From positions 806,001-870,000 of the forward strand of contig NZ_RJSG01000002.1 of the NCBI RefSeq assembly GCF_003725775.1: DNA of 64,000 nt. Reading direction: 5' to 3'. The notes beneath the pieces are model-generated. The model saw only the letters and a program-made list of their open reading frames with translations, searched no databases and was not told the origin of the DNA. This document shows, piece by piece, positions 1 to 64,000 of this stretch (positions within the stretch are counted from its first letter, which is position 1; each line of letters begins with the position of its first letter). The DNA comes from Nocardioides marmorisolisilvae. Lineage in GTDB: Bacteria > Actinomycetota > Actinomycetes > Propionibacteriales > Nocardioidaceae. Made by a program: the position numbers and the translations under genes.

Positions 1-151
1 CCCGCGCAAGGGGGACGTCGTCGTCCGTGACGTCGCGGTGACTGCTCCGATCAGCGGGGGAGCGGCGCTGCCGGTCGGCGAGGACCTGACGGCCGTCCTG
101 GCCGAAGCCGACCCTGCAACGCGGAAGGTCCGCTTCACCCACGCGGGCTGA
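1..151 (+). CDS. C-terminal end of an unidentified protein (5' truncated by the window)
   Basis: An open frame runs from the left edge to a TGA at 149-151 and encodes about 49 residues ending in VRFTHAG. It carries the VVV, TAPISGG and GEDLTAVL segments with actinobacterial codon use. It ends about 27 bases before rnpB on the same strand. Nothing in this short tail identifies a family, so no function is assigned. It is probably the real end of a gene because no other frame here is open and the third-position GC bias is strong. Confidence 0.5.
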   Translation, partial: PRKGDVVVRDVAVTAPISGGAALPVGEDLTAVLAEADPATRKVRFTHAG

Positions 152-177
152 GGCCGCGCACCGCTATCCTGATCGCT

Positions 178-549
178 GCGGATGGGCTGGCCGGGCGACC
201 GCGTTGGGGAAACCCACCGAGGAAGGTCCGGGCTCCACAGGGCAGGGTGGTGGCTAACGGCCACCCGAGGTGACTCGCGGGAAAGTGCCACAGAAAACAG
301 ACCGCCTCTTCGGAGGTAAGGGTGAAACGGTGGTGCAAGAGACCACCAGCGCGGCGGGCGACCGTCGCGGCTCGGCAAACCCCACCTGGAGCAAGATCAG
401 ACAGTGAGCGTTCGAGGGCGGCCCGCCCGAGCTCACGGGTAGATCGCAGGACGGTGTCGGCAACGGCACCGCTAGATGGATGGTCGCCAGCCGGGTCGTC
501 GTGAGGCGGCCCGGGGAACAGAACCCGGCCTACGAGCCAGCCCATCCGC
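178..549 (+). ncRNA. rnpB: RNase P RNA, bacterial type A
   Basis: This is the catalytic RNA of RNase P, which trims the 5' leader from pre-tRNA. The conserved blocks occur in order: GAGGAAGGTCCGGGCTCC near 220, CCACAGAAAACAGACCGCC near 288, AGGGTGAAACGGTGGTGCAAGAG split near 319-342, and the 3' ACAGAACCCGGCCTACGAGCC block near 518-538 (each quoted here in part). The outer P1 helix is visible as a perfect 13-bp pairing between GCGGATGGGCTGG at 178-190 and CCAGCCCATCCGC at 537-549, which sets the ends. The overlapping open frames on both strands are shadows of this RNA. Confidence 0.97.
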
Positions 550-654
550 ATCCCGCCGGTCTAGCCCCTTCGGATCGGAGGCTGGCGCCGGTGGGCACCC
601 GGTGGGACCGTCGGAGGGACGGGGGCGCTCACCTTTCCGACCTTGGGAGTCGTG

Positions 655-1347
655 ATGGCCCGACGTCCGTTCATCCTGTTCGTGCTCGCCGTGCTGGCGT
701 TGGTCGGCTTTTCGGCCTGGGATGTCTCCGCGTCGGCGGATCCTCCGCCGACGGTGATCACCCTGACCATGAACGGCTCCCAGACCTACGGGGTCACCAG
801 CATCCCGGCGTTCTTCGACGCCCATCCCCAGGGCGGATTCCCCGCCGGGATCTCCATCGACCAGTGGCCCAGCTGTACGCGGCTCACCACCGGTCAGACG
901 ATTCCGGCGGATCTGACCCTGCAGACCGGGACGTACACGATCGACCCCGCGAGCTGCTCCGGAGCGACGTTCAAGGGCCCTGGCGCAGCGGGCTACACGG
1001 CCGCTTACGCCGCCGGTCCGTTCGTGGTGGTCCGTCGTTTCCCGCCGAACCCGGTGGCGAGCGTGACCGGCATGCTGACCTCGGTGAGAACCGGGAAGGT
1101 CACCTACACCGCTCGTTTCACCCTGGCCGGGGCTGTTCCTGCCGCGGGGATCGCGACCGTGTTCGGACTCGGGCCCCGCACCCGCACGCAGTGCAGCGCG
1201 GTGACCGACGCGCAGGGCGTCGCGACGTGCACGTTGCCCCGCCGCGCAGTGACCGTCGCCGGGACACCGTTCTACGTGTGGACGAACGACTCGACGAACT
1301 ACCTCGCCTCGTTCCAGGCGTACCAGTTCAAGGTGCCCTTCTCCTGA
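655..1347 (+). CDS. Secreted hypothetical protein
   Basis: This is a 230-residue protein with a clear Sec signal peptide: MARRP, a hydrophobic stretch at about 6-20, and an Ala-X-Ala-type site near residues 24-28 (SASA). The mature part is beta-rich, with two Cys pairs (CTR/CSG and CSAV/CTLP) that could form disulfides, and a late segment resembling a bacterial Ig-like sandwich. I chose ATG 655 because GGGAG at 645-649 sits about five bases upstream; GTG 652 and TTG 643 are in frame alternatives. No family is recognised. It stands alone between rnpB and the COG4705 gene. It could be a surface or wall-associated protein, but that is inference from the signal peptide only. Confidence 0.75.
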   Translation: MARRPFILFVLAVLALVGFSAWDVSASADPPPTVITLTMNGSQTYGVTSIPAFFDAHPQGGFPAGISIDQWPSCTRLTTGQTIPADLTLQTGTYTIDPASCSGATFKGPGAAGYTAAYAAGPFVVVRRFPPNPVASVTGMLTSVRTGKVTYTARFTLAGAVPAAGIATVFGLGPRTRTQCSAVTDAQGVATCTLPRRAVTVAGTPFYVWTNDSTNYLASFQAYQFKVPFS

Positions 1348-1387
1348 GCCGCTCGCGTTTCGGCTCCGAGGCTCGCGGGCCCTCAAC

Positions 1388-1425
1388 CTGAACGCTCTGT
1401 CAGGTCGGGTCAGGCTGGTGTCAGG
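1388..1425. promoter_or_regulatory. Tandem GTCAGG repeats upstream of the COG4705 gene
   Basis: GTCAGG occurs at 1399, 1409 and 1420, a period of 10-11 bp, preceded by an inverted CTGAAC at 1388-1393. The last copy lies 23 bases before the start ATG at 1449. A CAAACT box at 1436-1441 is 7 bases from that ATG, so the repeats cover the -29 to -50 region if transcription starts at the A of the ATG. Repeats on one helix face with this period are typical of OmpR/PhoB-family response regulator sites. Similar repeats lie before the GT39-like and response regulator genes in this window. Confidence 0.5.
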
Positions 1426-1448
1426 TTCGCCTCCCCAAACTCGGGCCC

Positions 1449-2717
1449 ATGAGTGCATCGACGACAACGCCGCGCCACGCGCCCGACGCCCGCCAGCTCC
1501 TCAACAAGGTTCCCGAGGTCACCGTCTGGTTCTGGGTGATCAAGATCCTCTGCACGACCGTGGGCGAGAGCTTCGCCGACTGGATCAACATGCAGCTCGG
1601 GGTCGGCCTGGTGAACACGGCCTGGATCTTCACCGCGGTCTTCGCGGCCACCCTGACCTGGCAGCTGCGGACCAAGCGCTACGTGCCGTTCGTGTACTGG
1701 CTCAACGTCGTGGTCGTCAGCGTCACGGGCACGCTCTACACCGACATCCTGACCGACCAGAAGGGCGTTCCCCTCTGGATCAGCTCGACGATCTTCTCCG
1801 CCGTGCTCGCCGTGGTCTTCGGCATCTGGTACTCCCGTGAGCGCACGCTGTCGATCCACAGCATCGTCACCTTCCCGCGGGAGGCCTTCTACTGGCTCGC
1901 GGTCCTGGTCACTTTCGCCCTGGGCACCGCGACCGGCGACTGGACCCTGGAGCTGACCGGCTGGGGTCCCGGCAAGGCGGTGCTCCTCCCGCTGGCCCTG
2001 ATCGCCATCGTGAGCGTGCTGTGGAGGTTCGGCATGAACGCCGTCCTCTCCTTCTGGGTCGCCTACATCCTGACCCGTCCGCTGGGCGCGAACATCGGCG
2101 ACTTCCTCGGCTCCCCGCACAAGGACCACGGACTCGGCCTGGGCACCTTCGTGACCAGCATCCTGTTCCTCGGCGCGATCCTCGCCACCGTCATCTTCCT
2201 GACCGTGACGAAGTCGGACGTGATCGAGACCTACGACGCGACGCACACCCCGGTCGTCACGACCAACCTGCGCCGCGAGCGCCTCGCCGGCGCGGTGCTC
2301 GCCCTCGTCGCGATGGGCACCGGCGGTCTGCTCACCTGGGCGAATAACCAGCCGCACGTGAGCGCCCTGGACGATGCTCCGGCGCCTACCTGCAAGACCG
2401 GCAAGCCGCTGAACGCGACGCAGGCCAAGACGCAGGTCGCACAGTTCCCGTCCGCGAAGGTGGCTGGCTACCGCAAGATCGCGACGGACTCGCTGGCCCT
2501 GGTCAAGAGCGGCGACCAGTCCGGCGCCAAGACCCGGATCAAGGACCTCGAGACAGCCTGGGACGCCGACCAGGCCGCCCTGCAGCCGAAGAACTGCCAG
2601 GCCTGGACGTACGTCGACCAGCAGATCGACCCGGTCCTGAGCTCCATCCGCGCCTCGAAGCCCAACCAGGTGACCGAGGAGCACGCGCTGAACAGCCTGC
2701 TCACGACGCTGGGCTGA
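1449..2717 (+). CDS. COG4705-type polytopic membrane protein with exported C-terminal domain
   Basis: This is a 422-residue membrane protein. The first 270 residues hold about eight hydrophobic segments arranged as an internal duplication: VTVWFWVIKILCTTVGESFADW near 25-46 is echoed by a YW-x-TFALGTATGDW segment near 150-172. That repeated Trp/Tyr-Trp, Thr-X-Gly-(Glu/Thr), Asp-Trp pattern is the hallmark of the COG4705 family. A last helix (VLALVAMGTGGLLTWA) leads into a soluble C-terminal domain of about 120 residues. The family has no settled function. The gene is probably read as a leaderless message: CAAACT at 1436-1441 is 7 bases before ATG and no Shine-Dalgarno is visible. A strong hairpin follows it. 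Confidence 0.8.
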   Translation: MSASTTTPRHAPDARQLLNKVPEVTVWFWVIKILCTTVGESFADWINMQLGVGLVNTAWIFTAVFAATLTWQLRTKRYVPFVYWLNVVVVSVTGTLYTDILTDQKGVPLWISSTIFSAVLAVVFGIWYSRERTLSIHSIVTFPREAFYWLAVLVTFALGTATGDWTLELTGWGPGKAVLLPLALIAIVSVLWRFGMNAVLSFWVAYILTRPLGANIGDFLGSPHKDHGLGLGTFVTSILFLGAILATVIFLTVTKSDVIETYDATHTPVVTTNLRRERLAGAVLALVAMGTGGLLTWANNQPHVSALDDAPAPTCKTGKPLNATQAKTQVAQFPSAKVAGYRKIATDSLALVKSGDQSGAKTRIKDLETAWDADQAALQPKNCQAWTYVDQQIDPVLSSIRASKPNQVTEEHALNSLLTTLG

Positions 2718-2723
2718 CCGCGC

Positions 2724-2763
2724 ACGGCAGGGCGCCCCAGCCCCACGCGGGGCGTCCTGCCGT
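2724..2763 (+). terminator. Strong hairpin after the COG4705 gene
   Basis: A 15-bp stem (2724-2738 pairing with 2749-2763, one G-U pair) encloses a 10-base loop, starting six bases after the COG4705 stop. There is no T-run, as is common for actinobacterial terminators. It separates this gene from the PAP2 gene. Confidence 0.7.
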
Positions 2764-2790
2764 CCTGCTGATCCTCGAGAAGGGGGACTG

Positions 2791-3369
2791 ATGAGCCTGG
2801 ACCACTCCGTGGCGACATACATCGACCACCACCGATCCGCGGCGCTGACGCACGTGGCCTGGTTCGTGACCGGCTTCGGCAACGAGGTGACGATCGCGCT
2901 GGTGACCGTCGCCCTGATCGCCGTGACGTACTGGCGCGGGTGGCACCGCGACGCGCTGATGGTGTTCGTCGGCATGGGTGGTTCGGTCAGCCTCATCTTC
3001 GGCCTCAAGCACCTCGTGCAGCGCTCCCGCCCGGGGGCGCAGTTCCGTCTACCGACCGCGGCTGCCGACCACTCGTACTCGTTCCCGTCCGGTCACACCC
3101 TGGATGCGACGGTGTTCGTGATCCTGCTGGTCGCCGTGCTGCTGCCCCGGGTGAGCCGGCCGGGTGCGCAGATCGCTGCGGTCCTGGGCGCGGCGCTGGT
3201 TGCGCTGGGCGTCGGCGCCTCGCGGCTCTACCTCGGCTACCACTGGGCGACCGACGTCATCGGCGCACTCGTCATCGGTTCCGCCTGGGGTCTGTCGGTG
3301 ATCTGGTGGTCGCGCACCTGGACCGTGAGCAACGAGGCTGCCGCGGAGCCGGTGCCGGCACGGAGATAG
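2791..3369 (+). CDS. PAP2-family membrane phosphatase
   Basis: This 192-residue integral membrane enzyme belongs to the PAP2 (type 2 phosphatidic acid phosphatase) superfamily, which removes phosphate from lipid or isoprenoid phosphates at the outer membrane face. The three signature motifs are present: KHLVQRSRP (KX6RP), SFPSGHT (PSGH) and SRLYLGYHWATD (SRX5HX3D), whose Arg, His and Asp form the phospho-histidine active site. Five or six hydrophobic segments surround them. ATG 2791 follows AGAAGGGGG at a good distance. The substrate cannot be told; undecaprenyl diphosphate and phosphatidic acid are both possible. The terminator just upstream argues against full co-transcription with the COG4705 gene. 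Confidence 0.88.
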   Translation: MSLDHSVATYIDHHRSAALTHVAWFVTGFGNEVTIALVTVALIAVTYWRGWHRDALMVFVGMGGSVSLIFGLKHLVQRSRPGAQFRLPTAAADHSYSFPSGHTLDATVFVILLVAVLLPRVSRPGAQIAAVLGAALVALGVGASRLYLGYHWATDVIGALVIGSAWGLSVIWWSRTWTVSNEAAAEPVPARR

Positions 3370-3379
3370 GCTCGAGCAC

Positions 3380-3814
3380 GTGCCTTCCCTCGGACGCGTG
3401 ACCCGCATCAACGTGCTGACAGCCATCCGGGACCACGACCTCCAGGGCGCAGTGGAGTTCCGCGAGGCCCTCGGGTTCGCCGAGCCGAGCGACGAGCTCC
3501 TCGTCGAGCGCGGCAAGCGGTACGACGCCCGCGCCCTGCTTGCCTACGCCTACGGCAAGGCCACCGGCACCCCGTTGGACCCGGAGGAGATCTCGTACGA
3601 GTCGCTCGGCGTGCTGCGCGACCTCGAGTTCAAGGTCGCCTCCCGCGACGAGCTCGACCGGCCCAAGGCGGCAGCCACCCGGACCCGTACGTCGACCCCG
3701 CGGACTCCGCGCGCAGCAGCACCGTCCCGCTCGAAGCCCGAGCCCGAGGTCAGGCTCTGCCCGACCTGCTTCATGCAGCTCTCGGTCGTCGGCACCTGCG
3801 ACAACTGCGACTAG
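3380..3814 (+). CDS. Hypothetical protein with C-terminal zinc ribbon
   Basis: This 144-residue soluble protein has a charged helical first half, a low-complexity linker rich in Thr, Arg, Ala and Pro at about 98-120, and a C-terminal CPTCFMQLSVVGTCDNCD, a CxxC-x10-CxxC zinc ribbon ending the protein. Such ribbons usually serve protein or nucleic-acid contacts. The start is GTG 3380: TAGGCT at 3367-3372 is 7 bases upstream and no Shine-Dalgarno exists, so the message is probably leaderless. I recognise the architecture from actinobacterial conserved hypotheticals but know no function. Its stop abuts that of the small convergent gene at 3815. Confidence 0.75.
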   Translation: MPSLGRVTRINVLTAIRDHDLQGAVEFREALGFAEPSDELLVERGKRYDARALLAYAYGKATGTPLDPEEISYESLGVLRDLEFKVASRDELDRPKAAATRTRTSTPRTPRAAAPSRSKPEPEVRLCPTCFMQLSVVGTCDNCD

Positions 3815-3964
3815 TCACCGGATGGGGTGCGCCCCCAGCGACATCAGCGCCGCGATGCCACCGCCGGCGAGCAGGAAGCTCACGGTCAGCAGCAGGAGCA
3901 TCCGGGCGACGAGAGCGCGTCCGGGGCTGGCGTGGGAAGGTCCGGGTCGGTGGTTGCTGCTCAT
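3815..3964 (-). CDS. Small single-pass membrane protein
   Basis: This encodes 49 residues: a polar start (MSSNHRPGPSHASPGR) and one strong transmembrane helix (MLLLLTVSFLLAGGGIAAL) ending in AHPIR. ATG 3964 is supported by GGAGGGG five bases upstream, which is why the longer in-frame start was not used. The stop is back-to-back with that of the zinc-ribbon gene. The function is unknown. Confidence 0.6.
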   Translation of the reverse strand: MSSNHRPGPSHASPGRALVARMLLLLTVSFLLAGGGIAALMSLGAHPIR

Positions 3965-4163
3965 GACCCCTCCGAGAGGATCGTGCGCGAGCGTGCCCGC
4001 GCAGACGTTCTCCCTCGTCAACTGCCCGATCGACCCGTGGCGTGGGTTTCTGAGGGAGATTTCGGGCGGAGTTCCCGCGGTGGCCTAGTGAGCCCTACCA
4101 GTCACGACACGCTGACTAGACCGACGCGTGTGCAGACGCCAAAGGTTCACTACCGTTTGCTGC

Positions 4164-4370
4164 ATGGAGGAGCGGGAGGAGTTCGAGGACGACGACCTCG
4201 GTGCCACGTGGCACGGTCGTCACCTGGTCTCTGCCAGCAAGGCGCAGCGTCAGGCGGACGCCACCATGGCCCGCCTGCGCGGTGAGCGCGCTGCCCGCCG
4301 CCGTGACCGCCTGCGCGAGTCCCGGATCAGCGGCCGCCGCACGTGGACCGGTCCGGCCGAGCAGCAGTAG
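4164..4370 (+). CDS. Small charged hypothetical protein
   Basis: This encodes 68 residues: an acidic start (MEEREEFEDDD), a middle GATWHGRHLV segment, then a very basic Arg-rich tail (RGERAARRRDRLRESRISGRR). ATG 4164 has TACCGT at 4151-4156 exactly 7 bases upstream and no Shine-Dalgarno, the leaderless pattern also seen at glnA. Composition suggests nucleic-acid or ribosome contact, but no family is recognised. Confidence 0.55.
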   Translation: MEEREEFEDDDLGATWHGRHLVSASKAQRQADATMARLRGERAARRRDRLRESRISGRRTWTGPAEQQ

Positions 4371-4375
4371 CCAAC

Positions 4376-4389
4376 TGGAACCTGTTCTA
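4376..4389. promoter_or_regulatory. KstR-like 14-bp palindrome
   Basis: TGGAACCTGTTCTA has inverted GAAC and GTTC half sites separated by two bases, with one mismatch in the outer arms. It fits the TnnAACnnGTTnnA pattern known for KstR, the TetR-family repressor of cholesterol catabolism in mycobacteria and rhodococci. It ends 31 bases before the ATG of the SnoaL-like gene, where it would cover the promoter. No kstR gene is in the window. Confidence 0.5.
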
Positions 4390-4420
4390 ATTTCGCGCTC
4401 GTTGTGAGATTCTGACGCTC

Positions 4421-4840
4421 ATGACCGAGCAGACCACCATCAGCCCCGCCCTCGCTGCCTCGCAGGCCTCCTGGCGCTGCGTCCAGGCGCGCGACAAGGA
4501 GGGCTGGCTCTCGCTGATGGCCGACAACATCGTCATCGAGGACCCGATCGGCAAGGCCATCACCAACCCCGAGGGCACCGGTGTTCGTGGCAAGGCCGCC
4601 GTCGAGGAGTTCTTCGACAAGAACATCGCGACGAATAACCTCCGGGTCGAGTGCGAGGAAACGTTCCCGTCGAGCTCCGAGCTGGAGATCGCGCACATCC
4701 TCACCCTGCACAGCGCCTTCGAGGGCGGGCTCAAGAGTCACGTCCGCGGTGTGTTCACCTACACGCTGAACGAGGACCACCTGATCACCAACCTGCGTGG
4801 CTGGTGGAACATGGAAGCCATGGTCTTCGAGCAGGACTGA
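4421..4840 (+). CDS. SnoaL / ketosteroid isomerase-like (NTF2 fold) protein
   Basis: This 139-residue protein has the NTF2-like pattern: an N-terminal helix with ASWRCVQARDKEGWLSLMADNIVIEDPIG, a GVRGKAAVEEFFDKNI helix, then strands ending in GWWNMEAM. The Asp-Pro after the first strand and the conical pocket layout match SnoaL-like and steroid delta-isomerase families; members isomerise or hydrate small hydrophobic ring compounds. Length is normal. The KstR-like palindrome directly upstream suggests a link to steroid catabolism, so a delta-isomerase role is plausible but not shown. Close relatives are often annotated only as nuclear transport factor 2 family protein. Confidence 0.75.
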   Translation: MTEQTTISPALAASQASWRCVQARDKEGWLSLMADNIVIEDPIGKAITNPEGTGVRGKAAVEEFFDKNIATNNLRVECEETFPSSSELEIAHILTLHSAFEGGLKSHVRGVFTYTLNEDHLITNLRGWWNMEAMVFEQD

Positions 4841-4883
4841 TCTGCCTCGGAAGTTCACCGTCCCGGCGTACGTTGGGTGCGTC

Positions 4884-5294
4884 ATGGAGGACTTCACGCT
4901 CCCGGCTCCGCCGGTCATCTTCCCGGGTCAGAACGACCCAGCCTCGGCGTACCGCGTCGCCTTCGACCTGCTCGCCCGGCGGGCGCCTGAGGAGGCCCTC
5001 CAGATCCTGGAGCCGGCGCTGGACCAGGACCCGGGTAACACGGGGCTCCGCACCCTGCGCGCCTGGGCCTACCTGATCCGCGTCCAGCTCGGCCCGGCTG
5101 AGTCCGAGCTCCGGTCGCTGGTCGACGAGCACCCGGACGACGACTGGCTGCGGTTCGCGCTCGGCCGCGCGTTGGAGCGCCAGTCCAAGTACGCCGAGGC
5201 GCTGCCGCACCTGCGTCTGGCTGCCGCCATGTCCGCCGACCCCGAGCACGAGCTCGCGGTGCTGCGGGTGGAAAGGCTGTCCGGGGCGATCTGA
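4884..5294 (+). CDS. Tetratricopeptide-repeat protein
   Basis: This 136-residue protein is built of helix pairs with TPR spacing: ARRAPEEALQILEPALDQDPGN, then TLRAWAYLIRVQLGPAESELRSLVDEHPDD, then FALGRALERQSKYAEALPHLRLAAAM (each quoted in part). The alternating Ala/Leu/Tyr pattern and the Pro at each helix end are typical, giving about three repeats. TPR proteins act as protein-binding scaffolds. ATG 4884 was chosen because the conserved part starts there; TACGTT at 4869-4874 may be its -10. It is followed by a hairpin shared with convergent map. Confidence 0.7.
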   Translation: MEDFTLPAPPVIFPGQNDPASAYRVAFDLLARRAPEEALQILEPALDQDPGNTGLRTLRAWAYLIRVQLGPAESELRSLVDEHPDDDWLRFALGRALERQSKYAEALPHLRLAAAMSADPEHELAVLRVERLSGAI

Positions 5295-5311
5295 GCCCTG
5301 CGTCCGCCCGC

Positions 5312-5362
5312 TTGCTACAGGAACGTCGTCAGGCGGATGGTTCGACGACGCTTGCGTAGCAA
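5312..5362. terminator. Bidirectional hairpin between the TPR gene and map
   Basis: This two-part stem pairs TTGCTAC 5312-5318 with GTAGCAA 5356-5362, and CGTCGTC 5324-5330 with GACGACG 5344-5350, with symmetric 5-base internal loops and a 13-base apical loop. It sits between two convergent genes and so can serve both. Confidence 0.6.
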
Positions 5363-5372
5363 ATCGGGGTGG

Positions 5373-6221
5373 TCACGGCAGCGTCAGGATCTCCGCGCCC
5401 GTGTCCGTCACGAGCAGGGTGTGCTCGAACTGCGCCGAGATGCGACGGTCCTTGGTGACCACGGTCCAGTCGTCGTCCCACATCTCCCACTCGTGGGTGC
5501 CGAGGTTGAGCATCGGCTCGATGGTGAAGGTCATGCCCTTCTCGATCACGGTGTCGTACGACGGGTCGTCGAAGTGCGCCACGATCAGGCCGGAGTGGAA
5601 GGCGGTGCCGATGCCGTGCCCGGTGAACTCCCGGACCACGCCGTAGTCGAACCGTTTGGCGTAGGACTCGATCACGCGGCCGATCACGTTGAGCTGCCGG
5701 CCGGGGCGGACCGCCTGGATCGCGCGGCGAAGCGCTTCCTCGGTGCGCTCGACCAAGTCGCGCACCTCCTGGCTGACGCCCGGCGTCATGAAGGTCGCGT
5801 TGGTGTCGCCGTGCACGCCGCCGATGAACGCGGTGATGTCGATGTTGACGATGTCGCCGTCCTCGACCACCCGGCTGTCCGGGATGCCGTGGCAGACGAC
5901 CTCGTTCGCGCTGGTGCACAGCGACTTCGGGAAGCCGCGGTAGCCGAGGGTGGAGGGGTAGGCGTCGTGGTCGAGCACGAACTCGTGGCCGATCCGGTCC
6001 AGCTCGTCGTGGGTGACGCCCGGCTCGACGTGCTTGCCGACCTCCTGGAGTGCCTGGGCGGCGATGCGCCCGGCGATCCGCATCTTCTCGATGGTCTCCT
6101 CGTCCTTCACCTCCGAGCCGGTGAAGCGCGCAGGCGCCGGCTTGTCGACGTACTCGGGGCGCGGGATGTGCGCGGGTACGGGTCGACGCGGCGAGATGGT
6201 GCCGGGAACCACAGGAGTCAC
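5373..6221 (-). CDS. map: Type I methionine aminopeptidase
   Basis: This enzyme removes the N-terminal Met of new proteins, using a dinuclear metal site. The 282-residue sequence has an N-terminal extension of about 40 residues (PEYVDKPAP) followed by the full pita-bread domain. Visible motifs are [42 protein letters not shown] and QFEHTLLV, which supply the two Asp, one His and two Glu ligands. The extension is typical of the second actinobacterial MetAP (MapB-like). GTG 6221 is preceded at 7 bases by TACACT (6229-6234 on the minus strand), so the message is probably leaderless. It diverges from the small gene at 6269. Confidence 0.96.
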
Positions 6222-6268
6222 GTCGGCGAGTGTAGTTTCGCCCCAAGAGCGCGACGAAAAGGGTTCCG

Positions 6269-6433
6269 GTGGACGAGTTCTGGTACTGCCTCAAGCACAA
6301 GCAGGTCGAGCCGAAGGAAGGCTGCGCCTGGGCCGACCGGCTCGGCCCGTACCCGACCGAGGCGGAGGCCTGGCGGGCGCTGGAGAAGGTCGCCGAGCGC
6401 AACGCCAAGTGGGACGCGGAGGACTGGGACTGA
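6269..6433 (+). CDS. Small conserved actinobacterial protein
   Basis: This encodes 54 residues: [15 protein letters not shown], then [27 protein letters not shown], ending in WDAEDWD (quoted in parts). I recall this pattern ([15 protein letters not shown], a terminal Glu-Arg-Asn helix) from short conserved actinobacterial hypotheticals. The two Cys and one His may bind metal. GTG 6269 follows AAAAGGG at good spacing. Its TGA overlaps the ATG of the next gene (TGATG), so the two are translationally coupled. Function unknown. Confidence 0.75.
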
Positions 6434-6714
6434 TGCCCAACCCTGTCGACCCGCTCGAGCCGGGCGGGCGGATCAAGGACATCCGCGTCTACCGCGACTC
6501 CTTCATCGGGATGTCGATGCTGGCGTGCGTGCCCTTCCTGATCTTCGGCGCGCTCAAGGTCTACGGGTGGCTGGCCGCCATCGGGCTGTTCGTGTTCTGG
6601 ACGCTCCTGCTGGCCCAGAGCACGCGCTGGTTCCTGCCGTACCCGCGGAGGGTGATCTACCTGGCGCTGGTCGGGTTCGCCAGCTGGCTCGGTGTGGTGC
6701 TGCTGACCCGCTAG
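6433..6714 (+). CDS. Small three-helix membrane protein
   Basis: This 93-residue protein has three hydrophobic segments: SMLACVPFLIFGALKVYG, WLAAIGLFVFWTLLLAQ and VIYLALVGFASWLGVVLL, with a soluble N-terminus ([16 protein letters not shown]). The ATG overlaps the preceding stop. The last four bases overlap the convergent sugar dehydrogenase gene. No family is recognised; the pairing with the 54-residue gene is the main clue to its role. Confidence 0.7.
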   Translation: MPNPVDPLEPGGRIKDIRVYRDSFIGMSMLACVPFLIFGALKVYGWLAAIGLFVFWTLLLAQSTRWFLPYPRRVIYLALVGFASWLGVVLLTR

Positions 6715-7859
6715 TTCTGCGGGTGCACTCGGAGGACGTAGTCGCCACCCGACCCGTTCGAGGTGGTGATCAGCAGGTCGTAGTTCGAGGCCACGGTGAT
6801 CGAGCGCAGCCGGCCGAAGCTCTCGAGCTCCGACGGCGTTCGGGTCGAGACCAGCGCCCCGCTCCCGTCAAACTTCAGGAACACGACCCGGCTCGCCTTG
6901 AGGGCCGCGACGGCGAGCATGCCGCGGTAGTCACCCCACGGCGCACCGCTGACGAAGGTGCCGCCGGACGTGGCGAGCGTCGGGTCGCCTGAGGACCACT
7001 TGGCGCCGATCTGCGCACCAGGAAGCTTGAAGTCGGTCATCGGCACGCTCTCGTTGTAGCCGGGGACCGGGTTGTAGCCGTAGTTGCCGCCCCGCTTGAG
7101 CAGGTTCACCTCGTCGTCGCGGTCGGTGCCCTGCTCGACCGACCAGATGGTGCCGTCGTATCGGCGCGCAAGGCCCTGCACGTTGCGGTGACCGTAGGTG
7201 TAGACGTACCGGGCGTTGTGGTTGCTGGAACTGATGAACGGGTTCCCCGGGTACGGCGCGCCGGTCGTCCGGCTCATCCGCAGCGTCTTGCCGCCGAGGG
7301 AGTACTTGTTCTGCGGATTGGTGCCGATCGCCGCATCGCCGGTGCCGACGTAGATGGCGTTGCCGTCGACCAGCAGCCGGCAGCCGCCGTGCCGGCCCGA
7401 CGAGGTCGGGAAGCCGGAGACCATCGTGCGGACCTTCTCGACCGAGGTGTAGGCCGCACTCATCCGCCACGCGACCACGCGGACGTCGTGGCCGCCGTTG
7501 GAGGTGTACCCGCCCTGGCAGGTGTAGATCCGACGGTTGGCGCTGAAGTTCGGGTCGACCGCGAGACCCATCAGACCGGTCTCTCCCGAGGCCCAGATGT
7601 TCGCCGGGAAGTTCAGCACGTGCTTGGCGCTGTTGTGCCACACGATGAGCCGCTTCTTGGTGCGTTCACCGATGAGCAGACGCCCGCCGGGGAGCTCCTT
7701 GACGTCCCAGGGGATGTCCAGGCCGCCGACCAGCTTGGTGACGGTCAGCGACGGGAACGCGGTGGTCGCCTGGTCGGCGGCCTCCACCTTCGGCGTCGAG
7801 GCGAGCGGGACGACGGCAACGAGTGCCGAGACGAGGACAACGGTTCCGAGGCGGCGCAT
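6711..7859 (-). CDS. Secreted PQQ-dependent sugar (sorbosone/glucose) dehydrogenase
   Basis: This 382-residue six-bladed beta-propeller enzyme belongs to the soluble glucose/sorbosone dehydrogenase family, which oxidises aldose sugars outside the membrane with pyrroloquinoline quinone. A signal peptide is clear (residues 1-27, ending VEA-AD). Family motifs in order: LDIPWDVKELPGGRLLIGER, ETGLMGLAVDPNF, GRHGGCRLLVDGN, YVGTGD, YTYGHRNVQGLA, EQGTDRDDEVN and GGNYGYN. The His of the propeller start and the GHRN Arg correspond to catalytic and cofactor positions. The start looks leaderless (TACCGT at 7867-7872, 7 bases away). No PQQ synthesis genes are in the window, so the cofactor may be imported or another quinone used. 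Confidence 0.9.
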   Translation of the reverse strand: MRRLGTVVLVSALVAVVPLASTPKVEAADQATTAFPSLTVTKLVGGLDIPWDVKELPGGRLLIGERTKKRLIVWHNSAKHVLNFPANIWASGETGLMGLAVDPNFSANRRIYTCQGGYTSNGGHDVRVVAWRMSAAYTSVEKVRTMVSGFPTSSGRHGGCRLLVDGNAIYVGTGDAAIGTNPQNKYSLGGKTLRMSRTTGAPYPGNPFISSSNHNARYVYTYGHRNVQGLARRYDGTIWSVEQGTDRDDEVNLLKRGGNYGYNPVPGYNESVPMTDFKLPGAQIGAKWSSGDPTLATSGGTFVSGAPWGDYRGMLAVAALKASRVVFLKFDGSGALVSTRTPSELESFGRLRSITVASNYDLLITTSNGSGGDYVLRVHPQN

Positions 7860-7888
7860 GTCCTCGACGGTACCCGCGAGGGATCCGT

Positions 7889-8743
7889 TTAGAACGTGTG
7901 CTCGGGTCCCGGAAAAGTCCCGGCCTTCACGTCGGCGGAGTACGCCTCGGCAGCCTGGGTGAGGACCGCGTGCACGTCGGCGTACTGCTTGACGAAGCGT
8001 GCCATCTTGCCGGTGCGCAATCCGAAAGCGTCCTGCCAGACCAGCACCTGTCCGTCGCAGCCGTTGCCGGCACCGATGCCGATCGTCGGGATCGTCAGCT
8101 CGGCGGTCACCTGGGCAGCGACGTCACCCGGCACCATCTCCATCACGACGGCGAACGCGCCTGCGGCCTCGATCGCCTTGGCGTCGGCCAGGATCCGCTG
8201 CGCAGTCTCGCCGCGCCCCTGGACCCGGTAGCCACCCAGAGCGTGCTCGCTCTGCGGGGTGAAGCCGATGTGGGCCATCACCGGGATGCCGCCACGGGTG
8301 AGCAGCTCGATCTGGCCGGTCATCTCGCGACCGCCCTCGAGCTTCACGCAGTGGGCGCCGCCCTCCTTCATGAACCGGACGGCAGTGTTGTAGGCCTGCT
8401 CGGGGGAGCCCTGGTAGGACCCGAAGGGCAGGTCGCCGACGACCAGCGCGTGCTGGGCGGAGCGTGCGACGGCGCGGGTCAGCGGCAGCAGCTCGTCGAC
8501 CGTGATCGGGATCGACGTCTCGTTGCCCAGGACGTTGTTAGAGGCGCTGTCCCCGACGAGGAGCACCTCGATGCCGGCCTCGTCAAACGCCGCAGCGGTG
8601 TACATGTCGTACGCGGTGAGCATGGCGAACTTCTCGCCGCGCTCCTTCATCTCGCGCAGATGGTGCGTACGCACCCGCTTGCGGGGACCGGCCTCCGCAG
8701 GCCTCGCCGCGCCAGAACCGTACGGCGCAGTCTCTTCGCTCAT
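7889..8743 (-). CDS. panB: 3-methyl-2-oxobutanoate hydroxymethyltransferase
   Basis: PanB transfers a hydroxymethyl group from methylene-tetrahydrofolate to ketoisovalerate, the first committed step to pantothenate and CoA. The TIM-barrel motifs are intact: [31 protein letters not shown]-like [46 protein letters not shown] and [19 protein letters not shown]. The Mg-binding Asp and Glu and the catalytic Glu lie in these blocks. The length (about 284) is usual, with an N-terminal tail. Two ATGs lie in tandem (8746 and 8743); AAGGAG gives the better distance to 8743. No panC or panD is nearby. Confidence 0.97.
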
Positions 8744-8860
8744 CATCGAGCTCCTTCTTGTGCTCGCCTCGCAGCTCCCTGACGGAGTCCACGGACCTCT
8801 GCACGAATTGGTACCGACAACGCTAGCCCCGGATGGGCGGTTTTGTACCTGTGTCCTGCC

Positions 8861-9397
8861 TCACGACCGGCTGACCCGGTAGAGCACATGCGGCCGTAGT
8901 CGGTGTCCGGGCTCAAGATTCGGGTGTTCGAAGTCGTCGGCCGGGTCGCGGGTCATCCCGATCCGCTCCATCACCGCGCGGGAGCGCAGGTTGCCCTCCC
9001 AGGTGAAGGAGACGATCTCGTTCAACATCAAGGTGTTGAAACCGTGCTCCAGCGCTGCGCGGCCGCCCTCGCTGGCGTAGCCGTGGCCCCACGCGCTGCG
9101 GGCCAGACGCCAGCCGACCTCGACGCACGGGGTGAACGCGGCCTCGAAAGCCGGCACCGAGAGGCCGACGAACCCGATGAACTCGCCGCTGTCGCGGACC
9201 TCCACCGCGAACAGGCCGGGCTCGCCGGCAGCCAGCCGCACCTGGTGCCGGTCGATGAGGGCGTCGGCCTCCTCGCGGGTCACGGTGCGGGGAAAGTCCG
9301 CCATCACCTCCGGGTCGGCGTTCAGGGCGGCGAACGGCTCGCGGTCGTCGTCGCGCCACTGCCGCAGCAGCAGCCGCTCGGTGGTCAGTGCCCTCAC
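8861..9397 (-). CDS. GNAT acetyltransferase, RimJ/RimL-like
   Basis: This 178-residue GNAT enzyme has the acetyltransferase_3 layout: TERLLLRQWRDDDREPFAALNADPEVM at the start, GFVGLSVPAF, then VGWRLARSAWGHGYASEGGRAALEHGF, where the RSAWGHGYASE segment is the acetyl-CoA pyrophosphate loop, and IVSFTWEGNLRSRAVMERIGM near the end (quoted in parts). Relatives acetylate protein N-termini or small amines; the substrate is not visible. GTG 9397 overlaps the stop of the monooxygenase-fold gene upstream (GTGA), so the two are coupled. Confidence 0.88.
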   Translation of the reverse strand: MRALTTERLLLRQWRDDDREPFAALNADPEVMADFPRTVTREEADALIDRHQVRLAAGEPGLFAVEVRDSGEFIGFVGLSVPAFEAAFTPCVEVGWRLARSAWGHGYASEGGRAALEHGFNTLMLNEIVSFTWEGNLRSRAVMERIGMTRDPADDFEHPNLEPGHRLRPHVLYRVSRS

Positions 9398-9732
9398 GAG
9401 CCGGACGAGCCCGGACCGTAGCTGCGCTGCACGGTGGCGACGCGGACCTGGTAGTCGGCGTACCAGACCTCCTTGCCGCGCTGCTGGGCCACGGAGTGCT
9501 CGTGCACCTTCTTCCAGGCGCGGGCGGCGTCGTCGTCGACCCAGTAGGAGACGGTGATGCCGAAGCCGTTCGCGTCGCGGGCCGACTCGTAGCCGAGGTA
9601 GCCGGGCTGGGACTTGGCGAGTTCCTGCATCCGGGCGCCCATCACGCCGTAGCCCTGGTCGCCCTCGGTGCGCAGGCTGCTGAAGATCACCGCCGTGTAC
9701 GGCGGCTCGGGGAGCTCCGCGATGCCAGTCAT
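9394..9732 (-). CDS. Antibiotic biosynthesis monooxygenase (ABM) fold protein
   Basis: This encodes 112 residues of the dimeric alpha-beta barrel (ABM) type: YTAVIFSSLRTEGDQGYGVMGARMQELAKSQPGYLGYESARD, then ITVSYWVDDDAARAWKKVHEHSVAQQRG (quoted in parts). The QPGYLGYES and SYWxDxxAxxxW(K)xxxEH patterns are diagnostic of the family. Members include quinol and heme oxygenases and proteins without known activity. It lies in a minus-strand run with a DUF1330 protein upstream (2-base gap) and the acetyltransferase downstream (4-base overlap), probably one transcript. Confidence 0.85.
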   Translation of the reverse strand: MTGIAELPEPPYTAVIFSSLRTEGDQGYGVMGARMQELAKSQPGYLGYESARDANGFGITVSYWVDDDAARAWKKVHEHSVAQQRGKEVWYADYQVRVATVQRSYGPGSSGS

Positions 9733-9734
9733 GC

Positions 9735-10022
9735 TCAGGCGCCGGGGACGATCCGGATGTCGCGCACGGCTCCGCCGTCCAGGGCGGCCAGCGCCTCGGC
9801 GTAGGCCGGGCTGTCGTGGGCGGCGACGGCCTGCTCGACGGAGTCGAACTCGATCAGGACCACCCGCCCGGCGTCACCGTCCTCGTAGTACGCCTCGGGC
9901 AGTCCGCGGGCGATGAAACGGCCGCCTGCCTCGGTCAGCGCCGGGAACGCGAGGGCCGCGTACGCCGCCATCTTGTCCGCGTCGGAGATCTCCTTGTACA
10001 CGCTCACCCAGTAGGCAGTCAT
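9735..10022 (-). CDS. DUF1330 domain protein
   Basis: This 95-residue protein matches DUF1330, a dimeric alpha-beta barrel domain: MTAYWVSVYKEISD, GGRFIARGLPEAYYED, VVLIEFDSVEQAVAAHDSPAYAEALAAL and the terminal RDIRIVPG. ATG 10022 was chosen over an upstream in-frame ATG because the domain begins there and TACCCT (10029-10034, minus strand) lies 6 bases before it, a leaderless layout. Function is not known for the family. It diverges from nadE. Confidence 0.88.
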   Translation of the reverse strand: MTAYWVSVYKEISDADKMAAYAALAFPALTEAGGRFIARGLPEAYYEDGDAGRVVLIEFDSVEQAVAAHDSPAYAEALAALDGGAVRDIRIVPGA

Positions 10023-10089
10023 GGGCAGAGGGTAGAGGCGACCTCCGGATTCGTTCGACACCTTTCCTGTGATCCGGGAGACTGGTGGG

Positions 10090-12128
<2,039 letters not shown>

Positions 12129-12132
<4 letters not shown>

Positions 12133-12839
12133 CCGCGCCCGTCCTGGTCGTCCAGCACGAGGACGGCTGCCCGCCGGCCTGGTTCGGCACCTGGATGACC
12201 GCCTCCGGCGCGGCCCTTGACGTCCGTCGCCCGTACGTCGGCGAGGTGCTGCCGGTCGACCTATCCGAGCACTCCGGGCTGCTGGTCCTCGGTGGCGCGA
12301 TGAACGCGACCGACGAGGTGGCGACGCCGTGGCTGGTGCCGACCAAGGCTCTGGTCCGCGAGGCCGTCGCGCACGAGACGCCGGTGCTCGGGATCTGCCT
12401 CGGCCACCAGATCGTGTCCGACGCGCTCGGGGGTACCGTCGAGCCCAACCCGAACGGCACCCAGCGCGACCTGCTTGAGCACGGCTGGACCGAGTCGGCT
12501 GCCGACGACCCGCTGTTCGGCTCGCGGCCCGCTCGTGCGGCGCACTGGAACAACGACGTGGTGACCGAGCCGCCGCCCGGCGCCACTGTTCTGGCCCGCG
12601 CGTCCGGAGGCGAGGTGCAGGCGTTGCGGTTCGGCGTACGGGCGTGGGGCATCCAGTCGCACCCCGAGGTCGACGAGCAGGTCCTGGCCCTCTGGGCCGA
12701 GGAGGACGGAGTCGACGTCGCCGGCTTCCTGGCCGCGGTCGCCGCAGCTCGCGCCGACCTGGACGCCTCCTGGCAGCCGGTGGCGGTGGCCTTCGCGACG
12801 CTCTGCTCCGAGAACCCCTATCGTTTGCGTCATGGGTAA
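12129..12839 (+). CDS. Class I glutamine amidotransferase (GMP synthase-like)
   Basis: This 236-residue GATase type 1 protein carries the Cys-His-Glu triad: LGICLGHQI holds the nucleophilic Cys, and WGIQSHPEVDE holds His and Glu. LVLGGAMNATDE resembles the oxyanion strand of stand-alone GATases. Such proteins cleave glutamine, or gamma-glutamyl amines in some relatives, and are often filed as GMP synthase-like. It overlaps nadE by 4 bases and glnA by 8, so nadE, this gene, glnA and glnE form a tight run. Beside a GlnA2-type enzyme, hydrolysis of gamma-glutamyl-polyamines is a possibility, but this is inference. Confidence 0.88.
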
Positions 12840-14169
12840 GCAGGAAGACTTCGTTCTCCGCGCTCTCGAGGAGCGCGACGTGCGGTTCGTGCGGCTGTGG
12901 TTCACCGACGTGCTCGGGTACCTCAAGTCCGTCGCGATCGCGCCGGCCGAGCTCGAAGGTGCCTTCACCGAGGGGATCGGCTTCGACGGGTCCGCGATCG
13001 AGGGCTTCGCCCGCGTCACCGAGGCCGACATGCTGGCCCGCCCTGATCCTTCGACATTCCAGATCCTGCCGTGGCGCGGCGACGGCCCGGCCACTGCCCG
13101 GATGTTCTGCGACATCACCATGCCCGACGGCTCGGCGTCGTACGCCGACCCGCGCTACGTGCTCAAGCGCACCCTGCAGTCGGCCGCCGAGCAGGGCTTC
13201 ACCTTCTACACCCACCCCGAGATCGAGTTCTACCTGTTCAAGGGCCAGCCGGAGGCCGGCACGGTCCCGGTGCCGGTGGACCGCAGCGGGTACTTCGACC
13301 ACACCTCGACGAGCGCCGGCTCGGACTTCCGCCGCGAGGCCATCACCATGCTCGAGGCGATGGGCATCTCGGTGGAGTTCAGCCACCACGAGGGTGGCCC
13401 GGGCCAGCAGGAGATCGACCTGCGCTACGCGGACGCGCTCTCCACGGCCGACAACATCATGACCTTCCGCACGGTGGTCCGTGAGGTGGCGCTCGGCCAG
13501 GGCGTCTGGGCGAGCTTCATGCCCAAGCCGTTCACCGAGCACCCGGGTTCCGGCATGCACACCCACGTCTCGCTCTTCGAGGGCGACCGCAACGCCTTCT
13601 TCGAGGCGGGGGCGGAGTACCAGCTGTCCGCGACCGGACGTCACTTCATCGCCGGCATCCTGCACCACGCCGCAGAGATCACCTGCGTGACCAACCAGTG
13701 GGTCAACTCCTACAAGCGCCTCATCGGCGGCGGCGAGGCCCCCTCCTACATCTCGTGGGGCCACAACAACCGCTCGGCGATGGTCCGGGTCCCGATGTAC
13801 AAGCCGAACAAGGGTCAGTCGACCCGGATCGAGCTGCGCACCATCGACTCGGCCTGCAACCCCTACCTCGCGTTCGCCGTCGTGCTGGCCGCGGGCATGA
13901 AGGGCCTGGAGAACAAGTACGAGCTGCCGCGCGAGGCCGAGGACGACGTCTGGTCGTTGACCGACCGCGAGCGGCAGGCGCTCGGGCTGCAGCAGCTGCC
14001 GAAGACGCTCTGGGAGGCCATCGGCGTGGCCGAGCGCTCCGAGCTGCTGGCCGAGACCCTGGGCGAGCACGTCTACGACTTCTTCCTGCGCAACAAGCGC
14101 GCGGAGTGGGAGGAGTACCGCGGCCAGGTTTCCGCGTTCGAGCGCGACCGGATGCTCCCGGTGATCTAG
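12832..14169 (+). CDS. glnA2: Glutamine synthetase family protein, GlnA2 type
   Basis: This 445-residue enzyme joins ammonia or an amine to glutamate with ATP. It has the type I synthetase motifs: EGIGFDGSAIEGFA, HPEIEFYLF, GPGQQEIDLRYADAL, FMPKPF, GSGMHTHVSL, and NRSAMVRVP. It follows mycobacterial GlnA2 (446 residues) along its whole length. The loop that in GlnA1 carries the adenylylated Tyr (DLYELPPEE-like) reads DDVWSLTDRER, with Trp374 instead of Tyr. TATCGT at 12819-12824 sits 7 bases before ATG 12832, so it may also have its own leaderless promoter inside the upstream gene. It could act on glutamate or polyamines. Confidence 0.93.
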   Translation: MGKQEDFVLRALEERDVRFVRLWFTDVLGYLKSVAIAPAELEGAFTEGIGFDGSAIEGFARVTEADMLARPDPSTFQILPWRGDGPATARMFCDITMPDGSASYADPRYVLKRTLQSAAEQGFTFYTHPEIEFYLFKGQPEAGTVPVPVDRSGYFDHTSTSAGSDFRREAITMLEAMGISVEFSHHEGGPGQQEIDLRYADALSTADNIMTFRTVVREVALGQGVWASFMPKPFTEHPGSGMHTHVSLFEGDRNAFFEAGAEYQLSATGRHFIAGILHHAAEITCVTNQWVNSYKRLIGGGEAPSYISWGHNNRSAMVRVPMYKPNKGQSTRIELRTIDSACNPYLAFAVVLAAGMKGLENKYELPREAEDDVWSLTDRERQALGLQQLPKTLWEAIGVAERSELLAETLGEHVYDFFLRNKRAEWEEYRGQVSAFERDRMLPVI

Positions 14170-14175
14170 CCGCTG

Positions 14176-17133
14176 ATGGCGCGTGGACCAGGCGGCATCG
14201 TCTCGGCGGGGAACCTCGCCCGGGTCGGCTTCGAGAACAGTGAGCTCGCTGCCGAGCGGCTGACCGCGCTCGGACCGCCGGCCTGGCCGGTCGTGTCCAT
14301 CCTCGGGCAGACCGCGGACCCGGACCTGGCGCTCGACGTGCTGACCCGGCTGCACGAGGCGGCTCCGGATGCGGGGACCCTGCTGGAGGTCCTCGAGGAG
14401 GACGAGGGCACCGCGATGCGGTTGCTCTCGGTCATCGGGATGAGCCAGGCGCTCGGGGACCACCTCGTCCGCCACCCGGAGCACTGGCACGAGCTGCGCG
14501 ACCCGACGCTGGGCTCCACCCGGCCGGCGGCGTACGCGGTCCGGGCCGACCTGATCGCCGCCGTCGACGGACTGCCGTACGCCGAGGCGCTGAACGCCCT
14601 CCGCGTGGAGTACCGCCGGGTGCTGCTCCGGCTGTCCAGCCGCGACCTGGCCCACCACGTCGGGGTCGACGACATCGCCGCTGAGCTCTCCGACCTGGCC
14701 GCCGGCACCCTGGACGCGGCGCTGGCGATCGCCTGCGCCAAGGTCGGACCGGAGGCCGGCCAGTGCCGGCTGGCGGTGATCGCGATGGGCAAGTGCGGCG
14801 GGCACGAGCTGAACTACGTCAGCGACGTCGACGTGATCTTCGTGGCCGAGCCTGCCGAGGGCGTCGAGGAGGCTGCCGCGCTGCGCGTGGCGACCCAGCT
14901 GGCCTCGATGCTGATCCAGGTCTGCGGCGACCAGACCGCCGAGGGGACCATCTGGCCGGTCGACGCGAACCTGCGGCCCGAGGGCAAGAACGGTCCGCTG
15001 GTGCGCACGCTGGCCAGCCACCGCGGCTACTACGAGCGCTGGGCGAAGACCTGGGAGTTCCAGGCGCTGCTCAAGGCCCGCCCGGTCGCCGGCGACCTCG
15101 AGCTCGGGCGCGCCTACGTCGAGACGATCGCTCCGATGGTCTGGCAGGCCTCCGAGCGGGACGGCTTCGTCGAGGACGTGCAGGCGATGCGCCGCCGCGT
15201 TCTCGACCACATCCCGGCGAACGAGGCCGGGCGCCAGCTCAAGCTCGGGTCCGGTGGGCTTCGCGACGTCGAGTTCGCGGTCCAGCTGATGCAGCTCGTG
15301 CACGGCCGCACCGACTCCTCGGTCCGCTCGCCGACGACGCTGAGCGCGCTCTCGGAGCTCAAGAACGGCGGGTACGTCGGACGCGAGGACGGCCAGTCCC
15401 TGCACGATGCCTACGCCTTCCTGCGCACCTTCGAGCACCGGATCCAGCTCTACCAGCTGCGGCGTACGCACGTGGTGCCGGAGGACGAGACGTCCTTGCG
15501 TCGGCTCGGCCGTTCACTCGGGCACCTGAAGAACCCGGTCAGCGAGCTGGAGAAGGACTGGCGCCACCACCGGCGCGAGGCGCGGCGACTGCACGAGAAA
15601 CTCTTCTACCGTCCGCTGCTGGCTGCGGTGGCCCGGATCCCCGGTGACGAGGCCCGCCTGACGACCGACGCCGCGATCGAGCGGATGGCAGCGCTCGGCT
15701 ACCTCGACCCCGAGGCGGCGATCCGGCACCTGGAGGCGTTGACCAGCGGCGTGACCCGGACCGCCGCGATCCAGCGCACGCTGCTCCCGGTCCTGCTCGA
15801 GTGGTTCGCCGATGCCCCCGACCCGGACGCCGGGCTGTTCGGGTTCCGCCGCATCTCCGACGCGCTGGGATCGACCCCCTGGTATCTGACGCTGCTGCGT
15901 GACGAGGGCGAGACGGCCCAGCGTCTGGCGCAGGTGCTGGCCACCAGCCGGTACGCCACCGATCTGCTCGAGCGTGAGCCGGAGGGGGTGAAGATCCTCG
16001 CTGACGAGGAGCTGCGCCCGCTGGGCCGCGACACGATCCAGACCGAGATGCTCGCGAACGCGTCGCGGCGCGGTGACGCCGAGGAGGCGATCCGCAGCAT
16101 CCGGGGAATCCGCCGGCGTGAGCTGCTGCGGATCAGTGCCGCCGACCTGTGCGTGCCGTTCGGGGTCGCCGAGGTCGGCTACGCGCTCACCGATCTCACC
16201 GACGCGACCCTCGAGGCCGCGCTCGCCGTCGCGATCGAGTCGGTGGAGAAGCAGCGGGGCACCAGGCTGGCCACGAAGATCGGCATCATCGCCATGGGTC
16301 GGTACGGCGGCTACGAGATGGGCTACGGCAGTGACGCCGACGTGATGTTCGTGCACGACCCGGAGCCCGACTCCGACCACGAGCTGGCCGGCAAGATGGC
16401 GATCGCCGTGGTCAACGAGCTGCGCCGGCTGCTGGCGCTGCCGGCCACCGACCCGCCCCTGGAGGTCGACGCCGACCTGCGCCCGGAGGGCAAGAACGGT
16501 CCGCTGATCCGCACGCTCGACTCGTTCGCTGCCTACTACGCGAAGTGGTCGGCAGTCTGGGAGGCCCAGGCGCTGCTGCGGGCCGAGCCGGTCGCCGGGG
16601 ATCGCGAGCTGCTGGGTCGGTTCACCGACCTGATCAACCCGCTGCGCTTCCCCGAGTCCGGTCTGAGCGAGCGCGACCTCGTCGAGATCCGTCGCATCAA
16701 GGCCCGGGTCGACGACGAGCGCATGCCGCGCGGGGCAGACCCGGCGACGCACTTCAAGCTCGGCCGCGGCGGTCTGGCGGACGTCGAGTGGACGATCCAG
16801 CTGCTCCAGCTCCAGCACGCCGGCCGGATCGCCGAGCTGCGCACGCCGAAGACGTTCGACGCGCTGGACGCTGCCGTCGCGCACGAGCTCGTCGAGCCCG
16901 CTGACGCCGAGGCGCTCAAGGCCGCCTGGACGCTGGCCAGCCGTGCTCGCAACGCGGCGGTGCTGGTGCGCGGCAAGGCCAGCGACCAGCTGCCCAACGA
17001 CCCGCGCGAGCGCGCGGCCGTCGCGAAGGTTCTCGGCTACGGGCCGGGGGAGACCACCGCGATGGTCAACGACTACCAGCGCACCACGCGCCGCGCGTAC
17101 GGCGTCGTGGACCGGTTGTTCTGGGGCGGCTGA
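14176..17133 (+). CDS. glnE: Bifunctional glutamine synthetase adenylyl-removing enzyme/adenylyltransferase
   Basis: This enzyme adds AMP to and removes it from glutamine synthetase, setting its activity by nitrogen status. The 985 residues contain two nucleotidyltransferase domains in tandem. The N-terminal one (adenylyl removal) shows GHELNYVSDVDVIFVAE with DANLRPEGKNGPLVRTL; the C-terminal one (adenylylation) shows YGGYEMGYGSDADVMFVHD with DADLRPEGKNGPLIRTL (parts quoted). A helical GlnD_UR_UTase domain follows each. Length matches actinobacterial GlnE. It starts 6 bases after glnA, so the two are co-transcribed, although that GlnA lacks the target Tyr. Confidence 0.97.
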   Translation: MARGPGGIVSAGNLARVGFENSELAAERLTALGPPAWPVVSILGQTADPDLALDVLTRLHEAAPDAGTLLEVLEEDEGTAMRLLSVIGMSQALGDHLVRHPEHWHELRDPTLGSTRPAAYAVRADLIAAVDGLPYAEALNALRVEYRRVLLRLSSRDLAHHVGVDDIAAELSDLAAGTLDAALAIACAKVGPEAGQCRLAVIAMGKCGGHELNYVSDVDVIFVAEPAEGVEEAAALRVATQLASMLIQVCGDQTAEGTIWPVDANLRPEGKNGPLVRTLASHRGYYERWAKTWEFQALLKARPVAGDLELGRAYVETIAPMVWQASERDGFVEDVQAMRRRVLDHIPANEAGRQLKLGSGGLRDVEFAVQLMQLVHGRTDSSVRSPTTLSALSELKNGGYVGREDGQSLHDAYAFLRTFEHRIQLYQLRRTHVVPEDETSLRRLGRSLGHLKNPVSELEKDWRHHRREARRLHEKLFYRPLLAAVARIPGDEARLTTDAAIERMAALGYLDPEAAIRHLEALTSGVTRTAAIQRTLLPVLLEWFADAPDPDAGLFGFRRISDALGSTPWYLTLLRDEGETAQRLAQVLATSRYATDLLEREPEGVKILADEELRPLGRDTIQTEMLANASRRGDAEEAIRSIRGIRRRELLRISAADLCVPFGVAEVGYALTDLTDATLEAALAVAIESVEKQRGTRLATKIGIIAMGRYGGYEMGYGSDADVMFVHDPEPDSDHELAGKMAIAVVNELRRLLALPATDPPLEVDADLRPEGKNGPLIRTLDSFAAYYAKWSAVWEAQALLRAEPVAGDRELLGRFTDLINPLRFPESGLSERDLVEIRRIKARVDDERMPRGADPATHFKLGRGGLADVEWTIQLLQLQHAGRIAELRTPKTFDALDAAVAHELVEPADAEALKAAWTLASRARNAAVLVRGKASDQLPNDPRERAAVAKVLGYGPGETTAMVNDYQRTTRRAYGVVDRLFWGG

Positions 17134-17134
17134 G

Positions 17135-17569
17135 GTGCCCGACGACCTCGTCGTCCCACCCGGTCCGGGTCTGCCGTCGGGCACGACGATCCCGGCCGAG
17201 GAGCTGACCGAGCGGTTCTCGCGGTCCTCCGGTCCCGGAGGTCAGTCGGTCAACACCACCGACAGCCGCGTCGAGCTGCTCTTCGACCCCGCGGCCTCGA
17301 CCGCGTTCACCGAGCCTCAGCTGCGCCGGATCCTCAAGGCGCTCCCGCCCGGACCCGTCTCGGTGACGGCCTCGGAGCACCGCTCGCAGCTGCGCAACCG
17401 CAACGCCGCCCGGGACCGCCTGGTCGCGATCCTGCGCGAGGCCGTGGCTCCGCCACCGCCCCCGCGGCGACCGACGAAGCCGTCCAAGGCCTCCCAGCGC
17501 CGACGGGTCGAGGCGAAGAAGCAGCGTGGGCAGACCAAGCAGCTGCGCGGGCGCGTCACGGGCGACTGA
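17135..17569 (+). CDS. arfB: Alternative ribosome-rescue factor / peptidyl-tRNA hydrolase ArfB
   Basis: This 144-residue class I release-factor-like protein lacks stop-codon recognition domains. It carries the catalytic GGQ in SRSSGPGGQSVNTTDSRVEL at about 30-49 and ends in a basic tail (PTKPSKASQRRRVEAKKQRG) that in ArfB enters the empty mRNA channel of stalled ribosomes. It hydrolyses the peptidyl-tRNA ester to free ribosomes without mRNA stops. GTG 17135 is one base after the glnE stop, so it is probably the last gene of that run or overlaps its message. Confidence 0.93.
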   Translation: MPDDLVVPPGPGLPSGTTIPAEELTERFSRSSGPGGQSVNTTDSRVELLFDPAASTAFTEPQLRRILKALPPGPVSVTASEHRSQLRNRNAARDRLVAILREAVAPPPPPRRPTKPSKASQRRRVEAKKQRGQTKQLRGRVTGD

Positions 17570-17581
17570 GGGCGGTCGCGG

Positions 17582-17935
17582 GTGCACGATGAGCGTGTGA
17601 CCCTCGACTCCGACTGGTACGCGGTGCGGTGCGTCTTCCGTTCGATCGTGGAGGTCGGCGTGACCACCTACGAGGAGCGGATCACCCTCTGGCAGGCCGC
17701 GAGCACCGACGAGGCGATCGAGCGTGCCGAGGCCGAGGCGGAGGAGTACGCCGCAGCCATCGAGGACGCCGAGATCGAGTACGTCGGGCTCGCTCAGTGC
17801 TTCCACCTCTTCGACGATCCGGTGGACGGCGCGGAGATCTTCTCCCTGATGCGCGACAGCGACCTCGACCCCGAGGACTATCTCGACGCGTTCTTCGACA
17901 CCGGCGACGAGCACCAGAGCCACGGCGACGACTAA
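17582..17935 (+). CDS. DUF4288 domain protein
   Basis: This acidic protein has up to 117 residues. WYAVRCVFRSIVEVGVTTYEERITLWQA, an AIERAEAEAEEYA helix and YVGLAQCFHLFD fit DUF4288, a small domain of unknown function found beside varied housekeeping genes. GTG 17582 is the first start; GTG 17597 (VTLDSDWYA) is equally possible. The C-terminus is very acidic (DLDPEDYLDAFFDTGDEH). It is convergent with the Ddn-like gene. Confidence 0.8.
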   Translation: MHDERVTLDSDWYAVRCVFRSIVEVGVTTYEERITLWQAASTDEAIERAEAEAEEYAAAIEDAEIEYVGLAQCFHLFDDPVDGAEIFSLMRDSDLDPEDYLDAFFDTGDEHQSHGDD

Positions 17936-17968
17936 GACCCCGCGTCGTCGAGGTGCGTCGATCGAGCC

Positions 17969-18403
17969 TCAGGCGGGGGTGATGACGAAGACCGGGAGCG
18001 GGCGCACGGTCTTCTTCTGGTACGCCGCGAACTGGCCGCGGTTCGCCTTGTTGCAGATCGCGAACAGCCGCTCGTAGTCGGCATCGCCCGGTCGCAGCGT
18101 CGTGGCGACCGCCTTCATCTTCTTGATGCCGACCTGGATCTCGACGTCCGGGTTGGCCTCCATGTTCAGCGCCCAGGCCGGCGGCAGGTGGTGGCCACCG
18201 TTGGAGCCGCAGACCAGGTAGCGGCCACCGTCGCGGCCGTAGACCAGCGCGTTGGTGCGGGTGAGACCGCTCTTCCGCCCGGTGGTGCGCAGCAGCAGGG
18301 TCGGCATCAGCAGCAGGCGGTGGCCGAGGAGGCCGCCACTGCGCTCGTAGATCTCCTGGTGGACCTTGAGGGAGGTGATGAACACCTGGGTGCTGAGCTT
18401 CAC
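17969..18403 (-). CDS. Ddn-like deazaflavin (F420)-dependent nitroreductase family protein
   Basis: This 144-residue split-barrel protein belongs to the nitroreductase / deazaflavin-dependent reductase family. Visible marks are LLLRTTGRKSGLTRTNALVYG, where TTGRKSG binds the F420 phosphate, a GSNGGHHLPPAWALNMEANPDV segment, and VGIKKMKAVATTL (parts quoted). Relatives use reduced F420 to reduce quinones, nitro compounds or ring enones. GTG 18403 overlaps the stop of the KstD-like gene (GTGA), so the two are coupled. With the F420-type oxidoreductase two genes upstream, it suggests that ring reduction by F420H2 accompanies the flavin dehydrogenation. Confidence 0.9.
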   Translation of the reverse strand: MKLSTQVFITSLKVHQEIYERSGGLLGHRLLLMPTLLLRTTGRKSGLTRTNALVYGRDGGRYLVCGSNGGHHLPPAWALNMEANPDVEIQVGIKKMKAVATTLRPGDADYERLFAICNKANRGQFAAYQKKTVRPLPVFVITPA

Positions 18404-19905
18404 GACCCCATGATGTCGGAGACGGCCAGGGATCCGAAGACCATGGCTGTGCCGAGCGGGGCGCCCGGGCCGGGGTAGAAGGCACCGAACGCGTTCGCGG
18501 CCGAGTTGCTGGTCGCGTACAGGCCGGTGATCACCGAGCCGTCCTCGCGCAGCGCCCGCCCGGCTGCGTCGGTGACGATGCCGCCCTTGGTGCCGAGATC
18601 GGAGAGCACGAACCGCGCCGCGGTGAACGGACCCTGGTGGACGCCGACCAGCGCCTTGTTCGGGCCGTCGCCCCCGGCGAAGAAGGTGTCGTACTCGTCG
18701 CCGCCGCGTCCGAAGTCCTCGTCGACGCCGGTCTCGCAGAAGCCGTTGAAGCGCTCGACGGTGGCGACCAGGTCGGTCAGTCCGAGCTGCTCGGCGAGGG
18801 CCTCGAGCCTGTCCGCCTCGACCCAGGTGCCGGCCGCGAGGTGGTCGGCGCGGTTGCCCTCGGGCATCGCGATCGCCGGCAGGCCGCCGCCCTCGCGGTT
18901 GTCGAAGACGAACCAGGACGGGATCCGGTTCGCGGCCTTCGCCATCTCCTTGCCGAAGCGGTCGTAGGGCAGGCACTCGTTGGCGTAGCGGTTGCCGGTC
19001 GCATCCACGATCACGCCGCTGCGGAAGCCGAGGGTGAACGAACCGTGCCCGTCGGGGTGCTCCAGGCCGGGGCAGAACCAGCCCTGGTCGAGCAGAGCGG
19101 TCGCGGCGCCGATGGCCCGGGCCGCCGCGATCGGTTCGCCGGTGTTGGTGCCGTCGGGGGCCATCGACCACGCCGAGTCACCCGGTACGCCGTACTCCGA
19201 GCGCCAGGCCTGGTTGTGCTCGAACCCGCCGGCCGCAACGATGACGCCTTTGCTCGCGCTGAGCCCGACCGTTCCGGAGTCCGTGGTCGCGGAGACTCCG
19301 ACGACCCGGTCGCCGTCGGTGACCAGCGTGTCGACCGCGTGGCCGGTCAGCACGGTGCCGCCGTCACGGGTGAAGGCCCAGAGCAGGCGGGCGATCAGCG
19401 ACTGCCCGCCCGAGAGCGTGTTCCGGCCGGGCTGACCCATCCGGTCGAGCTCGACCGGGGGACGCACCAGCGCGGCGACGTCGTCGGGCAGCTCGGCGCG
19501 CTTGATGTTCGTCGGTTGGATCGAGCGACCCCAGCTGACCCGGCCCGGGCCGTCGTAGTACTCGGGGAACGGCAGCCACTCGAAGTCGATCGCGTCGTCC
19601 TCGAGGAGCTCGGCGACCAGGCGCGGCGACTCGGCCAGGAAGGCCTCGACCTTGACGGTGTCCGGGTCGACCAGCAGTGCGCCGAGGAAGTCGCGGGCGC
19701 CCTCGGTGGAGTCGCTGATGCCGGCCTTCTGCTGGACCGAGGAGCCGGGGAGCCAGCAGGCACCCCCGGAGTAGGCCGAGGTGCCGCCGACGTACGGGGT
19801 CTTCTCGACCACGACGGTGCGCAGGCCGTGCTTCTGCGCCAGGTGGGCCGCGGTCATCGCGCCGCCACCGGAGCCCACCACGATCACGTCGAACTCGCTG
19901 CTCAT
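18400..19905 (-). CDS. FAD-dependent 3-ketosteroid dehydrogenase-like flavoprotein
   Basis: This 501-residue FAD_binding_2 protein opens with VIVVGSGGGAMTAAHLA (dinucleotide fold) and VVVEKTPYVGGTSAYSGGACWLPG, and has GVIVAAGGFEHN, DLGTKGGI and a terminal FYPGPGAPLGTAMVFGSLA (parts quoted). The Tyr-Pro-Gly-Pro-Gly of the last motif corresponds to the catalytic Tyr and the binding Gly of KstD enzymes, which put a double bond in ring A of 3-ketosteroids. It is slightly shorter than typical KstD (about 510-570), so fumarate reductase-like or 4-dehydrogenase relatives cannot be excluded. ATG 19905 overlaps the TetR stop. Confidence 0.8.
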   Translation of the reverse strand: MSSEFDVIVVGSGGGAMTAAHLAQKHGLRTVVVEKTPYVGGTSAYSGGACWLPGSSVQQKAGISDSTEGARDFLGALLVDPDTVKVEAFLAESPRLVAELLEDDAIDFEWLPFPEYYDGPGRVSWGRSIQPTNIKRAELPDDVAALVRPPVELDRMGQPGRNTLSGGQSLIARLLWAFTRDGGTVLTGHAVDTLVTDGDRVVGVSATTDSGTVGLSASKGVIVAAGGFEHNQAWRSEYGVPGDSAWSMAPDGTNTGEPIAAARAIGAATALLDQGWFCPGLEHPDGHGSFTLGFRSGVIVDATGNRYANECLPYDRFGKEMAKAANRIPSWFVFDNREGGGLPAIAMPEGNRADHLAAGTWVEADRLEALAEQLGLTDLVATVERFNGFCETGVDEDFGRGGDEYDTFFAGGDGPNKALVGVHQGPFTAARFVLSDLGTKGGIVTDAAGRALREDGSVITGLYATSNSAANAFGAFYPGPGAPLGTAMVFGSLAVSDIMGS

Positions 19906-20537
19906 CGGTTGCCCTTCTCGAGGTAGCTGGTGACGGCCTCCACCAGGCCGCGGCGGGCCTCGGCGAGGTCGGTGTAGGAGGAGAGGTACTGCTCGGAGTG
20001 CAGGCCGCGCATCGCGCCGGGCAGCAGGCTGCGCACGCGCTCGAGCTTGACCGGGTCGACGGCCAGGCCGGCGAAGGCCTGTTCCATCGTCGAGCGCCAG
20101 GACTCGTCCCACCGGACGATCGCCGCCGCGGTCAGCGGGTAGGTCGCCTCGAGCTCGTCGCGCGAGCGGGGGAGCGCCTGGCGCAGGTTGTGGATCGCCC
20201 GGAACGCGGGCAGGTCCATCGCGGCCCAGAGCGAGCCGATGACGGCTTCGACCCGCTTGCCGAGATCGGCGGAGGCCGGCACCGGCAGCGCCGTCGCGGC
20301 TCCTTCGCCGAGGACGTCCTCGAGCAGTGCGGCCCAGAGCCCGTCCACGTCACCGAACTGGTGCTGCACGGTGCCCCAGGTGACCCCGGCCTCGCGCGCG
20401 ATCAGACTCGCGCTGACCGCGTCCGGTCCGCCCGCAGCCAGGCAACGGCGCGCGACCGCGAGCAGCGACTGCCGCGTCTCCAGGCCGCGCTTGTTCAGGC
20501 GCGTGCCCTTCGCCGAGAGGACCGGGTCGAGGGTCAT
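19902..20537 (-). CDS. TetR-family transcriptional regulator
   Basis: This 211-residue repressor-type protein has an N-terminal helix-turn-helix at about 20-65: TRQSLLAVARRCLAAGG, SASLIAREAGVTWGTVQHQFGDVDGLWAALL (parts quoted). The C-terminal helices would bind a ligand. Its stop overlaps the KstD-like start (ATGA), and it begins 4 bases after the luciferase-like gene, so all four genes from 21396 down to 17969 form one operon. It probably controls that operon through the palindrome at 21447-21464. The inducer is unknown; a steroid or CoA thioester would fit the neighbours. Confidence 0.9.
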   Translation of the reverse strand: MTLDPVLSAKGTRLNKRGLETRQSLLAVARRCLAAGGPDAVSASLIAREAGVTWGTVQHQFGDVDGLWAALLEDVLGEGAATALPVPASADLGKRVEAVIGSLWAAMDLPAFRAIHNLRQALPRSRDELEATYPLTAAAIVRWDESWRSTMEQAFAGLAVDPVKLERVRSLLPGAMRGLHSEQYLSSYTDLAEARRGLVEAVTSYLEKGNR

Positions 20538-20541
20538 GGCG

Positions 20542-21396
20542 TCAGGAGCCCGAGAGTCCCAGGCGCTCGCCGTGGCGCCCGATGAACGCGACGACCTCCT
20601 CGGCGGACTTGTCCGGCAGGCCCCAGATCAGCTCGGTGACGCCGATCTCGGCCCAGGTGGCCAGGTCCTCGGGGGACGGCTTCATCGCGATCAGCACGCG
20701 GATGTCAGGAGCGCCGTCGCGACCCTCGGCGGCCCAGGCGGCCTTGAGCGCCTCGACCTTGCCGGTGATGTCGGCCTCGATCGGCGTGGTCATCCAACCG
20801 TCGGCGTTCTTGGCGATCCACGCGAAGGTCTTCGGGCCACCGCCGGCGCCGATGATCACGGGCACGTGTCCCTGCGGGGGCTTGGGCCAGGCCCAGGAGG
20901 CGCCGAACTTCACGAACTCACCGTCGTAGGCGGCCTCGTCCTGGGTCCACAGCGCGCGCATGGCCTCGAGGTACTCGCGCAGCACGGTGCGGCGCTTGGC
21001 GGCCGGCACGTGGTGGTCGGTCAGCTCGTCGGTGTTCCAGCCGAAGCCGGCGCCGATGGTCACACGACCGCCGGAGAGGTGGTCGAGGGTGGCGATGGTC
21101 TTGGCGAGGGTGATCGGGTCGGACTCGACCGGCAGCGCGACCGCGGTGGACAGCCGGATCTTCGTGGTGATCGCGGCAGCGGTCGCGAGTGAGACCCACG
21201 GGTCAAGGGTGCGCATGTAGCGGTCGTCCGGGAGCGTCTCGTCCCCGGTGCCGGGGTGCGCGGCGTCGCGCTTGACCGGGATGTGGGTGTGCTCGGGCAC
21301 GTAGATGGTGTCGAAGCCGGCGTCCTCCGCGGCCTTGGCCGCCTGGGCCGGGGTGATCCCGCGGTCGCTGGTGAACAGCACGATGCCGTGGCGCAT
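20542..21396 (-). CDS. F420-dependent luciferase-like (LLM class) oxidoreductase
   Basis: This 284-residue bacterial luciferase-like TIM barrel is of the F420-dependent type. Motifs include GFDTIYVPEHTHIPV, LDPWVSLATAAAIT, RLSTAVALPVESDPITLAKTIATLDHLSGGRVTIGAGFGW and VPVIIGAGGGPKTFAWIAKNADGWMT (parts quoted), the last two shaping the F420 phosphate and isoalloxazine sites. Such enzymes exchange hydride with alcohols, ketones or ring systems. ATG 21396 follows AGGAGAG. It is the first gene of the operon containing TetR, the KstD-like and Ddn-like genes. Confidence 0.9.
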   Translation of the reverse strand: MRHGIVLFTSDRGITPAQAAKAAEDAGFDTIYVPEHTHIPVKRDAAHPGTGDETLPDDRYMRTLDPWVSLATAAAITTKIRLSTAVALPVESDPITLAKTIATLDHLSGGRVTIGAGFGWNTDELTDHHVPAAKRRTVLREYLEAMRALWTQDEAAYDGEFVKFGASWAWPKPPQGHVPVIIGAGGGPKTFAWIAKNADGWMTTPIEADITGKVEALKAAWAAEGRDGAPDIRVLIAMKPSPEDLATWAEIGVTELIWGLPDKSAEEVVAFIGRHGERLGLSGS

Positions 21397-21446
21397 GGAC
21401 TCTCCTGGTCGTCGGTCCCCGCAGGCGCGGAGGCTCTCGGCCAGAA

Positions 21447-21464
21447 TCATAGAGGACTCAATGA
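21447..21464. promoter_or_regulatory. Inverted repeat over a -10 box, probable TetR operator
   Basis: TCATAGAGGACTCAATGA has 8-base arms (one mismatch) around a 2-base centre. On the minus strand it contains TATGAT (21446-21451), a good -10 box, 50 bases before the start of the luciferase-like gene. A repressor bound here would block RNA polymerase. The TetR gene is the second gene of the operon it precedes. Confidence 0.5.
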
Positions 21465-21481
21465 GAATTGTGTTTCGACAG

Positions 21482-21519
21482 GCTCAACAACCAAGATCGC
21501 GCTCAGGAACCAAGATTGC
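21482..21519. repeat. 19-bp tandem duplication at the esterase 3' end
   Basis: GCTCAACAACCAAGATCGC (21482-21500) is followed directly by GCTCAGGAACCAAGATTGC (21501-21519), 16 of 19 identical. On the minus strand the second copy ends the esterase gene (NLGS-stop) and the first repeats that tail beyond the stop. It adjoins a TTTCGACAGGCTCAAC segment that resembles dispersed intergenic repeats of actinobacteria. Confidence 0.5.
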
Positions 21520-22465
21520 GTTCCAGGAACGCGACCACGCGCTCGAACGCCTCGGCGCCTGCCGGGGTCCCGAGCCACGTCTGGTACTCGTGGAAGCAGG
21601 GCGCGGCCTCGTCGCCGGGGTAGAACTCCTCGACGGCCACTTCGAGCTCGTGGAGGCGCTGTGCCATCGGCGGGGTCTGGCGCCGGAACAGCGGGTCCTG
21701 GTTCCCGCCGGACAGGAACGTCGGCGGGAAGTCGGCGGTCACCTTGTCGACGACCGTCATCTCGGCGCACACCGGGGAGTGCTGCCAGTGCCGGCTGCGG
21801 GTGACCGACCACATCGCCGATTCCAGGACCGCCTCGAACATCCGGTCGCTGTCGTCCAGCCCGACCGGGTCGTAGATGCCGCAGAACAGCACCAGCCCGC
21901 GCAACGGCGAGGTGCCCGAGACCGCGAGCTCGCTGACGATCTGAGCGCCGACCGAGTTGCCGGCGAGCACGATCCGCTCCGGGTCGAGGTCGAGCTCGGC
22001 TGCGTGCTCGCGCAGGTGGTTCAGCGCCGCGCGGACTGCGTCGGGGGCGGCCGGGTACCGGACCCGAGGCGCCAGCGGGTAGTTGACCGCGGCGACGGCG
22101 AACCCGCGCGCGGCCAGCATCTCGCCGTACGGGAGCACGTCGCGCTTGTCGCCGAAGTGCCAGCCACCGCCGTGCACCCAGACGACGAGCGGGTGCGGGC
22201 CGGGCCGGTCAGGAACGGCGAGGTCGAAGCGGTCGAACCGTCCTGGCCCGTAGGACAGGTCGGTCCTCGACGTCCATCCGGCCGCCGGCACCCGACGGCG
22301 CAGGTCGGCCGTCGTGATCGCGTTGGTCGCCTGGGAGGAGAGCCGGAACAGGCGCAGGCTGATCGCCGGTGGACACCAGCGCTGCGGCTTGAACCGGACC
22401 AGGACGCGGACGAGGAAGGTGGCCAGTACGGCGACCCCGAGATGTGCTGCACGGCTGATGCTCAC
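21503..22465 (-). CDS. Alpha/beta hydrolase, hormone-sensitive-lipase-like esterase
   Basis: This 320-residue hydrolase has a hydrophobic N-terminal segment (HLGVAVLATFLVRVLVRF) that may anchor or export it. HGGGWHFGD is the oxyanion motif, GNSVGA holds the nucleophilic Ser, GGNQDPLF supplies the Asp and FHEYQ the His. That set and the spacing match the HSL / alpha/beta hydrolase fold-3 group, which cleaves short acyl esters. GTG 22465 is chosen since the hydrophobic segment begins there; no Shine-Dalgarno is evident. The substrate is unknown; its place next to the steroid-like operon may be meaningful. Confidence 0.88.
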   Translation of the reverse strand: MSISRAAHLGVAVLATFLVRVLVRFKPQRWCPPAISLRLFRLSSQATNAITTADLRRRVPAAGWTSRTDLSYGPGRFDRFDLAVPDRPGPHPLVVWVHGGGWHFGDKRDVLPYGEMLAARGFAVAAVNYPLAPRVRYPAAPDAVRAALNHLREHAAELDLDPERIVLAGNSVGAQIVSELAVSGTSPLRGLVLFCGIYDPVGLDDSDRMFEAVLESAMWSVTRSRHWQHSPVCAEMTVVDKVTADFPPTFLSGGNQDPLFRRQTPPMAQRLHELEVAVEEFYPGDEAAPCFHEYQTWLGTPAGAEAFERVVAFLERNLGS

Positions 22466-22491
22466 GCAGGGCAGCGTGCCACGAGATCGAC

Positions 22492-23001
22492 CTACTGACG
22501 ACCGAAGTCGATGGTGTTCCAGGTGACGCCGTAGGCCCACGAGGACCCGATGCCGGCGTTGCGCAGGTTGCAGTTCTCGATGTTCGCGCGGTGCGGCGCG
22601 CTGTGCATCCACAGCGTGTAGGTCGCGTACGGACCCTTGGTGCCCTCAGCCAGGTTCTCGGCCAGCCACCGCCACGGCGTGTAGCCGGCGTTGGTGATCC
22701 GGGTGGCCAGCGAGGGCTCCCGCGAGAGCTGGTGCGAGACCTCGTGGGCGGCGATCATCCGGCTGGTGTGCTGCCGGGCGGCGTACGCCAGCGTCGAGCG
22801 GTAGCTCAGCGCGGAGCATCCGATCGCGGTACGTCGGCGGTTGATCATGCCCAGGAGATCGGACTCGAACTTGGTCGGAGCCGAGACCGCAGTGGTCCGG
22901 GCCGAGGTCTGCGTGGTCGCAGACCGGGCAGAAGCGGGCATAGCGCTCGTCAGAACGAGCAGGCCCAGAAGGAGCGACGTACCCCACGCGCGTCGATGCA
23001 T
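22492..23001 (-). CDS. Secreted CAP (SCP/PR-1) domain protein
   Basis: This 169-residue exported protein has a signal peptide (MHRRAWGTSLLLGLLVLTSA, cleavage near PASA-RS) and one CAP domain. The domain marks are LLGMINRRRTAIGC, YAARQHTSRMIAA, HQLSREP, WRWLAENLAEG, WMHSAPHRANIENC and WNTIDFG. The two His and the Glu of the CAP cavity appear to be present, and two Cys could form a disulfide. Bacterial CAP proteins are extracellular and mostly uncharacterised. ATG 23001 begins the signal peptide. The upstream minus-strand region to 23088 is locally AT-rich, which suits a promoter. Confidence 0.88.
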   Translation of the reverse strand: MHRRAWGTSLLLGLLVLTSAMPASARSATTQTSARTTAVSAPTKFESDLLGMINRRRTAIGCSALSYRSTLAYAARQHTSRMIAAHEVSHQLSREPSLATRITNAGYTPWRWLAENLAEGTKGPYATYTLWMHSAPHRANIENCNLRNAGIGSSWAYGVTWNTIDFGRQ

Positions 23002-23074
23002 GCGCACCACTGTGGCGAATGTTGCTGGGGGTGCGCAACGGATTCGGGACAATTAGGCAAAAGGAACTACTAAC

Positions 23075-23098
23075 TACGCGGTTGGTATTTACCGCGTA
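23075..23098 (-). terminator. Hairpin over the end of the DPM1-like gene
   Basis: TACGCGGT (23075-23082) pairs perfectly with ACCGCGTA (23091-23098) around an 8-base loop. It spans the TAA stop of the DPM1-like gene at 23089-23091 and lies in a locally AT-rich patch, with adjacent T-rich sequence on the minus strand. Confidence 0.5.
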
Positions 23099-23868
23099 TT
23101 CAGCAGGTCTCGGTCTCTTCCGACAGACGGAACCGCGGCCGGCCGCTCGCGCAGCTCGGCGAGCCTCCACTGCAGCGCGCGGCGCAGCGCCTCGCGAGCG
23201 ATCGGGCCGGACATCTTCGACGTCCCGGCGGTGCGGTCGGTGAAGGTGATCGGCACCTCGACGATCCGCAGACCGCGCCGGTGCGCCCGCCAGGTGTTCT
23301 CGATCTGGAAGGCGTAGCCGCTCGACTCGCTGGCGAGCACCTCGATGACGAGCAGCGCGTCGCGTCGGAACGCCTTGAAACCAGCGGTGTTGTCGCGCAC
23401 GCCGGTGCCGAGAACGGCACGGACGTAGACGTTGCCACCGCGGGAGAGCAGCCGCCGGTGCAGACCCCAGTTGTCGACCGCGCCGCCCGGCACGTAGCGC
23501 GAACCGACCGCGACGTCGGCCTCGCCCAGCGCTTCGAACAGAGCGGGCAGGCGCCCCGGCGGGTGGGACAGGTCGGCGTCCATCTGCGCGATCTGGTGGT
23601 AGTCCTCGTTCAGCGCCCAGGCGAAGCCGGCACGGTACGCCGCACCGAGCCCGTTCTTCTCCGGGCGGACCAGCAGGTGCACCGAGGACCCGTACGCCGG
23701 GTGCGAGCGCACCAGGTCGGCGGTGCCGTCGGGGCTGCTGTCGTCGACGACCAGGATGTCCACGCCCGGAGCGGCGCGCAGCACGGCGTCCAGGGCGGTG
23801 GTGATCGTCTCGGCCTCCTGGTAGGTCGGCATCACGACCAGGCGGCGTACGTGGGGCGTCATCGTCAT
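23089..23868 (-). CDS. DPM1-like polyprenol-phosphate glycosyltransferase (GT2)
   Basis: This 259-residue GT-A fold enzyme resembles dolichol/polyprenol phosphate mannose synthases, which charge a lipid phosphate with mannose. Motifs: VVMPTYQEAETI, ILVVDDSSPDGTADLV, IAQMDADLSHPP (metal-binding DxD), VAVGSRYVPGG, DNTAGFKAFRR and GYAFQIE, in the usual order. No membrane segment follows, as in mycobacterial Ppm1 domain 2. It lies 28 bases downstream of the GT39-like gene, a natural partner that uses such lipid-linked sugars. Confidence 0.9.
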   Translation of the reverse strand: MTMTPHVRRLVVMPTYQEAETITTALDAVLRAAPGVDILVVDDSSPDGTADLVRSHPAYGSSVHLLVRPEKNGLGAAYRAGFAWALNEDYHQIAQMDADLSHPPGRLPALFEALGEADVAVGSRYVPGGAVDNWGLHRRLLSRGGNVYVRAVLGTGVRDNTAGFKAFRRDALLVIEVLASESSGYAFQIENTWRAHRRGLRIVEVPITFTDRTAGTSKMSGPIAREALRRALQWRLAELRERPAAVPSVGRDRDLLNTR

Positions 23869-23896
23869 CTCTTCTCGGTTGTTCTCGGATCGAAGG

Positions 23897-25432
23897 TCAG
23901 GGGAGGTTCGGCAGCAACGTGCCGCCGGTGCAGGTCCGGTCCTGGGTGGGCACGGCGCGGTGCACGGTGTCGAGCAGGTAGATCGAGCGGCCGCAGATCC
24001 GGCTCACGAGCTTGTAGCGCTGGATGATCAGCGCGGCCGTGCCGGTGGTGTGCAGCCGCTGCTTGAAGCTGTCGCCGTGCACGACGATCCAGGTCGGCGC
24101 GCTCGGTCCGGCGAGCAGGCCGCGCAACAGCGTCAGGTCGGGATCGAGTCCGCGCGACGGGATGCTCCACAGGTAGGGATACGGCGAGGTGAGCCCGCTG
24201 TTACGCAGGATGTCCGCGTCGCCGAACGCGAGCACGAGGGTGTCGCCCGGCTGGGCGACGCTCCTGACCGCGTCGCCGACGGTCGTCCCCGGGGTGGCCG
24301 TCGGGTGTGCGACCACGCTGCCGGTCGCGATGATCGCGGACGCGGCGACCAGAGCCGTGGCTGCACGGATCACCCGAGGCGCGGCCAGCGACGTGGCGCC
24401 AGCGGCGAGGGCGACGGCCGGGGCGCTCTGGATCAGGTAGTGCAGCCAATAGCTGCCGCCGGCGAAGACCGACGCTGCGTCGAAGACGAGCACGACGGCC
24501 AGGGCCGCCACGATCGCGGGTTGCCGTGACCGCCGGATGCCGAAGAGGGCGAAGGCGACGAGCAGCAGTGGGACGAACGACCACGTGAACGCGTCGACGA
24601 GCTTCTCCAGGCGGATGCCCGACGCGTGGGCCGAGCCCTGCGCGATCACGTGGGCAGCGGTGATCCGGAAGGGGTAGGTGGCCTGGTAGATGTCTCCGGG
24701 CGACGAGCCGTGCGCCAACGCCCAGAGCATCACCACGGCGTAGCCGGCCACGAAGCCGGCGCCGGCGAACAGGATGCTGTCGACCAGGTCGCGACCCTTC
24801 AGCCGGTGGGTGCGCCAGGCGACGATCCAGCAGATCGCGGCGAAGATCACGACGTCGGCCATGTTCTGCTTGATCAGCAGGGCCGCGACGGCGGCTGCTC
24901 CGGTGAACAGCGCTGCGAGCCGCGAGCGCAGCTGCTCGTCGGTGTGGAAGACCTCGACCGCGGCCCGGATGCCCAGGGCGATGAACGGCGCCGCGAGCAG
25001 CTCGCCGTTGACGTCGACCGCGCCGTAGAGCGGCGAGAGCAGCAGCGCCGCCGCCACTACGACGGACCAGTTCGCGGCGCGGCGTCCGAACGCGACCCGG
25101 GCGGTGTCGGCGACCAGAGCGGCGGTCGCGACTGCGGCGACCATGCCGATGACCCGCAGCGCTCCCAGACCGCCGAGCAGGTCCGCGATCCGGTAGATCA
25201 CCAGCAGCAGCGGTGGGCGGTCCACCCAGTAGTTTCCGTAGAGCGAGGTGCCGCCGGCGTGCCACTGGTTCGCGACGACCAGGAACCCGCCCTCGTCGGG
25301 GGAGCCGCCCTGGCGGAACTCGAGGAGACGGCCGATGGCCAGCAGGCCGAGCACCACCGGCAGGGTGGGCACGGTCCGGACCCGTTCCACGAGGCGACGG
25401 GTCGGTTGGAGCACTTCGGCGGTCACGGTCAC
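23897..25432 (-). CDS. GT39-superfamily (PMT/ArnT-like) membrane glycosyltransferase
   Basis: This is a roughly 511-residue polytopic protein with about ten hydrophobic segments. The first loop has SPDEGGFLVVANQWHAGGTSLYGNYWVDRPPLLL (quoted in part), in which the acidic DE pair and the YWVDRPP stretch match the ArnT/PMT-type glycosyltransferase loop that holds the catalytic Asp. A soluble C-terminal part of about 130 residues follows. It probably moves a sugar from a polyprenyl phosphate donor, made by the next gene, to a surface acceptor. I chose GTG 25432, with AACTGT six bases upstream, over in-frame starts at 25426 and 25459. The tandem repeats at 25450-25504 are just upstream. Confidence 0.82.
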   Translation of the reverse strand: MTVTAEVLQPTRRLVERVRTVPTLPVVLGLLAIGRLLEFRQGGSPDEGGFLVVANQWHAGGTSLYGNYWVDRPPLLLVIYRIADLLGGLGALRVIGMVAAVATAALVADTARVAFGRRAANWSVVVAAALLLSPLYGAVDVNGELLAAPFIALGIRAAVEVFHTDEQLRSRLAALFTGAAAVAALLIKQNMADVVIFAAICWIVAWRTHRLKGRDLVDSILFAGAGFVAGYAVVMLWALAHGSSPGDIYQATYPFRITAAHVIAQGSAHASGIRLEKLVDAFTWSFVPLLLVAFALFGIRRSRQPAIVAALAVVLVFDAASVFAGGSYWLHYLIQSAPAVALAAGATSLAAPRVIRAATALVAASAIIATGSVVAHPTATPGTTVGDAVRSVAQPGDTLVLAFGDADILRNSGLTSPYPYLWSIPSRGLDPDLTLLRGLLAGPSAPTWIVVHGDSFKQRLHTTGTAALIIQRYKLVSRICGRSIYLLDTVHRAVPTQDRTCTGGTLLPNLP

Positions 25433-25449
25433 AAACTGACAGTTCCCCG

Positions 25450-25504
25450 CTGAACCCAACCTGAACGCCTTCCGACGTCCATCGCGCGTTCAGGTGACCG
25501 TCAG
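25450..25504. promoter_or_regulatory. Two pairs of 11-bp-spaced repeats upstream of the GT39-like gene
   Basis: CTGAAC at 25450-25455 and again at 25461-25466 are 11 bp apart. In the other orientation TCAG at 25490 (inside GTTCAGG) and at 25501 are also 11 bp apart. The first pair lies 18 bases before the chosen GTG, between the -10 and -35 positions. The same hexamer and spacing occur before the response regulator gene. Confidence 0.5.
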
Positions 25505-25529
25505 ACAGTGATCAGTTTCGACGGAAGGA

Positions 25530-26885
25530 TCAGTCGTCCCCGGGCGCCATCGGAAGCCGCACCTCGAACCGGGCGCCACCGTCCGCCGCGTCCTCGATCC
25601 GGACCGAACCGCCGTGCTCGTGCACGATCGAGGCGACGATCGCCAGACCGAGCCCACTGCCGCCGTCGTCGCGGGCGCGCGCCTCGTCCAGACGCACGAA
25701 ACGCTCGAAGACCCGGGCGCGGTCAGCAGCCGCGATGCCGGAACCGTCGTCCTCGACCACCAGGGTCGCGGTTCCGCCGCCCTGGTGCAGCCCGATCCGG
25801 ACGACACCCGAGGCGTGCCTGACCGCGTTGTCGAGCAGGTTGCGGATGACCTGGGCCAGCAGGACCGGGTTGCCGATGGTGCGTCCGGCGCCGACGTCGG
25901 ACACGTCGAGAGTGACGCTGCCGGCCTTGTCGCGCTGGCGGGACACCTCGGTGAAGACCAGGTCGTCCAGGTCGACCTGCTCGTGCGGAGCGTCCGTCCG
26001 GTTCTCGATGCGGGCCAGCGTGAGCAGCGCCGAGACCAGGCCCTCGAGGCGGGCGCTCTCGGCGAGCACGTCGGCGGCCAGCTCCTCGGTGCTGATCCGT
26101 TCCGGGTGGCTCTGGCTGATCTCCGCGGCCTGCCGGATCACGGCCAGCGGAGAGCGGAGCTCGTGCGAGGCGTCGGAGACGAACTGGCGCTGGAGTCGCT
26201 GTCCGTCCTCGATCCGGTCGAGCATCTCGTTCAGGGTCCGGGCCAGGCGCGGGATCTCGTCGTCACCCTCAGGCAGGGCCAGGCGGTCCGGCAGGTGCGC
26301 GGCGTTGATCTTGTTCGCCTGCTGGCGCATCACCTCGACCGGGCGGAGCGCCCGGCCGACGCTGAACCAGATGATCCAGGCCAGCGCGGCGACGGTCAGC
26401 GGCACCGAGACGGCCAGCACTCCGGCCGCCTCCGCCCGGGTCTCGTCGCGCTGCTCGGTCGATCGGCCGACGATGACCAGCCGTACCCCTTGCTCGTCCG
26501 CAGCCCGCAGGGCGACCACCGTGAACTTGTCGTGCTCACCGGGGACGACCTGCGACTTGTGCACCCCCGGGCTGGTGAGCAGCGGCACGGTGAGGCGTGC
26601 GGAGTGGTCGCTGGCGATCACGGTGCCGTGCGCGTCGAGCAGCTGGACGACCACGTCGTTGCGCCCCGTGGTGGCGGCCTCGGCGGGGCTCACCCCGGTC
26701 TTGAGCTGCGCGACGATCGACTGCGCGTCCTGCTGTGCGGAGTTGATCAGGCTGTTGCTGATGGAGTGGCTGAGGGCGAGCACCAGGACCACCGAGCCGA
26801 GCGAGAGCACCAGCAGCACGAACAGCGTGGCCAGTCCGGTCACCCGGGCCCGGGTCGAGGCGCTGATCCGCTCGAGCAGCCTCAC
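25530..26885 (-). CDS. Sensor histidine kinase, OmpR-partner type
   Basis: This 451-residue sensor has a transmembrane helix at about 22-40, an extracytoplasmic domain of about 120 residues, a second helix at about 155-176, a HAMP domain (LRPVEVMRQQANKIN), then HisKA with the phospho-acceptor His241 in SDASHELRSPL. The ATPase domain shows the N box LLDNAVRHA, G1 VEDDGSGI, F box FERFVRLDEARARD and G2 GSGLGLAIV. It autophosphorylates and passes phosphate to the regulator whose gene it overlaps by 4 bases. The sensed signal is unknown. Tandem repeats lie just past its 3' end. Confidence 0.95.
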   Translation of the reverse strand: MRLLERISASTRARVTGLATLFVLLVLSLGSVVLVLALSHSISNSLINSAQQDAQSIVAQLKTGVSPAEAATTGRNDVVVQLLDAHGTVIASDHSARLTVPLLTSPGVHKSQVVPGEHDKFTVVALRAADEQGVRLVIVGRSTEQRDETRAEAAGVLAVSVPLTVAALAWIIWFSVGRALRPVEVMRQQANKINAAHLPDRLALPEGDDEIPRLARTLNEMLDRIEDGQRLQRQFVSDASHELRSPLAVIRQAAEISQSHPERISTEELAADVLAESARLEGLVSALLTLARIENRTDAPHEQVDLDDLVFTEVSRQRDKAGSVTLDVSDVGAGRTIGNPVLLAQVIRNLLDNAVRHASGVVRIGLHQGGGTATLVVEDDGSGIAAADRARVFERFVRLDEARARDDGGSGLGLAIVASIVHEHGGSVRIEDAADGGARFEVRLPMAPGDD

Positions 26886-27571
26886 GCGCCGCTCGCTCCG
26901 GGCGCGCCGCCGAGCCGGTAGCCGCTGCCGCGCAGGGTCTGGATGTCGTCGCGGCCGAACGGCTTGTCGATCTTGCGGCGCAGCCGCCCGATGTAGACCT
27001 CCACGATGTTGGGATCGCCCTCGTAGGCGTAGTCCCAGACGTTCTCGATGATGTCGGCCTTGGTGACGACGGTGCCGTCACGGCGCATCAGGAACTCCAG
27101 CAGCGAGAACTCCCGCGAGGTGAGGCTGACCTCGGCTCCGGCACGGGTCACGGTCTTGCTGGCCGGGTCCAGACTGAGGTCGCCGACGCTCAGCACCGTC
27201 GGGCGCTCCGTGACACCGCGGCGCAGCAACGAGCGCAGGCGGGCCAGCAGCACCACGAATGAGAACGGCTTGGTGACGTAGTCGTCCGCCCCGGTGTCCA
27301 GCGCCTCGACCTGGTCCCAGTCGCCGTCCTTGGCGGTGAGCATCAGGATCGGCGTCCAGTTCTCCTCGGCGCGCAACGTCTCGCACACCTTGTAGCCGTT
27401 CATCACCGGCAGCATGATGTCGAGCAGGATCGCGTCGTACGCGTTCTCCCGGGCGTACCAGAGCCCCTCGCCTCCGTCGTGCGCGACGTCGACGGCGAAG
27501 CCCTCGGCCTCGAGGCCGGTACGCAGGTTCGCAGCGAGGCGCTTCTCGTCCTCGACGACCAGGATCCGCAT
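26882..27571 (-). CDS. OmpR/PhoB-family response regulator
   Basis: This 229-residue regulator has a receiver domain with VVEDE at 5-9, the phospho-acceptor Asp51 in LLDIMLP, Thr in LTAKD and Lys in TKPFS, and a winged-helix DNA-binding domain from about 130 (LTSREFSLLEFLMRR, VEVYIGRLRRKID, LRGSGYRLG). It would bind direct repeats in the promoters it controls. ATG 27571 has CAGACT seven bases upstream and no Shine-Dalgarno, so the message is probably leaderless. GTTCAGG repeats at 27614-27631 would sit around -44 to -61, a fitting place for autoregulation. Confidence 0.95.
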   Translation of the reverse strand: MRILVVEDEKRLAANLRTGLEAEGFAVDVAHDGGEGLWYARENAYDAILLDIMLPVMNGYKVCETLRAEENWTPILMLTAKDGDWDQVEALDTGADDYVTKPFSFVVLLARLRSLLRRGVTERPTVLSVGDLSLDPASKTVTRAGAEVSLTSREFSLLEFLMRRDGTVVTKADIIENVWDYAYEGDPNIVEVYIGRLRRKIDKPFGRDDIQTLRGSGYRLGGAPGASGA

Positions 27572-27613
27572 GGGCGCCAGTCTGGCACCCCGCCCGAACG
27601 CCGCGACAGCAGC

Positions 27614-27631
27614 GTTCAGGCGGGGTTCAGG
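27614..27631. promoter_or_regulatory. GTTCAGG direct repeat upstream of the response regulator gene
   Basis: GTTCAGG at 27614-27620 and 27625-27631 are identical and start 11 bp apart. They lie in the 64-base gap between the Ig-repeat gene and the response regulator, about 30 bases upstream of its proposed -10 box. This is the clearest copy of the element and the likely autoregulatory site. Confidence 0.6.
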
Positions 27632-27635
27632 TCGA

Positions 27636-29867
27636 TCACGGGGTCGGCGCGGCCTTCGAGTTCAGGCTGAAGGCCTTGGTGTTGCTGGTCGAACCCTTGG
27701 TGTACTTCGCGATGAAGATCTCCGGGTCCGGGAAGGTGGGCGTCCCGCTGATCACGCCGGTGCTCGCGTTCAGGGTGAGGCCCAGCGGCAGGCTGCCGTA
27801 GGTGATCGACCAGGTGCCGCCGGTCGGCGTGGCCGACAGGGTGGTCGTGTACGGCGTGCCGACGGTCGCGTCCGGCAGCTGGGAGGCCGTGCTGATCACC
27901 GGCGAGCCCGGGTCGGAGACGTGCAGCAGGTAGGCCTGCTTGTCCGAGGCGCCGGTGGCGGTCTCGGTGAACGTCACCGTGAAGCCGTAGTCACCGGCCG
28001 CGGTCGGGGTGCCGGCGAGCAGGCCGCCCGAGGACAGCGTGATCCCGTCCGGCAGGAAGCCGGCGGTCTGCTCGAAGGTGCCGGCCAGGCCGGTCTTCTG
28101 CAGCTGCTGGCTGTACGCCGAGCCGGTGGTGCCGTCCGGGACCGAGGTCGTCGTGATCACCGGGGCGATGATGTTCAGCGACAGGCTGGCGGTGGAGTAG
28201 TTGCCCGAGTCGGTCTCCGTGAAGGCGACGTAGATCGGGTACACGCCACCGGTGGTCGGCGTACCGGAGATCTCTCCGGTGTTCTCGTCCAGGGTCAGGC
28301 CGTCCGGCAGCTCGTAGGACGACCAGGTGCCGTCGTCGCCGGTCTTGGTCAGCGTCACCGAGTACGCCTGGCCGACGTGCGCGTCCGGCAGCGAGGTGGT
28401 GGTCACCTTCGGGCCCGGGTCGACGTAGATGGCGAACGTCTTGCTGACCGAGTGGCCGCTGCTGGTCTCGGTGAACTTCACCGTGAACCCGAAGCTGCCC
28501 GGCGTCGTCGGGGTTCCGGAGAACGCGCCGGTGGCACCGTCGAGCGTGATGCCCGGCGGCAGGTTGCCCGCGGTCTTCGACCAGGTGCCGGCGCCGCCGG
28601 TCTTGGCCAGCGTCGCCGAGTACGGGGCGCCCTTGCTGGCGGTGGGCAGCGAGGTGGTCGTGATCGTCGGGTAGCCCGGCGGCACCGAACCGGCGTTCAG
28701 GTGCAGCGCGTAGCCCTTCGTGGCGACGGTGCCGGTCGCGGTCTCGGTGAACCCGACGTAGACCGAGTAGTCACCCGAGACGGCCGGGTTGCCGGAGATC
28801 TCACCGGTGGTCGGGTTCAGGGCGAGACCCTCGGGAAGACCGAGCTGCGACCAGGTGCCCGCGCCGCCGTTCTCGGTCAGCGTCACCGAGTACGGGGTGC
28901 CCTGGGTGCCGCTCGGCAGCGTGGCCGTGGTGATCGCCAGCGCCGCGCCGTTGATCGTCAGGCTCAGCGCCTTGAAGGCGGTCCGGCCGGTCGAGGTCTC
29001 GGTGAAGGTCGGGTAGACCCCGAAGGTGCCGACCACGGTCGGGGTGCCGGAGATCGTGCCGGTCGCGCTGTTCAGGCTCAGGCCCGACGGCAGGGTGTTG
29101 GCCGGGACCGACCAGGTGCCGGCCTTGCCGGAGTGGGTCAGCGTCGTCGTGTACGCCACGGCGCGGGTAGCGGCCGGGAGCGTGGTCGGGCTGGTGATCG
29201 TCGGCGGCGGCGTAACGAGCAGCGTCAGCGCCTGGGTGTCGGACAGGGAGTCCGCCGTGGTCGTGAACTTGACCGTGAAGGACGCGGTGCCGCCGGCGGT
29301 GGGGGTGCCGGTCAGCGCTCCGGTGCTCGCGTTCAGGGTGATCCCGGCCGGCAGCGCACCGGCAGAGATCGACCAGGTGCCGGCGCCGCCGGTCTTGGCC
29401 AGCGTCGCCGAGTACGCGACGCCCTTGTCGCCGTCGGGCAGCGAGGTGGTCGTGATCACCGGGGTGTTCGGGTTCGCGCCGAGCGAGGTCACGTTCACGG
29501 TGCGCGAGTACGCGGTGGCGAGGCTGCCGGTGGCGGGAGCCACGGTGCGCAGGGTGTAGGTGCCCGCCGTCTCGTACATGGTGCCCTTGACGCTGTAGGC
29601 GCCGCCGCTGGTGGTCGTCGTCGAGCTGACGTTCACCCAGCTGGCGCCGTTCTTGCGCTGCAGGCGGACGGTCTGGCCGGAGCCGGTGTGGGTCACGGTG
29701 CCGGTGTAGGTGATCTTGACGCCGCCGTACGCCGAGGTCGGACTCGGGGTGATCGAGATGCTCCGCGCCGTGGCAGCGTGAGCGGGCCCGATCAGACCCG
29801 TCGTGAGGACGAGCAGCCCTGCCAGGACTGCGATCGCCGAGGTGTACCTGATCCGCAAGGAGCTCAT
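27636..29867 (-). CDS. Large secreted protein with seven putative Ig-like (He_PIG) repeats
   Basis: This 743-residue exported protein has a signal peptide ending in GPAHA, then an Ig-like domain of about 100 residues (ITPSPTSAYGGVKITYTG, VRLQRKNGASWVNV), then seven repeats of 75-90 residues. Each repeat starts with a P-x-ITTTSLPDG-type strand, continues with YSATLAKTGGAGTWS, then LPxGLTLNxxTGxISGTP and a TFTET strand, the putative Ig (He_PIG) pattern of bacterial surface proteins. No sortase signal or C-terminal helix follows, so it is probably released or loosely bound. ATG 29867 follows GAAGG. It is a paralogue of the next gene upstream. Adhesion or wall binding is a guess from the fold. 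Confidence 0.88.
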   Translation of the reverse strand: MSSLRIRYTSAIAVLAGLLVLTTGLIGPAHAATARSISITPSPTSAYGGVKITYTGTVTHTGSGQTVRLQRKNGASWVNVSSTTTTSGGAYSVKGTMYETAGTYTLRTVAPATGSLATAYSRTVNVTSLGANPNTPVITTTSLPDGDKGVAYSATLAKTGGAGTWSISAGALPAGITLNASTGALTGTPTAGGTASFTVKFTTTADSLSDTQALTLLVTPPPTITSPTTLPAATRAVAYTTTLTHSGKAGTWSVPANTLPSGLSLNSATGTISGTPTVVGTFGVYPTFTETSTGRTAFKALSLTINGAALAITTATLPSGTQGTPYSVTLTENGGAGTWSQLGLPEGLALNPTTGEISGNPAVSGDYSVYVGFTETATGTVATKGYALHLNAGSVPPGYPTITTTSLPTASKGAPYSATLAKTGGAGTWSKTAGNLPPGITLDGATGAFSGTPTTPGSFGFTVKFTETSSGHSVSKTFAIYVDPGPKVTTTSLPDAHVGQAYSVTLTKTGDDGTWSSYELPDGLTLDENTGEISGTPTTGGVYPIYVAFTETDSGNYSTASLSLNIIAPVITTTSVPDGTTGSAYSQQLQKTGLAGTFEQTAGFLPDGITLSSGGLLAGTPTAAGDYGFTVTFTETATGASDKQAYLLHVSDPGSPVISTASQLPDATVGTPYTTTLSATPTGGTWSITYGSLPLGLTLNASTGVISGTPTFPDPEIFIAKYTKGSTSNTKAFSLNSKAAPTP

Positions 29868-29981
29868 CGCCCAACCTTCTTCAACCGAGAGGAGGGCACG
29901 CCCCACGCGCACCCGCACCCGACGCTAGGGCGAACGACCCTGATTGGGACCGTTATTGGATGGCTTTCTGCTGAGAATTGC

Positions 29982-30015
29982 CGGAAGGCCCAGGAGGTTT
30001 GTCCTGGGCCTTCCG
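29982..30015 (-). terminator. Hairpin after the five-repeat Ig protein gene
   Basis: A perfect 14-bp stem (29982-29995 with 30002-30015) closes a 6-base loop, 23 bases past the stop of the gene at 30039. It separates the two paralogues, so each probably has its own promoter; that of the second lies in 29868-29981. Confidence 0.75.
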
Positions 30016-30038
30016 ATTCGGGCGTTTTCCCGGGTGGT

Positions 30039-31745
30039 TCAGCCGGCTGGAGCGTCGGCGACGTTGAGGCTGAACGCCTTCGTGTTGCTCGTCGCTCCCT
30101 TGGTGTACTTCGCGATGAAGATCGCGTTCTCCGCGAACTCCGGAGTCCCGCTGATCTCACCGGTGGCCGGGTCCAGGGTCAGTCCGACGGGCAGGCTGCC
30201 GTAGACGATCGACCAGGTGCCACCGGTCGGGGTGGCGGCCAGCGTGGTGCTGTACGCCGTCCCGACCTCGCCGTCGGGGAGCTGGTTCGGCGTGCTGATC
30301 ACCGGCGAGCCCGGGTCGGAGACGTGCAGCAGGTAGACCTGGTTGTCGCTGGCCCCGGTCGAGGTCTCGGTGAAGGTCACGGTGAAGCCGTAGTCACCGG
30401 CCTGGGTCGGCGTACCGGCGAGCAGTCCGCCGGACGACAGCGTGATGCCGGGCGGCAGGTTGCCCTGCTTCACCGACCAGGTACCGGCCAGGCCGGTCTT
30501 CGCCAGCTGCTGGCTGTACGCCGTCCCGGTGGTGCCGTCGGGAACGCTGGTCGTGGTGATCACCGGAGCCGCGATGTGCAGCGCGAAGCCCTTGGTGACG
30601 AGGTCCCCGGTCGCGGTCTCGGTGAAGCCGATGAAGATCGCGTAGTCGCCGCCGGTGGTCGGCGTACCGGAGAGCGTGCCGGTGTTCTCGTCGAGCGTCA
30701 GGCCGTCCGGCAGGTCGAGCGAGGACCAGGTACCCGCGCCGCCGGTCTTGGTGAACGTGACGGAGTACGCCTGTCCGACGTTGCCGGCCGGCAGGGGCGA
30801 GGACGTCGTGATGGCCAGCGCCGCGCCGTTCACGGTCAGGCTGAGAGCCTTGAACGCGGTCCGGCCGGTGGAGGTCTCGGTGAACGTCGGGTAGATCCCG
30901 AAGGTGCCGGACGCGGTCGGGGTGCCGTGCAGCGACCCGGTGTCGGCGTCGAGCTCGAGACCCGCCGGCAGGCTGTTGTCGGGGACCGACCAGGTGCCGG
31001 CGTGACCGGTGTGGGTCAGCGTGGTCGAGTACGGGGACAGCCGCGTTGCCGCCGGCAGCGTCGTCGGCGAGGTGATCGTCGGGTCGGGTGTCACGACCAG
31101 GGTCAGCGCCTGGGTGTCCGACAGGCCGCCCGAGGTCTCAGTGTACTTCACGGTGAAGTGCGTGGTGCCACCGGCGGTCGGGTTGCCGGCGAGCTGGCCG
31201 GTGTCCGCGTCGAGGTCGATGCCGGCGGGCAGGTCACCCGAGGAGACCGACCAGGTGCCGGGGTCGCCGTTGACCTGGAGAGTCGTCGAGTAGTCGATGC
31301 CCTTGTCGCCCTCCGGGAGCGAGGTCGTGGTGATCACCGGGATGTTCGGGTTCACGCCGAGCGACTTCACGCTGATCGTGCGCGAGTAGGCGGTGGCGAG
31401 GGTGCTGGTCTTCGGAGCGACGGTGCGCATCTTGTAGGTGCCCGCCGTGGAGTACATGGTCGCCTTGAGCGAGTAGGCGCCGCCGGTCTTGGTCGTCGTG
31501 CTGACGACGTTGATCCAGGAGCTGCCGTTCCAGCGCTGCAACCGCACCGTCTTGCCGGACCCGGTGTGCGTCACCGATCCGGAGTAGGTGACCTTGGTGC
31601 CGCCGTACGTCGAGGTCGGGCTCGCCTTGATGTAGACCGTGCGCGCCGTCAACGCCTGCGCCGGGCCGACCAGCCCGACGACGACGAGCGTCGCGCCCAG
31701 CACGACTGCGAGCGCTGACCAGCGCCTGTACCCCAGAGAAGCCAT
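30039..31745 (-). CDS. Secreted protein with five putative Ig-like (He_PIG) repeats
   Basis: This 568-residue paralogue of the downstream Ig-repeat protein has a signal peptide (RWSALAVVLGATLVVVGLVG, end PAQA-L), the same N-terminal Ig-like domain (ASPTSTYGGTKVTYSG) and five repeats that correspond to repeats 1, 2, 3, 6 and 7 of the neighbour. Its third repeat looks mosaic: its start and end match neighbour repeat 3, while its middle (PDGLTLDENTGTLSGTPTTGG) matches neighbour repeat 5. The C-terminal KYTKGATSNTKAFSLN is nearly identical in both. ATG 31745 follows AAGGA. The role is unknown; the pair sits next to a two-component system. Confidence 0.88.
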   Translation of the reverse strand: MASLGYRRWSALAVVLGATLVVVGLVGPAQALTARTVYIKASPTSTYGGTKVTYSGSVTHTGSGKTVRLQRWNGSSWINVVSTTTKTGGAYSLKATMYSTAGTYKMRTVAPKTSTLATAYSRTISVKSLGVNPNIPVITTTSLPEGDKGIDYSTTLQVNGDPGTWSVSSGDLPAGIDLDADTGQLAGNPTAGGTTHFTVKYTETSGGLSDTQALTLVVTPDPTITSPTTLPAATRLSPYSTTLTHTGHAGTWSVPDNSLPAGLELDADTGSLHGTPTASGTFGIYPTFTETSTGRTAFKALSLTVNGAALAITTSSPLPAGNVGQAYSVTFTKTGGAGTWSSLDLPDGLTLDENTGTLSGTPTTGGDYAIFIGFTETATGDLVTKGFALHIAAPVITTTSVPDGTTGTAYSQQLAKTGLAGTWSVKQGNLPPGITLSSGGLLAGTPTQAGDYGFTVTFTETSTGASDNQVYLLHVSDPGSPVISTPNQLPDGEVGTAYSTTLAATPTGGTWSIVYGSLPVGLTLDPATGEISGTPEFAENAIFIAKYTKGATSNTKAFSLNVADAPAG

Positions 31746-31775
31746 GAGAGTTCCAATCCTTGTGCCTGCAGAGAG

Positions 31776-31802
31776 GGAGGGCGTGTGCAGGGCACGCTCT
31801 CC
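31776..31802 (-). terminator. Hairpin after the nitronate monooxygenase gene
   Basis: GGAGGGCGTG (31776-31785) pairs with CACGCTCTCC (31793-31802), one G-U pair, around a 7-base loop, 26 bases past the minus-strand stop at 31828. It isolates this gene from the Ig-repeat gene. Confidence 0.55.
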
Positions 31803-31827
31803 GCGACACTAAGCGGAACCGGCGTGA

Positions 31828-32748
31828 CTAGGAAGCACCCAGCCGGTTTCGGGCCGTGTCCAGCGCGGCCGTGCAGCCCGACCACATCTCCTTGATCACC
31901 TGCGAGACGGGCAGCACCGTGTCGATCCGGGAGGAGACCTGGCCGGTGTTGGCGACGCTGATGTCCATGTCGCCACCGAAGTAGAGGTCGGTGATCTGGC
32001 CCAGCAGCTTGACGTCCTGACCCTCGGTGAGGCGCTCGGTGATCGCGTTGCGCAGCACCCGCATGGTCGGGTTGCCGGGAACGCTGATGAGCACGGTTCC
32101 GTCGTCGCCCGCGGCGACGATCGCGTCCTTGAAGTTGCCGTGCACGGTCGCTTCCTCGGTCGCGAGCATCCGGGTGCCCATCTGCACACCCTCGGCGCCG
32201 AGCACGAAGGCCGCCGCCATCGAGGTGGCGTCGCAGATGCCGCCCGCCGCGATGATCGGCAGGTCGGTGCGGGACGCGACCAGGGGGAGCAGCACCATCG
32301 TCGAGGCGCCGAGCGCACCCTTGAAGCCGCCGCCCTCGACGCCCTCGACGACCAGGCCGTCGACGCCGGCGTCGATCGCCTTCTGGGCAGCGCGCATCGA
32401 GCCGACGACTTGGAAGACCGTCATGCCGGCGTCGTGCAGACGGTCGGTGAACAGGGCCGGGTCGCCGGCCGACGAGGCGACGTAGGTGATGCCGGCCTCG
32501 GCGATGGTCTCCACGATCGAGGGGTCGTTCTTCCAGCCCTGGATCATCAGGTTCGCGCCGACCGGCTTGTCGGTCAGCTCGCGGACCCGCGCCAGGTCCT
32601 CACGGCCCTGCGGGGAGAGCGTCTCGATCACGCCCATGCCGCCGGCCTCGGAGACGGCGGCCGCCAGGGGAGCGTTGGCGATGAACGTCATCGGAGCCTG
32701 GACGATCGGGATCTCGACGCCGAGGAGCTGCTGTACGCGGTTGGTCAC
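31828..32748 (-). CDS. Nitronate monooxygenase (NPD-like) family flavoprotein
   Basis: This 306-residue FMN-dependent TIM barrel belongs to the 2-nitropropane dioxygenase family. Motifs: VQAPMTFIANAPLAAAVSEAGGMGVI, VGANLMIQG, GVDGLVVEGVEGGGFKG (FMN phosphate region) and PIIAAGGICDATSMAAAFVLGAEGVQMGTRML (parts quoted). Such enzymes oxidise nitronates, but some actinobacterial members take part in other pathways; the steroid-ring hydroxylase IpdC is one relative. The catalytic His of classical nitronate oxidation is expected near the EGxEGGG loop and is not obvious here, so the reaction is open. GTG 32748 is the start. Confidence 0.85.
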   Translation of the reverse strand: MTNRVQQLLGVEIPIVQAPMTFIANAPLAAAVSEAGGMGVIETLSPQGREDLARVRELTDKPVGANLMIQGWKNDPSIVETIAEAGITYVASSAGDPALFTDRLHDAGMTVFQVVGSMRAAQKAIDAGVDGLVVEGVEGGGFKGALGASTMVLLPLVASRTDLPIIAAGGICDATSMAAAFVLGAEGVQMGTRMLATEEATVHGNFKDAIVAAGDDGTVLISVPGNPTMRVLRNAITERLTEGQDVKLLGQITDLYFGGDMDISVANTGQVSSRIDTVLPVSQVIKEMWSGCTAALDTARNRLGAS

Positions 32749-32839
32749 GCAGCACAGCGTGGCAGATCTGCCGGGTGCACGATCAGGGAGACCAGCACCA
32801 GGACGCGTCCGGTGTCCGGGTCCTGGGTAGTCCTGCGAC

Positions 32840-33853
32840 GTGAGGTTGAGGACGGTGTCCAGCCAGCAGCCCGGGTGGCGCCGGATCCGGCGCGGTCGCG
32901 GGTTCAGCTATGTCGACGCCTCGGGGGATCCGCTCGATGACGACCAGGTGCAGCGGGTGCGCGAGCTGGTGATCCCGCCGGCCTGGGCGGAGGTCTGGAT
33001 CTGTCCGTACCCGAACGGGCACCTGCAGGCCGTCGGCACCGACGAGGCCGGGCGGCGGCAGTACCTCTACCACCCGAGCTGGCGGGAGCAGCGCGACCTG
33101 GAGAAGTTCGAGCGGGTGGTGCGGCTCGCGCACCGGCTGCCCGGCGTCCGCCGCAAGCTGCGCCACCAGCTGCGCGCCGCGCCCGGCGACGACGACGTCG
33201 AGCGGCAGCGCATCCTGGCCGCGGGGGTCCGCCTGATCGACCTCGGGTGCTTCCGGCCCGGTTCGGACGAGTCGGCCGAGGAGTTCGGCAGCCACGGCCT
33301 GACGACCCTGGAGCGCCGGCACGTGCGCCGCGAGAACGGGGCGATGGTCTTCGAGTTCGTGGGCAAGGCCGGCATCGAGCACGAGGTGCTGATCGAGGAC
33401 GCCGACGTCGTCGCGGCGTTGCCGTGGCGCCGCCCGGTCGACGCCCGCCTGCTCGCCTCGAAGGTGGGCCGGCGTTGGCAGCCCGTCTCCGCGGACGAGC
33501 TGAACGAGCACATCCGCACGGTGACCAGCCTCGACGTGACCGCGAAGGACTTCCGCACCTGGCACGCGACCGTGACAGCGGCCGTCGCGCTGGCCGACGG
33601 TCCCGTGCCGACGTCCGACGCGAAGCGCCGGCGGCGCATCCGCGAAGCGGTCACCGAGGCGTCCGAGCTTCTCGGCAACACCCCGACGGTGGCGCGGTCC
33701 TCCTACGTCGACCCGCGCGTCATCGACCTGTTCGAGTCGGGCACGGTGCTCGACCCGGTTCCCCGCGGACCGGACGCCCTGGACCGCGCGGTCGTGCGTT
33801 TGCTCGACGGTGGCCGGGGTACCCGAGCGGGGAGCCCGAGGAGGAAACGATGA
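32840..33853 (+). CDS. Type IB DNA topoisomerase, poxvirus-like
   Basis: This 337-residue enzyme relaxes supercoils through a 3'-phosphotyrosyl link. It shows the bacterial TopIB pattern: GFSYVDASGDPL, ELVIPPAWAEVWICPYPNGHLQAVGTDEAGRRQYLYHP (parts quoted), FGSHGLTTLERRHV, FEFVGKAGIEH, KDFRTWHATVTAAVAL and the active Tyr289 in ARSSYVDPRVI. The Arg, Lys, Arg, His and Tyr residues of the catalytic set are in these blocks. GTG 32840 is the start. TopIB is scattered among bacteria. Its stop overlaps the next ATG, giving a short operon of three genes. Confidence 0.95.
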   Translation: MRLRTVSSQQPGWRRIRRGRGFSYVDASGDPLDDDQVQRVRELVIPPAWAEVWICPYPNGHLQAVGTDEAGRRQYLYHPSWREQRDLEKFERVVRLAHRLPGVRRKLRHQLRAAPGDDDVERQRILAAGVRLIDLGCFRPGSDESAEEFGSHGLTTLERRHVRRENGAMVFEFVGKAGIEHEVLIEDADVVAALPWRRPVDARLLASKVGRRWQPVSADELNEHIRTVTSLDVTAKDFRTWHATVTAAVALADGPVPTSDAKRRRRIREAVTEASELLGNTPTVARSSYVDPRVIDLFESGTVLDPVPRGPDALDRAVVRLLDGGRGTRAGSPRRKR

Positions 33854-33990
33854 CCACTCCGACCGCACCCGAGCCGGAGATCGTGCCCGGTACGTCCCGC
33901 CCGATCCCGGTCCAGCCCGAGGTCCAGCCCAACGGCGACCCCGCCACCCAGCCCGATCCGGAGCCGCAGCCCGAGCATGGCCAGGTATGA
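33850..33990 (+). CDS. Small proline-rich protein between topoisomerase IB and a hypothetical gene
   Basis: This encodes 46 residues, rich in Pro, Glu and Gln (TAPEPEIVPGTSRPIPVQPE), without hydrophobic or folded segments. ATG 33850 overlaps the topoisomerase stop by 4 bases (ATGA), with GAGGAAAC just upstream as ribosome site, and its own end overlaps the next gene by 14 bases. The tight spacing supports real translation. No family is known; it may be a disordered partner of a neighbour. Confidence 0.5.
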   Translation: MTTPTAPEPEIVPGTSRPIPVQPEVQPNGDPATQPDPEPQPEHGQV

Positions 33991-34336
33991 GGTCAACGCG
34001 GCCGCAGTGGACAAGACCCGCTCGCTGATCGCCGCGCACCAGTACGTGCTGGACAGCGACTGGGGAGAGGTGCAGCCGGGTGCCGAGGACGCCAACACCT
34101 TCCTGGAGCGGCACTCGTGGGACGACTACGCGGCTTGGCACCTCGGCCTGACCGAGAGGGCGAACGACGAGACCAAGGCGCGCTACGCGTTCGTCGTCGG
34201 CGACTTCCGCCGGGTCCACCGCACCGCGCTGATCGCCTGTGTCTACCGGGCTGCGGAGTGGAGGCACAAGAAGGTCGAGCTCGCCGCGCACCAGCTGCTG
34301 CAGGACCTCGACGAGGCCGCCGGGCTCACGGGCTGA
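33977..34336 (+). CDS. Conserved hypothetical protein
   Basis: This 119-residue soluble protein has SLIAAHQYVLDSDWGEVQP, then SWDDYAAWHLGLTERANDETKARYAFVVGDFRRVHRTALIACVYRAAEWRHKKVELAAHQLLQDLD (parts quoted). I recall this motif set (WHLGLT, YAFVYGDFRRVHR) in actinobacterial hypotheticals of unknown function. It lies in a run with topoisomerase IB, overlapping the proline-rich gene by 14 bases. Confidence 0.72.
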   Translation: MARYEVNAAAVDKTRSLIAAHQYVLDSDWGEVQPGAEDANTFLERHSWDDYAAWHLGLTERANDETKARYAFVVGDFRRVHRTALIACVYRAAEWRHKKVELAAHQLLQDLDEAAGLTG

Positions 34337-34368
34337 TCCCGCTGTCCGGCAAGCCCTAGAGTCGGGAC

Positions 34369-35970
34369 ATGGAGTCCTACGCTCGCGGCGAAGACAGTCC
34401 GGCCCTGCTCGAGGAGACCATCGGGGCGAACTTTGAGCGCGCCGTGGCCGAGCACGGCGACTCCGAAGCGCTCGTCGAGTTCGCGACCGGCAGGCGCTGG
34501 ACCTACACCGAGCTGAACGACGACGTGAACGCCCTGGCGCGTGGGTTCCTCGAAGCCGGCGTCGCGAAGGGTGACCGGGTCGGCATCTGGGCGCCGAACT
34601 GCGCCGAGTGGACGATGGTCCAGTACGCGACGGCCAAGATCGGCGCTGTCCTGGTCACCATCAACCCGGCCTACCGGACCCACGAGCTGGCGTACGTGCT
34701 CAACCAGTCAGGCGTCTCGCTGCTGGTCTCGGCGACCGAGTTCAAGACGAGCAACTACCGCACGATGATCGGCGAGGTGCTCGCCGAGACCCCGGTGGAG
34801 CGCGTCGTGTTCATCGGCACCGACGGCTGGACCGCGCTGGTCACCGCCGGCGCCGAGCACTCGGGCCTCGCCGACCGGATGGCCGAGCTCGACCCGAACG
34901 ACCCGATCAACATCCAGTACACCTCGGGCACCACCGGCTTCCCCAAGGGCGCGACTCTCTCGCACCGCAACATCTTGAACAACGGCTTCTTCGTCACCGA
35001 GACCATCAACTTCAGCCACGAGGACCGGCTGGCGATCCCGGTGCCCTTCTACCACTGCTTCGGGATGGTGATGGGCAACCTCGGCTGCACCACCCACGGC
35101 GCGACGATGGTGATCCCGGCGCCGGGCTTCGATCCGGAGCTCACCCTGCGCGCGGTCGTCGAGGAGCGCTGCACCGGCGTGTACGGCGTACCGACGATGT
35201 TCATCGGGATGCAGAACGCGCCGGGCTTCTCCGACCTCGACCTCTCCCACCTGCGCACCGGGATCATGGCCGGCTCGCCGTGCCCGGTCGAGGTGATGAA
35301 GCGCTGCATCAACGAGATGAACATGGCCGAGGTTTCGATCGCCTACGGGATGACCGAGACCAGCCCGGTCTCCACCCAGACCCGGGCCGACGACGACCTG
35401 GACCGGCGCACGGCGACGATCGGCCGGGTGCACCCGCACGTGGAGATCAAGATCGTCGACGCTGCCGGGAGCACCGTCGAGCGCGGCGAGCCGGGGGAGC
35501 TCTGCACCCGGGGGTACTCGGTGATGCTCGGCTACTGGAACGAGCCGGAGAAGACCGCGGAGGCGATCGATGCGGACGGCTGGATGCACACCGGCGACCT
35601 GGCGGTGATGCGCGAGGACGGCTACGCGCTCATCGTCGGCCGGATCAAGGACATGGTCATCCGCGGCGGGGAGAACGTGTACCCGCGCGAGATCGAGGAG
35701 TTCCTCTACACCCACCCGGACGTCGAGGACGTCCAGGTGGTCGGCGTACCGGACGAGCGGTACGGCGAGGAGCTGTGCGCCTGGGTCCGGCTGCGGGCCG
35801 GCGCCGAGCCGCTGACCGCGGAGGCCGTGCGCGAGTTCGCGACCGGCAAGCTGGCGCACTACAAGATCCCGCGCTACGTGCTGGTCGTCGACGAGTTCCC
35901 GATGACGGTCACCGGCAAGGTGCGCAAGGTGGAGATGCGCGAGGAGTCGGTCAAGCAGCTCGGGCTCTGA
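34369..35970 (+). CDS. Acyl-CoA synthetase (AMP-dependent, FadD type)
   Basis: This 533-residue ANL-family enzyme activates a carboxylic acid with ATP and joins it to CoA. Motifs: the P-loop [76 protein letters not shown] (part) and the catalytic Lys in [10 protein letters not shown]. The overall pattern is that of medium-chain or FadD35-like synthetases, but the substrate cannot be read. TAGAGT at 34357-34362 is 6 bases before ATG 34369 with no Shine-Dalgarno, so the message is probably leaderless. It could serve fatty acid or steroid side-chain activation. Confidence 0.94.
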
Positions 35971-35992
35971 GCAGGACGAATAGCCTTCTCGG

Positions 35993-36901
35993 GTGCCGCG
36001 TTCACCGCTCCCGCTCCGTCACGGGCTGAACGCTGCCTGGGCGCGCACCCCGGACCGGGACCGCGCGGCGCCGGTTCCCTGGGCGACGATCGCGGACTGG
36101 CTGCACCACAAGTTCCCCGAGCACGTCGACGTCGACGCGATGCTGGCGGCGAGCCGCTTCGTCTACGACGACGGCACCGCGGTGGGGCAGACGGATCCCT
36201 ACCGACCGAACACCTTCGTCTGGTTCCACCGCGACCTGCGCGAGGAGGTGCCGGTCCCCGGCACGATCGACGTGCTGCACCGCGACGATCGACTGGTGGT
36301 CGTCGACAAGCCGGCGTTCCTCTCCACCATCCCGCGCGGCAACCACGTGCTGCAGAGCGTGGTCGTGCGCCTGCGCGACGAGCTCGGCCTGCCCGAGCTG
36401 GCGCCGGTGCACCGACTCGACCGGGTCACCTCAGGGGTGCTGATGTGCACCGTCGAACGTCGCTGGCGCGGGCCGTACCAGTCGATGTTCGAGCACGGGA
36501 CCGTCACCAAGACCTACCGCGCACTCGCCGGCTGGCGCGAGGACCTCGAGCTCCCACTGACGGTGCGCAACCACATCCAGAAGGACCGCGGCGCCTGGCA
36601 GGCCTACGTCGTCGAGGGTGCCCCGGTGAACGCCGAGACCCTGGTCGAGCTGGAGTCACGGGTGGGGGAGCACGCGGTCTACCGGCTGTCGCCGAGGACC
36701 GGGCGCACCCACCAGCTCCGGCTGCACCTGAACGGTCTGGGCATCCCGATCGTCGACGACCCGCTCTACCCGGAGGTGCGGGAGGTCGCCGTGGACGACT
36801 TCAGCCACCCGCTCCAGCTGCTGGCCAGCGAGATCGCGTTCACCGACCCGGTCGACGGGACCGAGCGCACGTTCGTCTCGGCCCGCCGACTCCCGCTCTA
36901 G
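35993..36901 (+). CDS. RluA-family pseudouridine synthase
   Basis: This 302-residue enzyme isomerises uridine in RNA. The catalytic Asp is in PVHRLDRVTSGVLM (HRLDxxTSG motif), with VVVDKPAFLSTIP before it and LSPRTGRTHQLRLHLNGLGIPIVDDPLYP after it (parts quoted). An N-terminal extension of about 90 residues replaces a classical S4 domain (WATIADWLHHKFPEHVDVDAMLAA, quoted in part), similar to other actinobacterial members. TAGCCT at 35981-35986 lies 6 bases from GTG 35993, a leaderless layout. The target uridine, in rRNA or tRNA, is unknown. Confidence 0.93.
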   Translation: MPRSPLPLRHGLNAAWARTPDRDRAAPVPWATIADWLHHKFPEHVDVDAMLAASRFVYDDGTAVGQTDPYRPNTFVWFHRDLREEVPVPGTIDVLHRDDRLVVVDKPAFLSTIPRGNHVLQSVVVRLRDELGLPELAPVHRLDRVTSGVLMCTVERRWRGPYQSMFEHGTVTKTYRALAGWREDLELPLTVRNHIQKDRGAWQAYVVEGAPVNAETLVELESRVGEHAVYRLSPRTGRTHQLRLHLNGLGIPIVDDPLYPEVREVAVDDFSHPLQLLASEIAFTDPVDGTERTFVSARRLPL

Positions 36902-37221
36902 CCGGCCGGGACGACCCGTACGGCGGTGCCGTAGGCGCAGACCTCGATGCCGGTGCCGCCGTACTCGGTGGTCTCGAAGCGGAAGGCGACGACCGCGTTC
37001 GCCCCGAGCGCCTCGGCCTCGGCGGACAGTCGGGCGAGGGCCTCGCGCCGGCAGTCGGTGAGCAGGGAGGTGATGCCCTTGAGCTCGCCGCCGGCCATGG
37101 ACTTGAAGCCCGCGCCGATGTTCGAGCCGATGTTGCGCGAACGAACGGTCAGCCCGAAGCACTCGCCGTAGGTGTGCTCGACGCGGGACCCCGGGATGTC
37201 GTTGCTGGTCACGATGATCAT
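36898..37221 (-). CDS. YbjQ / UPF0145 family protein
   Basis: This 107-residue protein matches UPF0145 (YbjQ, DUF74): IIVTSNDIPGSRVEHTYGECFGLTVRSRNI, IGAGFKSMAGGELKGITSLLTDCRREALARL, ALGANAVVAFRFETTEYGG and VCAYGTAV (parts quoted). Family members form pentameric rings; a heavy-metal link has been proposed elsewhere but is not settled. TACGCT sits 6 bases before the ATG on the minus strand, so translation is probably leaderless. It overlaps the convergent pseudouridine synthase gene by 4 bases. Confidence 0.9.
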   Translation of the reverse strand: MIIVTSNDIPGSRVEHTYGECFGLTVRSRNIGSNIGAGFKSMAGGELKGITSLLTDCRREALARLSAEAEALGANAVVAFRFETTEYGGTGIEVCAYGTAVRVVPAG

Positions 37222-37250
37222 GGTCCGAGCGTAGGGGTAGGTTCCAGGCC

Positions 37251-37592
37251 ATGACCGCAGACTGGCGAGCCGATCAGGTCGACCGCATCCGTGCCCTCAT
37301 CCTCGAGGCCGACCCGGAGGTCGTCGAGGAGTCCAAGTGGCGCAAGGCGTCCAACCCGGACGGCGTCCCGACGTTCTCGCACTCGGGTCTGATCTGCACG
37401 GTGGAGACGTACAAGGACAAGGTCAAGGTGACCTTCGCCAAGGGCGCCTCGCTGCCGGACCCGAGCTCGGTGTTCAACTCCAGCCTCGACGGCGGCACCC
37501 GTCGTGCTGTCGACATGCTCGGACCGGACGACCTGGACGAGGACGCGTTCGTCGCGCTGATCCGCGAGGCGGTCGCGCTCAACCTGGGCTGA
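37251..37592 (+). CDS. DUF1801 (YdhG-like) protein
   Basis: This 113-residue protein has the DUF1801 pattern: RALILEADPEVVEESKWRKASNPDGVPTFSHSGLICTVETYKDKVKVTFAKGASLPDP (parts quoted) and LDEDAFVALIREAVALN. The fold is a small alpha-beta domain (YdhG-like) of unknown activity. It lies divergent from the YbjQ-type gene with a 29-base gap. Confidence 0.83.
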   Translation: MTADWRADQVDRIRALILEADPEVVEESKWRKASNPDGVPTFSHSGLICTVETYKDKVKVTFAKGASLPDPSSVFNSSLDGGTRRAVDMLGPDDLDEDAFVALIREAVALNLG

Positions 37593-37620
37593 CCGCCCCG
37601 ACCCGGGCCATACTCGGCCC

Positions 37621-38379
37621 ATGGTCTCCGAGCACGACGAGCTGGCCGGCTACTTCAACCAGTGGTACGCCGACATGGCTGGTGAGACGAATGCGGACGC
37701 GATCCAGCAACGGCACCTCGGTCTGCCGCCGGAGCTGCTCTCCACCAGTCTGCTGACCTGGGATGGGATCGGCACGGTCGCCGAGCTGCTCGCCCTCGAG
37801 CCGGGGCAGGCCCTCGTCGATCTCGCCTGCGGCCGCGGCGGCTACGGACTCGAGCTGGCCGGCCGGTCCGGCGCGGAGCTGATCGGGATCGACTTCGCCC
37901 CGGCGGCGCTCGACGCTGCTCGCGCCCTGGCGGCAGCTCGGGGGCAGAGCGCCGAGTTCCGGGTCGGCGACCTGGTGGCGACCGGGCTCCAGGACGGCAG
38001 CGCGGATGCGGTGGTCGTGGTCGACGCCATCCAGTTCCCGGCTGATCCGGCCGCGGCGTACCAGGAGATCGCGCGGATCCTGCGTCCGGGCGGACGGGTC
38101 GTCCTGACCTGCTGGGAGGCGCGGGACCGCGGCGACGAGGCGGTGCCGGAGCGGATCCGGAACGTCGACCTGGACGGCGGCCTGAGCGGTGCCGGCCTGC
38201 GCGAGGTCCGGGTGGTCGAGCGGTCGGACTGGCGCGAGGTCGAACGCGGGCTCTGGGCCGAGGCCGCGGCACTGGACCCGGGCGGCGATCCGGCGCTGAC
38301 CTCGTTCCACGACGAGGGCGTCCGGTCGATGGAGACCTTCGAGAAGTTCCGGCGGGTCCTCGGCTCGGCGGTGCGCTGA
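37621..38379 (+). CDS. Class I SAM-dependent methyltransferase
   Basis: This 252-residue enzyme has the SAM-binding glycine motif VDLACGRGGYGLEL (motif I), the acidic end of strand 2 in LIGIDFAP, ADAVVVVDAIQFPAD (motif for strand 4) and LRPGGRVVLTCWEA. An N-terminal helical cap (FNQWYADMAGETNADAIQQRHLG) probably selects the substrate, which is not identifiable. CATACT is 6 bases before ATG 37621 and no Shine-Dalgarno is visible. A hairpin follows the stop. Confidence 0.9.
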   Translation: MVSEHDELAGYFNQWYADMAGETNADAIQQRHLGLPPELLSTSLLTWDGIGTVAELLALEPGQALVDLACGRGGYGLELAGRSGAELIGIDFAPAALDAARALAAARGQSAEFRVGDLVATGLQDGSADAVVVVDAIQFPADPAAAYQEIARILRPGGRVVLTCWEARDRGDEAVPERIRNVDLDGGLSGAGLREVRVVERSDWREVERGLWAEAAALDPGGDPALTSFHDEGVRSMETFEKFRRVLGSAVR

Positions 38380-38381
38380 TC

Positions 38382-38405
38382 CCCGCTCGTGTGAGGACGA
38401 GCGGG
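38382..38405 (+). terminator. Hairpin after the methyltransferase gene
   Basis: CCCGCTCGT (38382-38390) pairs perfectly with ACGAGCGGG (38397-38405) around a 6-base loop, three bases after the stop. A GGGTAA at 38409-38414, just past it, resembles a SigB-type -10 for the hemerythrin gene, but its -35 would lie within the hairpin and is weak. Confidence 0.55.
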
Positions 38406-38423
38406 ACCGGGTAACGGCGGTCC

Positions 38424-38963
38424 ATGACCGACCTTGACCTGACCCTGCCGAGCGAGGGCGACGTCGTCGACCTGATCCTCGCGGACCACCGCCGGTTCGA
38501 GGAGCTGCTGCGCGACCTGCGCGACTCCACCAGCGACCGCGCGGAGGTGCGGCACGTCTTCGCCACCCTGCACGTCGCCCATGCCGAGGCCGAGGAGGCG
38601 GAGGTCTACCCGACGCTGCGGCACGACGACGCCATCGACCAGCACGAGGCCGACCACGGCCGCGAGGAGCACGCGGAGGGCAACCAGGCGCTGCTCGACG
38701 TGCTCGAGGTCGCCGACGTGCAGAGCGAGGAGTTCGACGACAAGCTCGAGGAGCTCGCGAAGCTGGTGAACCACCACCTCACCGAGGAGGAGTTGACCAT
38801 CCTCAACCCCGCGCGCGAGGACGTCGACGTCGACGAGCGCGCTCGTCTGGGTGCCGCGTTCCTCAAGGTGCGCAACGCGCACATCGAGGACAACTGCGGG
38901 ACGGTCGAGAACCTGCGCGCCGTCGTCGCCGAAGCCCGCGACGAGGGCTTCCTCGACGGCTGA
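38424..38963 (+). CDS. Hemerythrin HHE domain protein
   Basis: This 179-residue all-helical acidic protein matches hemerythrin/HHE cation-binding domains: VVDLILADHRRFEELLRDL, VFATLHVAHAEAEEAEVYPTL, QHEADHGREEHAEGNQALLDVL and LVNHHLTEEELTILNPA (parts quoted). The His residues at these helix positions and the accompanying Glu residues fit a non-heme di-iron centre. Such proteins bind oxygen or NO or buffer iron. The stress-type genes downstream fit a role in oxidative or iron stress. Confidence 0.93.
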   Translation: MTDLDLTLPSEGDVVDLILADHRRFEELLRDLRDSTSDRAEVRHVFATLHVAHAEAEEAEVYPTLRHDDAIDQHEADHGREEHAEGNQALLDVLEVADVQSEEFDDKLEELAKLVNHHLTEEELTILNPAREDVDVDERARLGAAFLKVRNAHIEDNCGTVENLRAVVAEARDEGFLDG

Positions 38964-38980
38964 TCGGGTATCGGGTACCC

Positions 38981-39445
38981 GTGAGACGTCCGCTCGCCCT
39001 CGCGATCCTGGCGGTCCTGCTGCCGGTGCTGACCGGCTGCGGACTGCGCTCGGGTGCGGCCGTCTCGGAGTCCGGGTGGACCGACAAGGTCGACCAGACC
39101 CTCGGCGCGGCCATCAGCAGCCTCGGGACCACCGAGGTGGTGCTGAAGAACCAGGCCAACGGCCACCTGACCCGCAGCTACGTCGTGGTCGCGGTCCGCG
39201 ACTCCCAGCGCACGCTGGCCAAGGAGGTCCAGACCTTCGGCTCCAAGCAGCCGCCGGCCTCGAAGGTCGCGGACAAGCGCACTGCGATGCGGGCGCTCGG
39301 GCACGCGCTGGCGGTGCTCGACTCCGCCAGCAACGCCGCATCGGGGGCTGACATCGCCGCTCGCCGGACGGCGCTGCTCGAGGTCGAGCGGACCTACCAG
39401 GAGCTCTCGACGCTGCAGACCAGGCTCACCGGGGGCGGCGGATGA
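38981..39445 (+). CDS. Lipoprotein of unknown function upstream of the NRAMP-like gene
   Basis: This 154-residue exported protein has a lipoprotein signal: basic MRRP, hydrophobic LALAILAVLLPV and the lipobox LTGC with Cys20. The mature part is helical (TLGAAISSLGTTEVVLKNQ, LLEVERTYQELSTLQTRL), a pattern that could form an antiparallel bundle. GTG 38981 is the start. The stop overlaps the ATG of the NRAMP-like transporter (ATGA), so the lipoprotein, transporter and PRC-barrel genes form an operon; it may deliver or sense the transported ion. No family name is recognised. Confidence 0.75.
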   Translation: MRRPLALAILAVLLPVLTGCGLRSGAAVSESGWTDKVDQTLGAAISSLGTTEVVLKNQANGHLTRSYVVVAVRDSQRTLAKEVQTFGSKQPPASKVADKRTAMRALGHALAVLDSASNAASGADIAARRTALLEVERTYQELSTLQTRLTGGGG

Positions 39446-40671
39446 AGAAGCTCCTCTCGCTCGCGCTCGGCATCCTCACCGCTATCGGCGGTTTCGTCGA
39501 CATCGGCGACCTGGTGGTCAACGCCCAGGTCGGGGCCCGCTTCGACCTGTCGATGGGTCTGGTCGTTGCGGTCGGCGTGCTCGGCATCTGCGTGTTCGCC
39601 GAGATGTCCGGGCGGGTCGCGGTGTGCAGCAAGCGACCGACGTTCGACCTGGTCCGCGAACGGCTAGGGCCACGGATGGGGCTGCTCAACCTGGTCGCCT
39701 CGCTGATCGTGACCGCGCTGACCTTCGTCGCCGAGATCGGCGGCGTCGCGCTGGCACTGGCACTGATCTCCTCGGTGAACCCGCTGCTGATCGTCCCGCT
39801 CGTCGGCCTGATGGTGTGGCTGGTGCTGTGGCGGGCGAAGTTCTCCCTGATGGAGAACGTCCTCGGCCTCCTCGGTCTGGCACTGATCGTCTTCGCCGTC
39901 GCGCTCTGGAAGCTCGGCCCGGACTGGGGCGACCTGGGCCACCAGATGTTCACCGCGGCCAAGCCGGGTGACGAGACGTGGACGACCTACGCCTACTACG
40001 CGGTGGCGCTGTTCGGCGCCGCGATGACGCCGTACGAGGTGTTCTTCTTCTCCTCCGGCGGGGTCGAGGAGGGATGGGAGGAGAAGGACCTCTCGACCAT
40101 GCGCGCCAACGTCTTCGTCGGCTTCCCACTCGGTGGTCTGCTCTCGTTGGCGATCGCCGGGTGTGCCTCGACGCTGTTCGGACCGCTGGGCGTCGACGTC
40201 GCCTCGCTCAGCCAGGTCGCGCTGCCGGTCGGCGTCGCGCTGGGCAAGATCGGCCTGGCCGTCGTGCTCGTCGGGTTCGTCGCGGCCACGTTCGGCGCCG
40301 CCTGCGAGACCGGCCTGTCGACCGGCTACTCCCTCGGCCAGTACTTCGGCTGGCAGTGGGGCAAGTACGTGAAGCCGGGCGGGGCCACCCGGTTCCACCT
40401 CGTGCTCGTCGTCGCTACGTTCCTCGCCGTCGGGATCCTGATGACCGGCGTGGACCCGATCCTGGTCACCGAGGCCTCGGTCGTCGGGTCGGCGGTCGCG
40501 CTGCCGCTGACCTACTTCCCGATCCTGGTCGTCGCCAACGACAAGGACTACATGGGCGAGCACATCAACGGGCCATTGGCCAACGCCCTCGGCACCGTCT
40601 ACCTCGTGCTCGTGGTGCTGGCCGCGGTCGCGGCACTGCCGCTGCTCGTGATCACCGGGATGGGGTCGTGA
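39442..40671 (+). CDS. NRAMP-related divalent metal transporter with divergent ion-site motifs
   Basis: This 409-residue polytopic protein of about eleven helices follows the NRAMP family along its length (LLSLALGILTAIGGFVDIGD, FDLSMGLVVAVGVLGICVFAEMSGRVAV, LFGAAMTPYEVFFFSSGG, AATFGAACETGLSTGYSLGQYFGW; parts quoted). The two ion-site motifs differ from the canonical ones: helix 1 reads DIGD (residues 20-23) rather than DPGN, and helix 6 reads TPYE (196-199) rather than MPHN. The Met ligand that selects for Mn and Fe is thus absent. The ion may be Mg or another cation. It is coupled to a PRC-barrel protein downstream. Confidence 0.85.
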   Translation: MKKLLSLALGILTAIGGFVDIGDLVVNAQVGARFDLSMGLVVAVGVLGICVFAEMSGRVAVCSKRPTFDLVRERLGPRMGLLNLVASLIVTALTFVAEIGGVALALALISSVNPLLIVPLVGLMVWLVLWRAKFSLMENVLGLLGLALIVFAVALWKLGPDWGDLGHQMFTAAKPGDETWTTYAYYAVALFGAAMTPYEVFFFSSGGVEEGWEEKDLSTMRANVFVGFPLGGLLSLAIAGCASTLFGPLGVDVASLSQVALPVGVALGKIGLAVVLVGFVAATFGAACETGLSTGYSLGQYFGWQWGKYVKPGGATRFHLVLVVATFLAVGILMTGVDPILVTEASVVGSAVALPLTYFPILVVANDKDYMGEHINGPLANALGTVYLVLVVLAAVAALPLLVITGMGS

Positions 40672-41387
40672 TGGACGACCGGTTCGCGATGGACAACCGC
40701 CTCGACGGCCAGGCGCTCGACGCGGCCCTGCACCTGCTGGACCGGCAGGTGATCGACGAGGACGGACTGCTGGTCTGCAAGGTCGACGACCTGGAGATCT
40801 CCTTCTACGACTTCGGCTCGCCGCCGGCGGTGACCCGGATCCTGACCGGGCCCGCTGCCCTGGTCCCGCGGATGTCGAGCCGCACCGGTCACCTGCTGCG
40901 CAAGCGCTGGATCAGCCTGGGTGTCCAGTACGCCGACCGCGACGTCCCGCTGGCGATCTCGCTGGACCACGTCGTGCACCTCGGCTCGGGCGTCCACCTC
41001 GACGTCTCGCGCGAAGGACTCCTGGACCGGCAACCGCCGCCGGACGACGGGGTCCGGATCCGGCGCCTGGGCGAGCTCCTCGGGATGAAGGTCGAGTCGA
41101 ACCACCCCGAGCTGCGCGGCAAGGTGCTCGACGTGCGCCTGGAACCGGTCGAGGGCCGGTACCTGTTGCGGCACTTCGTGGTCGGCCCCGGACGGCCCGG
41201 TTCGCTGCTCGGCTACGACCGCGGCGACTTCAACGGACCCTGGTTGGTGGCCGTGGTGGTCGAGCGGCTGCACCGACACATCCGGCTCGCCTCCTGTGCG
41301 AACGTGTCGGAAGCCGACATCGACTGGGACGCAGGCGTGGTCCACCTGCGCGAGGACACCACCGTCGATGACGTCTCGTTCGACTGA
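40671..41387 (+). CDS. PRC-barrel domain protein coupled to the NRAMP-like transporter
   Basis: This 238-residue soluble protein has two PRC-barrel-like segments: ALHLLDRQVIDEDGLLVCKVDDLEISFYD near the start, and LGMKVESNHPELRGKVLDVRLEPVEGRYLLRHFVVGP in the second half (parts quoted). The middle part (VLHLGSGVHLDVSR-like at 100-115) recalls linkers of MgtE-type regulatory domains. PRC barrels bind RNA, protein or small ligands. ATG 40671 overlaps the transporter stop (TGATG); GTG 40668 is the alternative. The pairing suggests that it regulates the transporter. Confidence 0.82.
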   Translation: MDDRFAMDNRLDGQALDAALHLLDRQVIDEDGLLVCKVDDLEISFYDFGSPPAVTRILTGPAALVPRMSSRTGHLLRKRWISLGVQYADRDVPLAISLDHVVHLGSGVHLDVSREGLLDRQPPPDDGVRIRRLGELLGMKVESNHPELRGKVLDVRLEPVEGRYLLRHFVVGPGRPGSLLGYDRGDFNGPWLVAVVVERLHRHIRLASCANVSEADIDWDAGVVHLREDTTVDDVSFD

Positions 41388-41407
41388 CCGGCTGTCGGAG
41401 TGACCGG

Positions 41408-41575
41408 TCAGTGGTCGTCGTCGGAGCTCGTCGCCGGTCCCTGCTCGGTCGCGCCACCCTCGGTCGACCAGTCGCCGCCGGGCTCGTCGTCGTGTGCGGG
41501 GTCGGAGACGGTGTCGGGGTCTGCTCCGTCGGGGTCGATGCCCCGTTCCACGTCCGGATTGCCTGTCTCACTCAT
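41408..41575 (-). CDS. Small acidic protein
   Basis: This encodes 55 residues with about a third Asp and Glu and no hydrophobic core (MSETGNPDVERGIDPDGADP, ending in TSSDDDH), so it is probably disordered. It fills most of the gap between the PRC-barrel and HAD genes, on the opposite strand. A GGGTAC at 41589-41594 (minus strand) precedes the ATG by 13 bases and resembles a SigB-type -10, but no good -35 is seen. Codon bias favours this frame. Function unknown. Confidence 0.5.
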   Translation of the reverse strand: MSETGNPDVERGIDPDGADPDTVSDPAHDDEPGGDWSTEGGATEQGPATSSDDDH

Positions 41576-41678
41576 GGGCCCCACGTACCCGCGCCGGGAG
41601 CGGCCATGCGACCGAGGTCACGCGTCCGACGTGCATGGCCGGCACGGGAACCGGGCACCAAGCGGGGGGAGGTTCAGC

Positions 41679-42359
41679 ATGCTCGACACCATCGTCTTCG
41701 ACGTCGACGGGACACTCGTCGACTCCAGCTACCTGCACCTGCGCGCCTGGACCCGGGCGTTCAGCGACGTCGGCGTCTGGGTCCCGACCTGGCGCCTGCA
41801 CGCGTGCATGGGCATGGGCGGAGACCACCTGGTCGCCGCTGCGGCCGGGGACGCGGTCGAGAACGCGGTCGGCGACGAGATCCGTGACCGCTGGCGCACG
41901 GGCTACGGCGAGCTCATCGACGAGGTCCGGCCACTGCCCGACGCGCTGGCCGTGCTCGAAGCCTGCCGCCGTTCCGGGTTGGCGGTCGTGCTGGCCACCT
42001 CGGGCAACCAGGACCACGTCGGCCGGACGCTGGAGATCCTCGGCGCCGGTCACGACGAGTACCCCGTGGTGAACAGCGCCGACGTCGCGTCGACCAAGCC
42101 CGCGGGTGACCTCGTCGAGCGGGCGCTGGACGTCGTCCACGGCAACACAGCCGCCATGGTCGGGGACACCGTGTGGGACGTGCAGGCCGGCGACGCGGTG
42201 GGCGTCCCGGTGATCGGTGTGCTCACCGGTGGCGTCAGCCGCGCTGCGCTCCACGACGCCGGGGCGATGCGGGTCTTCGCCGACGTCGCGGCCGTGCGCG
42301 AGGCGCTGCCGGACCTGCTCGCGGTGTTCGGGAGCTCCCCGGTCAGCACCGTGCGCTGA
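41679..42359 (+). CDS. HAD-family hydrolase (phosphoglycolate phosphatase-like)
   Basis: This 226-residue haloacid dehalogenase-type phosphatase has motif I FDVDGTLVDSSYLH (nucleophile Asp and acid Asp), motif II in VVLATSGNQ, Lys in STKPAGDLV and motif IV in AAMVGDTVWDVQAG. A helical C1 cap with LHACMGMGGDHLVAAAAG lies between motifs I and II. Such enzymes hydrolyse small phosphate esters. ATG 41679 follows GGGGGAGG. It lies directly upstream of the stress sigma factor but with a separate promoter in between. Confidence 0.92.
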   Translation: MLDTIVFDVDGTLVDSSYLHLRAWTRAFSDVGVWVPTWRLHACMGMGGDHLVAAAAGDAVENAVGDEIRDRWRTGYGELIDEVRPLPDALAVLEACRRSGLAVVLATSGNQDHVGRTLEILGAGHDEYPVVNSADVASTKPAGDLVERALDVVHGNTAAMVGDTVWDVQAGDAVGVPVIGVLTGGVSRAALHDAGAMRVFADVAAVREALPDLLAVFGSSPVSTVR

Positions 42360-42384
42360 TCCGACCGCGTCCGGCCCGGTCGAG

Positions 42385-42411
42385 GTTTGAGCACCGGGCG
42401 AAAGCGGGTAG
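42385..42411 (+). promoter_or_regulatory. SigB/SigF-type promoter of the sigma factor gene
   Basis: GTTT at 42385-42388 and GGGTAG at 42406-42411 are 17 bases apart, a match to the GTTT / GGGTA(T/A) pattern of SigB/SigF-class sigma factors. It lies 70 bases before the start of the sigma gene, so the factor probably drives its own synthesis. Confidence 0.6.
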
Positions 42412-42480
42412 GAATGAGGGGCGTTGCTGACGCGGGTCCAATCTGTGGCCCGAGGCGTCAGAGTTGTCAGGAGCACCCTC

Positions 42481-43344
42481 ATGGAGCCGGCCATCGCCGA
42501 TCCGCACGTTCCGTCCCGTCCGCGCTCATCCGACCCGGACCGCCCCGGTCGCGCCGACCGAACCCGCGAGCTCTTCGAACGAGCCCGCACCTGCCGCGGC
42601 GATCATCGCGCGGCGCTGCACGACGAGATCGTCGAGCTCAACATCGGCGTCGCCGATGCGCTCGCGTCCCGCTACGCCCGCCGCGGGCTCGATCCCGAGG
42701 ACCTGTGCCAGGTGGCACGGCTGGCCCTTGTCAAGGTCGTCCCGCTGTTCCGTCCCGAGTTCGGGAAGGACTTCCTCGCCTACGCCGTTCCGAGCATCCT
42801 CGGCGCGATCCGCAAGCACTTCCGCGACGCCGGGTGGACCGTTCGTCCCCCCAGGCGGGTCCAGGAGGCGCACCAGCTGATCTCCCGGGTCCGACCGGAC
42901 CTGGTGCAGCGCCTCGGGCGGGAGCCCACCGTGGCCGAGCTGGTCGCCGAGACCGGCCTGGAAGAGGACACCCTGCTGGAGTCGCTCGAGGTGAACGACT
43001 GCTACTCGCCGGTGTCCCTGGACGGCAGCATCCGTCCGGGACCGGACCAGCCCGAGCAGAGCCTGGGTCAGGTCGTCGGGCACGAGGACCCAGAGTTCGA
43101 CCGGTCCGAGGCTCGGGCCATCCTCGAGCCGCTGCTGGCACGGCTCGCCCCGCGCGACCGCCGGGTGGTGGAGCTGCGCTTCGTGCAGGGGCTCACCCAG
43201 CGCGAGGTCGGCGAGCGGATCGGTGTCAGCCAGATGCAGGTCTCGCGGATCCAGACCCGGATCCTGGACACCTTGCGCGGCCAGATCGGTGACCTGGGGG
43301 AGACCTCGACCCTCTCGGTCGTGCACACGCACGGCGCAGCCTAA
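42481..43344 (+). CDS. RNA polymerase sigma factor, SigB/SigF/SigG group
   Basis: This 287-residue group 3 sigma factor has region 2 (LNIGVADALASRYARRGLDPEDLCQVARLALVKVVPLFRPEFGKDFLAYAVPSILGAIRKHFRD, parts quoted), region 3 (VRPPRRVQEAHQLIS, LGREPTVAELVAETGLEEDTLLESLE) and region 4 with the helix-turn-helix LTQREVGERIGVSQMQVSRIQTRIL. The order matches general-stress factors of actinobacteria. ATG 42481 follows AGGAG; upstream in-frame starts lie in the promoter. It is likely held by the RsbW-like protein at 45811-46188. A strong hairpin closes the gene. Confidence 0.93.
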   Translation: MEPAIADPHVPSRPRSSDPDRPGRADRTRELFERARTCRGDHRAALHDEIVELNIGVADALASRYARRGLDPEDLCQVARLALVKVVPLFRPEFGKDFLAYAVPSILGAIRKHFRDAGWTVRPPRRVQEAHQLISRVRPDLVQRLGREPTVAELVAETGLEEDTLLESLEVNDCYSPVSLDGSIRPGPDQPEQSLGQVVGHEDPEFDRSEARAILEPLLARLAPRDRRVVELRFVQGLTQREVGERIGVSQMQVSRIQTRILDTLRGQIGDLGETSTLSVVHTHGAA

Positions 43345-43357
43345 GAACTCCGGGAAC

Positions 43358-43399
43358 GTCGAAGCCGCTCGTCCCCCGGTGGGGACGGGCGGCTTCGAC
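43358..43399. terminator. Bidirectional terminator between the sigma gene and csbD-like gene
   Basis: A 19-bp stem (43358-43376 with 43381-43399, one G-U pair) closes a 4-base CGGT loop. It sits 13 bases from each of the two convergent stop codons and is the strongest hairpin seen in the window. Confidence 0.85.
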
Positions 43400-43412
43400 A
43401 TCGGGCGACGTC

Positions 43413-43604
43413 CTAGAGGATGTCTTCGACCTTCTCCTGGACCTTGTCCTTGACGTCCTCGACCTTGTCCTTCACCGAGGCCTTGGTCTGATCGGCCTTG
43501 CCCTCCGCCTTGAGGTCGTTGTCGTCCATCGCAGCGCCGGCGGCTTCCTTGCCCCGGCCGGCGATGTCCTGCGCCTTGTTCTCGATGCGGTCCTCGAGAC
43601 CCAT
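43413..43604 (-). CDS. CsbD-family small stress protein
   Basis: This 63-residue Lys/Asp/Ala-rich protein fits the CsbD fold: MGLEDRIENKAQDIAGRGKE, then NDLKAEGKADQTKASVKDKV and VQEKVEDIL. CsbD-type proteins are abundant, probably disordered and induced by general stress under SigB in Bacillus; their action is unknown. ATG 43604 follows GAGGAGG. A GGGTAA lies about 40 bases upstream on the minus strand, without a clear GTTT partner, so SigB-type control is possible but unproven. Confidence 0.85.
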   Translation of the reverse strand: MGLEDRIENKAQDIAGRGKEAAGAAMDDNDLKAEGKADQTKASVKDKVEDVKDKVQEKVEDIL

Positions 43605-43722
43605 GGGTACCTCCTCGTGTTGGTGTCCCCTGGTCGTTACCCGGGATCGGGAGGTGCATCCGTGAGGGTTGTCACTCCTCGCAGCGTTTCCGGCGGGCGC
43701 ACGGTCAGACGGGCATCGGTGG

Positions 43723-44403
43723 CTACTCGGGCAGCGAACCGTTCTCGACCAGCTGGTCGGCGACCAGGCGCAGCTTGATGTTCTTGTCCTGGGAGTAGCG
43801 CAGCAGTACCGCGAACGCCTTGTCCGGGGTGAGGTCGTAGCGCTCCATCAGGATGCCCTGCGCCTGACCGATCCGCTTGCGGGCGTCCACCGCCTGCCAC
43901 AGGTGCCGCTCCTTGCGGGCTGCTCCGATCGCGACCGCGGCGTGCCGGGCGATCACGTGCGCGACCGCCTGGTCGTCGGCGCTGAACTGGTGCGGGTTCC
44001 TGCCGTACAGGTTCAAGGTCCCGATGACCGAGGCGGTGGTGTAGAGGCGGACGTTGAGCAGGCTGCGCACGCCGGCGCGGGCCACCATGTCGGCCCAGGC
44101 CGGCCAGCGTCGGTCGGTGGTGGTGTCGTCGACGATGATGCTGAGCACGTCGCCGAGGGCGGAGAAGTCCGGTCCCTGACCGGTCTCCACCTGGATCTCG
44201 TCGAGCCTCTCGATCAGCGGGTCGGTCGCCGCGACGGTCTCCACGCGGGTCTTGGAGTGCACGAAGATCACGCCGGCGTAGTCGGCGCCCACCGCCTTCA
44301 GGGCGTACTCGAGGACGAGGTCGACGGTCTCCTCGACCCCGGGTTCGTCGTGCAGGCGCAGGGCCATCTCGGCGAACTCTTCGGCGTCACGGTACGAGGG
44401 CAC
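43723..44403 (-). CDS. GAF-ANTAR domain RNA-binding antiterminator regulator
   Basis: This 226-residue regulator has an N-terminal GAF sensor domain at about 15-160 (MALRLHDEPGVEETVDLVLEYAL, TGQGPDFSALGDVLSIIVDD, GTLNLYGRNPHQFSADDQAVA; parts quoted) and a C-terminal ANTAR domain (RKRIGQAQGILMERYDLTPDKAFAVLLRYSQDKNIKLRLVADQLV, part), whose Ala and aromatic residues bind paired hairpins in leader RNA to block termination. The ligand is unknown. GTG 44403 follows CAGGAGA. A 22-codon reading frame lies upstream in its leader, and the neighbours are stress genes. Confidence 0.92.
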   Translation of the reverse strand: MPSYRDAEEFAEMALRLHDEPGVEETVDLVLEYALKAVGADYAGVIFVHSKTRVETVAATDPLIERLDEIQVETGQGPDFSALGDVLSIIVDDTTTDRRWPAWADMVARAGVRSLLNVRLYTTASVIGTLNLYGRNPHQFSADDQAVAHVIARHAAVAIGAARKERHLWQAVDARKRIGQAQGILMERYDLTPDKAFAVLLRYSQDKNIKLRLVADQLVENGSLPE

Positions 44404-44490
44404 GGCTTGGATCTCCTGGGCGAGGATGGTACGCCCGGGCTGAGCGGGCGTGCGCGAGCAGGGGGAGGGGACAGCGGGGCGGGCTCGGGG

Positions 44491-44559
44491 TCAGCCGAGC
44501 TCCGGCGGCGGAACCCACGAAGGTTCGGACTCGAACCGTGGAGACGTGGCGAAGGCCAT
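44491..44559 (-). CDS. Possible 22-residue leader peptide upstream of the GAF-ANTAR gene
   Basis: ATG 44559 follows GGGAG eight bases upstream and opens a frame MAFATSPRFESEPSWVPPPELG to a TGA at 44491-44493 (residues given in two parts: MAFATSPRFESEPSW and VPPPELG). It lies 87 bases before the GAF-ANTAR start, in a region with a 6-bp inverted repeat GGTTCG/CGAACC inside it and GC-rich hairpins after it. The rest of the 44404-44718 interval shows no other gene. It may be a regulatory leader or a chance frame. Confidence 0.3.
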   Translation of the reverse strand: MAFATSPRFESEPSWVPPPELG

Positions 44560-44718
44560 CGACCGTTCTCCCGTTGCGCAGGGGATCCGCTGGCCAGCTG
44601 CATGACCTGGATCCGTGACGTGCTGCGCACATACTGGCACGCCCGGTCCCCGCTTCGACGCAAGGTGCCCGAAATGGTCGCCGCGTGTGAGGCGAGGGAG
44701 ATCGGGCACTGGACGTCC

Positions 44719-45330
44719 ATGACGAACCTGCACGCAGTTGCCCTGGTCTGCACCCTGACGAAGTCGCCCGGATCCTCGAGCTCGCAGCTGCTCGCGGAGC
44801 AGGTTCTCGAGCAGCTCGCTGAGCACGAGTGCTCCGGCGAGGTGGTCCGCGTCGTCGACGAGCACATCGCGTTCGGGGTGAGCGCCGACGAAGGCGAGGG
44901 CGACGGCTGGCCGGCCCTGCGCGAGAAGGTGCTGGCCGCCGACATCGTGGTGATCGCGACTCCCATCTGGATGGGACAGCCCTCCTCGGTGTGCAAGATG
45001 GCGCTCGAGCGTCTTGACGCCGAGCTCAGCGAGACTGATCCGGAGGGTCGGCCGAGCATGTTCGGGAAGGTGGCGGCGATGGCTGTCGTCGGCAACGAGG
45101 ACGGGGCGCACCACGTGACGGCCGAGGTCTCCCAGGCCCTGCTCGACGTGGGCTTCAGCATCCCGGCGCAGGCGGTGACGTACTGGGTCGGGGAGGCGAT
45201 GGGCTCCACCGACTACCAGGACCTCGACAAGACGCCCGAGAAGACCGCGGGCACCACCCGAACCCTGGCGGCGAACGCGGCGCACCTGGCGCGAATGCTG
45301 CGCGCAGCCAACTACCCCGTCCCGACCTGA
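44719..45330 (+). CDS. Flavodoxin-like NAD(P)H-dependent oxidoreductase
   Basis: This 203-residue protein has the flavodoxin-fold FMN reductase pattern: VALVCTLTKSPGSSSSQLLAEQVL (phosphate loop), ALREKVLAADIVVIATPIWMGQPSSVCKMALERL (flavin ring loop with PIWMG) and KVAAMAVVGNEDGAHHVTAEVSQALLDVGF (parts quoted). It is a paralogue of the protein encoded at 55741-56448, sharing the GNEDGxxH segment. It would transfer hydride from NAD(P)H to quinones, flavins or another acceptor. ATG 44719 is chosen at the fold start; ATG 44674 is in frame upstream. Confidence 0.85.
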   Translation: MTNLHAVALVCTLTKSPGSSSSQLLAEQVLEQLAEHECSGEVVRVVDEHIAFGVSADEGEGDGWPALREKVLAADIVVIATPIWMGQPSSVCKMALERLDAELSETDPEGRPSMFGKVAAMAVVGNEDGAHHVTAEVSQALLDVGFSIPAQAVTYWVGEAMGSTDYQDLDKTPEKTAGTTRTLAANAAHLARMLRAANYPVPT

Positions 45331-45363
45331 GCGGGACGCCCTGCGGAGGTGGCACTGACGGTC

Positions 45364-45388
45364 GTTTCGTCCTCCAGGGCACGGGTAC
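45364..45388 (+). promoter_or_regulatory. SigB/SigF-type promoter upstream of the 111-residue basic protein gene
   Basis: GTTT at 45364-45367 and GGGTAC at 45383-45388, 15 bases apart, match the pattern found before the sigma factor gene. The -10 lies 31 bases before ATG 45420, which has a clear GAGGAGG ribosome site. Confidence 0.6.
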
Positions 45389-45419
45389 CGCACCGTCACG
45401 AACCTCGAGGAGGACCAAC

Positions 45420-45755
45420 ATGCCCCGTGGACAGTGGAGCGCCAAGCGTGAGCGCCAGTACGAGCACATCAAGGACGGCCTCGAGGACCGCGGCCGCGCC
45501 GAGGACGTGGCCGAGGAGATCGCGGCCCGCACGGTCAACAAGGAGCGCGCCCGCCACGGCGAGTCCGAACAGGCAAGTCGGACGTCGACCGAGGACATCT
45601 CCTCAGGACGGCGTGGCGGGCTGCGCTCCCACCGGGGTTCAGGTGGCCGAACCTTCGATCAGCTGTACGAGGAGGCCAAGGAGAAGAACGTCCGTGGCCG
45701 GTCGAAGATGAACAAGGCCCAGCTCGAGAAGGCGGTCGGGCGCCGGTCGTCCTGA
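45420..45755 (+). CDS. Basic stress-type protein (plasmid stabilization protein-like)
   Basis: This 111-residue charged protein has PRGQWSAKRERQYEHIKDGL, DVAEEIAARTVNKERARHGE and a C-terminal TFDQLYEEAKEKNVRGRSKMNKAQLEKAVGRR (part), the last resembling a Rho N-terminal-like SAP helix pair. Similar proteins are filed as plasmid stabilization proteins without evidence for that role and often respond to stress. ATG 45420 follows CGAGGAGGA. The SigB-type promoter upstream ties it to the sigma factor at 42481. Confidence 0.82.
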   Translation: MPRGQWSAKRERQYEHIKDGLEDRGRAEDVAEEIAARTVNKERARHGESEQASRTSTEDISSGRRGGLRSHRGSGGRTFDQLYEEAKEKNVRGRSKMNKAQLEKAVGRRSS

Positions 45756-45810
45756 TCCGCACCTCGTCGGGTCACGGTCTCCCTCCCGGCTGCGCCCTCG
45801 CTCGGATCGG

Positions 45811-46188
45811 TCAGGAGCCGGCGCGGAACCAGGTCGCGGTCACGGACTTTCCGGGGTTCCCGGGACTGGTGGTCCACCGGTGCGCCAGCTCGTCGACGAT
45901 CGCCAGGCCGCGACCGTCCAGGTCGTCGTAGGCAGCGGTGCGCGGGGTCGGCCAGCCGGGAGCGTCGTCGGCGACCTTGAGGTCGACCCGGCGGGCGTCG
46001 GCGCGCAGATCCACGTCGATATGGCCGGCGCCGGCCCGCACCGAGTTGGTGACCAGCTCGCTGACCACCAGGACCACGTCGCCGGTCCACGCCTCCGCGT
46101 GGCCCGCAAGGGCGGCCTCCAGCTGTCCGATCACGAACGACCGGGCACTGGCCGGTGCCTTGAGGTCTCCGGAGAAGCGCCGCTTCAT
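45811..46188 (-). CDS. RsbW-like anti-sigma factor / ATP-binding kinase
   Basis: This 125-residue GHKL-type ATPase is of the anti-sigma kinase class. VVLVVSELVTNSVRAGAG is the N box, VADDAPGWPTP the G1 box, and LDGRGLAIVDELAHRW the G2 box. Such proteins bind a sigma factor or phosphorylate an STAS-domain antagonist. The order on the minus strand, STAS protein, PP2C phosphatase, then this kinase, with a 4-base overlap, matches the partner-switching logic of RsbV, RsbU and RsbW. The nearest candidate sigma factor is the one at 42481. Confidence 0.88.
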   Translation of the reverse strand: MKRRFSGDLKAPASARSFVIGQLEAALAGHAEAWTGDVVLVVSELVTNSVRAGAGHIDVDLRADARRVDLKVADDAPGWPTPRTAAYDDLDGRGLAIVDELAHRWTTSPGNPGKSVTATWFRAGS

Positions 46189-47915
46189 CGTTCCGGCTCC
46201 CAGCGGATCGCGAGGATGGCGATGTCGTCGGAGGCGTTCGGACTGCGCAGCTTCTGCAGTGCGTGGTCGACCATCTCCTCAACCGGCGAGCCGCTGACCG
46301 GGGTCATCGTGTCCGCCAGGCGCTGCAATCCGGTGTCGATCCCCTCGCCACGACGCTCCACCAGTCCGTCGGTGAAGCAGAACAGCGTCGAGCCGGGGGT
46401 CATCGTGAACCGCGTCGAGTGGTACGTCGCCGCCCCAGCACCCAGCGGAAGGCCCGGCTTGACCTGCACGAACTCGCGGGCCCCGGGGGAGATCAGCAGC
46501 GGCGTCGGGTGCCCGGCGCTGGCGACCGTCATCTCACCGGTCCGGGCGTTGCCGATACCGACCAGCGCGGTGGTGATGTGCCCGTCGGTGGAGATGTCGA
46601 ACTGGCGTGAGCACTTCTCCAGCGCCACCGCGGGCGGATCGCCGTCGAGCAGGTAGGCCCGTGCCGTGAACCGCGCGTGCGCCATCACGGCCACGGCATC
46701 GACGCCGCGTCCGGACACGTCGCCGACGACGAACGCGAACTGGTCCTCGTCCAGGCCGATGATCGAGTACCAGTCGCCGCCGATGTCGATCCCCTGGGTG
46801 CCGGCGACGTAGCGGGAGGCGATCTCCAGGTTCGGCACGTCCGGGTTCACGTGCGGGAGCAAGGCTCGTTGGAGGCGGACGAAGAGGTCGCGCTGCTCGC
46901 CGTACAGGGAGTCGACGCGCTCGTAGAGACCGGTGATCGTCGCGGTGTCTGCCTCGGCCTCCTGACGGCGGCGGACCAGCTGGAAACCGCTGCGCGCCGC
47001 CACCAGGCTCAGCAGCAGCCCGACCAGCAGGACGATCAACGGCAGCCGCTGGCCCAGCGTCGAGCCGAGGTGGCGCCGCGGCTGGGTCACGAGCGTGAGT
47101 TCGGAGTCGCCGAACGGGATCGTGACGCTGGCTGTCTGCCCGTCCAACGGCAGCGAACCCGGTCGCACGTCGGTCGTCGAGAGGTTCGCGGCCGTGGGAG
47201 TGCGCCCGAAGTAGATGGCGTAGTGCACGTCGGCGAAGGCGGAGTCCTTGTCGACCGGCGCCCGGCGACTCGCCGGCAGCGCGCGCTCGCCGTAGACGAC
47301 GTACCCGGTGGTCGGACTCGCCAGCGCGTAGGCCACGAAGAGGCGATCGCCCTTCTTCACCGACCGAACCGTGAAGGTCTTCGCAGTGAAGGCCTTGGCG
47401 AGGTAGGCCTGGGTGCTACTGGCGGGCAGCGCGGGCCTCGCGCCGACCGAGGCCATCCGGGTCAACCCGCTGCCGGAGCGGTGCCACAGCGAGGCCGAGC
47501 TGAAGACCCGGTCCGGGCCGACCGAGCCAGCCATCAGCTGGCCGAACGCGGGACCCTGATCGGAGCGCGAGACCACCTGCTGGGCATCCAGCGCGGTGCT
47601 CAGCGGCTGCTGGATCAGCAGGATCGCGGTCGAGAGCACGGCGGCTGCCTGTCGCGTCTGCACCTGGAGCAGTCGGTCCTCGGAGCTGTGGTCGACGCGA
47701 GCGGCGGCCCAGGTTCCGGTGGCGGTGAGCACCAGGCAGGCGGCGGCGATGAGCGCCGCGGCTCGTCGTGGATTGCGGCCGCGGTTGTCGTCCGAGGAGT
47801 CGAGGGCTCTCTGCTCGGTACGTCGCGGCGAACGCGGCTCGACGCCCGGGCGGTCCGGGGCAGGCGCACGCATGACCGGTGGGGGCGTCGAGGGCTTGGC
47901 CTGCGTGCTCGCCAC
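46185..47915 (-). CDS. Membrane-anchored PP2C-type phosphatase (RsbU/SpoIIE-like)
   Basis: This 576-residue protein has a Pro-rich cytoplasmic start, a transmembrane helix near 52-70 (AAALIAAACLVLTATGTWA), an extracytoplasmic CHASE-like domain to about 285, a second helix (LPLIVLLVGLLLSLVAA), a short coiled coil and a SpoIIE-type PP2C domain. The last shows LLPHVNPDVPNLEIASRY, GGDWYSII, VVGDVSGRGVDAVAVMA, SAGHPTPLL, FCFTDGLVERRGE and NASDDIAILAI, with the metal-binding Asp residues present. It would dephosphorylate the STAS protein in response to an external signal and so free the sigma factor. Confidence 0.92.
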   Translation of the reverse strand: MASTQAKPSTPPPVMRAPAPDRPGVEPRSPRRTEQRALDSSDDNRGRNPRRAAALIAAACLVLTATGTWAAARVDHSSEDRLLQVQTRQAAAVLSTAILLIQQPLSTALDAQQVVSRSDQGPAFGQLMAGSVGPDRVFSSASLWHRSGSGLTRMASVGARPALPASSTQAYLAKAFTAKTFTVRSVKKGDRLFVAYALASPTTGYVVYGERALPASRRAPVDKDSAFADVHYAIYFGRTPTAANLSTTDVRPGSLPLDGQTASVTIPFGDSELTLVTQPRRHLGSTLGQRLPLIVLLVGLLLSLVAARSGFQLVRRRQEAEADTATITGLYERVDSLYGEQRDLFVRLQRALLPHVNPDVPNLEIASRYVAGTQGIDIGGDWYSIIGLDEDQFAFVVGDVSGRGVDAVAVMAHARFTARAYLLDGDPPAVALEKCSRQFDISTDGHITTALVGIGNARTGEMTVASAGHPTPLLISPGAREFVQVKPGLPLGAGAATYHSTRFTMTPGSTLFCFTDGLVERRGEGIDTGLQRLADTMTPVSGSPVEEMVDHALQKLRSPNASDDIAILAIRWEPER

Positions 47916-47918
47916 GGA

Positions 47919-48230
47919 TCAGGCCTCTGCCTCGAAGGCCTGCGCGAGTCCACTGACCTCGAGCACCCGGGCCACGACCTCGGGCACGTGGGTCAGGCGC
48001 ACCTTCCCGCCGCGCTCGCGGATCTGGTTCCGGATCCGCACCAGGGTGCCGAGGCCGCTGGAATCGATGAAGCTCACCCCGCCGAGGTCGATCTCGACGT
48101 CGGTGGCGGCGGAGTCGACGCAGTCGCGGGCCGCGGCGAGGAACTCCTCGACGCAGGCGATGTCGACCTCTCCGGAGACGGTGAGGGTGCAGCCGCCCTC
48201 AGGCGTCACGCCGGTGGTGAACTCAGGCAT
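47919..48230 (-). CDS. STAS-domain anti-sigma factor antagonist (RsbV-like)
   Basis: This 103-residue STAS protein has TLTVSGEVDIACVEEFLAAARD, VEIDLGGVSFIDSSGLGTLVRI (parts quoted) and a C-terminal helix. Ser57/Ser58 in the DSSGLG motif is the phosphorylation site of the family. Unphosphorylated, it would bind the RsbW-like kinase and release the sigma factor. It is the first gene of the three-gene partner-switching operon, 3 bases before the phosphatase gene. Confidence 0.93.
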   Translation of the reverse strand: MPEFTTGVTPEGGCTLTVSGEVDIACVEEFLAAARDCVDSAATDVEIDLGGVSFIDSSGLGTLVRIRNQIRERGGKVRLTHVPEVVARVLEVSGLAQAFEAEA

Positions 48231-48326
48231 CCGCGCTCCCGAAACTGAAAGGGGTGCTCCGACTCGCTTCTGAATCCCACCCCTGGGTCGCTCAACGACC
48301 CTAGTGCAGGTCGGTTACGACGCGCC

Positions 48327-48575
48327 TCAGCCCAGGTAACCCTCGACCTCGCCCGCCGGCCGGGTGCTCGCCGCGTCGGGGTCTCCGCCTGAGGCGCGCA
48401 GCGCCTGGCGCTGCCGGAGGAGGTCCCAGGCCTGGTCCAGCTGGACCTCCAGGTCGCGGAGGCGCGCCTGCTCCTCGGCCGGTTCGATCTCGTGGTTCTG
48501 CAGCTGGGTGCGCAGCTCGTGCTCCTGGGCGACCAGGTCCGAGATCTGCTCGTGGATGCCACGGTCAGTCGTCAT
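48327..48575 (-). CDS. DUF2630 protein
   Basis: This 82-residue helical protein matches DUF2630: GIHEQISDLVAQEHELRTQL, then RLRDLEVQLDQAWDLLRQRQALRASG (part). The heptad pattern suggests a coiled-coil dimer. AATACT sits 7 bases before the ATG on the minus strand and no Shine-Dalgarno is visible, so the message may be leaderless. Function unknown. Confidence 0.85.
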   Translation of the reverse strand: MTTDRGIHEQISDLVAQEHELRTQLQNHEIEPAEEQARLRDLEVQLDQAWDLLRQRQALRASGGDPDAASTRPAGEVEGYLG

Positions 48576-48608
48576 GGCGTCGAGTATTCGCCTGCCGTGC
48601 GAGGCGCG

Positions 48609-49397
48609 CTACTGGCGACAGCTGGCGAAGACGTCGTCGAGCAGCCGGCCGCCCGGCTCGCGCCCGACCTCGCGGAACCACTCGCGGCCCAGCACGCGCC
48701 GGGCGACAGGCCCGGGCAACCGGTGCAGCAGGGTGACCGTGCGGAAGCCGGAGCTCCCGCCCTGCTGACTCGCGTGCGCGGCCAGTCCCTGGATCTTGGC
48801 GGCGACGTAGGGACGGACGTCGATCTTGTGGGTGAGCTCCGGCCGGGGGAGGTAGGAGTCGCGCATCCTGGCGAGGTCGATCGGCGGCGAGCCGGGCACC
48901 GCGTGCACCAGCCGGGCGCCGGCGACGATCAGGGCGCGGTCGACCGTGGCCTCGAGCAGGGCGACGCCGGTCGTGGCGGCCGCGGCGCGCGCGACGTGGT
49001 GGACGTGGACGTGGTCCGGGTGCCCGTAGCCCCCGGACGGGTCGTAGCCGGTCAGGACGTCCGCGGACTCCTGCTCGAGAACTGCGGCGAGGGCGGCGCT
49101 CGGCTCGGTCACTCCGACAGATCCGAAGGTCCCGTCGGGGAAGCCGAGGTGCACCACGCGCGCCGCACCGAGGCGCTCGGCGGCATCCTCGAGCTCCTCC
49201 AGACGCCTCCGGCCCAGCTCCGCATGGGTGCCGTGCTCGGCGTCGGCGAGACCGGCCGAGCCGTCGGTCGCGGTGACCAGGACGACGCGGTGACCCTCGG
49301 CCGCAGCACGCGCGATGGTGCCGCCCATCAGCAGCGACTCGTCGTCGGGATGGGCGTGGAACGCGACCAGGGTGAACGGCACGAGCCCAGCATGCAT
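48609..49397 (-). CDS. PIG-L / LmbE family deacetylase
   Basis: This 262-residue zinc-dependent deacetylase has the AHPDDES motif at about 14-20, whose His, Asp and Asp bind zinc and activate water, and YGHPDHVHVHH with the third ligand. VVLVTATDGSAG follows the first strand. Relatives deacetylate N-acetylglucosaminyl groups in mycothiol (MshB), lincomycin-type or glycolipid pathways. It could be MshB or Mca-like, but the key substrate residues cannot be checked here. The start may be ATG 49397 or GTG 49382. Confidence 0.9.
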   Translation of the reverse strand: MHAGLVPFTLVAFHAHPDDESLLMGGTIARAAAEGHRVVLVTATDGSAGLADAEHGTHAELGRRRLEELEDAAERLGAARVVHLGFPDGTFGSVGVTEPSAALAAVLEQESADVLTGYDPSGGYGHPDHVHVHHVARAAAATTGVALLEATVDRALIVAGARLVHAVPGSPPIDLARMRDSYLPRPELTHKIDVRPYVAAKIQGLAAHASQQGGSSGFRTVTLLHRLPGPVARRVLGREWFREVGREPGGRLLDDVFASCRQ

Positions 49398-49494
49398 CGC
49401 TGCACGGCCTGACCGTTCATCGCTGTCAGCGAGCAGTCAGGTGCCGAGCCGCATGGTTCAGGTATCGGGCAGCGAAGCTCGCGAGGAGGGGCGG

Positions 49495-50577
49495 ATGGAC
49501 GTCGGAGGGAAGTCGTCGCTGAGGTGGTTGCACCTCGTCGCAGGCACGGTGGTCGCTCTCCTCGGCTGCGGCCTGATCGGCCTGCTGCCACGGTTCGTCG
49601 GTGCCTCCTGGGTGGCCATCGGATCCACCCTCGGGGCTGTCCCGCCGTTGGTCCTCTGTGGCCTCGTGCTGCTGTGGTTCGCCGGTCTGCTGGTGCACGT
49701 TCCCGTGCTGCGGGCCGCGATGCCGGGCCTGACGACGCGGCAGGCTCTCACGCTGAACCTGTCCGGCTCCGCGGTCTCGAACGTCTTGCCGGTCGGGGGC
49801 CCGGCCGGGATGGGTCTCGGCTACGCCATGGCGCGCAGCTGGGGCTTCGGTTCGGACCGGTTCGCGTCGTACACGGTCTCGACGAACCTGTGGAACGCCC
49901 TCGGGAAGTTCGTCGTCGGCCTCACCGTGCTCGCGACCGCTGCGCTGCTCGACCAGCGCCTTCCGTCCGGTCTGGGCGCGGTCGTGATCGGGGCGAGCGT
50001 CTTCATCTCCGTGTCTGCCGGTCTGGCCGCGTTGGTCCTGCGCACCGAGGGCGCGACGGCCGCGGCCGGGCGACGGCTGGACCGGTTCCGGCGTCGGCTC
50101 CGGCCACGGGAGAACCCGGTCGCGGCCTCCGAGTGGCTGCTCAACGGTCGTGCCGAGCTCGTGACCGCCGTGCGGGCCGGGTGGCGACGGATGAGTGCCG
50201 GAGTGCTGCTCTACCTGGCTCTGCAGGCCAGCCTGATGTTCGCCTGTCTCGCGGCCGTCGGCGCAGGCGCGCCGATCACGGTCGTGCTCATCGCCTTTGC
50301 CATCGAGCGCCTCATCAGTCTCGCGCCGATCACTCCCGGCGCCTCCGGAGTCGCGGAGCTGGGAACGGTCGCTGCGCTGCACTCCTTCGGCGTCGACCCC
50401 GTCCATGCCGCCGCTGGGGTCCTGCTGTACCGCATCCTGATGTTCGCGATCGAGATCCCGGTCGGCGGGACGATCGCCCTCTCCTGGCTGCGCGGCCACC
50501 GCAGACGGCGCGCCGCCGAGGCTCAGGCCGCACTCGTCATAGAGCCCGATCGCGCGCGGACCGAGGTGGCGGCATGA
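49495..50577 (+). CDS. Flippase-like membrane protein (lysylphosphatidylglycerol synthase TM family)
   Basis: This 360-residue polytopic protein has eight or so helices of the UPF0104 / LPG_synthase_TM type. The family marks are LNLSGSAVSNVLPVGGPAGMGLGYAMARSWGF (parts quoted), near 85-115, and LAPITPGASGVAELGTVAAL near 280-300. Related proteins carry lipids or lipid-linked intermediates across the membrane. ATG 49495 follows GAGGAGGGG. Its stop overlaps the GT4 gene (ATGA), which suggests that both work on one glycolipid or surface glycan. Confidence 0.88.
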   Translation: MDVGGKSSLRWLHLVAGTVVALLGCGLIGLLPRFVGASWVAIGSTLGAVPPLVLCGLVLLWFAGLLVHVPVLRAAMPGLTTRQALTLNLSGSAVSNVLPVGGPAGMGLGYAMARSWGFGSDRFASYTVSTNLWNALGKFVVGLTVLATAALLDQRLPSGLGAVVIGASVFISVSAGLAALVLRTEGATAAAGRRLDRFRRRLRPRENPVAASEWLLNGRAELVTAVRAGWRRMSAGVLLYLALQASLMFACLAAVGAGAPITVVLIAFAIERLISLAPITPGASGVAELGTVAALHSFGVDPVHAAAGVLLYRILMFAIEIPVGGTIALSWLRGHRRRRAAEAQAALVIEPDRARTEVAA

Positions 50578-51698
50578 GGATCCTGCACGTCACCGACACG
50601 TTCCTGCCCCGGGTCGGGGGGATCGAGCTGCACGTCGCCGACCTCGCCGCTCGTCAGCGAGCGGCCGGGCACGAGGTGCTCGTCCTGACCGGGGAGCCGA
50701 TGCTCGCCGACGGGAGTGCGGAGCCAGGGGTGCCCGTCGCGCGGGTGGAGCTCGGGATCACCGGGGCCGGCGCCGGCGTCGCAGTCGGGCCGGTGATCGC
50801 CGGTTTCCAGCCCGACGTGCTGCACGCCCACCTCACCGTCGGCTCGCCGTTCACCTGGGCCGTGCTGCGCAGCACGAAGGGGGTCCCGGCGATGGCCAGC
50901 GTGCACTCGTTGCTGCCCGCAGTCCCGCGTCTTCTCCGGACCGGCATCGGGCTGATCGGGCTTCCGACGTCCCGGATGTCCTTCACCGGAGTCAGCGAGG
51001 TCGCTGCCGCGCGGCTCCGTCCGGCACTGCCTCCGGGCGTTCCGGTCCGGGTCCTGCACAACGGGATCGACCCGTCGGCGTGGCAGGTCCGGCACGTGCC
51101 GACGGGGGAGTTCTCGATCCTCTCCGTCGGTCGGCTGGCTCCCCGCAAGCGGCCGCTGGTGCTGGTCGAGGCGCTCGCGCGGCTCGCGTCCTTGGTGCCT
51201 GACCTGTCGTGGCGCGCCACGTTCGTCGGCGACGGGCCCCAGAGGCGTGCGGTTGCCAAGGCGGTCCGGGCGCACGGCCTGCAGGACCGCGTCACGCTCG
51301 TCGGGGCCCAGTCCCGGGACGAGATCCGTCGCCACCTCGCCGGTGCCGACGTGCTGGTCGCGCCCGCCACCCTGGAGTCGTTCGGGATCGCGGCGCTCGA
51401 GGCCCGGTGCGCCGGCGTACCGATCGTCGGGATGGCGGCCAGCGGGGTCACCGAGTTCGTCACCGACGGTGTCGAAGGTCTGCTCGCCGACTCCGACGAC
51501 GACCTCGCGCGGTGCCTGGCGCGGCTGGCGGCAGACCCGGAGCTGCGGACGACGATCCGTCACCACAACGTGACGACCCCGGTCGCGATGACCTGGGAAC
51601 GCGTGCTCGCGGAGCACGATGCTGTCTACCGGTCGGTTCTCGAACCGGTCGTCGTCCGCGCGATGGGCAAGCGGCGGCCGACACCTCGCCTGGCCTAG
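50574..51698 (+). CDS. GT4-family glycosyltransferase
   Basis: This 374-residue GT-B fold enzyme has MRILHVTDTFLPRVGGIELHVADLA at the start, DVLHAHLTVGSPF, VLHNGIDPSAW, ILSVGRLAPRKRPLVLVEAL, FVGDGPQRRAV, VTLVGAQSRDEIRRHLAGADVLVAPATLESFGIAALEARCAGVPIVGMAASGVTEFV (parts quoted). The EX7E pattern of the family lies in ESFGIAALE. It would transfer a sugar from a nucleotide donor to a membrane acceptor. It is translationally coupled to the flippase-like gene and overlaps the convergent ABM gene by 4 bases. Confidence 0.93.
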   Translation: MRILHVTDTFLPRVGGIELHVADLAARQRAAGHEVLVLTGEPMLADGSAEPGVPVARVELGITGAGAGVAVGPVIAGFQPDVLHAHLTVGSPFTWAVLRSTKGVPAMASVHSLLPAVPRLLRTGIGLIGLPTSRMSFTGVSEVAAARLRPALPPGVPVRVLHNGIDPSAWQVRHVPTGEFSILSVGRLAPRKRPLVLVEALARLASLVPDLSWRATFVGDGPQRRAVAKAVRAHGLQDRVTLVGAQSRDEIRRHLAGADVLVAPATLESFGIAALEARCAGVPIVGMAASGVTEFVTDGVEGLLADSDDDLARCLARLAADPELRTTIRHHNVTTPVAMTWERVLAEHDAVYRSVLEPVVVRAMGKRRPTPRLA

Positions 51699-51985
51699 GA
51701 GCCGGCTTCCCAGATCGCCCACTCCAGGTCCCGGGTGAGCGCGCCGGCGTTGGCGAGGGCGAGCACCGCCGCCACCTCGGACTGGTTGTTCTGGCGGTGG
51801 AACGCGTCCTCGTCGGTGAACACCTCGAGCACCACGAACGTGTCCGGGTCGGTGAGGCTCCGGGTGGTGTCGAAGTGCAGAACGCCGGGCAGGGCGCGGC
51901 TGGGCGCCTCCACGGCTGCGATCCGGCGCGCCATCTCCTCGGTGTGCTCGGGGTGGCACTGCACGCTGAAGCGGGCGAAGAGCAT
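51695..51985 (-). CDS. ABM-fold small monooxygenase-like protein
   Basis: This 96-residue dimeric alpha-beta barrel protein has MLFARFSVQCHPEHTEEMARRIAAVEAPSRALPGVLHFDTTRSLTDPDTFVVLEVFTDEDAFHRQNNQSEV (parts quoted), matching the quinol monooxygenase (YgiN/ABM) pattern with ALPGVLHFD and EVFTDEDAFHRQNNQ. ATG 51985 follows CTAGGAGG, which excludes the longer in-frame start. It lies 9 bases upstream of nothing on its own strand but follows the kinase gene promoter side closely, so it may be its own unit. Confidence 0.82.
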   Translation of the reverse strand: MLFARFSVQCHPEHTEEMARRIAAVEAPSRALPGVLHFDTTRSLTDPDTFVVLEVFTDEDAFHRQNNQSEVAAVLALANAGALTRDLEWAIWEAGS

Positions 51986-51993
51986 CGGACCTC

Positions 51994-53115
51994 CTAGGCC
52001 GGCAGTCGGACCAGGAACCGGCACCCGGGCGACTCGTTCACGACCTGCACCATCCCGTGGTGCGCCTCGACGATGCCCTTCACGATCGCCAGGCCCAACC
52101 CGGCGCCGGTGCCGTGCTGCTGGTCGACCTCCGGCGTGCGGGCACTCGTGCCGCGCCAGGCGACGTCGAAGACGCGGTGCAGGTCCTCGTCCGGGATCCC
52201 GCCGCAGGCGTCGGTCACCGCGAGCTCGACGGTGTTCTCGACCACGCGGCCGGTGATGGAGACGACGCCGTCGGTGGGGGTGTGCCGGATCGCGTTGGTG
52301 ACCAGGTTGGCCACCACGCGCGAGAGCCCGGCGGGATCGGCGTTGACCATCGCCCCGGGCTCGACCATGCCCCCGAGCCGTACGCCGGCAGCGCGGGCGA
52401 CCGGGTCGGCTCCGGCGATCGCCTCGGACACGATGTCGCCGAGGTCGACGTTCTGCAACGAGACCTGGAGGACCCCGGCATGGATCCGGGACAGCTCGAA
52501 GAGGTCGTCGACCATCCGCACCATCCGGTCGACCTCGGAACGCATCTGTCGGTGGTAGCGGGTCGGGTCCTCGGCCATCCCGTCCTCGAGCGCCTCGGTC
52601 ATCGCACGCAGTCCGGCCAGCGGGCTGCGCAGGTCGTGCGAGACCCAGGCGACGAGCTCACGCCGCGAGGTCTCCAGCATCTCCTCGCGCTCCCGGGAGT
52701 CCCGCAGCTTCTCCGCGGTGCGGGCCAGCTCGGCGGACAACGCCTGCAGCTCGGCCGGACCGGTGGTGGAGGCGGCGTACTCGCCGGTCTCGCCGAACCT
52801 GCGGGCATTTTCGCGCAGAGCGTCCGAGCCACGCACCACCGAGGAGGAGACGACGAACGAGAAGAACACGGCGACGAGCCCCGCGACCAGGCAGACCAGC
52901 AGTACGACGCCGCGGTCGTGGCTGGAGAGGAACATCGCGTCGGCGGTCCCGATCACCCCGGCGATCACGCCGCCGACCGCGACCAGGGCGACCAGGGCGA
53001 CCAGCCAGCGCAGCGAACGCGCGGCGATCACCCGGCTGACGACGAGACCGGCCGCACCGACCGCTGCGGTCCAGCCAGCCGCGATCAGGACGATGTCGAC
53101 CTGGTCGCGGGTCAT
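51994..53115 (-). CDS. Sensor histidine kinase of the second two-component system
   Basis: This 373-residue kinase has four transmembrane segments in its first 95 residues (LIAAGWTAAVGAAGLVV, WLVALVALVAVGGVIAGVIG, VVLLVCLVAGLVAVFFSFVV), with little outside the membrane, so it may sense within it. His160 in AWVSHDLRSPL is the phospho-acceptor. The ATPase part shows LVTNAIRHT (N box), VTDACGGIPDEDLHRVFDVAWRG (G1 and F regions; part) and GAGLGLAIVKGIVE (G2). It overlaps the regulator gene by 4 bases, and the two form an operon. Confidence 0.94.
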   Translation of the reverse strand: MTRDQVDIVLIAAGWTAAVGAAGLVVSRVIAARSLRWLVALVALVAVGGVIAGVIGTADAMFLSSHDRGVVLLVCLVAGLVAVFFSFVVSSSVVRGSDALRENARRFGETGEYAASTTGPAELQALSAELARTAEKLRDSREREEMLETSRRELVAWVSHDLRSPLAGLRAMTEALEDGMAEDPTRYHRQMRSEVDRMVRMVDDLFELSRIHAGVLQVSLQNVDLGDIVSEAIAGADPVARAAGVRLGGMVEPGAMVNADPAGLSRVVANLVTNAIRHTPTDGVVSITGRVVENTVELAVTDACGGIPDEDLHRVFDVAWRGTSARTPEVDQQHGTGAGLGLAIVKGIVEAHHGMVQVVNESPGCRFLVRLPA

Positions 53116-53834
53116 GCCTCACCCCGGGCGGTGCCCGCAGCCGCGGCGATGGTCTCGGCCGCGTCCCAGCGGTAACCGACGCCCCACACGGTCACCAGAC
53201 GGACCGGGCGGGTGGGGTCGTCCTCCACCTTCTCCCGCAACCGGCGCACGTGCACCGTCACGGTCGAGTGGTCGCCGAAGGACCAGCCCCAGACCTCCTG
53301 GAGCAGCTCCTCCCGTGAGTAGGCACGCCCCGGGTTCGAGAGCAGGAACCGGAGCAGGTCGAACTCGCGGACCGTGAGCTGGAGCGCCCGGTCGCCGAGC
53401 ATCGCGGTGTGCTGGTTCTCGTCGACCACCAGGTCGCCGTCGACCAGCACCTCGCCCCGCGGCTTGGTCCGCTCACCGGCCCGCCGCAGCACCGAGTCCA
53501 CGCGGAGCACCAGCTCCCGGGGGCTGAACGGCTTGGTCACGTAGTCGTCCGCACCGCGCTCGAGCCCGACCACCCGGTCGGCCTCGCTGCCCAGTGCGGT
53601 CAGCATGATCACCGGCACGTCGCGCTGCTCGCGCAGCCGACGGCAGACCTCGAGCCCGTCGATGCCCGGGAGCATGAGATCCAGCACGACCAGGTCGGCG
53701 GGGTCCTCGCGCATCGCCTTCAGAGCAGCCTCGCCGGTGTCGACATCGGCCACCTCGTGCCCGCCGGCACGCAGGTAGGAGACCGCGACCTCGCGCACCG
53801 TGTGGTCGTCGTCGACGACAAGAATCTTGGCCAC
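53112..53834 (-). CDS. OmpR-family response regulator of the second two-component system
   Basis: This 240-residue regulator has a receiver (VVDDDHTVREVAVSYL, Asp52 in VLDLMLPGIDG, LTALGSEADRV, VTKPFSPREL) and a winged helix (LTVREFDLLRFLLSNPGRAYSREELLQEVWGW, VTVHVRRLREKVE, VWGVGYRWD; parts quoted). The pattern resembles VanR/PhoP-like regulators. The upstream gap 53835-54006 holds its promoter; it shows TTACGG and GTAACG elements but no clear repeat. The signal and targets are unknown. Confidence 0.95.
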   Translation of the reverse strand: MAKILVVDDDHTVREVAVSYLRAGGHEVADVDTGEAALKAMREDPADLVVLDLMLPGIDGLEVCRRLREQRDVPVIMLTALGSEADRVVGLERGADDYVTKPFSPRELVLRVDSVLRRAGERTKPRGEVLVDGDLVVDENQHTAMLGDRALQLTVREFDLLRFLLSNPGRAYSREELLQEVWGWSFGDHSTVTVHVRRLREKVEDDPTRPVRLVTVWGVGYRWDAAETIAAAAGTARGEA

Positions 53835-54006
53835 GTTCCCACGCTAGGGCGTCGGAAGCGTCAACGGCCACGATCCTTCTTACGGACCTGTAACGAGCCG
53901 GAATCCCACGTCACCGGCACGTAAGCGATGACGTCTTCCGGTACCGCGGATCCGGGAGCAGGATCGCAATCAGCCGGAGGTGCCGGCGCAGGAGTGAGGT
54001 GGAGTC

Positions 54007-54597
54007 ATGTTCATCCAGGTGATGCAGGCGAAGTGCTCGCGGGCCGCCGAGGTGCGCGCGTTCGCTGAGAAGTGGAGCCAGGACGTCGCCGAAGGCTTTC
54101 TCGGGGGCACGTTCGGCGTGACCGACGACGGACAGTTCCTCGGGATCGTCCGTTTCACGTCGGCCGATGCTGCGGCGGCCAACTCGGCCCGGCCCGAGAC
54201 CGATGCCCTGTCCCAGGAGTTCGCCGGGCTGATGGACGGTCCGATCGACTTCGCGGACTACGACGACGTCAGCCAGTTCCTCGACGGCGGCTCGGACGAC
54301 GCCGGGTTCGTCCAGGTGATCCGCGGCAAGGTCGGCGACGCGGCCCAGGCCAAGGCGGTCGTGGCGGCCGGCGACGAAGGTGAGCTGAAGGCGATGCGCC
54401 CCGAGATCATCGGCGGGTCCTTCGCGATCGCGGCGGACGGCAGCTTCACGCAGACCGTCTACTTCACCAGCGAGGAGAGCGCTCGCCAGGGGGAGCAGCA
54501 GGAACCGCCGGCCGATGTCCGCGACGCGATCCAGGAGATGATGGCGGGCGCGTCGTTCTACGACCTGCGCAGCCCCTGGTTCGAGAGTGCGAGCTGA
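54007..54597 (+). CDS. Hypothetical protein with two tandem ABM-like domains
   Basis: This 196-residue protein begins MFIQVMQAKCSRAAEVRAFA and repeats that start at about residue 100 as GFVQVIRGKVGDAAQAKAVV. Each half then shows a Gly-Gly-strand (GGTFGVTDDGQFLGIVRFTS; GGSFAIAADGSFTQTVYFTS) and an acidic helix. The two halves are thus an internal duplication of a ferredoxin-like, ABM-type barrel, which in other families dimerises. ATG 54007 follows GAGGTGGAG. It precedes a methyltransferase gene by 5 bases. Function unknown. Confidence 0.75.
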   Translation: MFIQVMQAKCSRAAEVRAFAEKWSQDVAEGFLGGTFGVTDDGQFLGIVRFTSADAAAANSARPETDALSQEFAGLMDGPIDFADYDDVSQFLDGGSDDAGFVQVIRGKVGDAAQAKAVVAAGDEGELKAMRPEIIGGSFAIAADGSFTQTVYFTSEESARQGEQQEPPADVRDAIQEMMAGASFYDLRSPWFESAS

Positions 54598-54602
54598 TCC
54601 CG

Positions 54603-55217
54603 ATGGGCTTCTACGGGGACCACGTGGTCCCGCGGATCGTCAACGTCGCGTGCGGTAACAAAGAACTCCGCCAGTACCGCGACCGCGTCTGCGCCGGGCT
54701 TTCCGGCGAGGTGATCGAGGTCGGGTTCGGCTCCGGCCTGAATGTGCCGTCCTACCCGGCCTCGATCGCCCGGGTGACCGCGATCGAGCCGGCCGACCTG
54801 GGGTGGCGTCTCGCGGCGGACCGGTTGGCCGCCTCCGACGTCCCCGTGGAGCGTGCCGGGTTGGACGGCCAGTCCCTGCCGTTCGAGGACGACACCTTCG
54901 ACAGCGCCGTCTCGACCTGGACCTTGTGCACGATCCCGGACGCCGGCCAGGCGCTGCGCGAGCTGCGTCGTGTTCTCAAGCCGGGCGGCACCCTGCACTT
55001 CGTCGAGCACGGCCTGGCGCCGGACGAGGGCGTGCAGACCTGGCAGCACCGTCTGGAACCGCTCAACAAGCGGATCGCGGGCGGGTGCCACCTGAGCCGG
55101 CCGATCGCGGACCTCGTGACGGGCGCCGGGTTCACGATGAAGGAGCTCGACGAGTTCTACGCACCGGGCGCGCCCAAGCCGATGTCGGCCTTCAAGATCG
55201 GGGTCGCGGCCGCCTAG
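54603..55217 (+). CDS. Class I SAM-dependent methyltransferase (METTL7-like)
   Basis: This 204-residue enzyme has motif I in VIEVGFGSGLNVPSYP, the acidic strand 2 in VTAIEPADLG, and LPFEDDTFDSAVSTWTLCTIPDAGQALRELRRVLKPGGTLHFVEHGLAPD (parts quoted), then a C-terminal GAGFTMKELDEFYAPGAPKPMS. The pattern is that of METTL7-like methyltransferases, whose human members methylate thiols. The substrate here is unknown. It overlaps the convergent lipoprotein gene by 4 bases. Confidence 0.9.
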   Translation: MGFYGDHVVPRIVNVACGNKELRQYRDRVCAGLSGEVIEVGFGSGLNVPSYPASIARVTAIEPADLGWRLAADRLAASDVPVERAGLDGQSLPFEDDTFDSAVSTWTLCTIPDAGQALRELRRVLKPGGTLHFVEHGLAPDEGVQTWQHRLEPLNKRIAGGCHLSRPIADLVTGAGFTMKELDEFYAPGAPKPMSAFKIGVAAA

Positions 55218-55741
55218 TGCGGAACGGGCTCGCCGTCCGGTCGGACGGCGAGCCACAGGCCGCCGTACTCGCGCACGTCGTGGCACAGCACCTGGTACTT
55301 GCCCTCGTGGGCGTAGAAGTACAGCGGGTGGCCGGCGTAGGTGACCTGGGTGCTGCCGTCCTTGCGTCGCGTGGTGCCCAGCAGCGCCTCGCGGGTGCCC
55401 TTCCTCGCGCGGGGAAGCCCCTTCGTCAGCACTGGCGGCCACGCCTCGGCGCAGTCCCCGTAGCAGCGCGGTGACCGGCCGTGTTCCTTGTCGAACAGGT
55501 AGATCGGCTGTCCGCCGGCGTCGTACAGCATCGTCCCGTACTGGCTGTCGGCGCTGATCACGACCGTTCCCGTGCGGGCGGGTCTCGCGGTCACCGACGG
55601 GGCCGGCGTCGAGGGCTGCGTCGAGGGCTTCGTCGCGGTAGGCCCAGGTGTCCGCGGAGCTGACGCGGTCCGGTCGTCCTCGGTCCCGCACGCCGTCAGA
55701 AGGCCAGCCGCGAGCACTGCGGCGGCCGCGGCGGCTCGCAT
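55214..55741 (-). CDS. COG4315-type lipoprotein
   Basis: This 175-residue protein has a lipoprotein signal (AAAVLAAGLLTAC, Cys18), a Thr/Pro-rich linker to about 60 and a domain with GTMLYDAGGQPIYLFDKEHGRSPRCYGDCAEAWPPVL and YAGHPLYFYAHEGKYQVLCHDVREYGGLWLAV (parts quoted), the repeated YLF / CYGxCAxxWPP pattern of COG4315. Such proteins are found with respiratory or metal-linked genes, but their function is unsettled. The Cys pair may form a disulfide. Its ATG overlaps the stop of the flavodoxin-like gene. Confidence 0.88.
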   Translation of the reverse strand: MRAAAAAAVLAAGLLTACGTEDDRTASAPRTPGPTATKPSTQPSTPAPSVTARPARTGTVVISADSQYGTMLYDAGGQPIYLFDKEHGRSPRCYGDCAEAWPPVLTKGLPRARKGTREALLGTTRRKDGSTQVTYAGHPLYFYAHEGKYQVLCHDVREYGGLWLAVRPDGEPVPH

Positions 55742-56448
55742 CAGCGGTATTCCGGGTTCTCGTGGTCGAACCGAGCCCCCGCGTCCCACTCCGAGCGCTG
55801 GTTCCCGTACCCGGGAACCCCGCCGGCCTGCTTCAGCATCCGGCCCAGGTGCATCAGGTTCCAGGTCATGAAGGTGGTGTTGCGGTTGGTGAAGTCGTTC
55901 TCCGGACCACCGCTTCCCGGGTCCAGGTACGACGGGCCGGGGCCGGCCTCGCCGATCCAGCCCGCGTCGGCGTTCGGGGGGATCGTGTAGCCGACGTGCT
56001 GCAGCGAGTACAGGATGTTCTGCGCGCAGTGCTTGATGCCGTCCTCGTTCCCGGTGATCAGGCATCCGGCAACACGTCCGTAGAAGAGGTACTGCCCCTT
56101 CTCGTTCTGCAGGCTGGAGAGGGAGTAAAGGCGCTCGATGATCACCTTGGTCTGGCTCGAGTTGTCGCCCAGCCAGATCGGTCCGGCGATCACCAGGATG
56201 TCGCTGTCCAGGACCCGCGGGTAGATCTGGGGCCACTCGTCGGTCGCCCAGCCGTGCTCGGTCATGTCGGGGTAGACGCCGGTGGCGATGTCGTGGTCGA
56301 TCGCGCGGATCACCTGCACGTCGACGCCGTGCTTGCGCATGATCGACGCACTGGTCTCCACCAGCCCCTCGGTGTGGCTCGGTTCGGGGGAGCGCTTCAG
56401 GGTGCAGTTGATGAAGGTGGCCTTGAGGTCGCTGAAGTCGGTGTCCAT
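55741..56448 (-). CDS. Flavodoxin-like NAD(P)H-dependent oxidoreductase, second paralogue
   Basis: This 235-residue protein has the flavodoxin-fold pattern LKATFINCTLKRSPEPSHTEGLVETSASIM, then RVLDSDILVIAGPIWLGDNSSQTKVIIERLYS and GRVAGCLITGNEDGIKHCAQNILYSLQHVGYTIPP (parts quoted). PIWLGDNSS and GNEDGIKH correspond to the same loops in the protein at 44719-45330. It ends with LMHLGRMLKQAGGVPGYGNQ. ATG 56448 is chosen; ATG 56460 is in frame. It is coupled to the COG4315 lipoprotein, which hints at a membrane redox role. Confidence 0.88.
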   Translation of the reverse strand: MDTDFSDLKATFINCTLKRSPEPSHTEGLVETSASIMRKHGVDVQVIRAIDHDIATGVYPDMTEHGWATDEWPQIYPRVLDSDILVIAGPIWLGDNSSQTKVIIERLYSLSSLQNEKGQYLFYGRVAGCLITGNEDGIKHCAQNILYSLQHVGYTIPPNADAGWIGEAGPGPSYLDPGSGGPENDFTNRNTTFMTWNLMHLGRMLKQAGGVPGYGNQRSEWDAGARFDHENPEYR

Positions 56449-56494
56449 GGCAGCCAGCATGGTGCCTGCGCGCCGCCGGGGGGAGCCCCGAGGA

Positions 56495-57682
56495 TTACGA
56501 CCCAGTGACGGCCGCGACCGCGGAGATCGTGCGGTCGAGGTCGTCCGGGCTGACGAAGTAGTGCGGCGATGCCCGGACCACAGCGTCCAGGCCACGGTCG
56601 GACATGTCGAGCCTCGTCGAGCTCCGACCGCTCACCGACACCGTGACCCCGGTCTCTCCCAGGCGGGACTCGACCTGGGCGGGCGCGAGCCCGGCGACGG
56701 TGAAGGAGACGATTCCCGCCAGGTCGTCCCCGCGGTCGTGCAACGCCACCTGCGGCAGCGCTCCGAGTCCTTCGCGCAGCACGGCGGCGCGAGCCCGGAC
56801 GGAGGCCTCGACCTCGGCCGGATCGAGGTCGAGCAGGTGGTCCAGTGCGACGCCCAGCCCGAGCGTCGCCGCCACGTCGCTCTCGAACAGCTCGAACCGG
56901 GTGGCGTCCGGACGGAGGCGGTAGTCCTCGGAGTCGGTCCAGTCGGCTCCGTGCATGTCGGCCGCGAACGGCTCCAAGGTCTCGAGCAACGATCGGCGCA
57001 CCCAGAGGAATCCGGTGCCGCGAGGCGCTCGGAGCCACTTGCGCCCGGTCGCCGAGAGCGCGTCGACCCCGAGGTCGGCGACGTCGACGGAGAGCTGTCC
57101 CACGGACTGGCAGGCGTCGAGAACGGTCAGCGCTCCCGCCGAGCGGGCGAGGCCGGCCAGGTCGCGCACCGGTGCGACGGTCCCGGAGTTCGTCGGCACC
57201 TGGACCAGCGAGACCAGCCGGACGCGGTCGTCGAGGAGGCGGGCGAACGCCTCCCGGTCCGGGGTGCCGTCGGGGAGGGACGGCACGACCTCGACGCTGC
57301 AGCCGTCGGCACGCGCGCGTTGCAGGAAGGCGATCGCGTTGCTGGCGTACTCGTTGCCGCAGATCAGGATCCGGTCGCCGGTTCGCCAGCGCAGCGCCGA
57401 GACGAACTGGATCCAGGCCCGGGTGGCGCTGTCGACCAGGGCGACCTCGTCGGTGGTTCCGCCGATCAGGCGCGCCACCGACGCACGCACGGCGACCAGG
57501 TCGTCAGAACGCTCGGCCGCGGCGCGGTAGCCCCCGACCTCCTCCTCGCGCCGCAGGTGGGCGATGACGGTGTCCACGACCGGCCTGGGGGACAGCGACG
57601 AGCCGGCGCTGTCCAGGAACGCCTGGCCGTGGCAGCCCGGGGTCAGCGCTCGCTCCCGCTCGAGGTCGATCACGGGTTCCAT
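56495..57682 (-). CDS. egtE: Ergothioneine biosynthesis PLP-dependent C-S lyase
   Basis: EgtE cleaves the sulfoxide of hercynylcysteine to give ergothioneine. This 395-residue class V aminotransferase-fold protein has FLDSAGSSLSPRPVVDTVIAHLRREEEVGGYRAAAE, VALVDSATRAWIQFVSALRW, LVSLVQVPTNSGTVAPVRDLA, VLDACQSVGQLSVDVADLGVD and the PLP Lys in LSATGRKWLRAPRGTGFLWV (parts quoted). The order matches EgtE and not cysteine desulfurases: the mobile active-site Cys loop of the latter is missing. It diverges from egtB across a 128-base gap that must hold both promoters. Confidence 0.85.
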   Translation of the reverse strand: MEPVIDLERERALTPGCHGQAFLDSAGSSLSPRPVVDTVIAHLRREEEVGGYRAAAERSDDLVAVRASVARLIGGTTDEVALVDSATRAWIQFVSALRWRTGDRILICGNEYASNAIAFLQRARADGCSVEVVPSLPDGTPDREAFARLLDDRVRLVSLVQVPTNSGTVAPVRDLAGLARSAGALTVLDACQSVGQLSVDVADLGVDALSATGRKWLRAPRGTGFLWVRRSLLETLEPFAADMHGADWTDSEDYRLRPDATRFELFESDVAATLGLGVALDHLLDLDPAEVEASVRARAAVLREGLGALPQVALHDRGDDLAGIVSFTVAGLAPAQVESRLGETGVTVSVSGRSSTRLDMSDRGLDAVVRASPHYFVSPDDLDRTISAVAAVTGS

Positions 57683-57810
57683 GCTGCCGTACGTCGCATG
57701 CGGATCCCGGGAACGGGAAGAGATGAACAAAATCTGACGTTCGCTCTGCAGCCTCGGAATTGTCCGTGGCGCTCCCTAGGCTCGAACGCAGCCGAGGAGG
57801 AGGCTCCCCC

Positions 57811-59115
57811 ATGACCAGCAACCCCTGGACCGCAGACGCGCTCGTGGAGCGCTACGACCAGGTCCGATCGCACACCGAGCGGCTGGCGGCGCCGCTCTCG
57901 CCGGAGGACCAGACGGTCCAGTCGATGCCCGACGTCTCGCCGACCAAGTGGCACCGCGCGCACGTGACCTGGTTCTTCGAGACCTTCGTGCTCGCCGAGA
58001 ACGAGTCCGGGTTCGCCCCGTTCCAGGACAAGTACTGGTTCCTGTTCAACAGCTACTACGAGGCCGTCGGTCCGCGCTACAACCGGGCCGAGCGCGGCGT
58101 GGTCAGCCGACCGGGCGCGCACGACGTCGGCGTCTACCGGGGCAACGTGGACACCCGGATGCGCGACCTCGTGGCCACCCTGGACCAGGGAGCCCTGGAG
58201 AAGCTGACCAGCACGATCGAGCTCGGCTTCCACCACGAGCAGCAGCACCAGGAGCTGCTGCTGATGGACATCAAGCACGTGCTGTCGCTCAACCCGCTGC
58301 AGCCCGTGTACGCCGGTGCTCCGGAGCCGGCCAGCGAACCGGACCAGCTCGGCTGGGTCGACATCGCCGGCGGGTTGGTCGAGATCGGCCATCGTGGCGC
58401 CGGCTTCAGCTTCGACAACGAGCTGCCCGAGCACCAGGTCTACCTGGAGCCCTACCGCCTGGCCGACCGGCTGATCACCAACGGTGAGTGGTTGGCGTTC
58501 ATGGCCGACGGCGGTTACCGCAGGCCCGAGTTCTGGCTCTCCGACGGCTGGGCCAAGGTCAAGACCGAGGGCTGGGACGCCCCGTTCTACTGGCTCAATC
58601 TCGATGGTGTCTGGCTGGAGCACACGCTGAACGGCACCTGGCCGGTCAACCCAGGGCTGCCGGTGAGCCACATCAGCCACTACGAGGCCGACGCGTACGC
58701 CGCCTGGGCCGGCAAGCGGCTGCCCACGGAGGCCGAGTGGGAGCACGGCGTCCGCCAGGCCGGTCCTGGCGAGGACCCGGACTCGGTCGGCAATCTCGCC
58801 GACACCGAGAGCTATCACCCCCGTGCTGCCGGGCCGGCGACCGGGAAGCTGCGCCAGGCCTACGGCGACTGCTGGGAGTGGACCTCCTCGGCCTACCTGC
58901 CCTACCCCGGCTTTCACCCGGCTGCCGGTGCGATCGGGGAGTACAACGGAAAGTTCATGTCGAACCAGATGGTGCTGCGTGGCGGCTGCGCGCTCACGCC
59001 ACCAGGTCACACCCGCGCCAGCTATCGCAATTTCTTCCCGTCCGCGGCGCGCTGGGCGCTCTCGGGCCTGCGGCTCGCCGACGGCGGTGCCCCTACGAAG
59101 GAGGTGGCGGCATGA
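57811..59115 (+). CDS. egtB: Ergothioneine sulfoxide synthase, probable cysteine-using type
   Basis: EgtB is a non-heme iron enzyme that joins hercynine to a thiol with oxygen. The 434-residue protein has a DinB-like N-terminal domain with His51 in WHRAHVTWFFE and His142/His146 in HHEQQHQELLLMD as iron ligands, and a C-terminal formylglycine-generating-enzyme-like domain (LADRLITNGEWLAFMADGGY, KRLPTEAEWEHG, DCWEWTSSAYLPYPGF, NGKFMSNQMVLRGG, RASYRNFFPSAARW). The last segments resemble EgtBs that use free cysteine rather than gamma-glutamylcysteine. ATG 57811 follows GAGGAGGAGG. It overlaps egtD by 4 bases. Confidence 0.92.
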   Translation: MTSNPWTADALVERYDQVRSHTERLAAPLSPEDQTVQSMPDVSPTKWHRAHVTWFFETFVLAENESGFAPFQDKYWFLFNSYYEAVGPRYNRAERGVVSRPGAHDVGVYRGNVDTRMRDLVATLDQGALEKLTSTIELGFHHEQQHQELLLMDIKHVLSLNPLQPVYAGAPEPASEPDQLGWVDIAGGLVEIGHRGAGFSFDNELPEHQVYLEPYRLADRLITNGEWLAFMADGGYRRPEFWLSDGWAKVKTEGWDAPFYWLNLDGVWLEHTLNGTWPVNPGLPVSHISHYEADAYAAWAGKRLPTEAEWEHGVRQAGPGEDPDSVGNLADTESYHPRAAGPATGKLRQAYGDCWEWTSSAYLPYPGFHPAAGAIGEYNGKFMSNQMVLRGGCALTPPGHTRASYRNFFPSAARWALSGLRLADGGAPTKEVAA

Positions 59116-60092
59116 CCGCCGCGAAAGAACCGTCGGTCTCCGTGCTGCTCGACCCGAACTGGGCGGCCGGCAGCCTGGTCGAGGACGTCCGCCGTGGCCT
59201 GAGCCAGCACCCGCGGACGCTGCCGCCCAAGTGGCTCTACGACAACCGTGGGTCGGAGCTGTTCGACGAGATCACCCGGCTGCCCGAGTACTACCCGTTC
59301 AACGCCGAGCACGCGATCCTCACCGAGCACGCCGACGAGATCGTCACCGCGAGCGGCGCGACGACGTTGGTCGAGCTCGGTTCGGGCACCAGCGAGAAGA
59401 CCCGGCTGCTGCTGGACGCCTTCGTCTCCTCCGGTCAGCTGACCCGCTTCGCGCCGGTCGACGTCTCCGAGCAGACCCTGCGCGACGCCGCCGACCAGAT
59501 CGCCCACCGCTACCCGGGCCTGGAGGTCGCGGCGGTCGTGGGCGACTTCACCCTGCACCTGGCCCACCTGCCCAAGGGCGGGCGGCGGATGGTGGCGTTC
59601 CTCGGCGGGACCATCGGCAACCTCTACCTGGAGGAGCGCCGGGCCTTCCTCGGGGCGCTCGCAGACCTCCTCGAACCCGGTGACTCGCTGCTGCTCGGGA
59701 CCGATCTGGTCAAGAGTGCGGACCGCCTGATCGCGGCGTACAACGACGGAGCCGGCGTCACCGACGAGTTCATCCGCAACTCCCTGGTGGTGCTGAACCG
59801 CGAGCTGGGCGCCGACTTCGATCCGGGTGCGTTCTCCTACATCCCGTTCTGGGACCCGCACATGGAGCGGATGGACATGCGGCTGCGCTCCGAGGCCCCG
59901 CAACGGGTCACGATCTCCGGCGCTGACATGGTCCTCGACCTCTCCGTCGGTGAGGAGATCCGCGTGGAGATCTCCACCAAGTTCCGGGTCAGCAAGATCG
60001 CCTCGGAGCTCGAGCAGGCCGGGTTCGGTGTCACGCGGGTCTGGACCGACCCGGACAACGAGTTCGCCCTCACCCTGGCGACGAAGCCCTGA
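59112..60092 (+). CDS. egtD: L-histidine N-alpha-methyltransferase
   Basis: EgtD methylates histidine three times to hercynine, the first step of ergothioneine synthesis. The 326-residue protein has LPPKWLYDNRGSELFDEITRLPEYYPFN, LVELGSGTSEKTRLLLDAF (SAM motif I), FAPVDVSEQTL, MVAFLGGTIGNLY, LVKSADRLIAAYNDGAGVTDEFIRNSL and RVEISTKF (parts quoted). The Tyr of EYYP, the Asn of GTIGNL and the Glu-X-Ser of EIST fit the known histidine-binding residues. It is coupled to egtB and overlaps the convergent acetyltransferase gene by 23 bases. Confidence 0.96.
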   Translation: MTAAKEPSVSVLLDPNWAAGSLVEDVRRGLSQHPRTLPPKWLYDNRGSELFDEITRLPEYYPFNAEHAILTEHADEIVTASGATTLVELGSGTSEKTRLLLDAFVSSGQLTRFAPVDVSEQTLRDAADQIAHRYPGLEVAAVVGDFTLHLAHLPKGGRRMVAFLGGTIGNLYLEERRAFLGALADLLEPGDSLLLGTDLVKSADRLIAAYNDGAGVTDEFIRNSLVVLNRELGADFDPGAFSYIPFWDPHMERMDMRLRSEAPQRVTISGADMVLDLSVGEEIRVEISTKFRVSKIASELEQAGFGVTRVWTDPDNEFALTLATKP

Positions 60093-60540
60093 CCTCGCGC
60101 CGGAGCCGAGGGGCGGGTCCGAAACGGGTCTCGGTCGTGCCGACCGGGGTGAACTCCGCCGAGGCGTAGAAGTCCGCTGCGTGGGGATTCGCCGTGACTT
60201 CGATCCACGGCGCCCCGTCGGCGGCGGCGCGCACGACCAGCGCGTCGACGAGGAGCGTCGCCAGCCCCTGGCGCATCGACGCCGGGTCCACGAACAGGTC
60301 GTCGAGCTCGAGCCCCTCGTCGATGCGAACGGTCGTGGCGAATCCGACGACCTGCCCCGCACCGTCCTCGACGACCAGGGTGCCGCCGTCGGTGATGCCG
60401 TCGCCCGCCCAGACCAACGCGTCCGGGGCGCCGAGCAACGCCGCGCGGTCGCCCTCGTTGCTCAACGACGCACGTCGGTAGATCTCGCGCAGCACGTCCA
60501 GGTCGCTGGGCGTCGCGCTGCGCACGGTCGGCCGGCCCAC
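60070..60540 (-). CDS. GNAT acetyltransferase
   Basis: This 156-residue GNAT protein has VRSATPSDLDVLREIYRRAS at the start, LVVEDGAGQVVGFATTVRI, ELDDLFVDPASMRQGLATLLVDAL, where DPASMRQGLATLL is the acetyl-CoA loop (motif A), and EVTANPHAADFYASAEFTPVGTTETRFG near the end (parts quoted). The substrate is unknown. GTG 60540 is the start. Its last 23 bases overlap egtD on the other strand. Confidence 0.9.
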   Translation of the reverse strand: MGRPTVRSATPSDLDVLREIYRRASLSNEGDRAALLGAPDALVWAGDGITDGGTLVVEDGAGQVVGFATTVRIDEGLELDDLFVDPASMRQGLATLLVDALVVRAAADGAPWIEVTANPHAADFYASAEFTPVGTTETRFGPAPRLRREVRASSPG

Positions 60541-60620
60541 GCTGGGAGGCTAGTCGGCACGTCAGCGATCCGTAAGGCGATCGCCTGTTGTCCGCGCGTC
60601 CCGGTGCCGAGGATGGACGG

Positions 60621-61478
60621 ATGCACTCCAGACGTACGTCGTACTTCGTCGACGAAGCCACGGCGGCGCGGATCGAGCGCGCCGAGGCCGAGCTGATGGC
60701 GGCGTGCAGCAGCGCGGTGGGTTCGCGGTTCGGGGTCGAGCACTTCCAGGTGGCAGTGCGTGGCGGGTTCGCCACGTTCGCCGGCGCGGACTCGCCGTAC
60801 AACAAGGTGTCGGGCGTGGGCTTCGCCGGGATCCCGGACGACCACGAGCTGTCCGAGATGGAAGCGCGGTTCGCGGAGCACGATGCCCCGGTCTCGTTCG
60901 AGGTCGCTGCGCTGGCCGATCCGGCACTGGTGGAGCGACTGTCCTCGCGTGGCTACCGGCTGGTCTCGTTCGAGGACGTGCTGGTGCGCGACCTCGTCGA
61001 TCCACCGGAGGTGAAGGCGGACGGGGTGGTCGTGCGTCGTGAACCCGCAGACGTCGACGACAGCTGGATCCGCGCCTGGCTCGACACCGTCGTCGAGGCG
61101 TCGCTCCAGCCCGACACCCAAGGGCTCGCCCAGCACGAGGAGTTCTCCCGGGAGGTCCTCGAGCAGGCCGAGCTCGCCGGGTTCGATGCCGGTGTGCGCA
61201 CCTACCTGGCGCTCGTCGACGGCGTTCCTGCCGGCGGAGCCGGAGTGCGTCTCGTCAACGGGATCGCCCAGATGGCCGGCGCCGGGACCGTGCCGGCGTA
61301 CCGGCGCCGCGGTGTGCAGACCGCCTTGGTCGCTGCCCGTCTCGAGGACGCCGCGGCTGCGGGTTGCGATCTCGCCGTCGTGACCACCCAACCCGGATCG
61401 CCCTCGCACGCGAACACCCAACGGATGGGATTCGATCTCGGGTACACCCGGGCGGTCCTGGTGAAGGAGGTCAGGTGA
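60621..61478 (+). CDS. GNAT acetyltransferase with N-terminal domain
   Basis: This 285-residue protein has a C-terminal GNAT domain: TYLALVDGVPAGGAGVRLVNGIAQMAGAGTVPAYRRRGVQTALVAARLEDAAAAGCDLAVVTTQPGSPSHANTQRMGFDLGYTR (parts quoted), with the acetyl-CoA loop in VPAYRRRGVQTAL. The first 130 residues (GGFATFAGADSPYNKVSGVGFAG, LSSRGYRLVSFEDVLVRDL) form a second, degenerate GNAT-like half. ATG 60621 is chosen after GAGG; earlier in-frame codons are unlikely. Its stop overlaps the phosphorylase start (GTGA). Confidence 0.88.
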   Translation: MHSRRTSYFVDEATAARIERAEAELMAACSSAVGSRFGVEHFQVAVRGGFATFAGADSPYNKVSGVGFAGIPDDHELSEMEARFAEHDAPVSFEVAALADPALVERLSSRGYRLVSFEDVLVRDLVDPPEVKADGVVVRREPADVDDSWIRAWLDTVVEASLQPDTQGLAQHEEFSREVLEQAELAGFDAGVRTYLALVDGVPAGGAGVRLVNGIAQMAGAGTVPAYRRRGVQTALVAARLEDAAAAGCDLAVVTTQPGSPSHANTQRMGFDLGYTRAVLVKEVR

Positions 61479-62260
61479 CCCGCGCAGAGGTGGCCATCAT
61501 CGGAGGGACCGGGTTCTACGAGTTCCTCTCCGATCCCGAGCAGGTCGAGCTGAGCACGCCGTACGGCGATGCCTCCGGGCCGGTGAGTGTCGGCACGGTC
61601 GGAGGCACCCGGGTGGCGTTCCTGCCGCGGCACGGGGCCGGGCACGCGTTGCCGCCGCACCGGATCAACTATCGCGCGAACCTGTGGCTGCTGCGCTCGC
61701 TCGGGGTCCGGCAGGTCCTGGCGCCGTGCGCGGTCGGCGGGCTGTCGCCGGTCGTCACACCGGGTGATCTCGTCGTTCCCGACCAGCTCGTCGACCGGAC
61801 CTCCGGCCGGGTGCAGACCTTCGTCGAGGAAGGCGCGGTGCACGTCCCGTTCGCGGACCCGTACTGCTCCCGGCTGCTGGACACCTTCCGGGTACGCGAC
61901 GGCGTCACCGTCGGCGGCACGATGGTGGTGGTCGAAGGCCCCCGGTTCTCCACCCGTGCCGAGTCGCAGCACTACGCCGCCCAGGGCTGGTCGCTGATCA
62001 ACATGACCGGACACCCGGAGGCCGTGCTCGCCCGCGAGATGCGCCTCTGCTACGCCGCCCTCGCGCTGGTCACCGACATGGACGCGGGCATCGAGCAGGG
62101 GGCAGGCGTCGGTCAGGACGAGGTCTTCGCGCTGTTCGCGGCCAACGTCGAGCGACTCAAGAGCACCCTGGGTTCGATCATCGCGAGCCTGCCCGACCCG
62201 GACGGTTGCACGTGCTCGACCTGGGCCGACGGCATCGAGCTCGGGTACGACGTCCCGTGA
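61475..62260 (+). CDS. S-methyl-5'-thioadenosine phosphorylase-like enzyme (MTAP/PNP family)
   Basis: This 261-residue purine nucleoside phosphorylase family 2 enzyme has VAIIGGTGFYEFL (phosphate loop), VAFLPRHGAGHALPPHRINYRANLWLL, LAPCAVGGLSPVVTPGDLVVPDQLVDRT, GPRFSTRAESQHY and INMTGHPEAVLAREM (parts quoted). It cleaves MTA, or inosine or guanosine in relatives, with phosphate. The MTGHPEA segment differs from the MTxxPE of classical MTAP, so thioinosine or other specificity is possible. The gene is coupled to the acetyltransferase before it and the epimerase after it by 4-base overlaps. Confidence 0.88.
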   Translation: MTRAEVAIIGGTGFYEFLSDPEQVELSTPYGDASGPVSVGTVGGTRVAFLPRHGAGHALPPHRINYRANLWLLRSLGVRQVLAPCAVGGLSPVVTPGDLVVPDQLVDRTSGRVQTFVEEGAVHVPFADPYCSRLLDTFRVRDGVTVGGTMVVVEGPRFSTRAESQHYAAQGWSLINMTGHPEAVLAREMRLCYAALALVTDMDAGIEQGAGVGQDEVFALFAANVERLKSTLGSIIASLPDPDGCTCSTWADGIELGYDVP

Positions 62261-63306
62261 AGGTGCTGCTCACCGGTTCGGCCGGGTTCATCGGCGGGGC
62301 GATCGCCGAGGCGCTGACGGCGCGTGGAGCCGAGGTCGTCGGGGTGGACCTGATGCTGCCCCAGGCGCACGGCGCGACCGCCGCACCCGAGGGGACCCAC
62401 GTGCTCGACGTCCGTGACGCCGGCGCCTGGAGCCGGGTGTTCGCAGGCGTCGACCTGGTCTGCCACCAGGCAGCGATGGTCGGCGCCGGGGTACGGGTCG
62501 CGGACCTGCCGGACTACGCCGCGCACAACGACCTCGGCACGGCGGCGCTGCTGGCGGCGATGCACCGGCACGGCGTGGACCGTCTGGTGATGGCGTCCTC
62601 GATGGTCGTCTACGGCGAGGGGCGGTACCGCTGCCCGGAGCACGGCGATCGCCGGCCGGGACCGCGCGCGATCGTGGACCTCGAGGACGGTTCCTTCGAC
62701 AATCGCTGCCCGGACTGCGGTCGGGCGCTCGACTGGGCGCTCGTCGTCGAGGAGGCCCCGCTCGACCCACGCAGCGGGTACGCCGCGAGCAAGGTCGCCC
62801 AGGAGCACTACGCCTCCGCGTGGGCCCGGCAGGCCGGGGGAGCAGCCGTCGCGCTGCGGTACCACAACGTCTACGGCCCCGGGATGCCGCGCAACACCCC
62901 GTACTCCGGGGTCGCGGCGATGTTCCGTTCCTCCCTGGAGCGGGACGAGGCTCCTCGGGTCTTCGAGGACGGTGGTCAGGTCCGCGACTTCGTGCACGTC
63001 CACGACGTCGCCCGCGCGAACGTGCTCGCGATCGAGCAGCTCGCAGGATCGGCGGCGGAGAGCGGGATGCGCACCTTCAACGTCTGCTCGGGGGAACCGA
63101 TCTCGATCGGCGAGGTGGCGGGACTGATCTGCCAGGGCTCGGGCCGGACCGGCATCGATCCGGTCGTGACCGGCGAGTTCCGCGCCGGGGACGTGCGCCA
63201 CGTGGTGGCCTCGCCGCGGCGGGCGGCCGACGAGCTCGGTTTCGTCGCCGAGGTCGCACCGGCTGAGGGTTTGCGGGCGTTCGCGACCGCACCGTTGCGC
63301 GCCTGA
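62257..63306 (+). CDS. NAD-dependent epimerase/dehydratase with inserted zinc ribbon
   Basis: This 349-residue extended SDR enzyme, of the sugar-nucleotide epimerase type, has VLLTGSAGFIGGAIA (NAD loop), LVMASSMVVYGEG, the YxxxK pair in SGYAASKVAQEHYA, RYHNVYGPGMP and RDFVHVHDVARAN. Between the Ser of the triad and YxxxK there is an insertion of about 45 residues with RYRCPEHG and NRCPDCGRALDW, a CxxH...CxxC-type zinc ribbon not usual for the fold. Its product may be a UDP- or GDP-sugar. The gene is coupled to the phosphorylase and abuts the convergent membrane protein gene. Confidence 0.9.
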   Translation: MKVLLTGSAGFIGGAIAEALTARGAEVVGVDLMLPQAHGATAAPEGTHVLDVRDAGAWSRVFAGVDLVCHQAAMVGAGVRVADLPDYAAHNDLGTAALLAAMHRHGVDRLVMASSMVVYGEGRYRCPEHGDRRPGPRAIVDLEDGSFDNRCPDCGRALDWALVVEEAPLDPRSGYAASKVAQEHYASAWARQAGGAAVALRYHNVYGPGMPRNTPYSGVAAMFRSSLERDEAPRVFEDGGQVRDFVHVHDVARANVLAIEQLAGSAAESGMRTFNVCSGEPISIGEVAGLICQGSGRTGIDPVVTGEFRAGDVRHVVASPRRAADELGFVAEVAPAEGLRAFATAPLRA

Positions 63307-64000
63307 TCACCACCCGGTTCGGAGCAGGTGCTGGAGCAGCAGCGCCGTCCCGACCTGGAGGGCCAGGCCTCCCGAACGCCACCGCGGCGGTAGCAGCGCG
63401 CTGCCGAGCAGCAGCCAGGGCACGAACGGCAACCAGATCCGCTCCACCTCGGCCTTGCTCATCAAGGATGCGTCCGCGGCGAGCACGCTCGTCGCTGCCG
63501 CTGCGGCGAGCACCAGGACGACCCGTGGCGCGGGCTCCGTGCGCTCGGACCGGCGTGCCCAGGCGACGGCGACGATGGCGCCCAGGATCAGACCGGCGCT
63601 GCACGTCAGGGCCGCCAGGTCGCCCCAGAGCCAGTAGCCGGTCGGACGGACGTGCGCGACCCCGTCCCAGTACCGACCGTGCAGCGCGTGCAGCGCCGCG
63701 AGGTAGTTGAACCCCAGTGCGGCGTAGGTCAGCACCACGGCGGCGGCCGCTGCGGCGGTCGGCAGAAGCGGGCGCCACGATCGACCGAGGATCAGCACGG
63801 CGAGCGCGAGGATGCCGAGCAGCGGGAGTCCGTAGGAGAGCATCACGGCGTACCCGAGCAGGAGGCCGGCGAGCACCGACCAGCCCAGGAGGCGGCCACC
63901 GGTCGAGGTCGCGGCGAACGCAAGGGCGGCCAGCCCCCAGGCGGCGACCGCGGCGAACATCGCGTCCGCGGACACGCACTGCCAGATCGCGGCCGGTCCG
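63307..64000 (-). CDS. Polytopic membrane protein, 3' part (5' end beyond the window)
   Basis: The open frame continues through the right edge (QCVSADAMFAAVAAWGLAA), so the gene is truncated here. About 230 residues are visible, with six or seven hydrophobic segments: LLGWSVLAGLLLGYAVMLSYGLPLLGILALAVLIL, AAVVLTYAALGFNYLAAL, LAALTCSAGLILGAIVAVAWA and KAEVERIWLPFVPWLLLGSALL (parts quoted). The QC-(S/T)-D-A start and the ERIWLPFxPWL end recall actinobacterial GT-C/GT87-like glycosyltransferases. It is convergent with the epimerase gene, which could supply a sugar donor. Confidence 0.72.
   Translation of the reverse strand, partial: GPAAIWQCVSADAMFAAVAAWGLAALAFAATSTGGRLLGWSVLAGLLLGYAVMLSYGLPLLGILALAVLILGRSWRPLLPTAAAAAAVVLTYAALGFNYLAALHALHGRYWDGVAHVRPTGYWLWGDLAALTCSAGLILGAIVAVAWARRSERTEPAPRVVLVLAAAAATSVLAADASLMSKAEVERIWLPFVPWLLLGSALLPPRWRSGGLALQVGTALLLQHLLRTGW

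Follow-up and report, generated by a model that had tools for sequence, protein, structure and literature searches.

A tandem 11-bp TCAG repeat as the probable operator of an OmpR/PhoB-type two-component system beside a GT39-like glycosyltransferase gene in Nocardioides

Introduction

Short direct repeats flank a two-component system in Nocardioides marmorisolisilvae, and the locus raises the question of which protein, if any, reads them. In the 64,000-nucleotide stretch of DNA analyzed here (the window), a first-pass annotation had placed GTTCAGG at 27614 and 27625 before an OmpR-type regulator gene, and CTGAAC at 25450 and 25461, together with a second TCAG pair at 25490 and 25501, in the gap between the kinase gene and a GT39-like gene. 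All of these positions were verified, and an additional TCAG at 25512 stands in 11-bp register with those at 25490 and 25501. Direct repeats of about 11 bp, the kind used by OmpR/PhoB-type regulators, are present at the candidate target promoters. Switches of this sort are ordinary and known; this one was not found described, and open-licence full texts yielded no operator of this kind for this group.

Components and gene order of the locus

The regulator (26882..27571, minus strand; 229 aa) belongs to the OmpR family and carries the receiver and Trans_reg_C domains typical of OmpR/PhoB-type proteins (Pfam PF00072, 101.5 bits; PF00486, 92.6 bits); it lies below the cut-off of every model among its best 25 NCBIfam models. 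Pfam, hydropathy and orthologue alignment assign to the histidine kinase (25530..26885, minus strand) two transmembrane segments, an extracytoplasmic sensor of about 105 aa, and HAMP, HisKA and HATPase_c domains. By eye, the sensor domain contains no Cys and a few scattered His, which, like the model cut-offs given below, speaks against a copper or metal system. The next gene (23897..25426, minus strand) encodes a GT39/ArnT-like GT-C membrane glycosyltransferase, as judged from an AlphaFold2 model, fold search and alignment. Its start was re-set to the GTG at 25426-25424, inside the mechanical open reading frame 23897-25459, because a 23-nt spacing between repeat and start is common to the orthologues; an alternative in-frame GTG lies 6 nt upstream. 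The protein may belong to the GT39 protein O-mannosyltransferases, but its PMT_2 match is weak (E 4e-4; 21.0 bits vs a gathering score of 26.1) and ArnT outranks Pmt in the fold search. As the AlphaFold2 model (pLDDT 88.6; 30 sequences) matches ArnT best among solved structures (5f15/5ezm, TM 0.56-0.62), the predicted GT-C fold is well supported; an Asp-Glu pair (D44-E45), as found in the acidic loop of GT-C enzymes, is invariant in the 30 sequences. The downstream neighbour encodes a DPM1-like GT2 glycosyltransferase (23089..23868, minus strand; PF00535, 111.2 bits). Two He_PIG (Ig-like) repeat proteins (27636-29918 and 30039-31745), each with an N-terminal hydrophobic stretch and with Ser+Thr contents of 30% and 28%, adjoin the two-component system and are possible substrates of glycosylation; sequence similar to the He_PIG genes is also found upstream in genome G005.

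The order regulator, kinase, GT39-like gene is shared by eight genomes, namely that of the window and G016, G012, G017, G005 (with a 1084-bp gap), G006, G011 and G004. A DPM1-like gene adjoins the glycosyltransferase gene in G016, G012, G017 and G006; in G017 a DPM1-like gene occurs on either side of the two-component system (L060 3085-3804 and 7516-8223). The post-kinase gene is also GT39-like at locus L188 (G074). In G010 the window-type regulator and kinase reside on another contig than the glycosyltransferase gene (L064 17524-17799 and L111 1-770), perhaps owing to an insertion or an assembly break, and the post-kinase sequence appears by eye to be of HNH/DUF222 type. In G001, G002, G003 and G009 the repeat precedes a post-kinase gene whose product is a small secreted protein instead of a glycosyltransferase, and Pfam recognized PepSY in the one from G002.

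Rarity and conservation of the repeat

The repeats are not a product of chance. When the genome of 3,828,516 bases was searched for repeat units, as had been suggested at first pass, the exact pair CTGAA-n6-CTGAA proved rare (five matches), and two of the five are the gaps already noted. With at most one mismatch there are 78 matches, vs 48 in a backward control. CTGAA pairs at spacings n1 to n16 give 62 matches genome-wide: five at n6, eight at the nine other frame-breaking spacings together (0-4 each) and 49 at the six in-frame spacings, the last as expected from coding sequence. Extending the pair (hereafter the box) by an xAxxxT hexamer 11 bp on leaves two exact matches, one of them the promoter of the glycosyltransferase gene, and with one mismatch eight, vs three in the backward control. 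Within the 64-kb window TCAG/CTGA pairs occur six times at period 11, four of these in the two gaps; period 21 gives seven and the rest 0-3. The genome's remaining three exact sites precede a gene for a 492-aa membrane protein, a P450 gene and, by about 175 bp, a gene on contig C2 (L028) that resembles gyrB by eye. The membrane-protein site recurs in exact form in none of three orthologues (G017 has TTCAG-n6-TTCGG), and the P450 site, which is the other exact composite match, is kept in none of 24 related loci.

Before the glycosyltransferase gene, the coding (minus) strand reads CTGACGGTCACCTGAA ... TTCAGGTTGGGTTCAG-n11-CAGTTT-n6-GTG. The proposed operator, identified by orthologue comparison, is TTCAG-GTTGGG-TTCAG (25450..25465), and the -10-like hexamer CAGTTT (25433..25438) follows the box after 11 bp and precedes the start codon by 6 bp. 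A second, inverted array on the plus strand (25489..25515) comprises TTCAG at 25489, GTCAG at 25500 and ATCAG at 25511, in 11-bp steps; an inverted CTGAC-n6-CTGAA pair is likewise present in G017 and G005. TTCAG-n6-TTCAG was sought over the 450 bp that precede residue 45 at 80 GT39-like loci (for L134 the region is nearly the whole locus), eight of which carry, upstream and on the same strand, a regulator at least 75% identical to that of the window. The exact box occurs in seven of these eight vs one of the other 72, and with at most one mismatch in eight of eight vs seven of 72. The sole exact box among the 72 belongs to L111, the glycosyltransferase gene of G010, whose sequence contains L078. 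Taking the eight loci, the window and L111 as ten orthologous promoters, the box is present in all, exact in nine and with one mismatch in one. In nine promoters exactly 23 nt separate the box from the start codon that follows, whereas L117 (G074), also boxed, has no start at this distance. The conservation upstream of glycosyltransferase orthologues on which the earlier proposal depended is therefore found. Two-component control of the GT39-like gene, also part of that proposal, is supported by a conserved candidate operator before this gene, but does not extend to several relatives, which carry another post-kinase gene.

Before the regulator gene, the box is reversed and reads CCTGAAC-CCCG-CCTGAAC on the coding (minus) strand (27614..27631); the gap as a whole is CCTGAACCCCGCCTGAAC, with a -10-like hexamer CAGACT (27579..27584) 30 bp past the last CTGAA. 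In the window subclade this box has the opposite orientation to the boxes of the target promoters, and 29-30 bp separate it from the -10-like hexamer downstream. Among nine near regulator orthologues (79-100% identity, window included), the reversed box is found at about -60 to -62 in five (window, G016, G012, G017 and G006) and is absent in G005, G011, G010 and G004. Across 25 loci of the genus, CTGA recurs at period 11 within 150 bp upstream of the regulator in nine and TCAG in seven, vs 0-2 for any of the other periods between 6 and 22. In the wider family, forward TCAG pairs at period 11 occur within 150 bp upstream of 19 of 20 regulator loci, all other periods from 6 to 22 contribute one pair in total, and dinucleotide shuffles give a mean of 0.05 (maximum 1). 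These loci represent 20 further family genomes (17 of one other genus, three of three more), were taken as the best-scoring regulator proteins previously unfetched, and include close relatives of one another. Behind their kinase genes TCAG recurs at period 11 in 16 of 20 and also at period 10 in 15 of 20, forming arrays of three units. Outside the family, at 21 class-level loci, period 11 is seen upstream for TCAG in five and for CTGA in two, and TCAG pairs lie behind the kinase in four. The first-pass annotation had regarded a lack of conservation upstream of orthologues as fatal to its idea; what was found is a box at 10 of 10 glycosyltransferase promoters and at 19 of 20 regulator loci of the wider family. 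Conservation before the regulator thus holds in the wider family and is partial in the window subclade, where the box is reversed and confined to five of nine near orthologues.

Promoter layout and related boxes

An xAxxxT hexamer stands exactly 11 bp past the last unit in 67 of 77 promoters: 8 of 10 window-type GT39-like, 9 of 9 GT39-like with a divergent regulator, 25 of 32 regulator and 25 of 26 post-kinase promoters. Offset 10 accounts for five regulator promoters, and any other offset within 4-17 for at most two per group. The regulator and post-kinase sets were drawn from 32 loci. Four of these, L208-L210 and L224, were chosen after their boxes had been seen, and the other 17 out-of-family loci are excluded; a post-kinase site was obtained from 26 of the 32. 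L117 and L188 represent one promoter that enters two of the sets, and G016 and G012 are nearly identical.

Similar boxes also occur away from the window-type regulator. At ten loci the GT39-like gene diverges from another ('type B') regulator, 33-36% identical to that of the window in nine cases and 44% in the tenth, and nine of the ten show CAGG at period 11 within GTCAGGT-like units. Boxes resembling GTCAGGT-n4-GTCAGGT lie between the different OmpR-type regulator and divergent GT39-like genes at L118-L123, L125, L127 and L128. At the 61 GT39-like loci with neither arrangement (L134 left out), period 11 is found for CAGG in 16 and TCAG in nine, vs 0-5 and 0-1 at other periods. In the scoring of loci of this kind, with training site L111 left out and with the region of L134 again nearly the whole locus, 13 of 61 reach at least 12, compared with 0/80 reversed, 1/80 coding and 4/80 shuffled controls (best of five each). 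A DedA-like gene elsewhere in the genome, so named from its sequence (L241, G000:C3:536001), has GTCAG-n6-TTCAG-n11-TACGCT-n6-GTG, and TCAG-n7-TCAG occurs upstream of this gene in 11 of 20 genus loci (L241-L260), window genome included, in nine of these at 37-39 bp before the start. G020, one of the genomes with a boxed DedA-like gene, has no match to the regulator at 1e-60. Because boxes at GT39-like and DedA-like genes occur without the window-type regulator, the box alone does not name its regulator, and some sites may be read by another one.

In the regulator tree, a period-11 TCAG or CTGA pair of the window's group lies upstream in 38 of 44 rows, vs five of the 26 others; the fork uniting the 44 rows has support 94/81, with some forks left open. 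In the sister group, 15 of 19 rows have CTGnGA-n5-CTGnGA upstream of their own genes, a motif present in 15 of 70 loci overall (shuffle mean 0.01). The sister regulators concerned are those of L215-L220, L225, L226, L228, L230, L231, L020, L021, L024 and L025.

Discussion

Because the repeat keeps a fixed and conserved place before the glycosyltransferase gene and, in relatives, before the regulator genes, it is very probably a docking site for a regulator, and we consider it probable that the adjacent OmpR/PhoB-type two-component system uses the 11-bp TCAG repeat as its operator. From its conservation, spacing, promoter geometry and gene order we infer the following mechanism. Two regulator molecules in head-to-tail arrangement would occupy (T/G)TCAG-n6-TTCAG; this box would substitute for a -35 element and recruit RNA polymerase to the xAxxxT -10 hexamer 11 bp downstream; and the GT39-like transcript would be leaderless, with the start codon as its 5′ end. 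PhoB class II promoters have a comparable layout of box and -10 element, and because the layout here resembles both these and SARP boxes, activation is likeliest: the promoter sequences show the layout in which a PhoB-type operator stands in for the -35 element and the promoter is leaderless. In SARP (AfsR) promoters, 11-bp direct repeats cover the -35 region and the 3′ repeat lies 8 bp from the -10 element (PMC10936776); the distance to the -10 element is fixed in both, being 11 bp here, where the regulator is a two-component one. In the wider family the identical layout before the regulator gene and before the post-kinase gene would allow autoactivation along with target activation. For the window itself, where the regulator box is inverted, lies 30 bp above the -10 hexamer and shares one unit with a hairpin, autoregulation is plausible and the autoactivation put forward at first pass a possibility.

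PmrA/BqsR-type sites of Gram-negative bacteria, TTAAG-n6-TTAAG, have the same 5-n6-5 geometry, with TTCAG here instead of TTAAG. The PHO box of Streptomyces PhoP, GTTCACC (PMC4415409), and the site GTTCACnnnnnGTTCaC described for PolR of Microlunatus phosphovorus (PMC6754071) are, like the box here, tandem 11-nt direct repeats for an OmpR/PhoB-type regulator. They share a GTTCA core, but read GTTCAC(C) where the box here reads (T/G)TCAG (PMC4415409, PMC6754071), and unlike in PHO systems there is no phosphate gene among the named neighbours. Identity with PhoP/PhoB was rejected (PhoB equivalog score 196.7 vs a cut-off of 296.2), as was a PHO box, since TTCAC pairs at period 11 occur in 0/79 GT39-like and 0/20 regulator upstream regions. 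Heavy-metal models are the best NCBIfam hits of both regulator and kinase, which recalls CopRS of Corynebacterium glutamicum; its 11-bp direct repeat TGAAGATTTnnTGAAGATTT, located between copR and a divergent neighbour, differs beyond TGAA as given in that report (PMC3140484). A CopR/CusR-type heavy-metal system was rejected at the model cut-offs (TIGR01387, 237 vs 279.2; TIGR01386, 205 vs 292.55). Streptomyces CutRS is likewise a two-component system for the cell envelope, and identity with CutR was rejected as its reported site is TAWATAAA (PMC12802291), not TTCAG-n6-TTCAG.

How firmly the box can be assigned to the adjacent regulator depends on the alternatives. That another OmpR-type regulator, either PhoP/PolR/RegX3-like (GTTCAC) or 'type B', reads a real box wholly or in part seems rather unlikely. 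The similarity of the PolR and PHO sites (PMC6754071, PMC4415409) would agree with it, as would GTCAGGT-type boxes at GT39-like and DedA-like promoters in loci or genomes lacking the window-type regulator and the one-mismatch boxes at six of the 72 other GT39-like loci; but the exact box tracks the window-type regulator, and the missing TTCAC pairs speak against a GTTCAC reader. For the pair before the regulator, the gap to the Ig-repeat gene offers another candidate, an 18-bp near-perfect hairpin (27587..27626) with 18-nt arms and a 4-nt loop (minimum free energy of the 71-nt stretch -45.5 kcal/mol, z -5.65), one arm of which wholly contains the unit 27614-27620. The pair in the window might then belong mainly to a terminator-like hairpin serving the upstream Ig-repeat gene and have no operator role, which we regard as unlikely: the repeat is kept at about -60/-49 in G016, G012, G017 and G006, yet no hairpin of this kind appears when G016, G017 and G006 are folded (z 0.60, -1.80 and 0.79), and the box of the glycosyltransferase gene is untouched by it. 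Simple scans of 22400-32800 for sigma-70 promoters and T-run terminators found none of either.

More generic readings fare worse. The TCAG units could be -35 elements of some sigma factor, with no regulator involved, as most of the promoters have a -10-like hexamer directly after them. A single -35/-10 pair is spaced by 16-18 bp, and from the hexamer such a spacing does not accommodate two units in strict 11-bp period whose ends are 11 and 22 bp away from it, and three-unit arrays with a 10/11 period also occur; this reading is very improbable. Chance is extremely unlikely as an explanation, for it could claim only the membrane-protein and P450 sites, which lack conservation, and is contradicted by conservation at the GT39-like and regulator loci, by the n11 hexamer geometry and by the regulator tree.

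The preferred reading, a box operated by the adjacent two-component system, supplies this two-component family with an operator sequence together with a promoter geometry and a list of candidate targets. The two-component family is present in 90 of the 245 genomes searched within the bacterial family (E<=1e-85), and operators differ between sister regulators, TTCAG in one group and CTGnGA in the other. A broader idea is possible, if on the improbable side: the design of tandem TCAG, n11, -10 hexamer and leaderless start may be kept on GT39-like (often plus DPM1-like) and DedA-like genes in Nocardioidaceae even where the adjacent regulator has switched from one distant subfamily to another; envelope glycosylation and carrier-lipid recycling would then form one regulon under interchangeable or cross-reading two-component systems. 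On the preferred reading, in the window subclade, where the post-kinase gene encodes a GT-C glycosyltransferase and a DPM1-like gene often comes next, an envelope signal would raise the transfer of a polyprenyl-phosphate-linked sugar; the surface glycosylation proposed at first pass would be one such output. Envelope sugar transfer would in this way be tied to a sensor.
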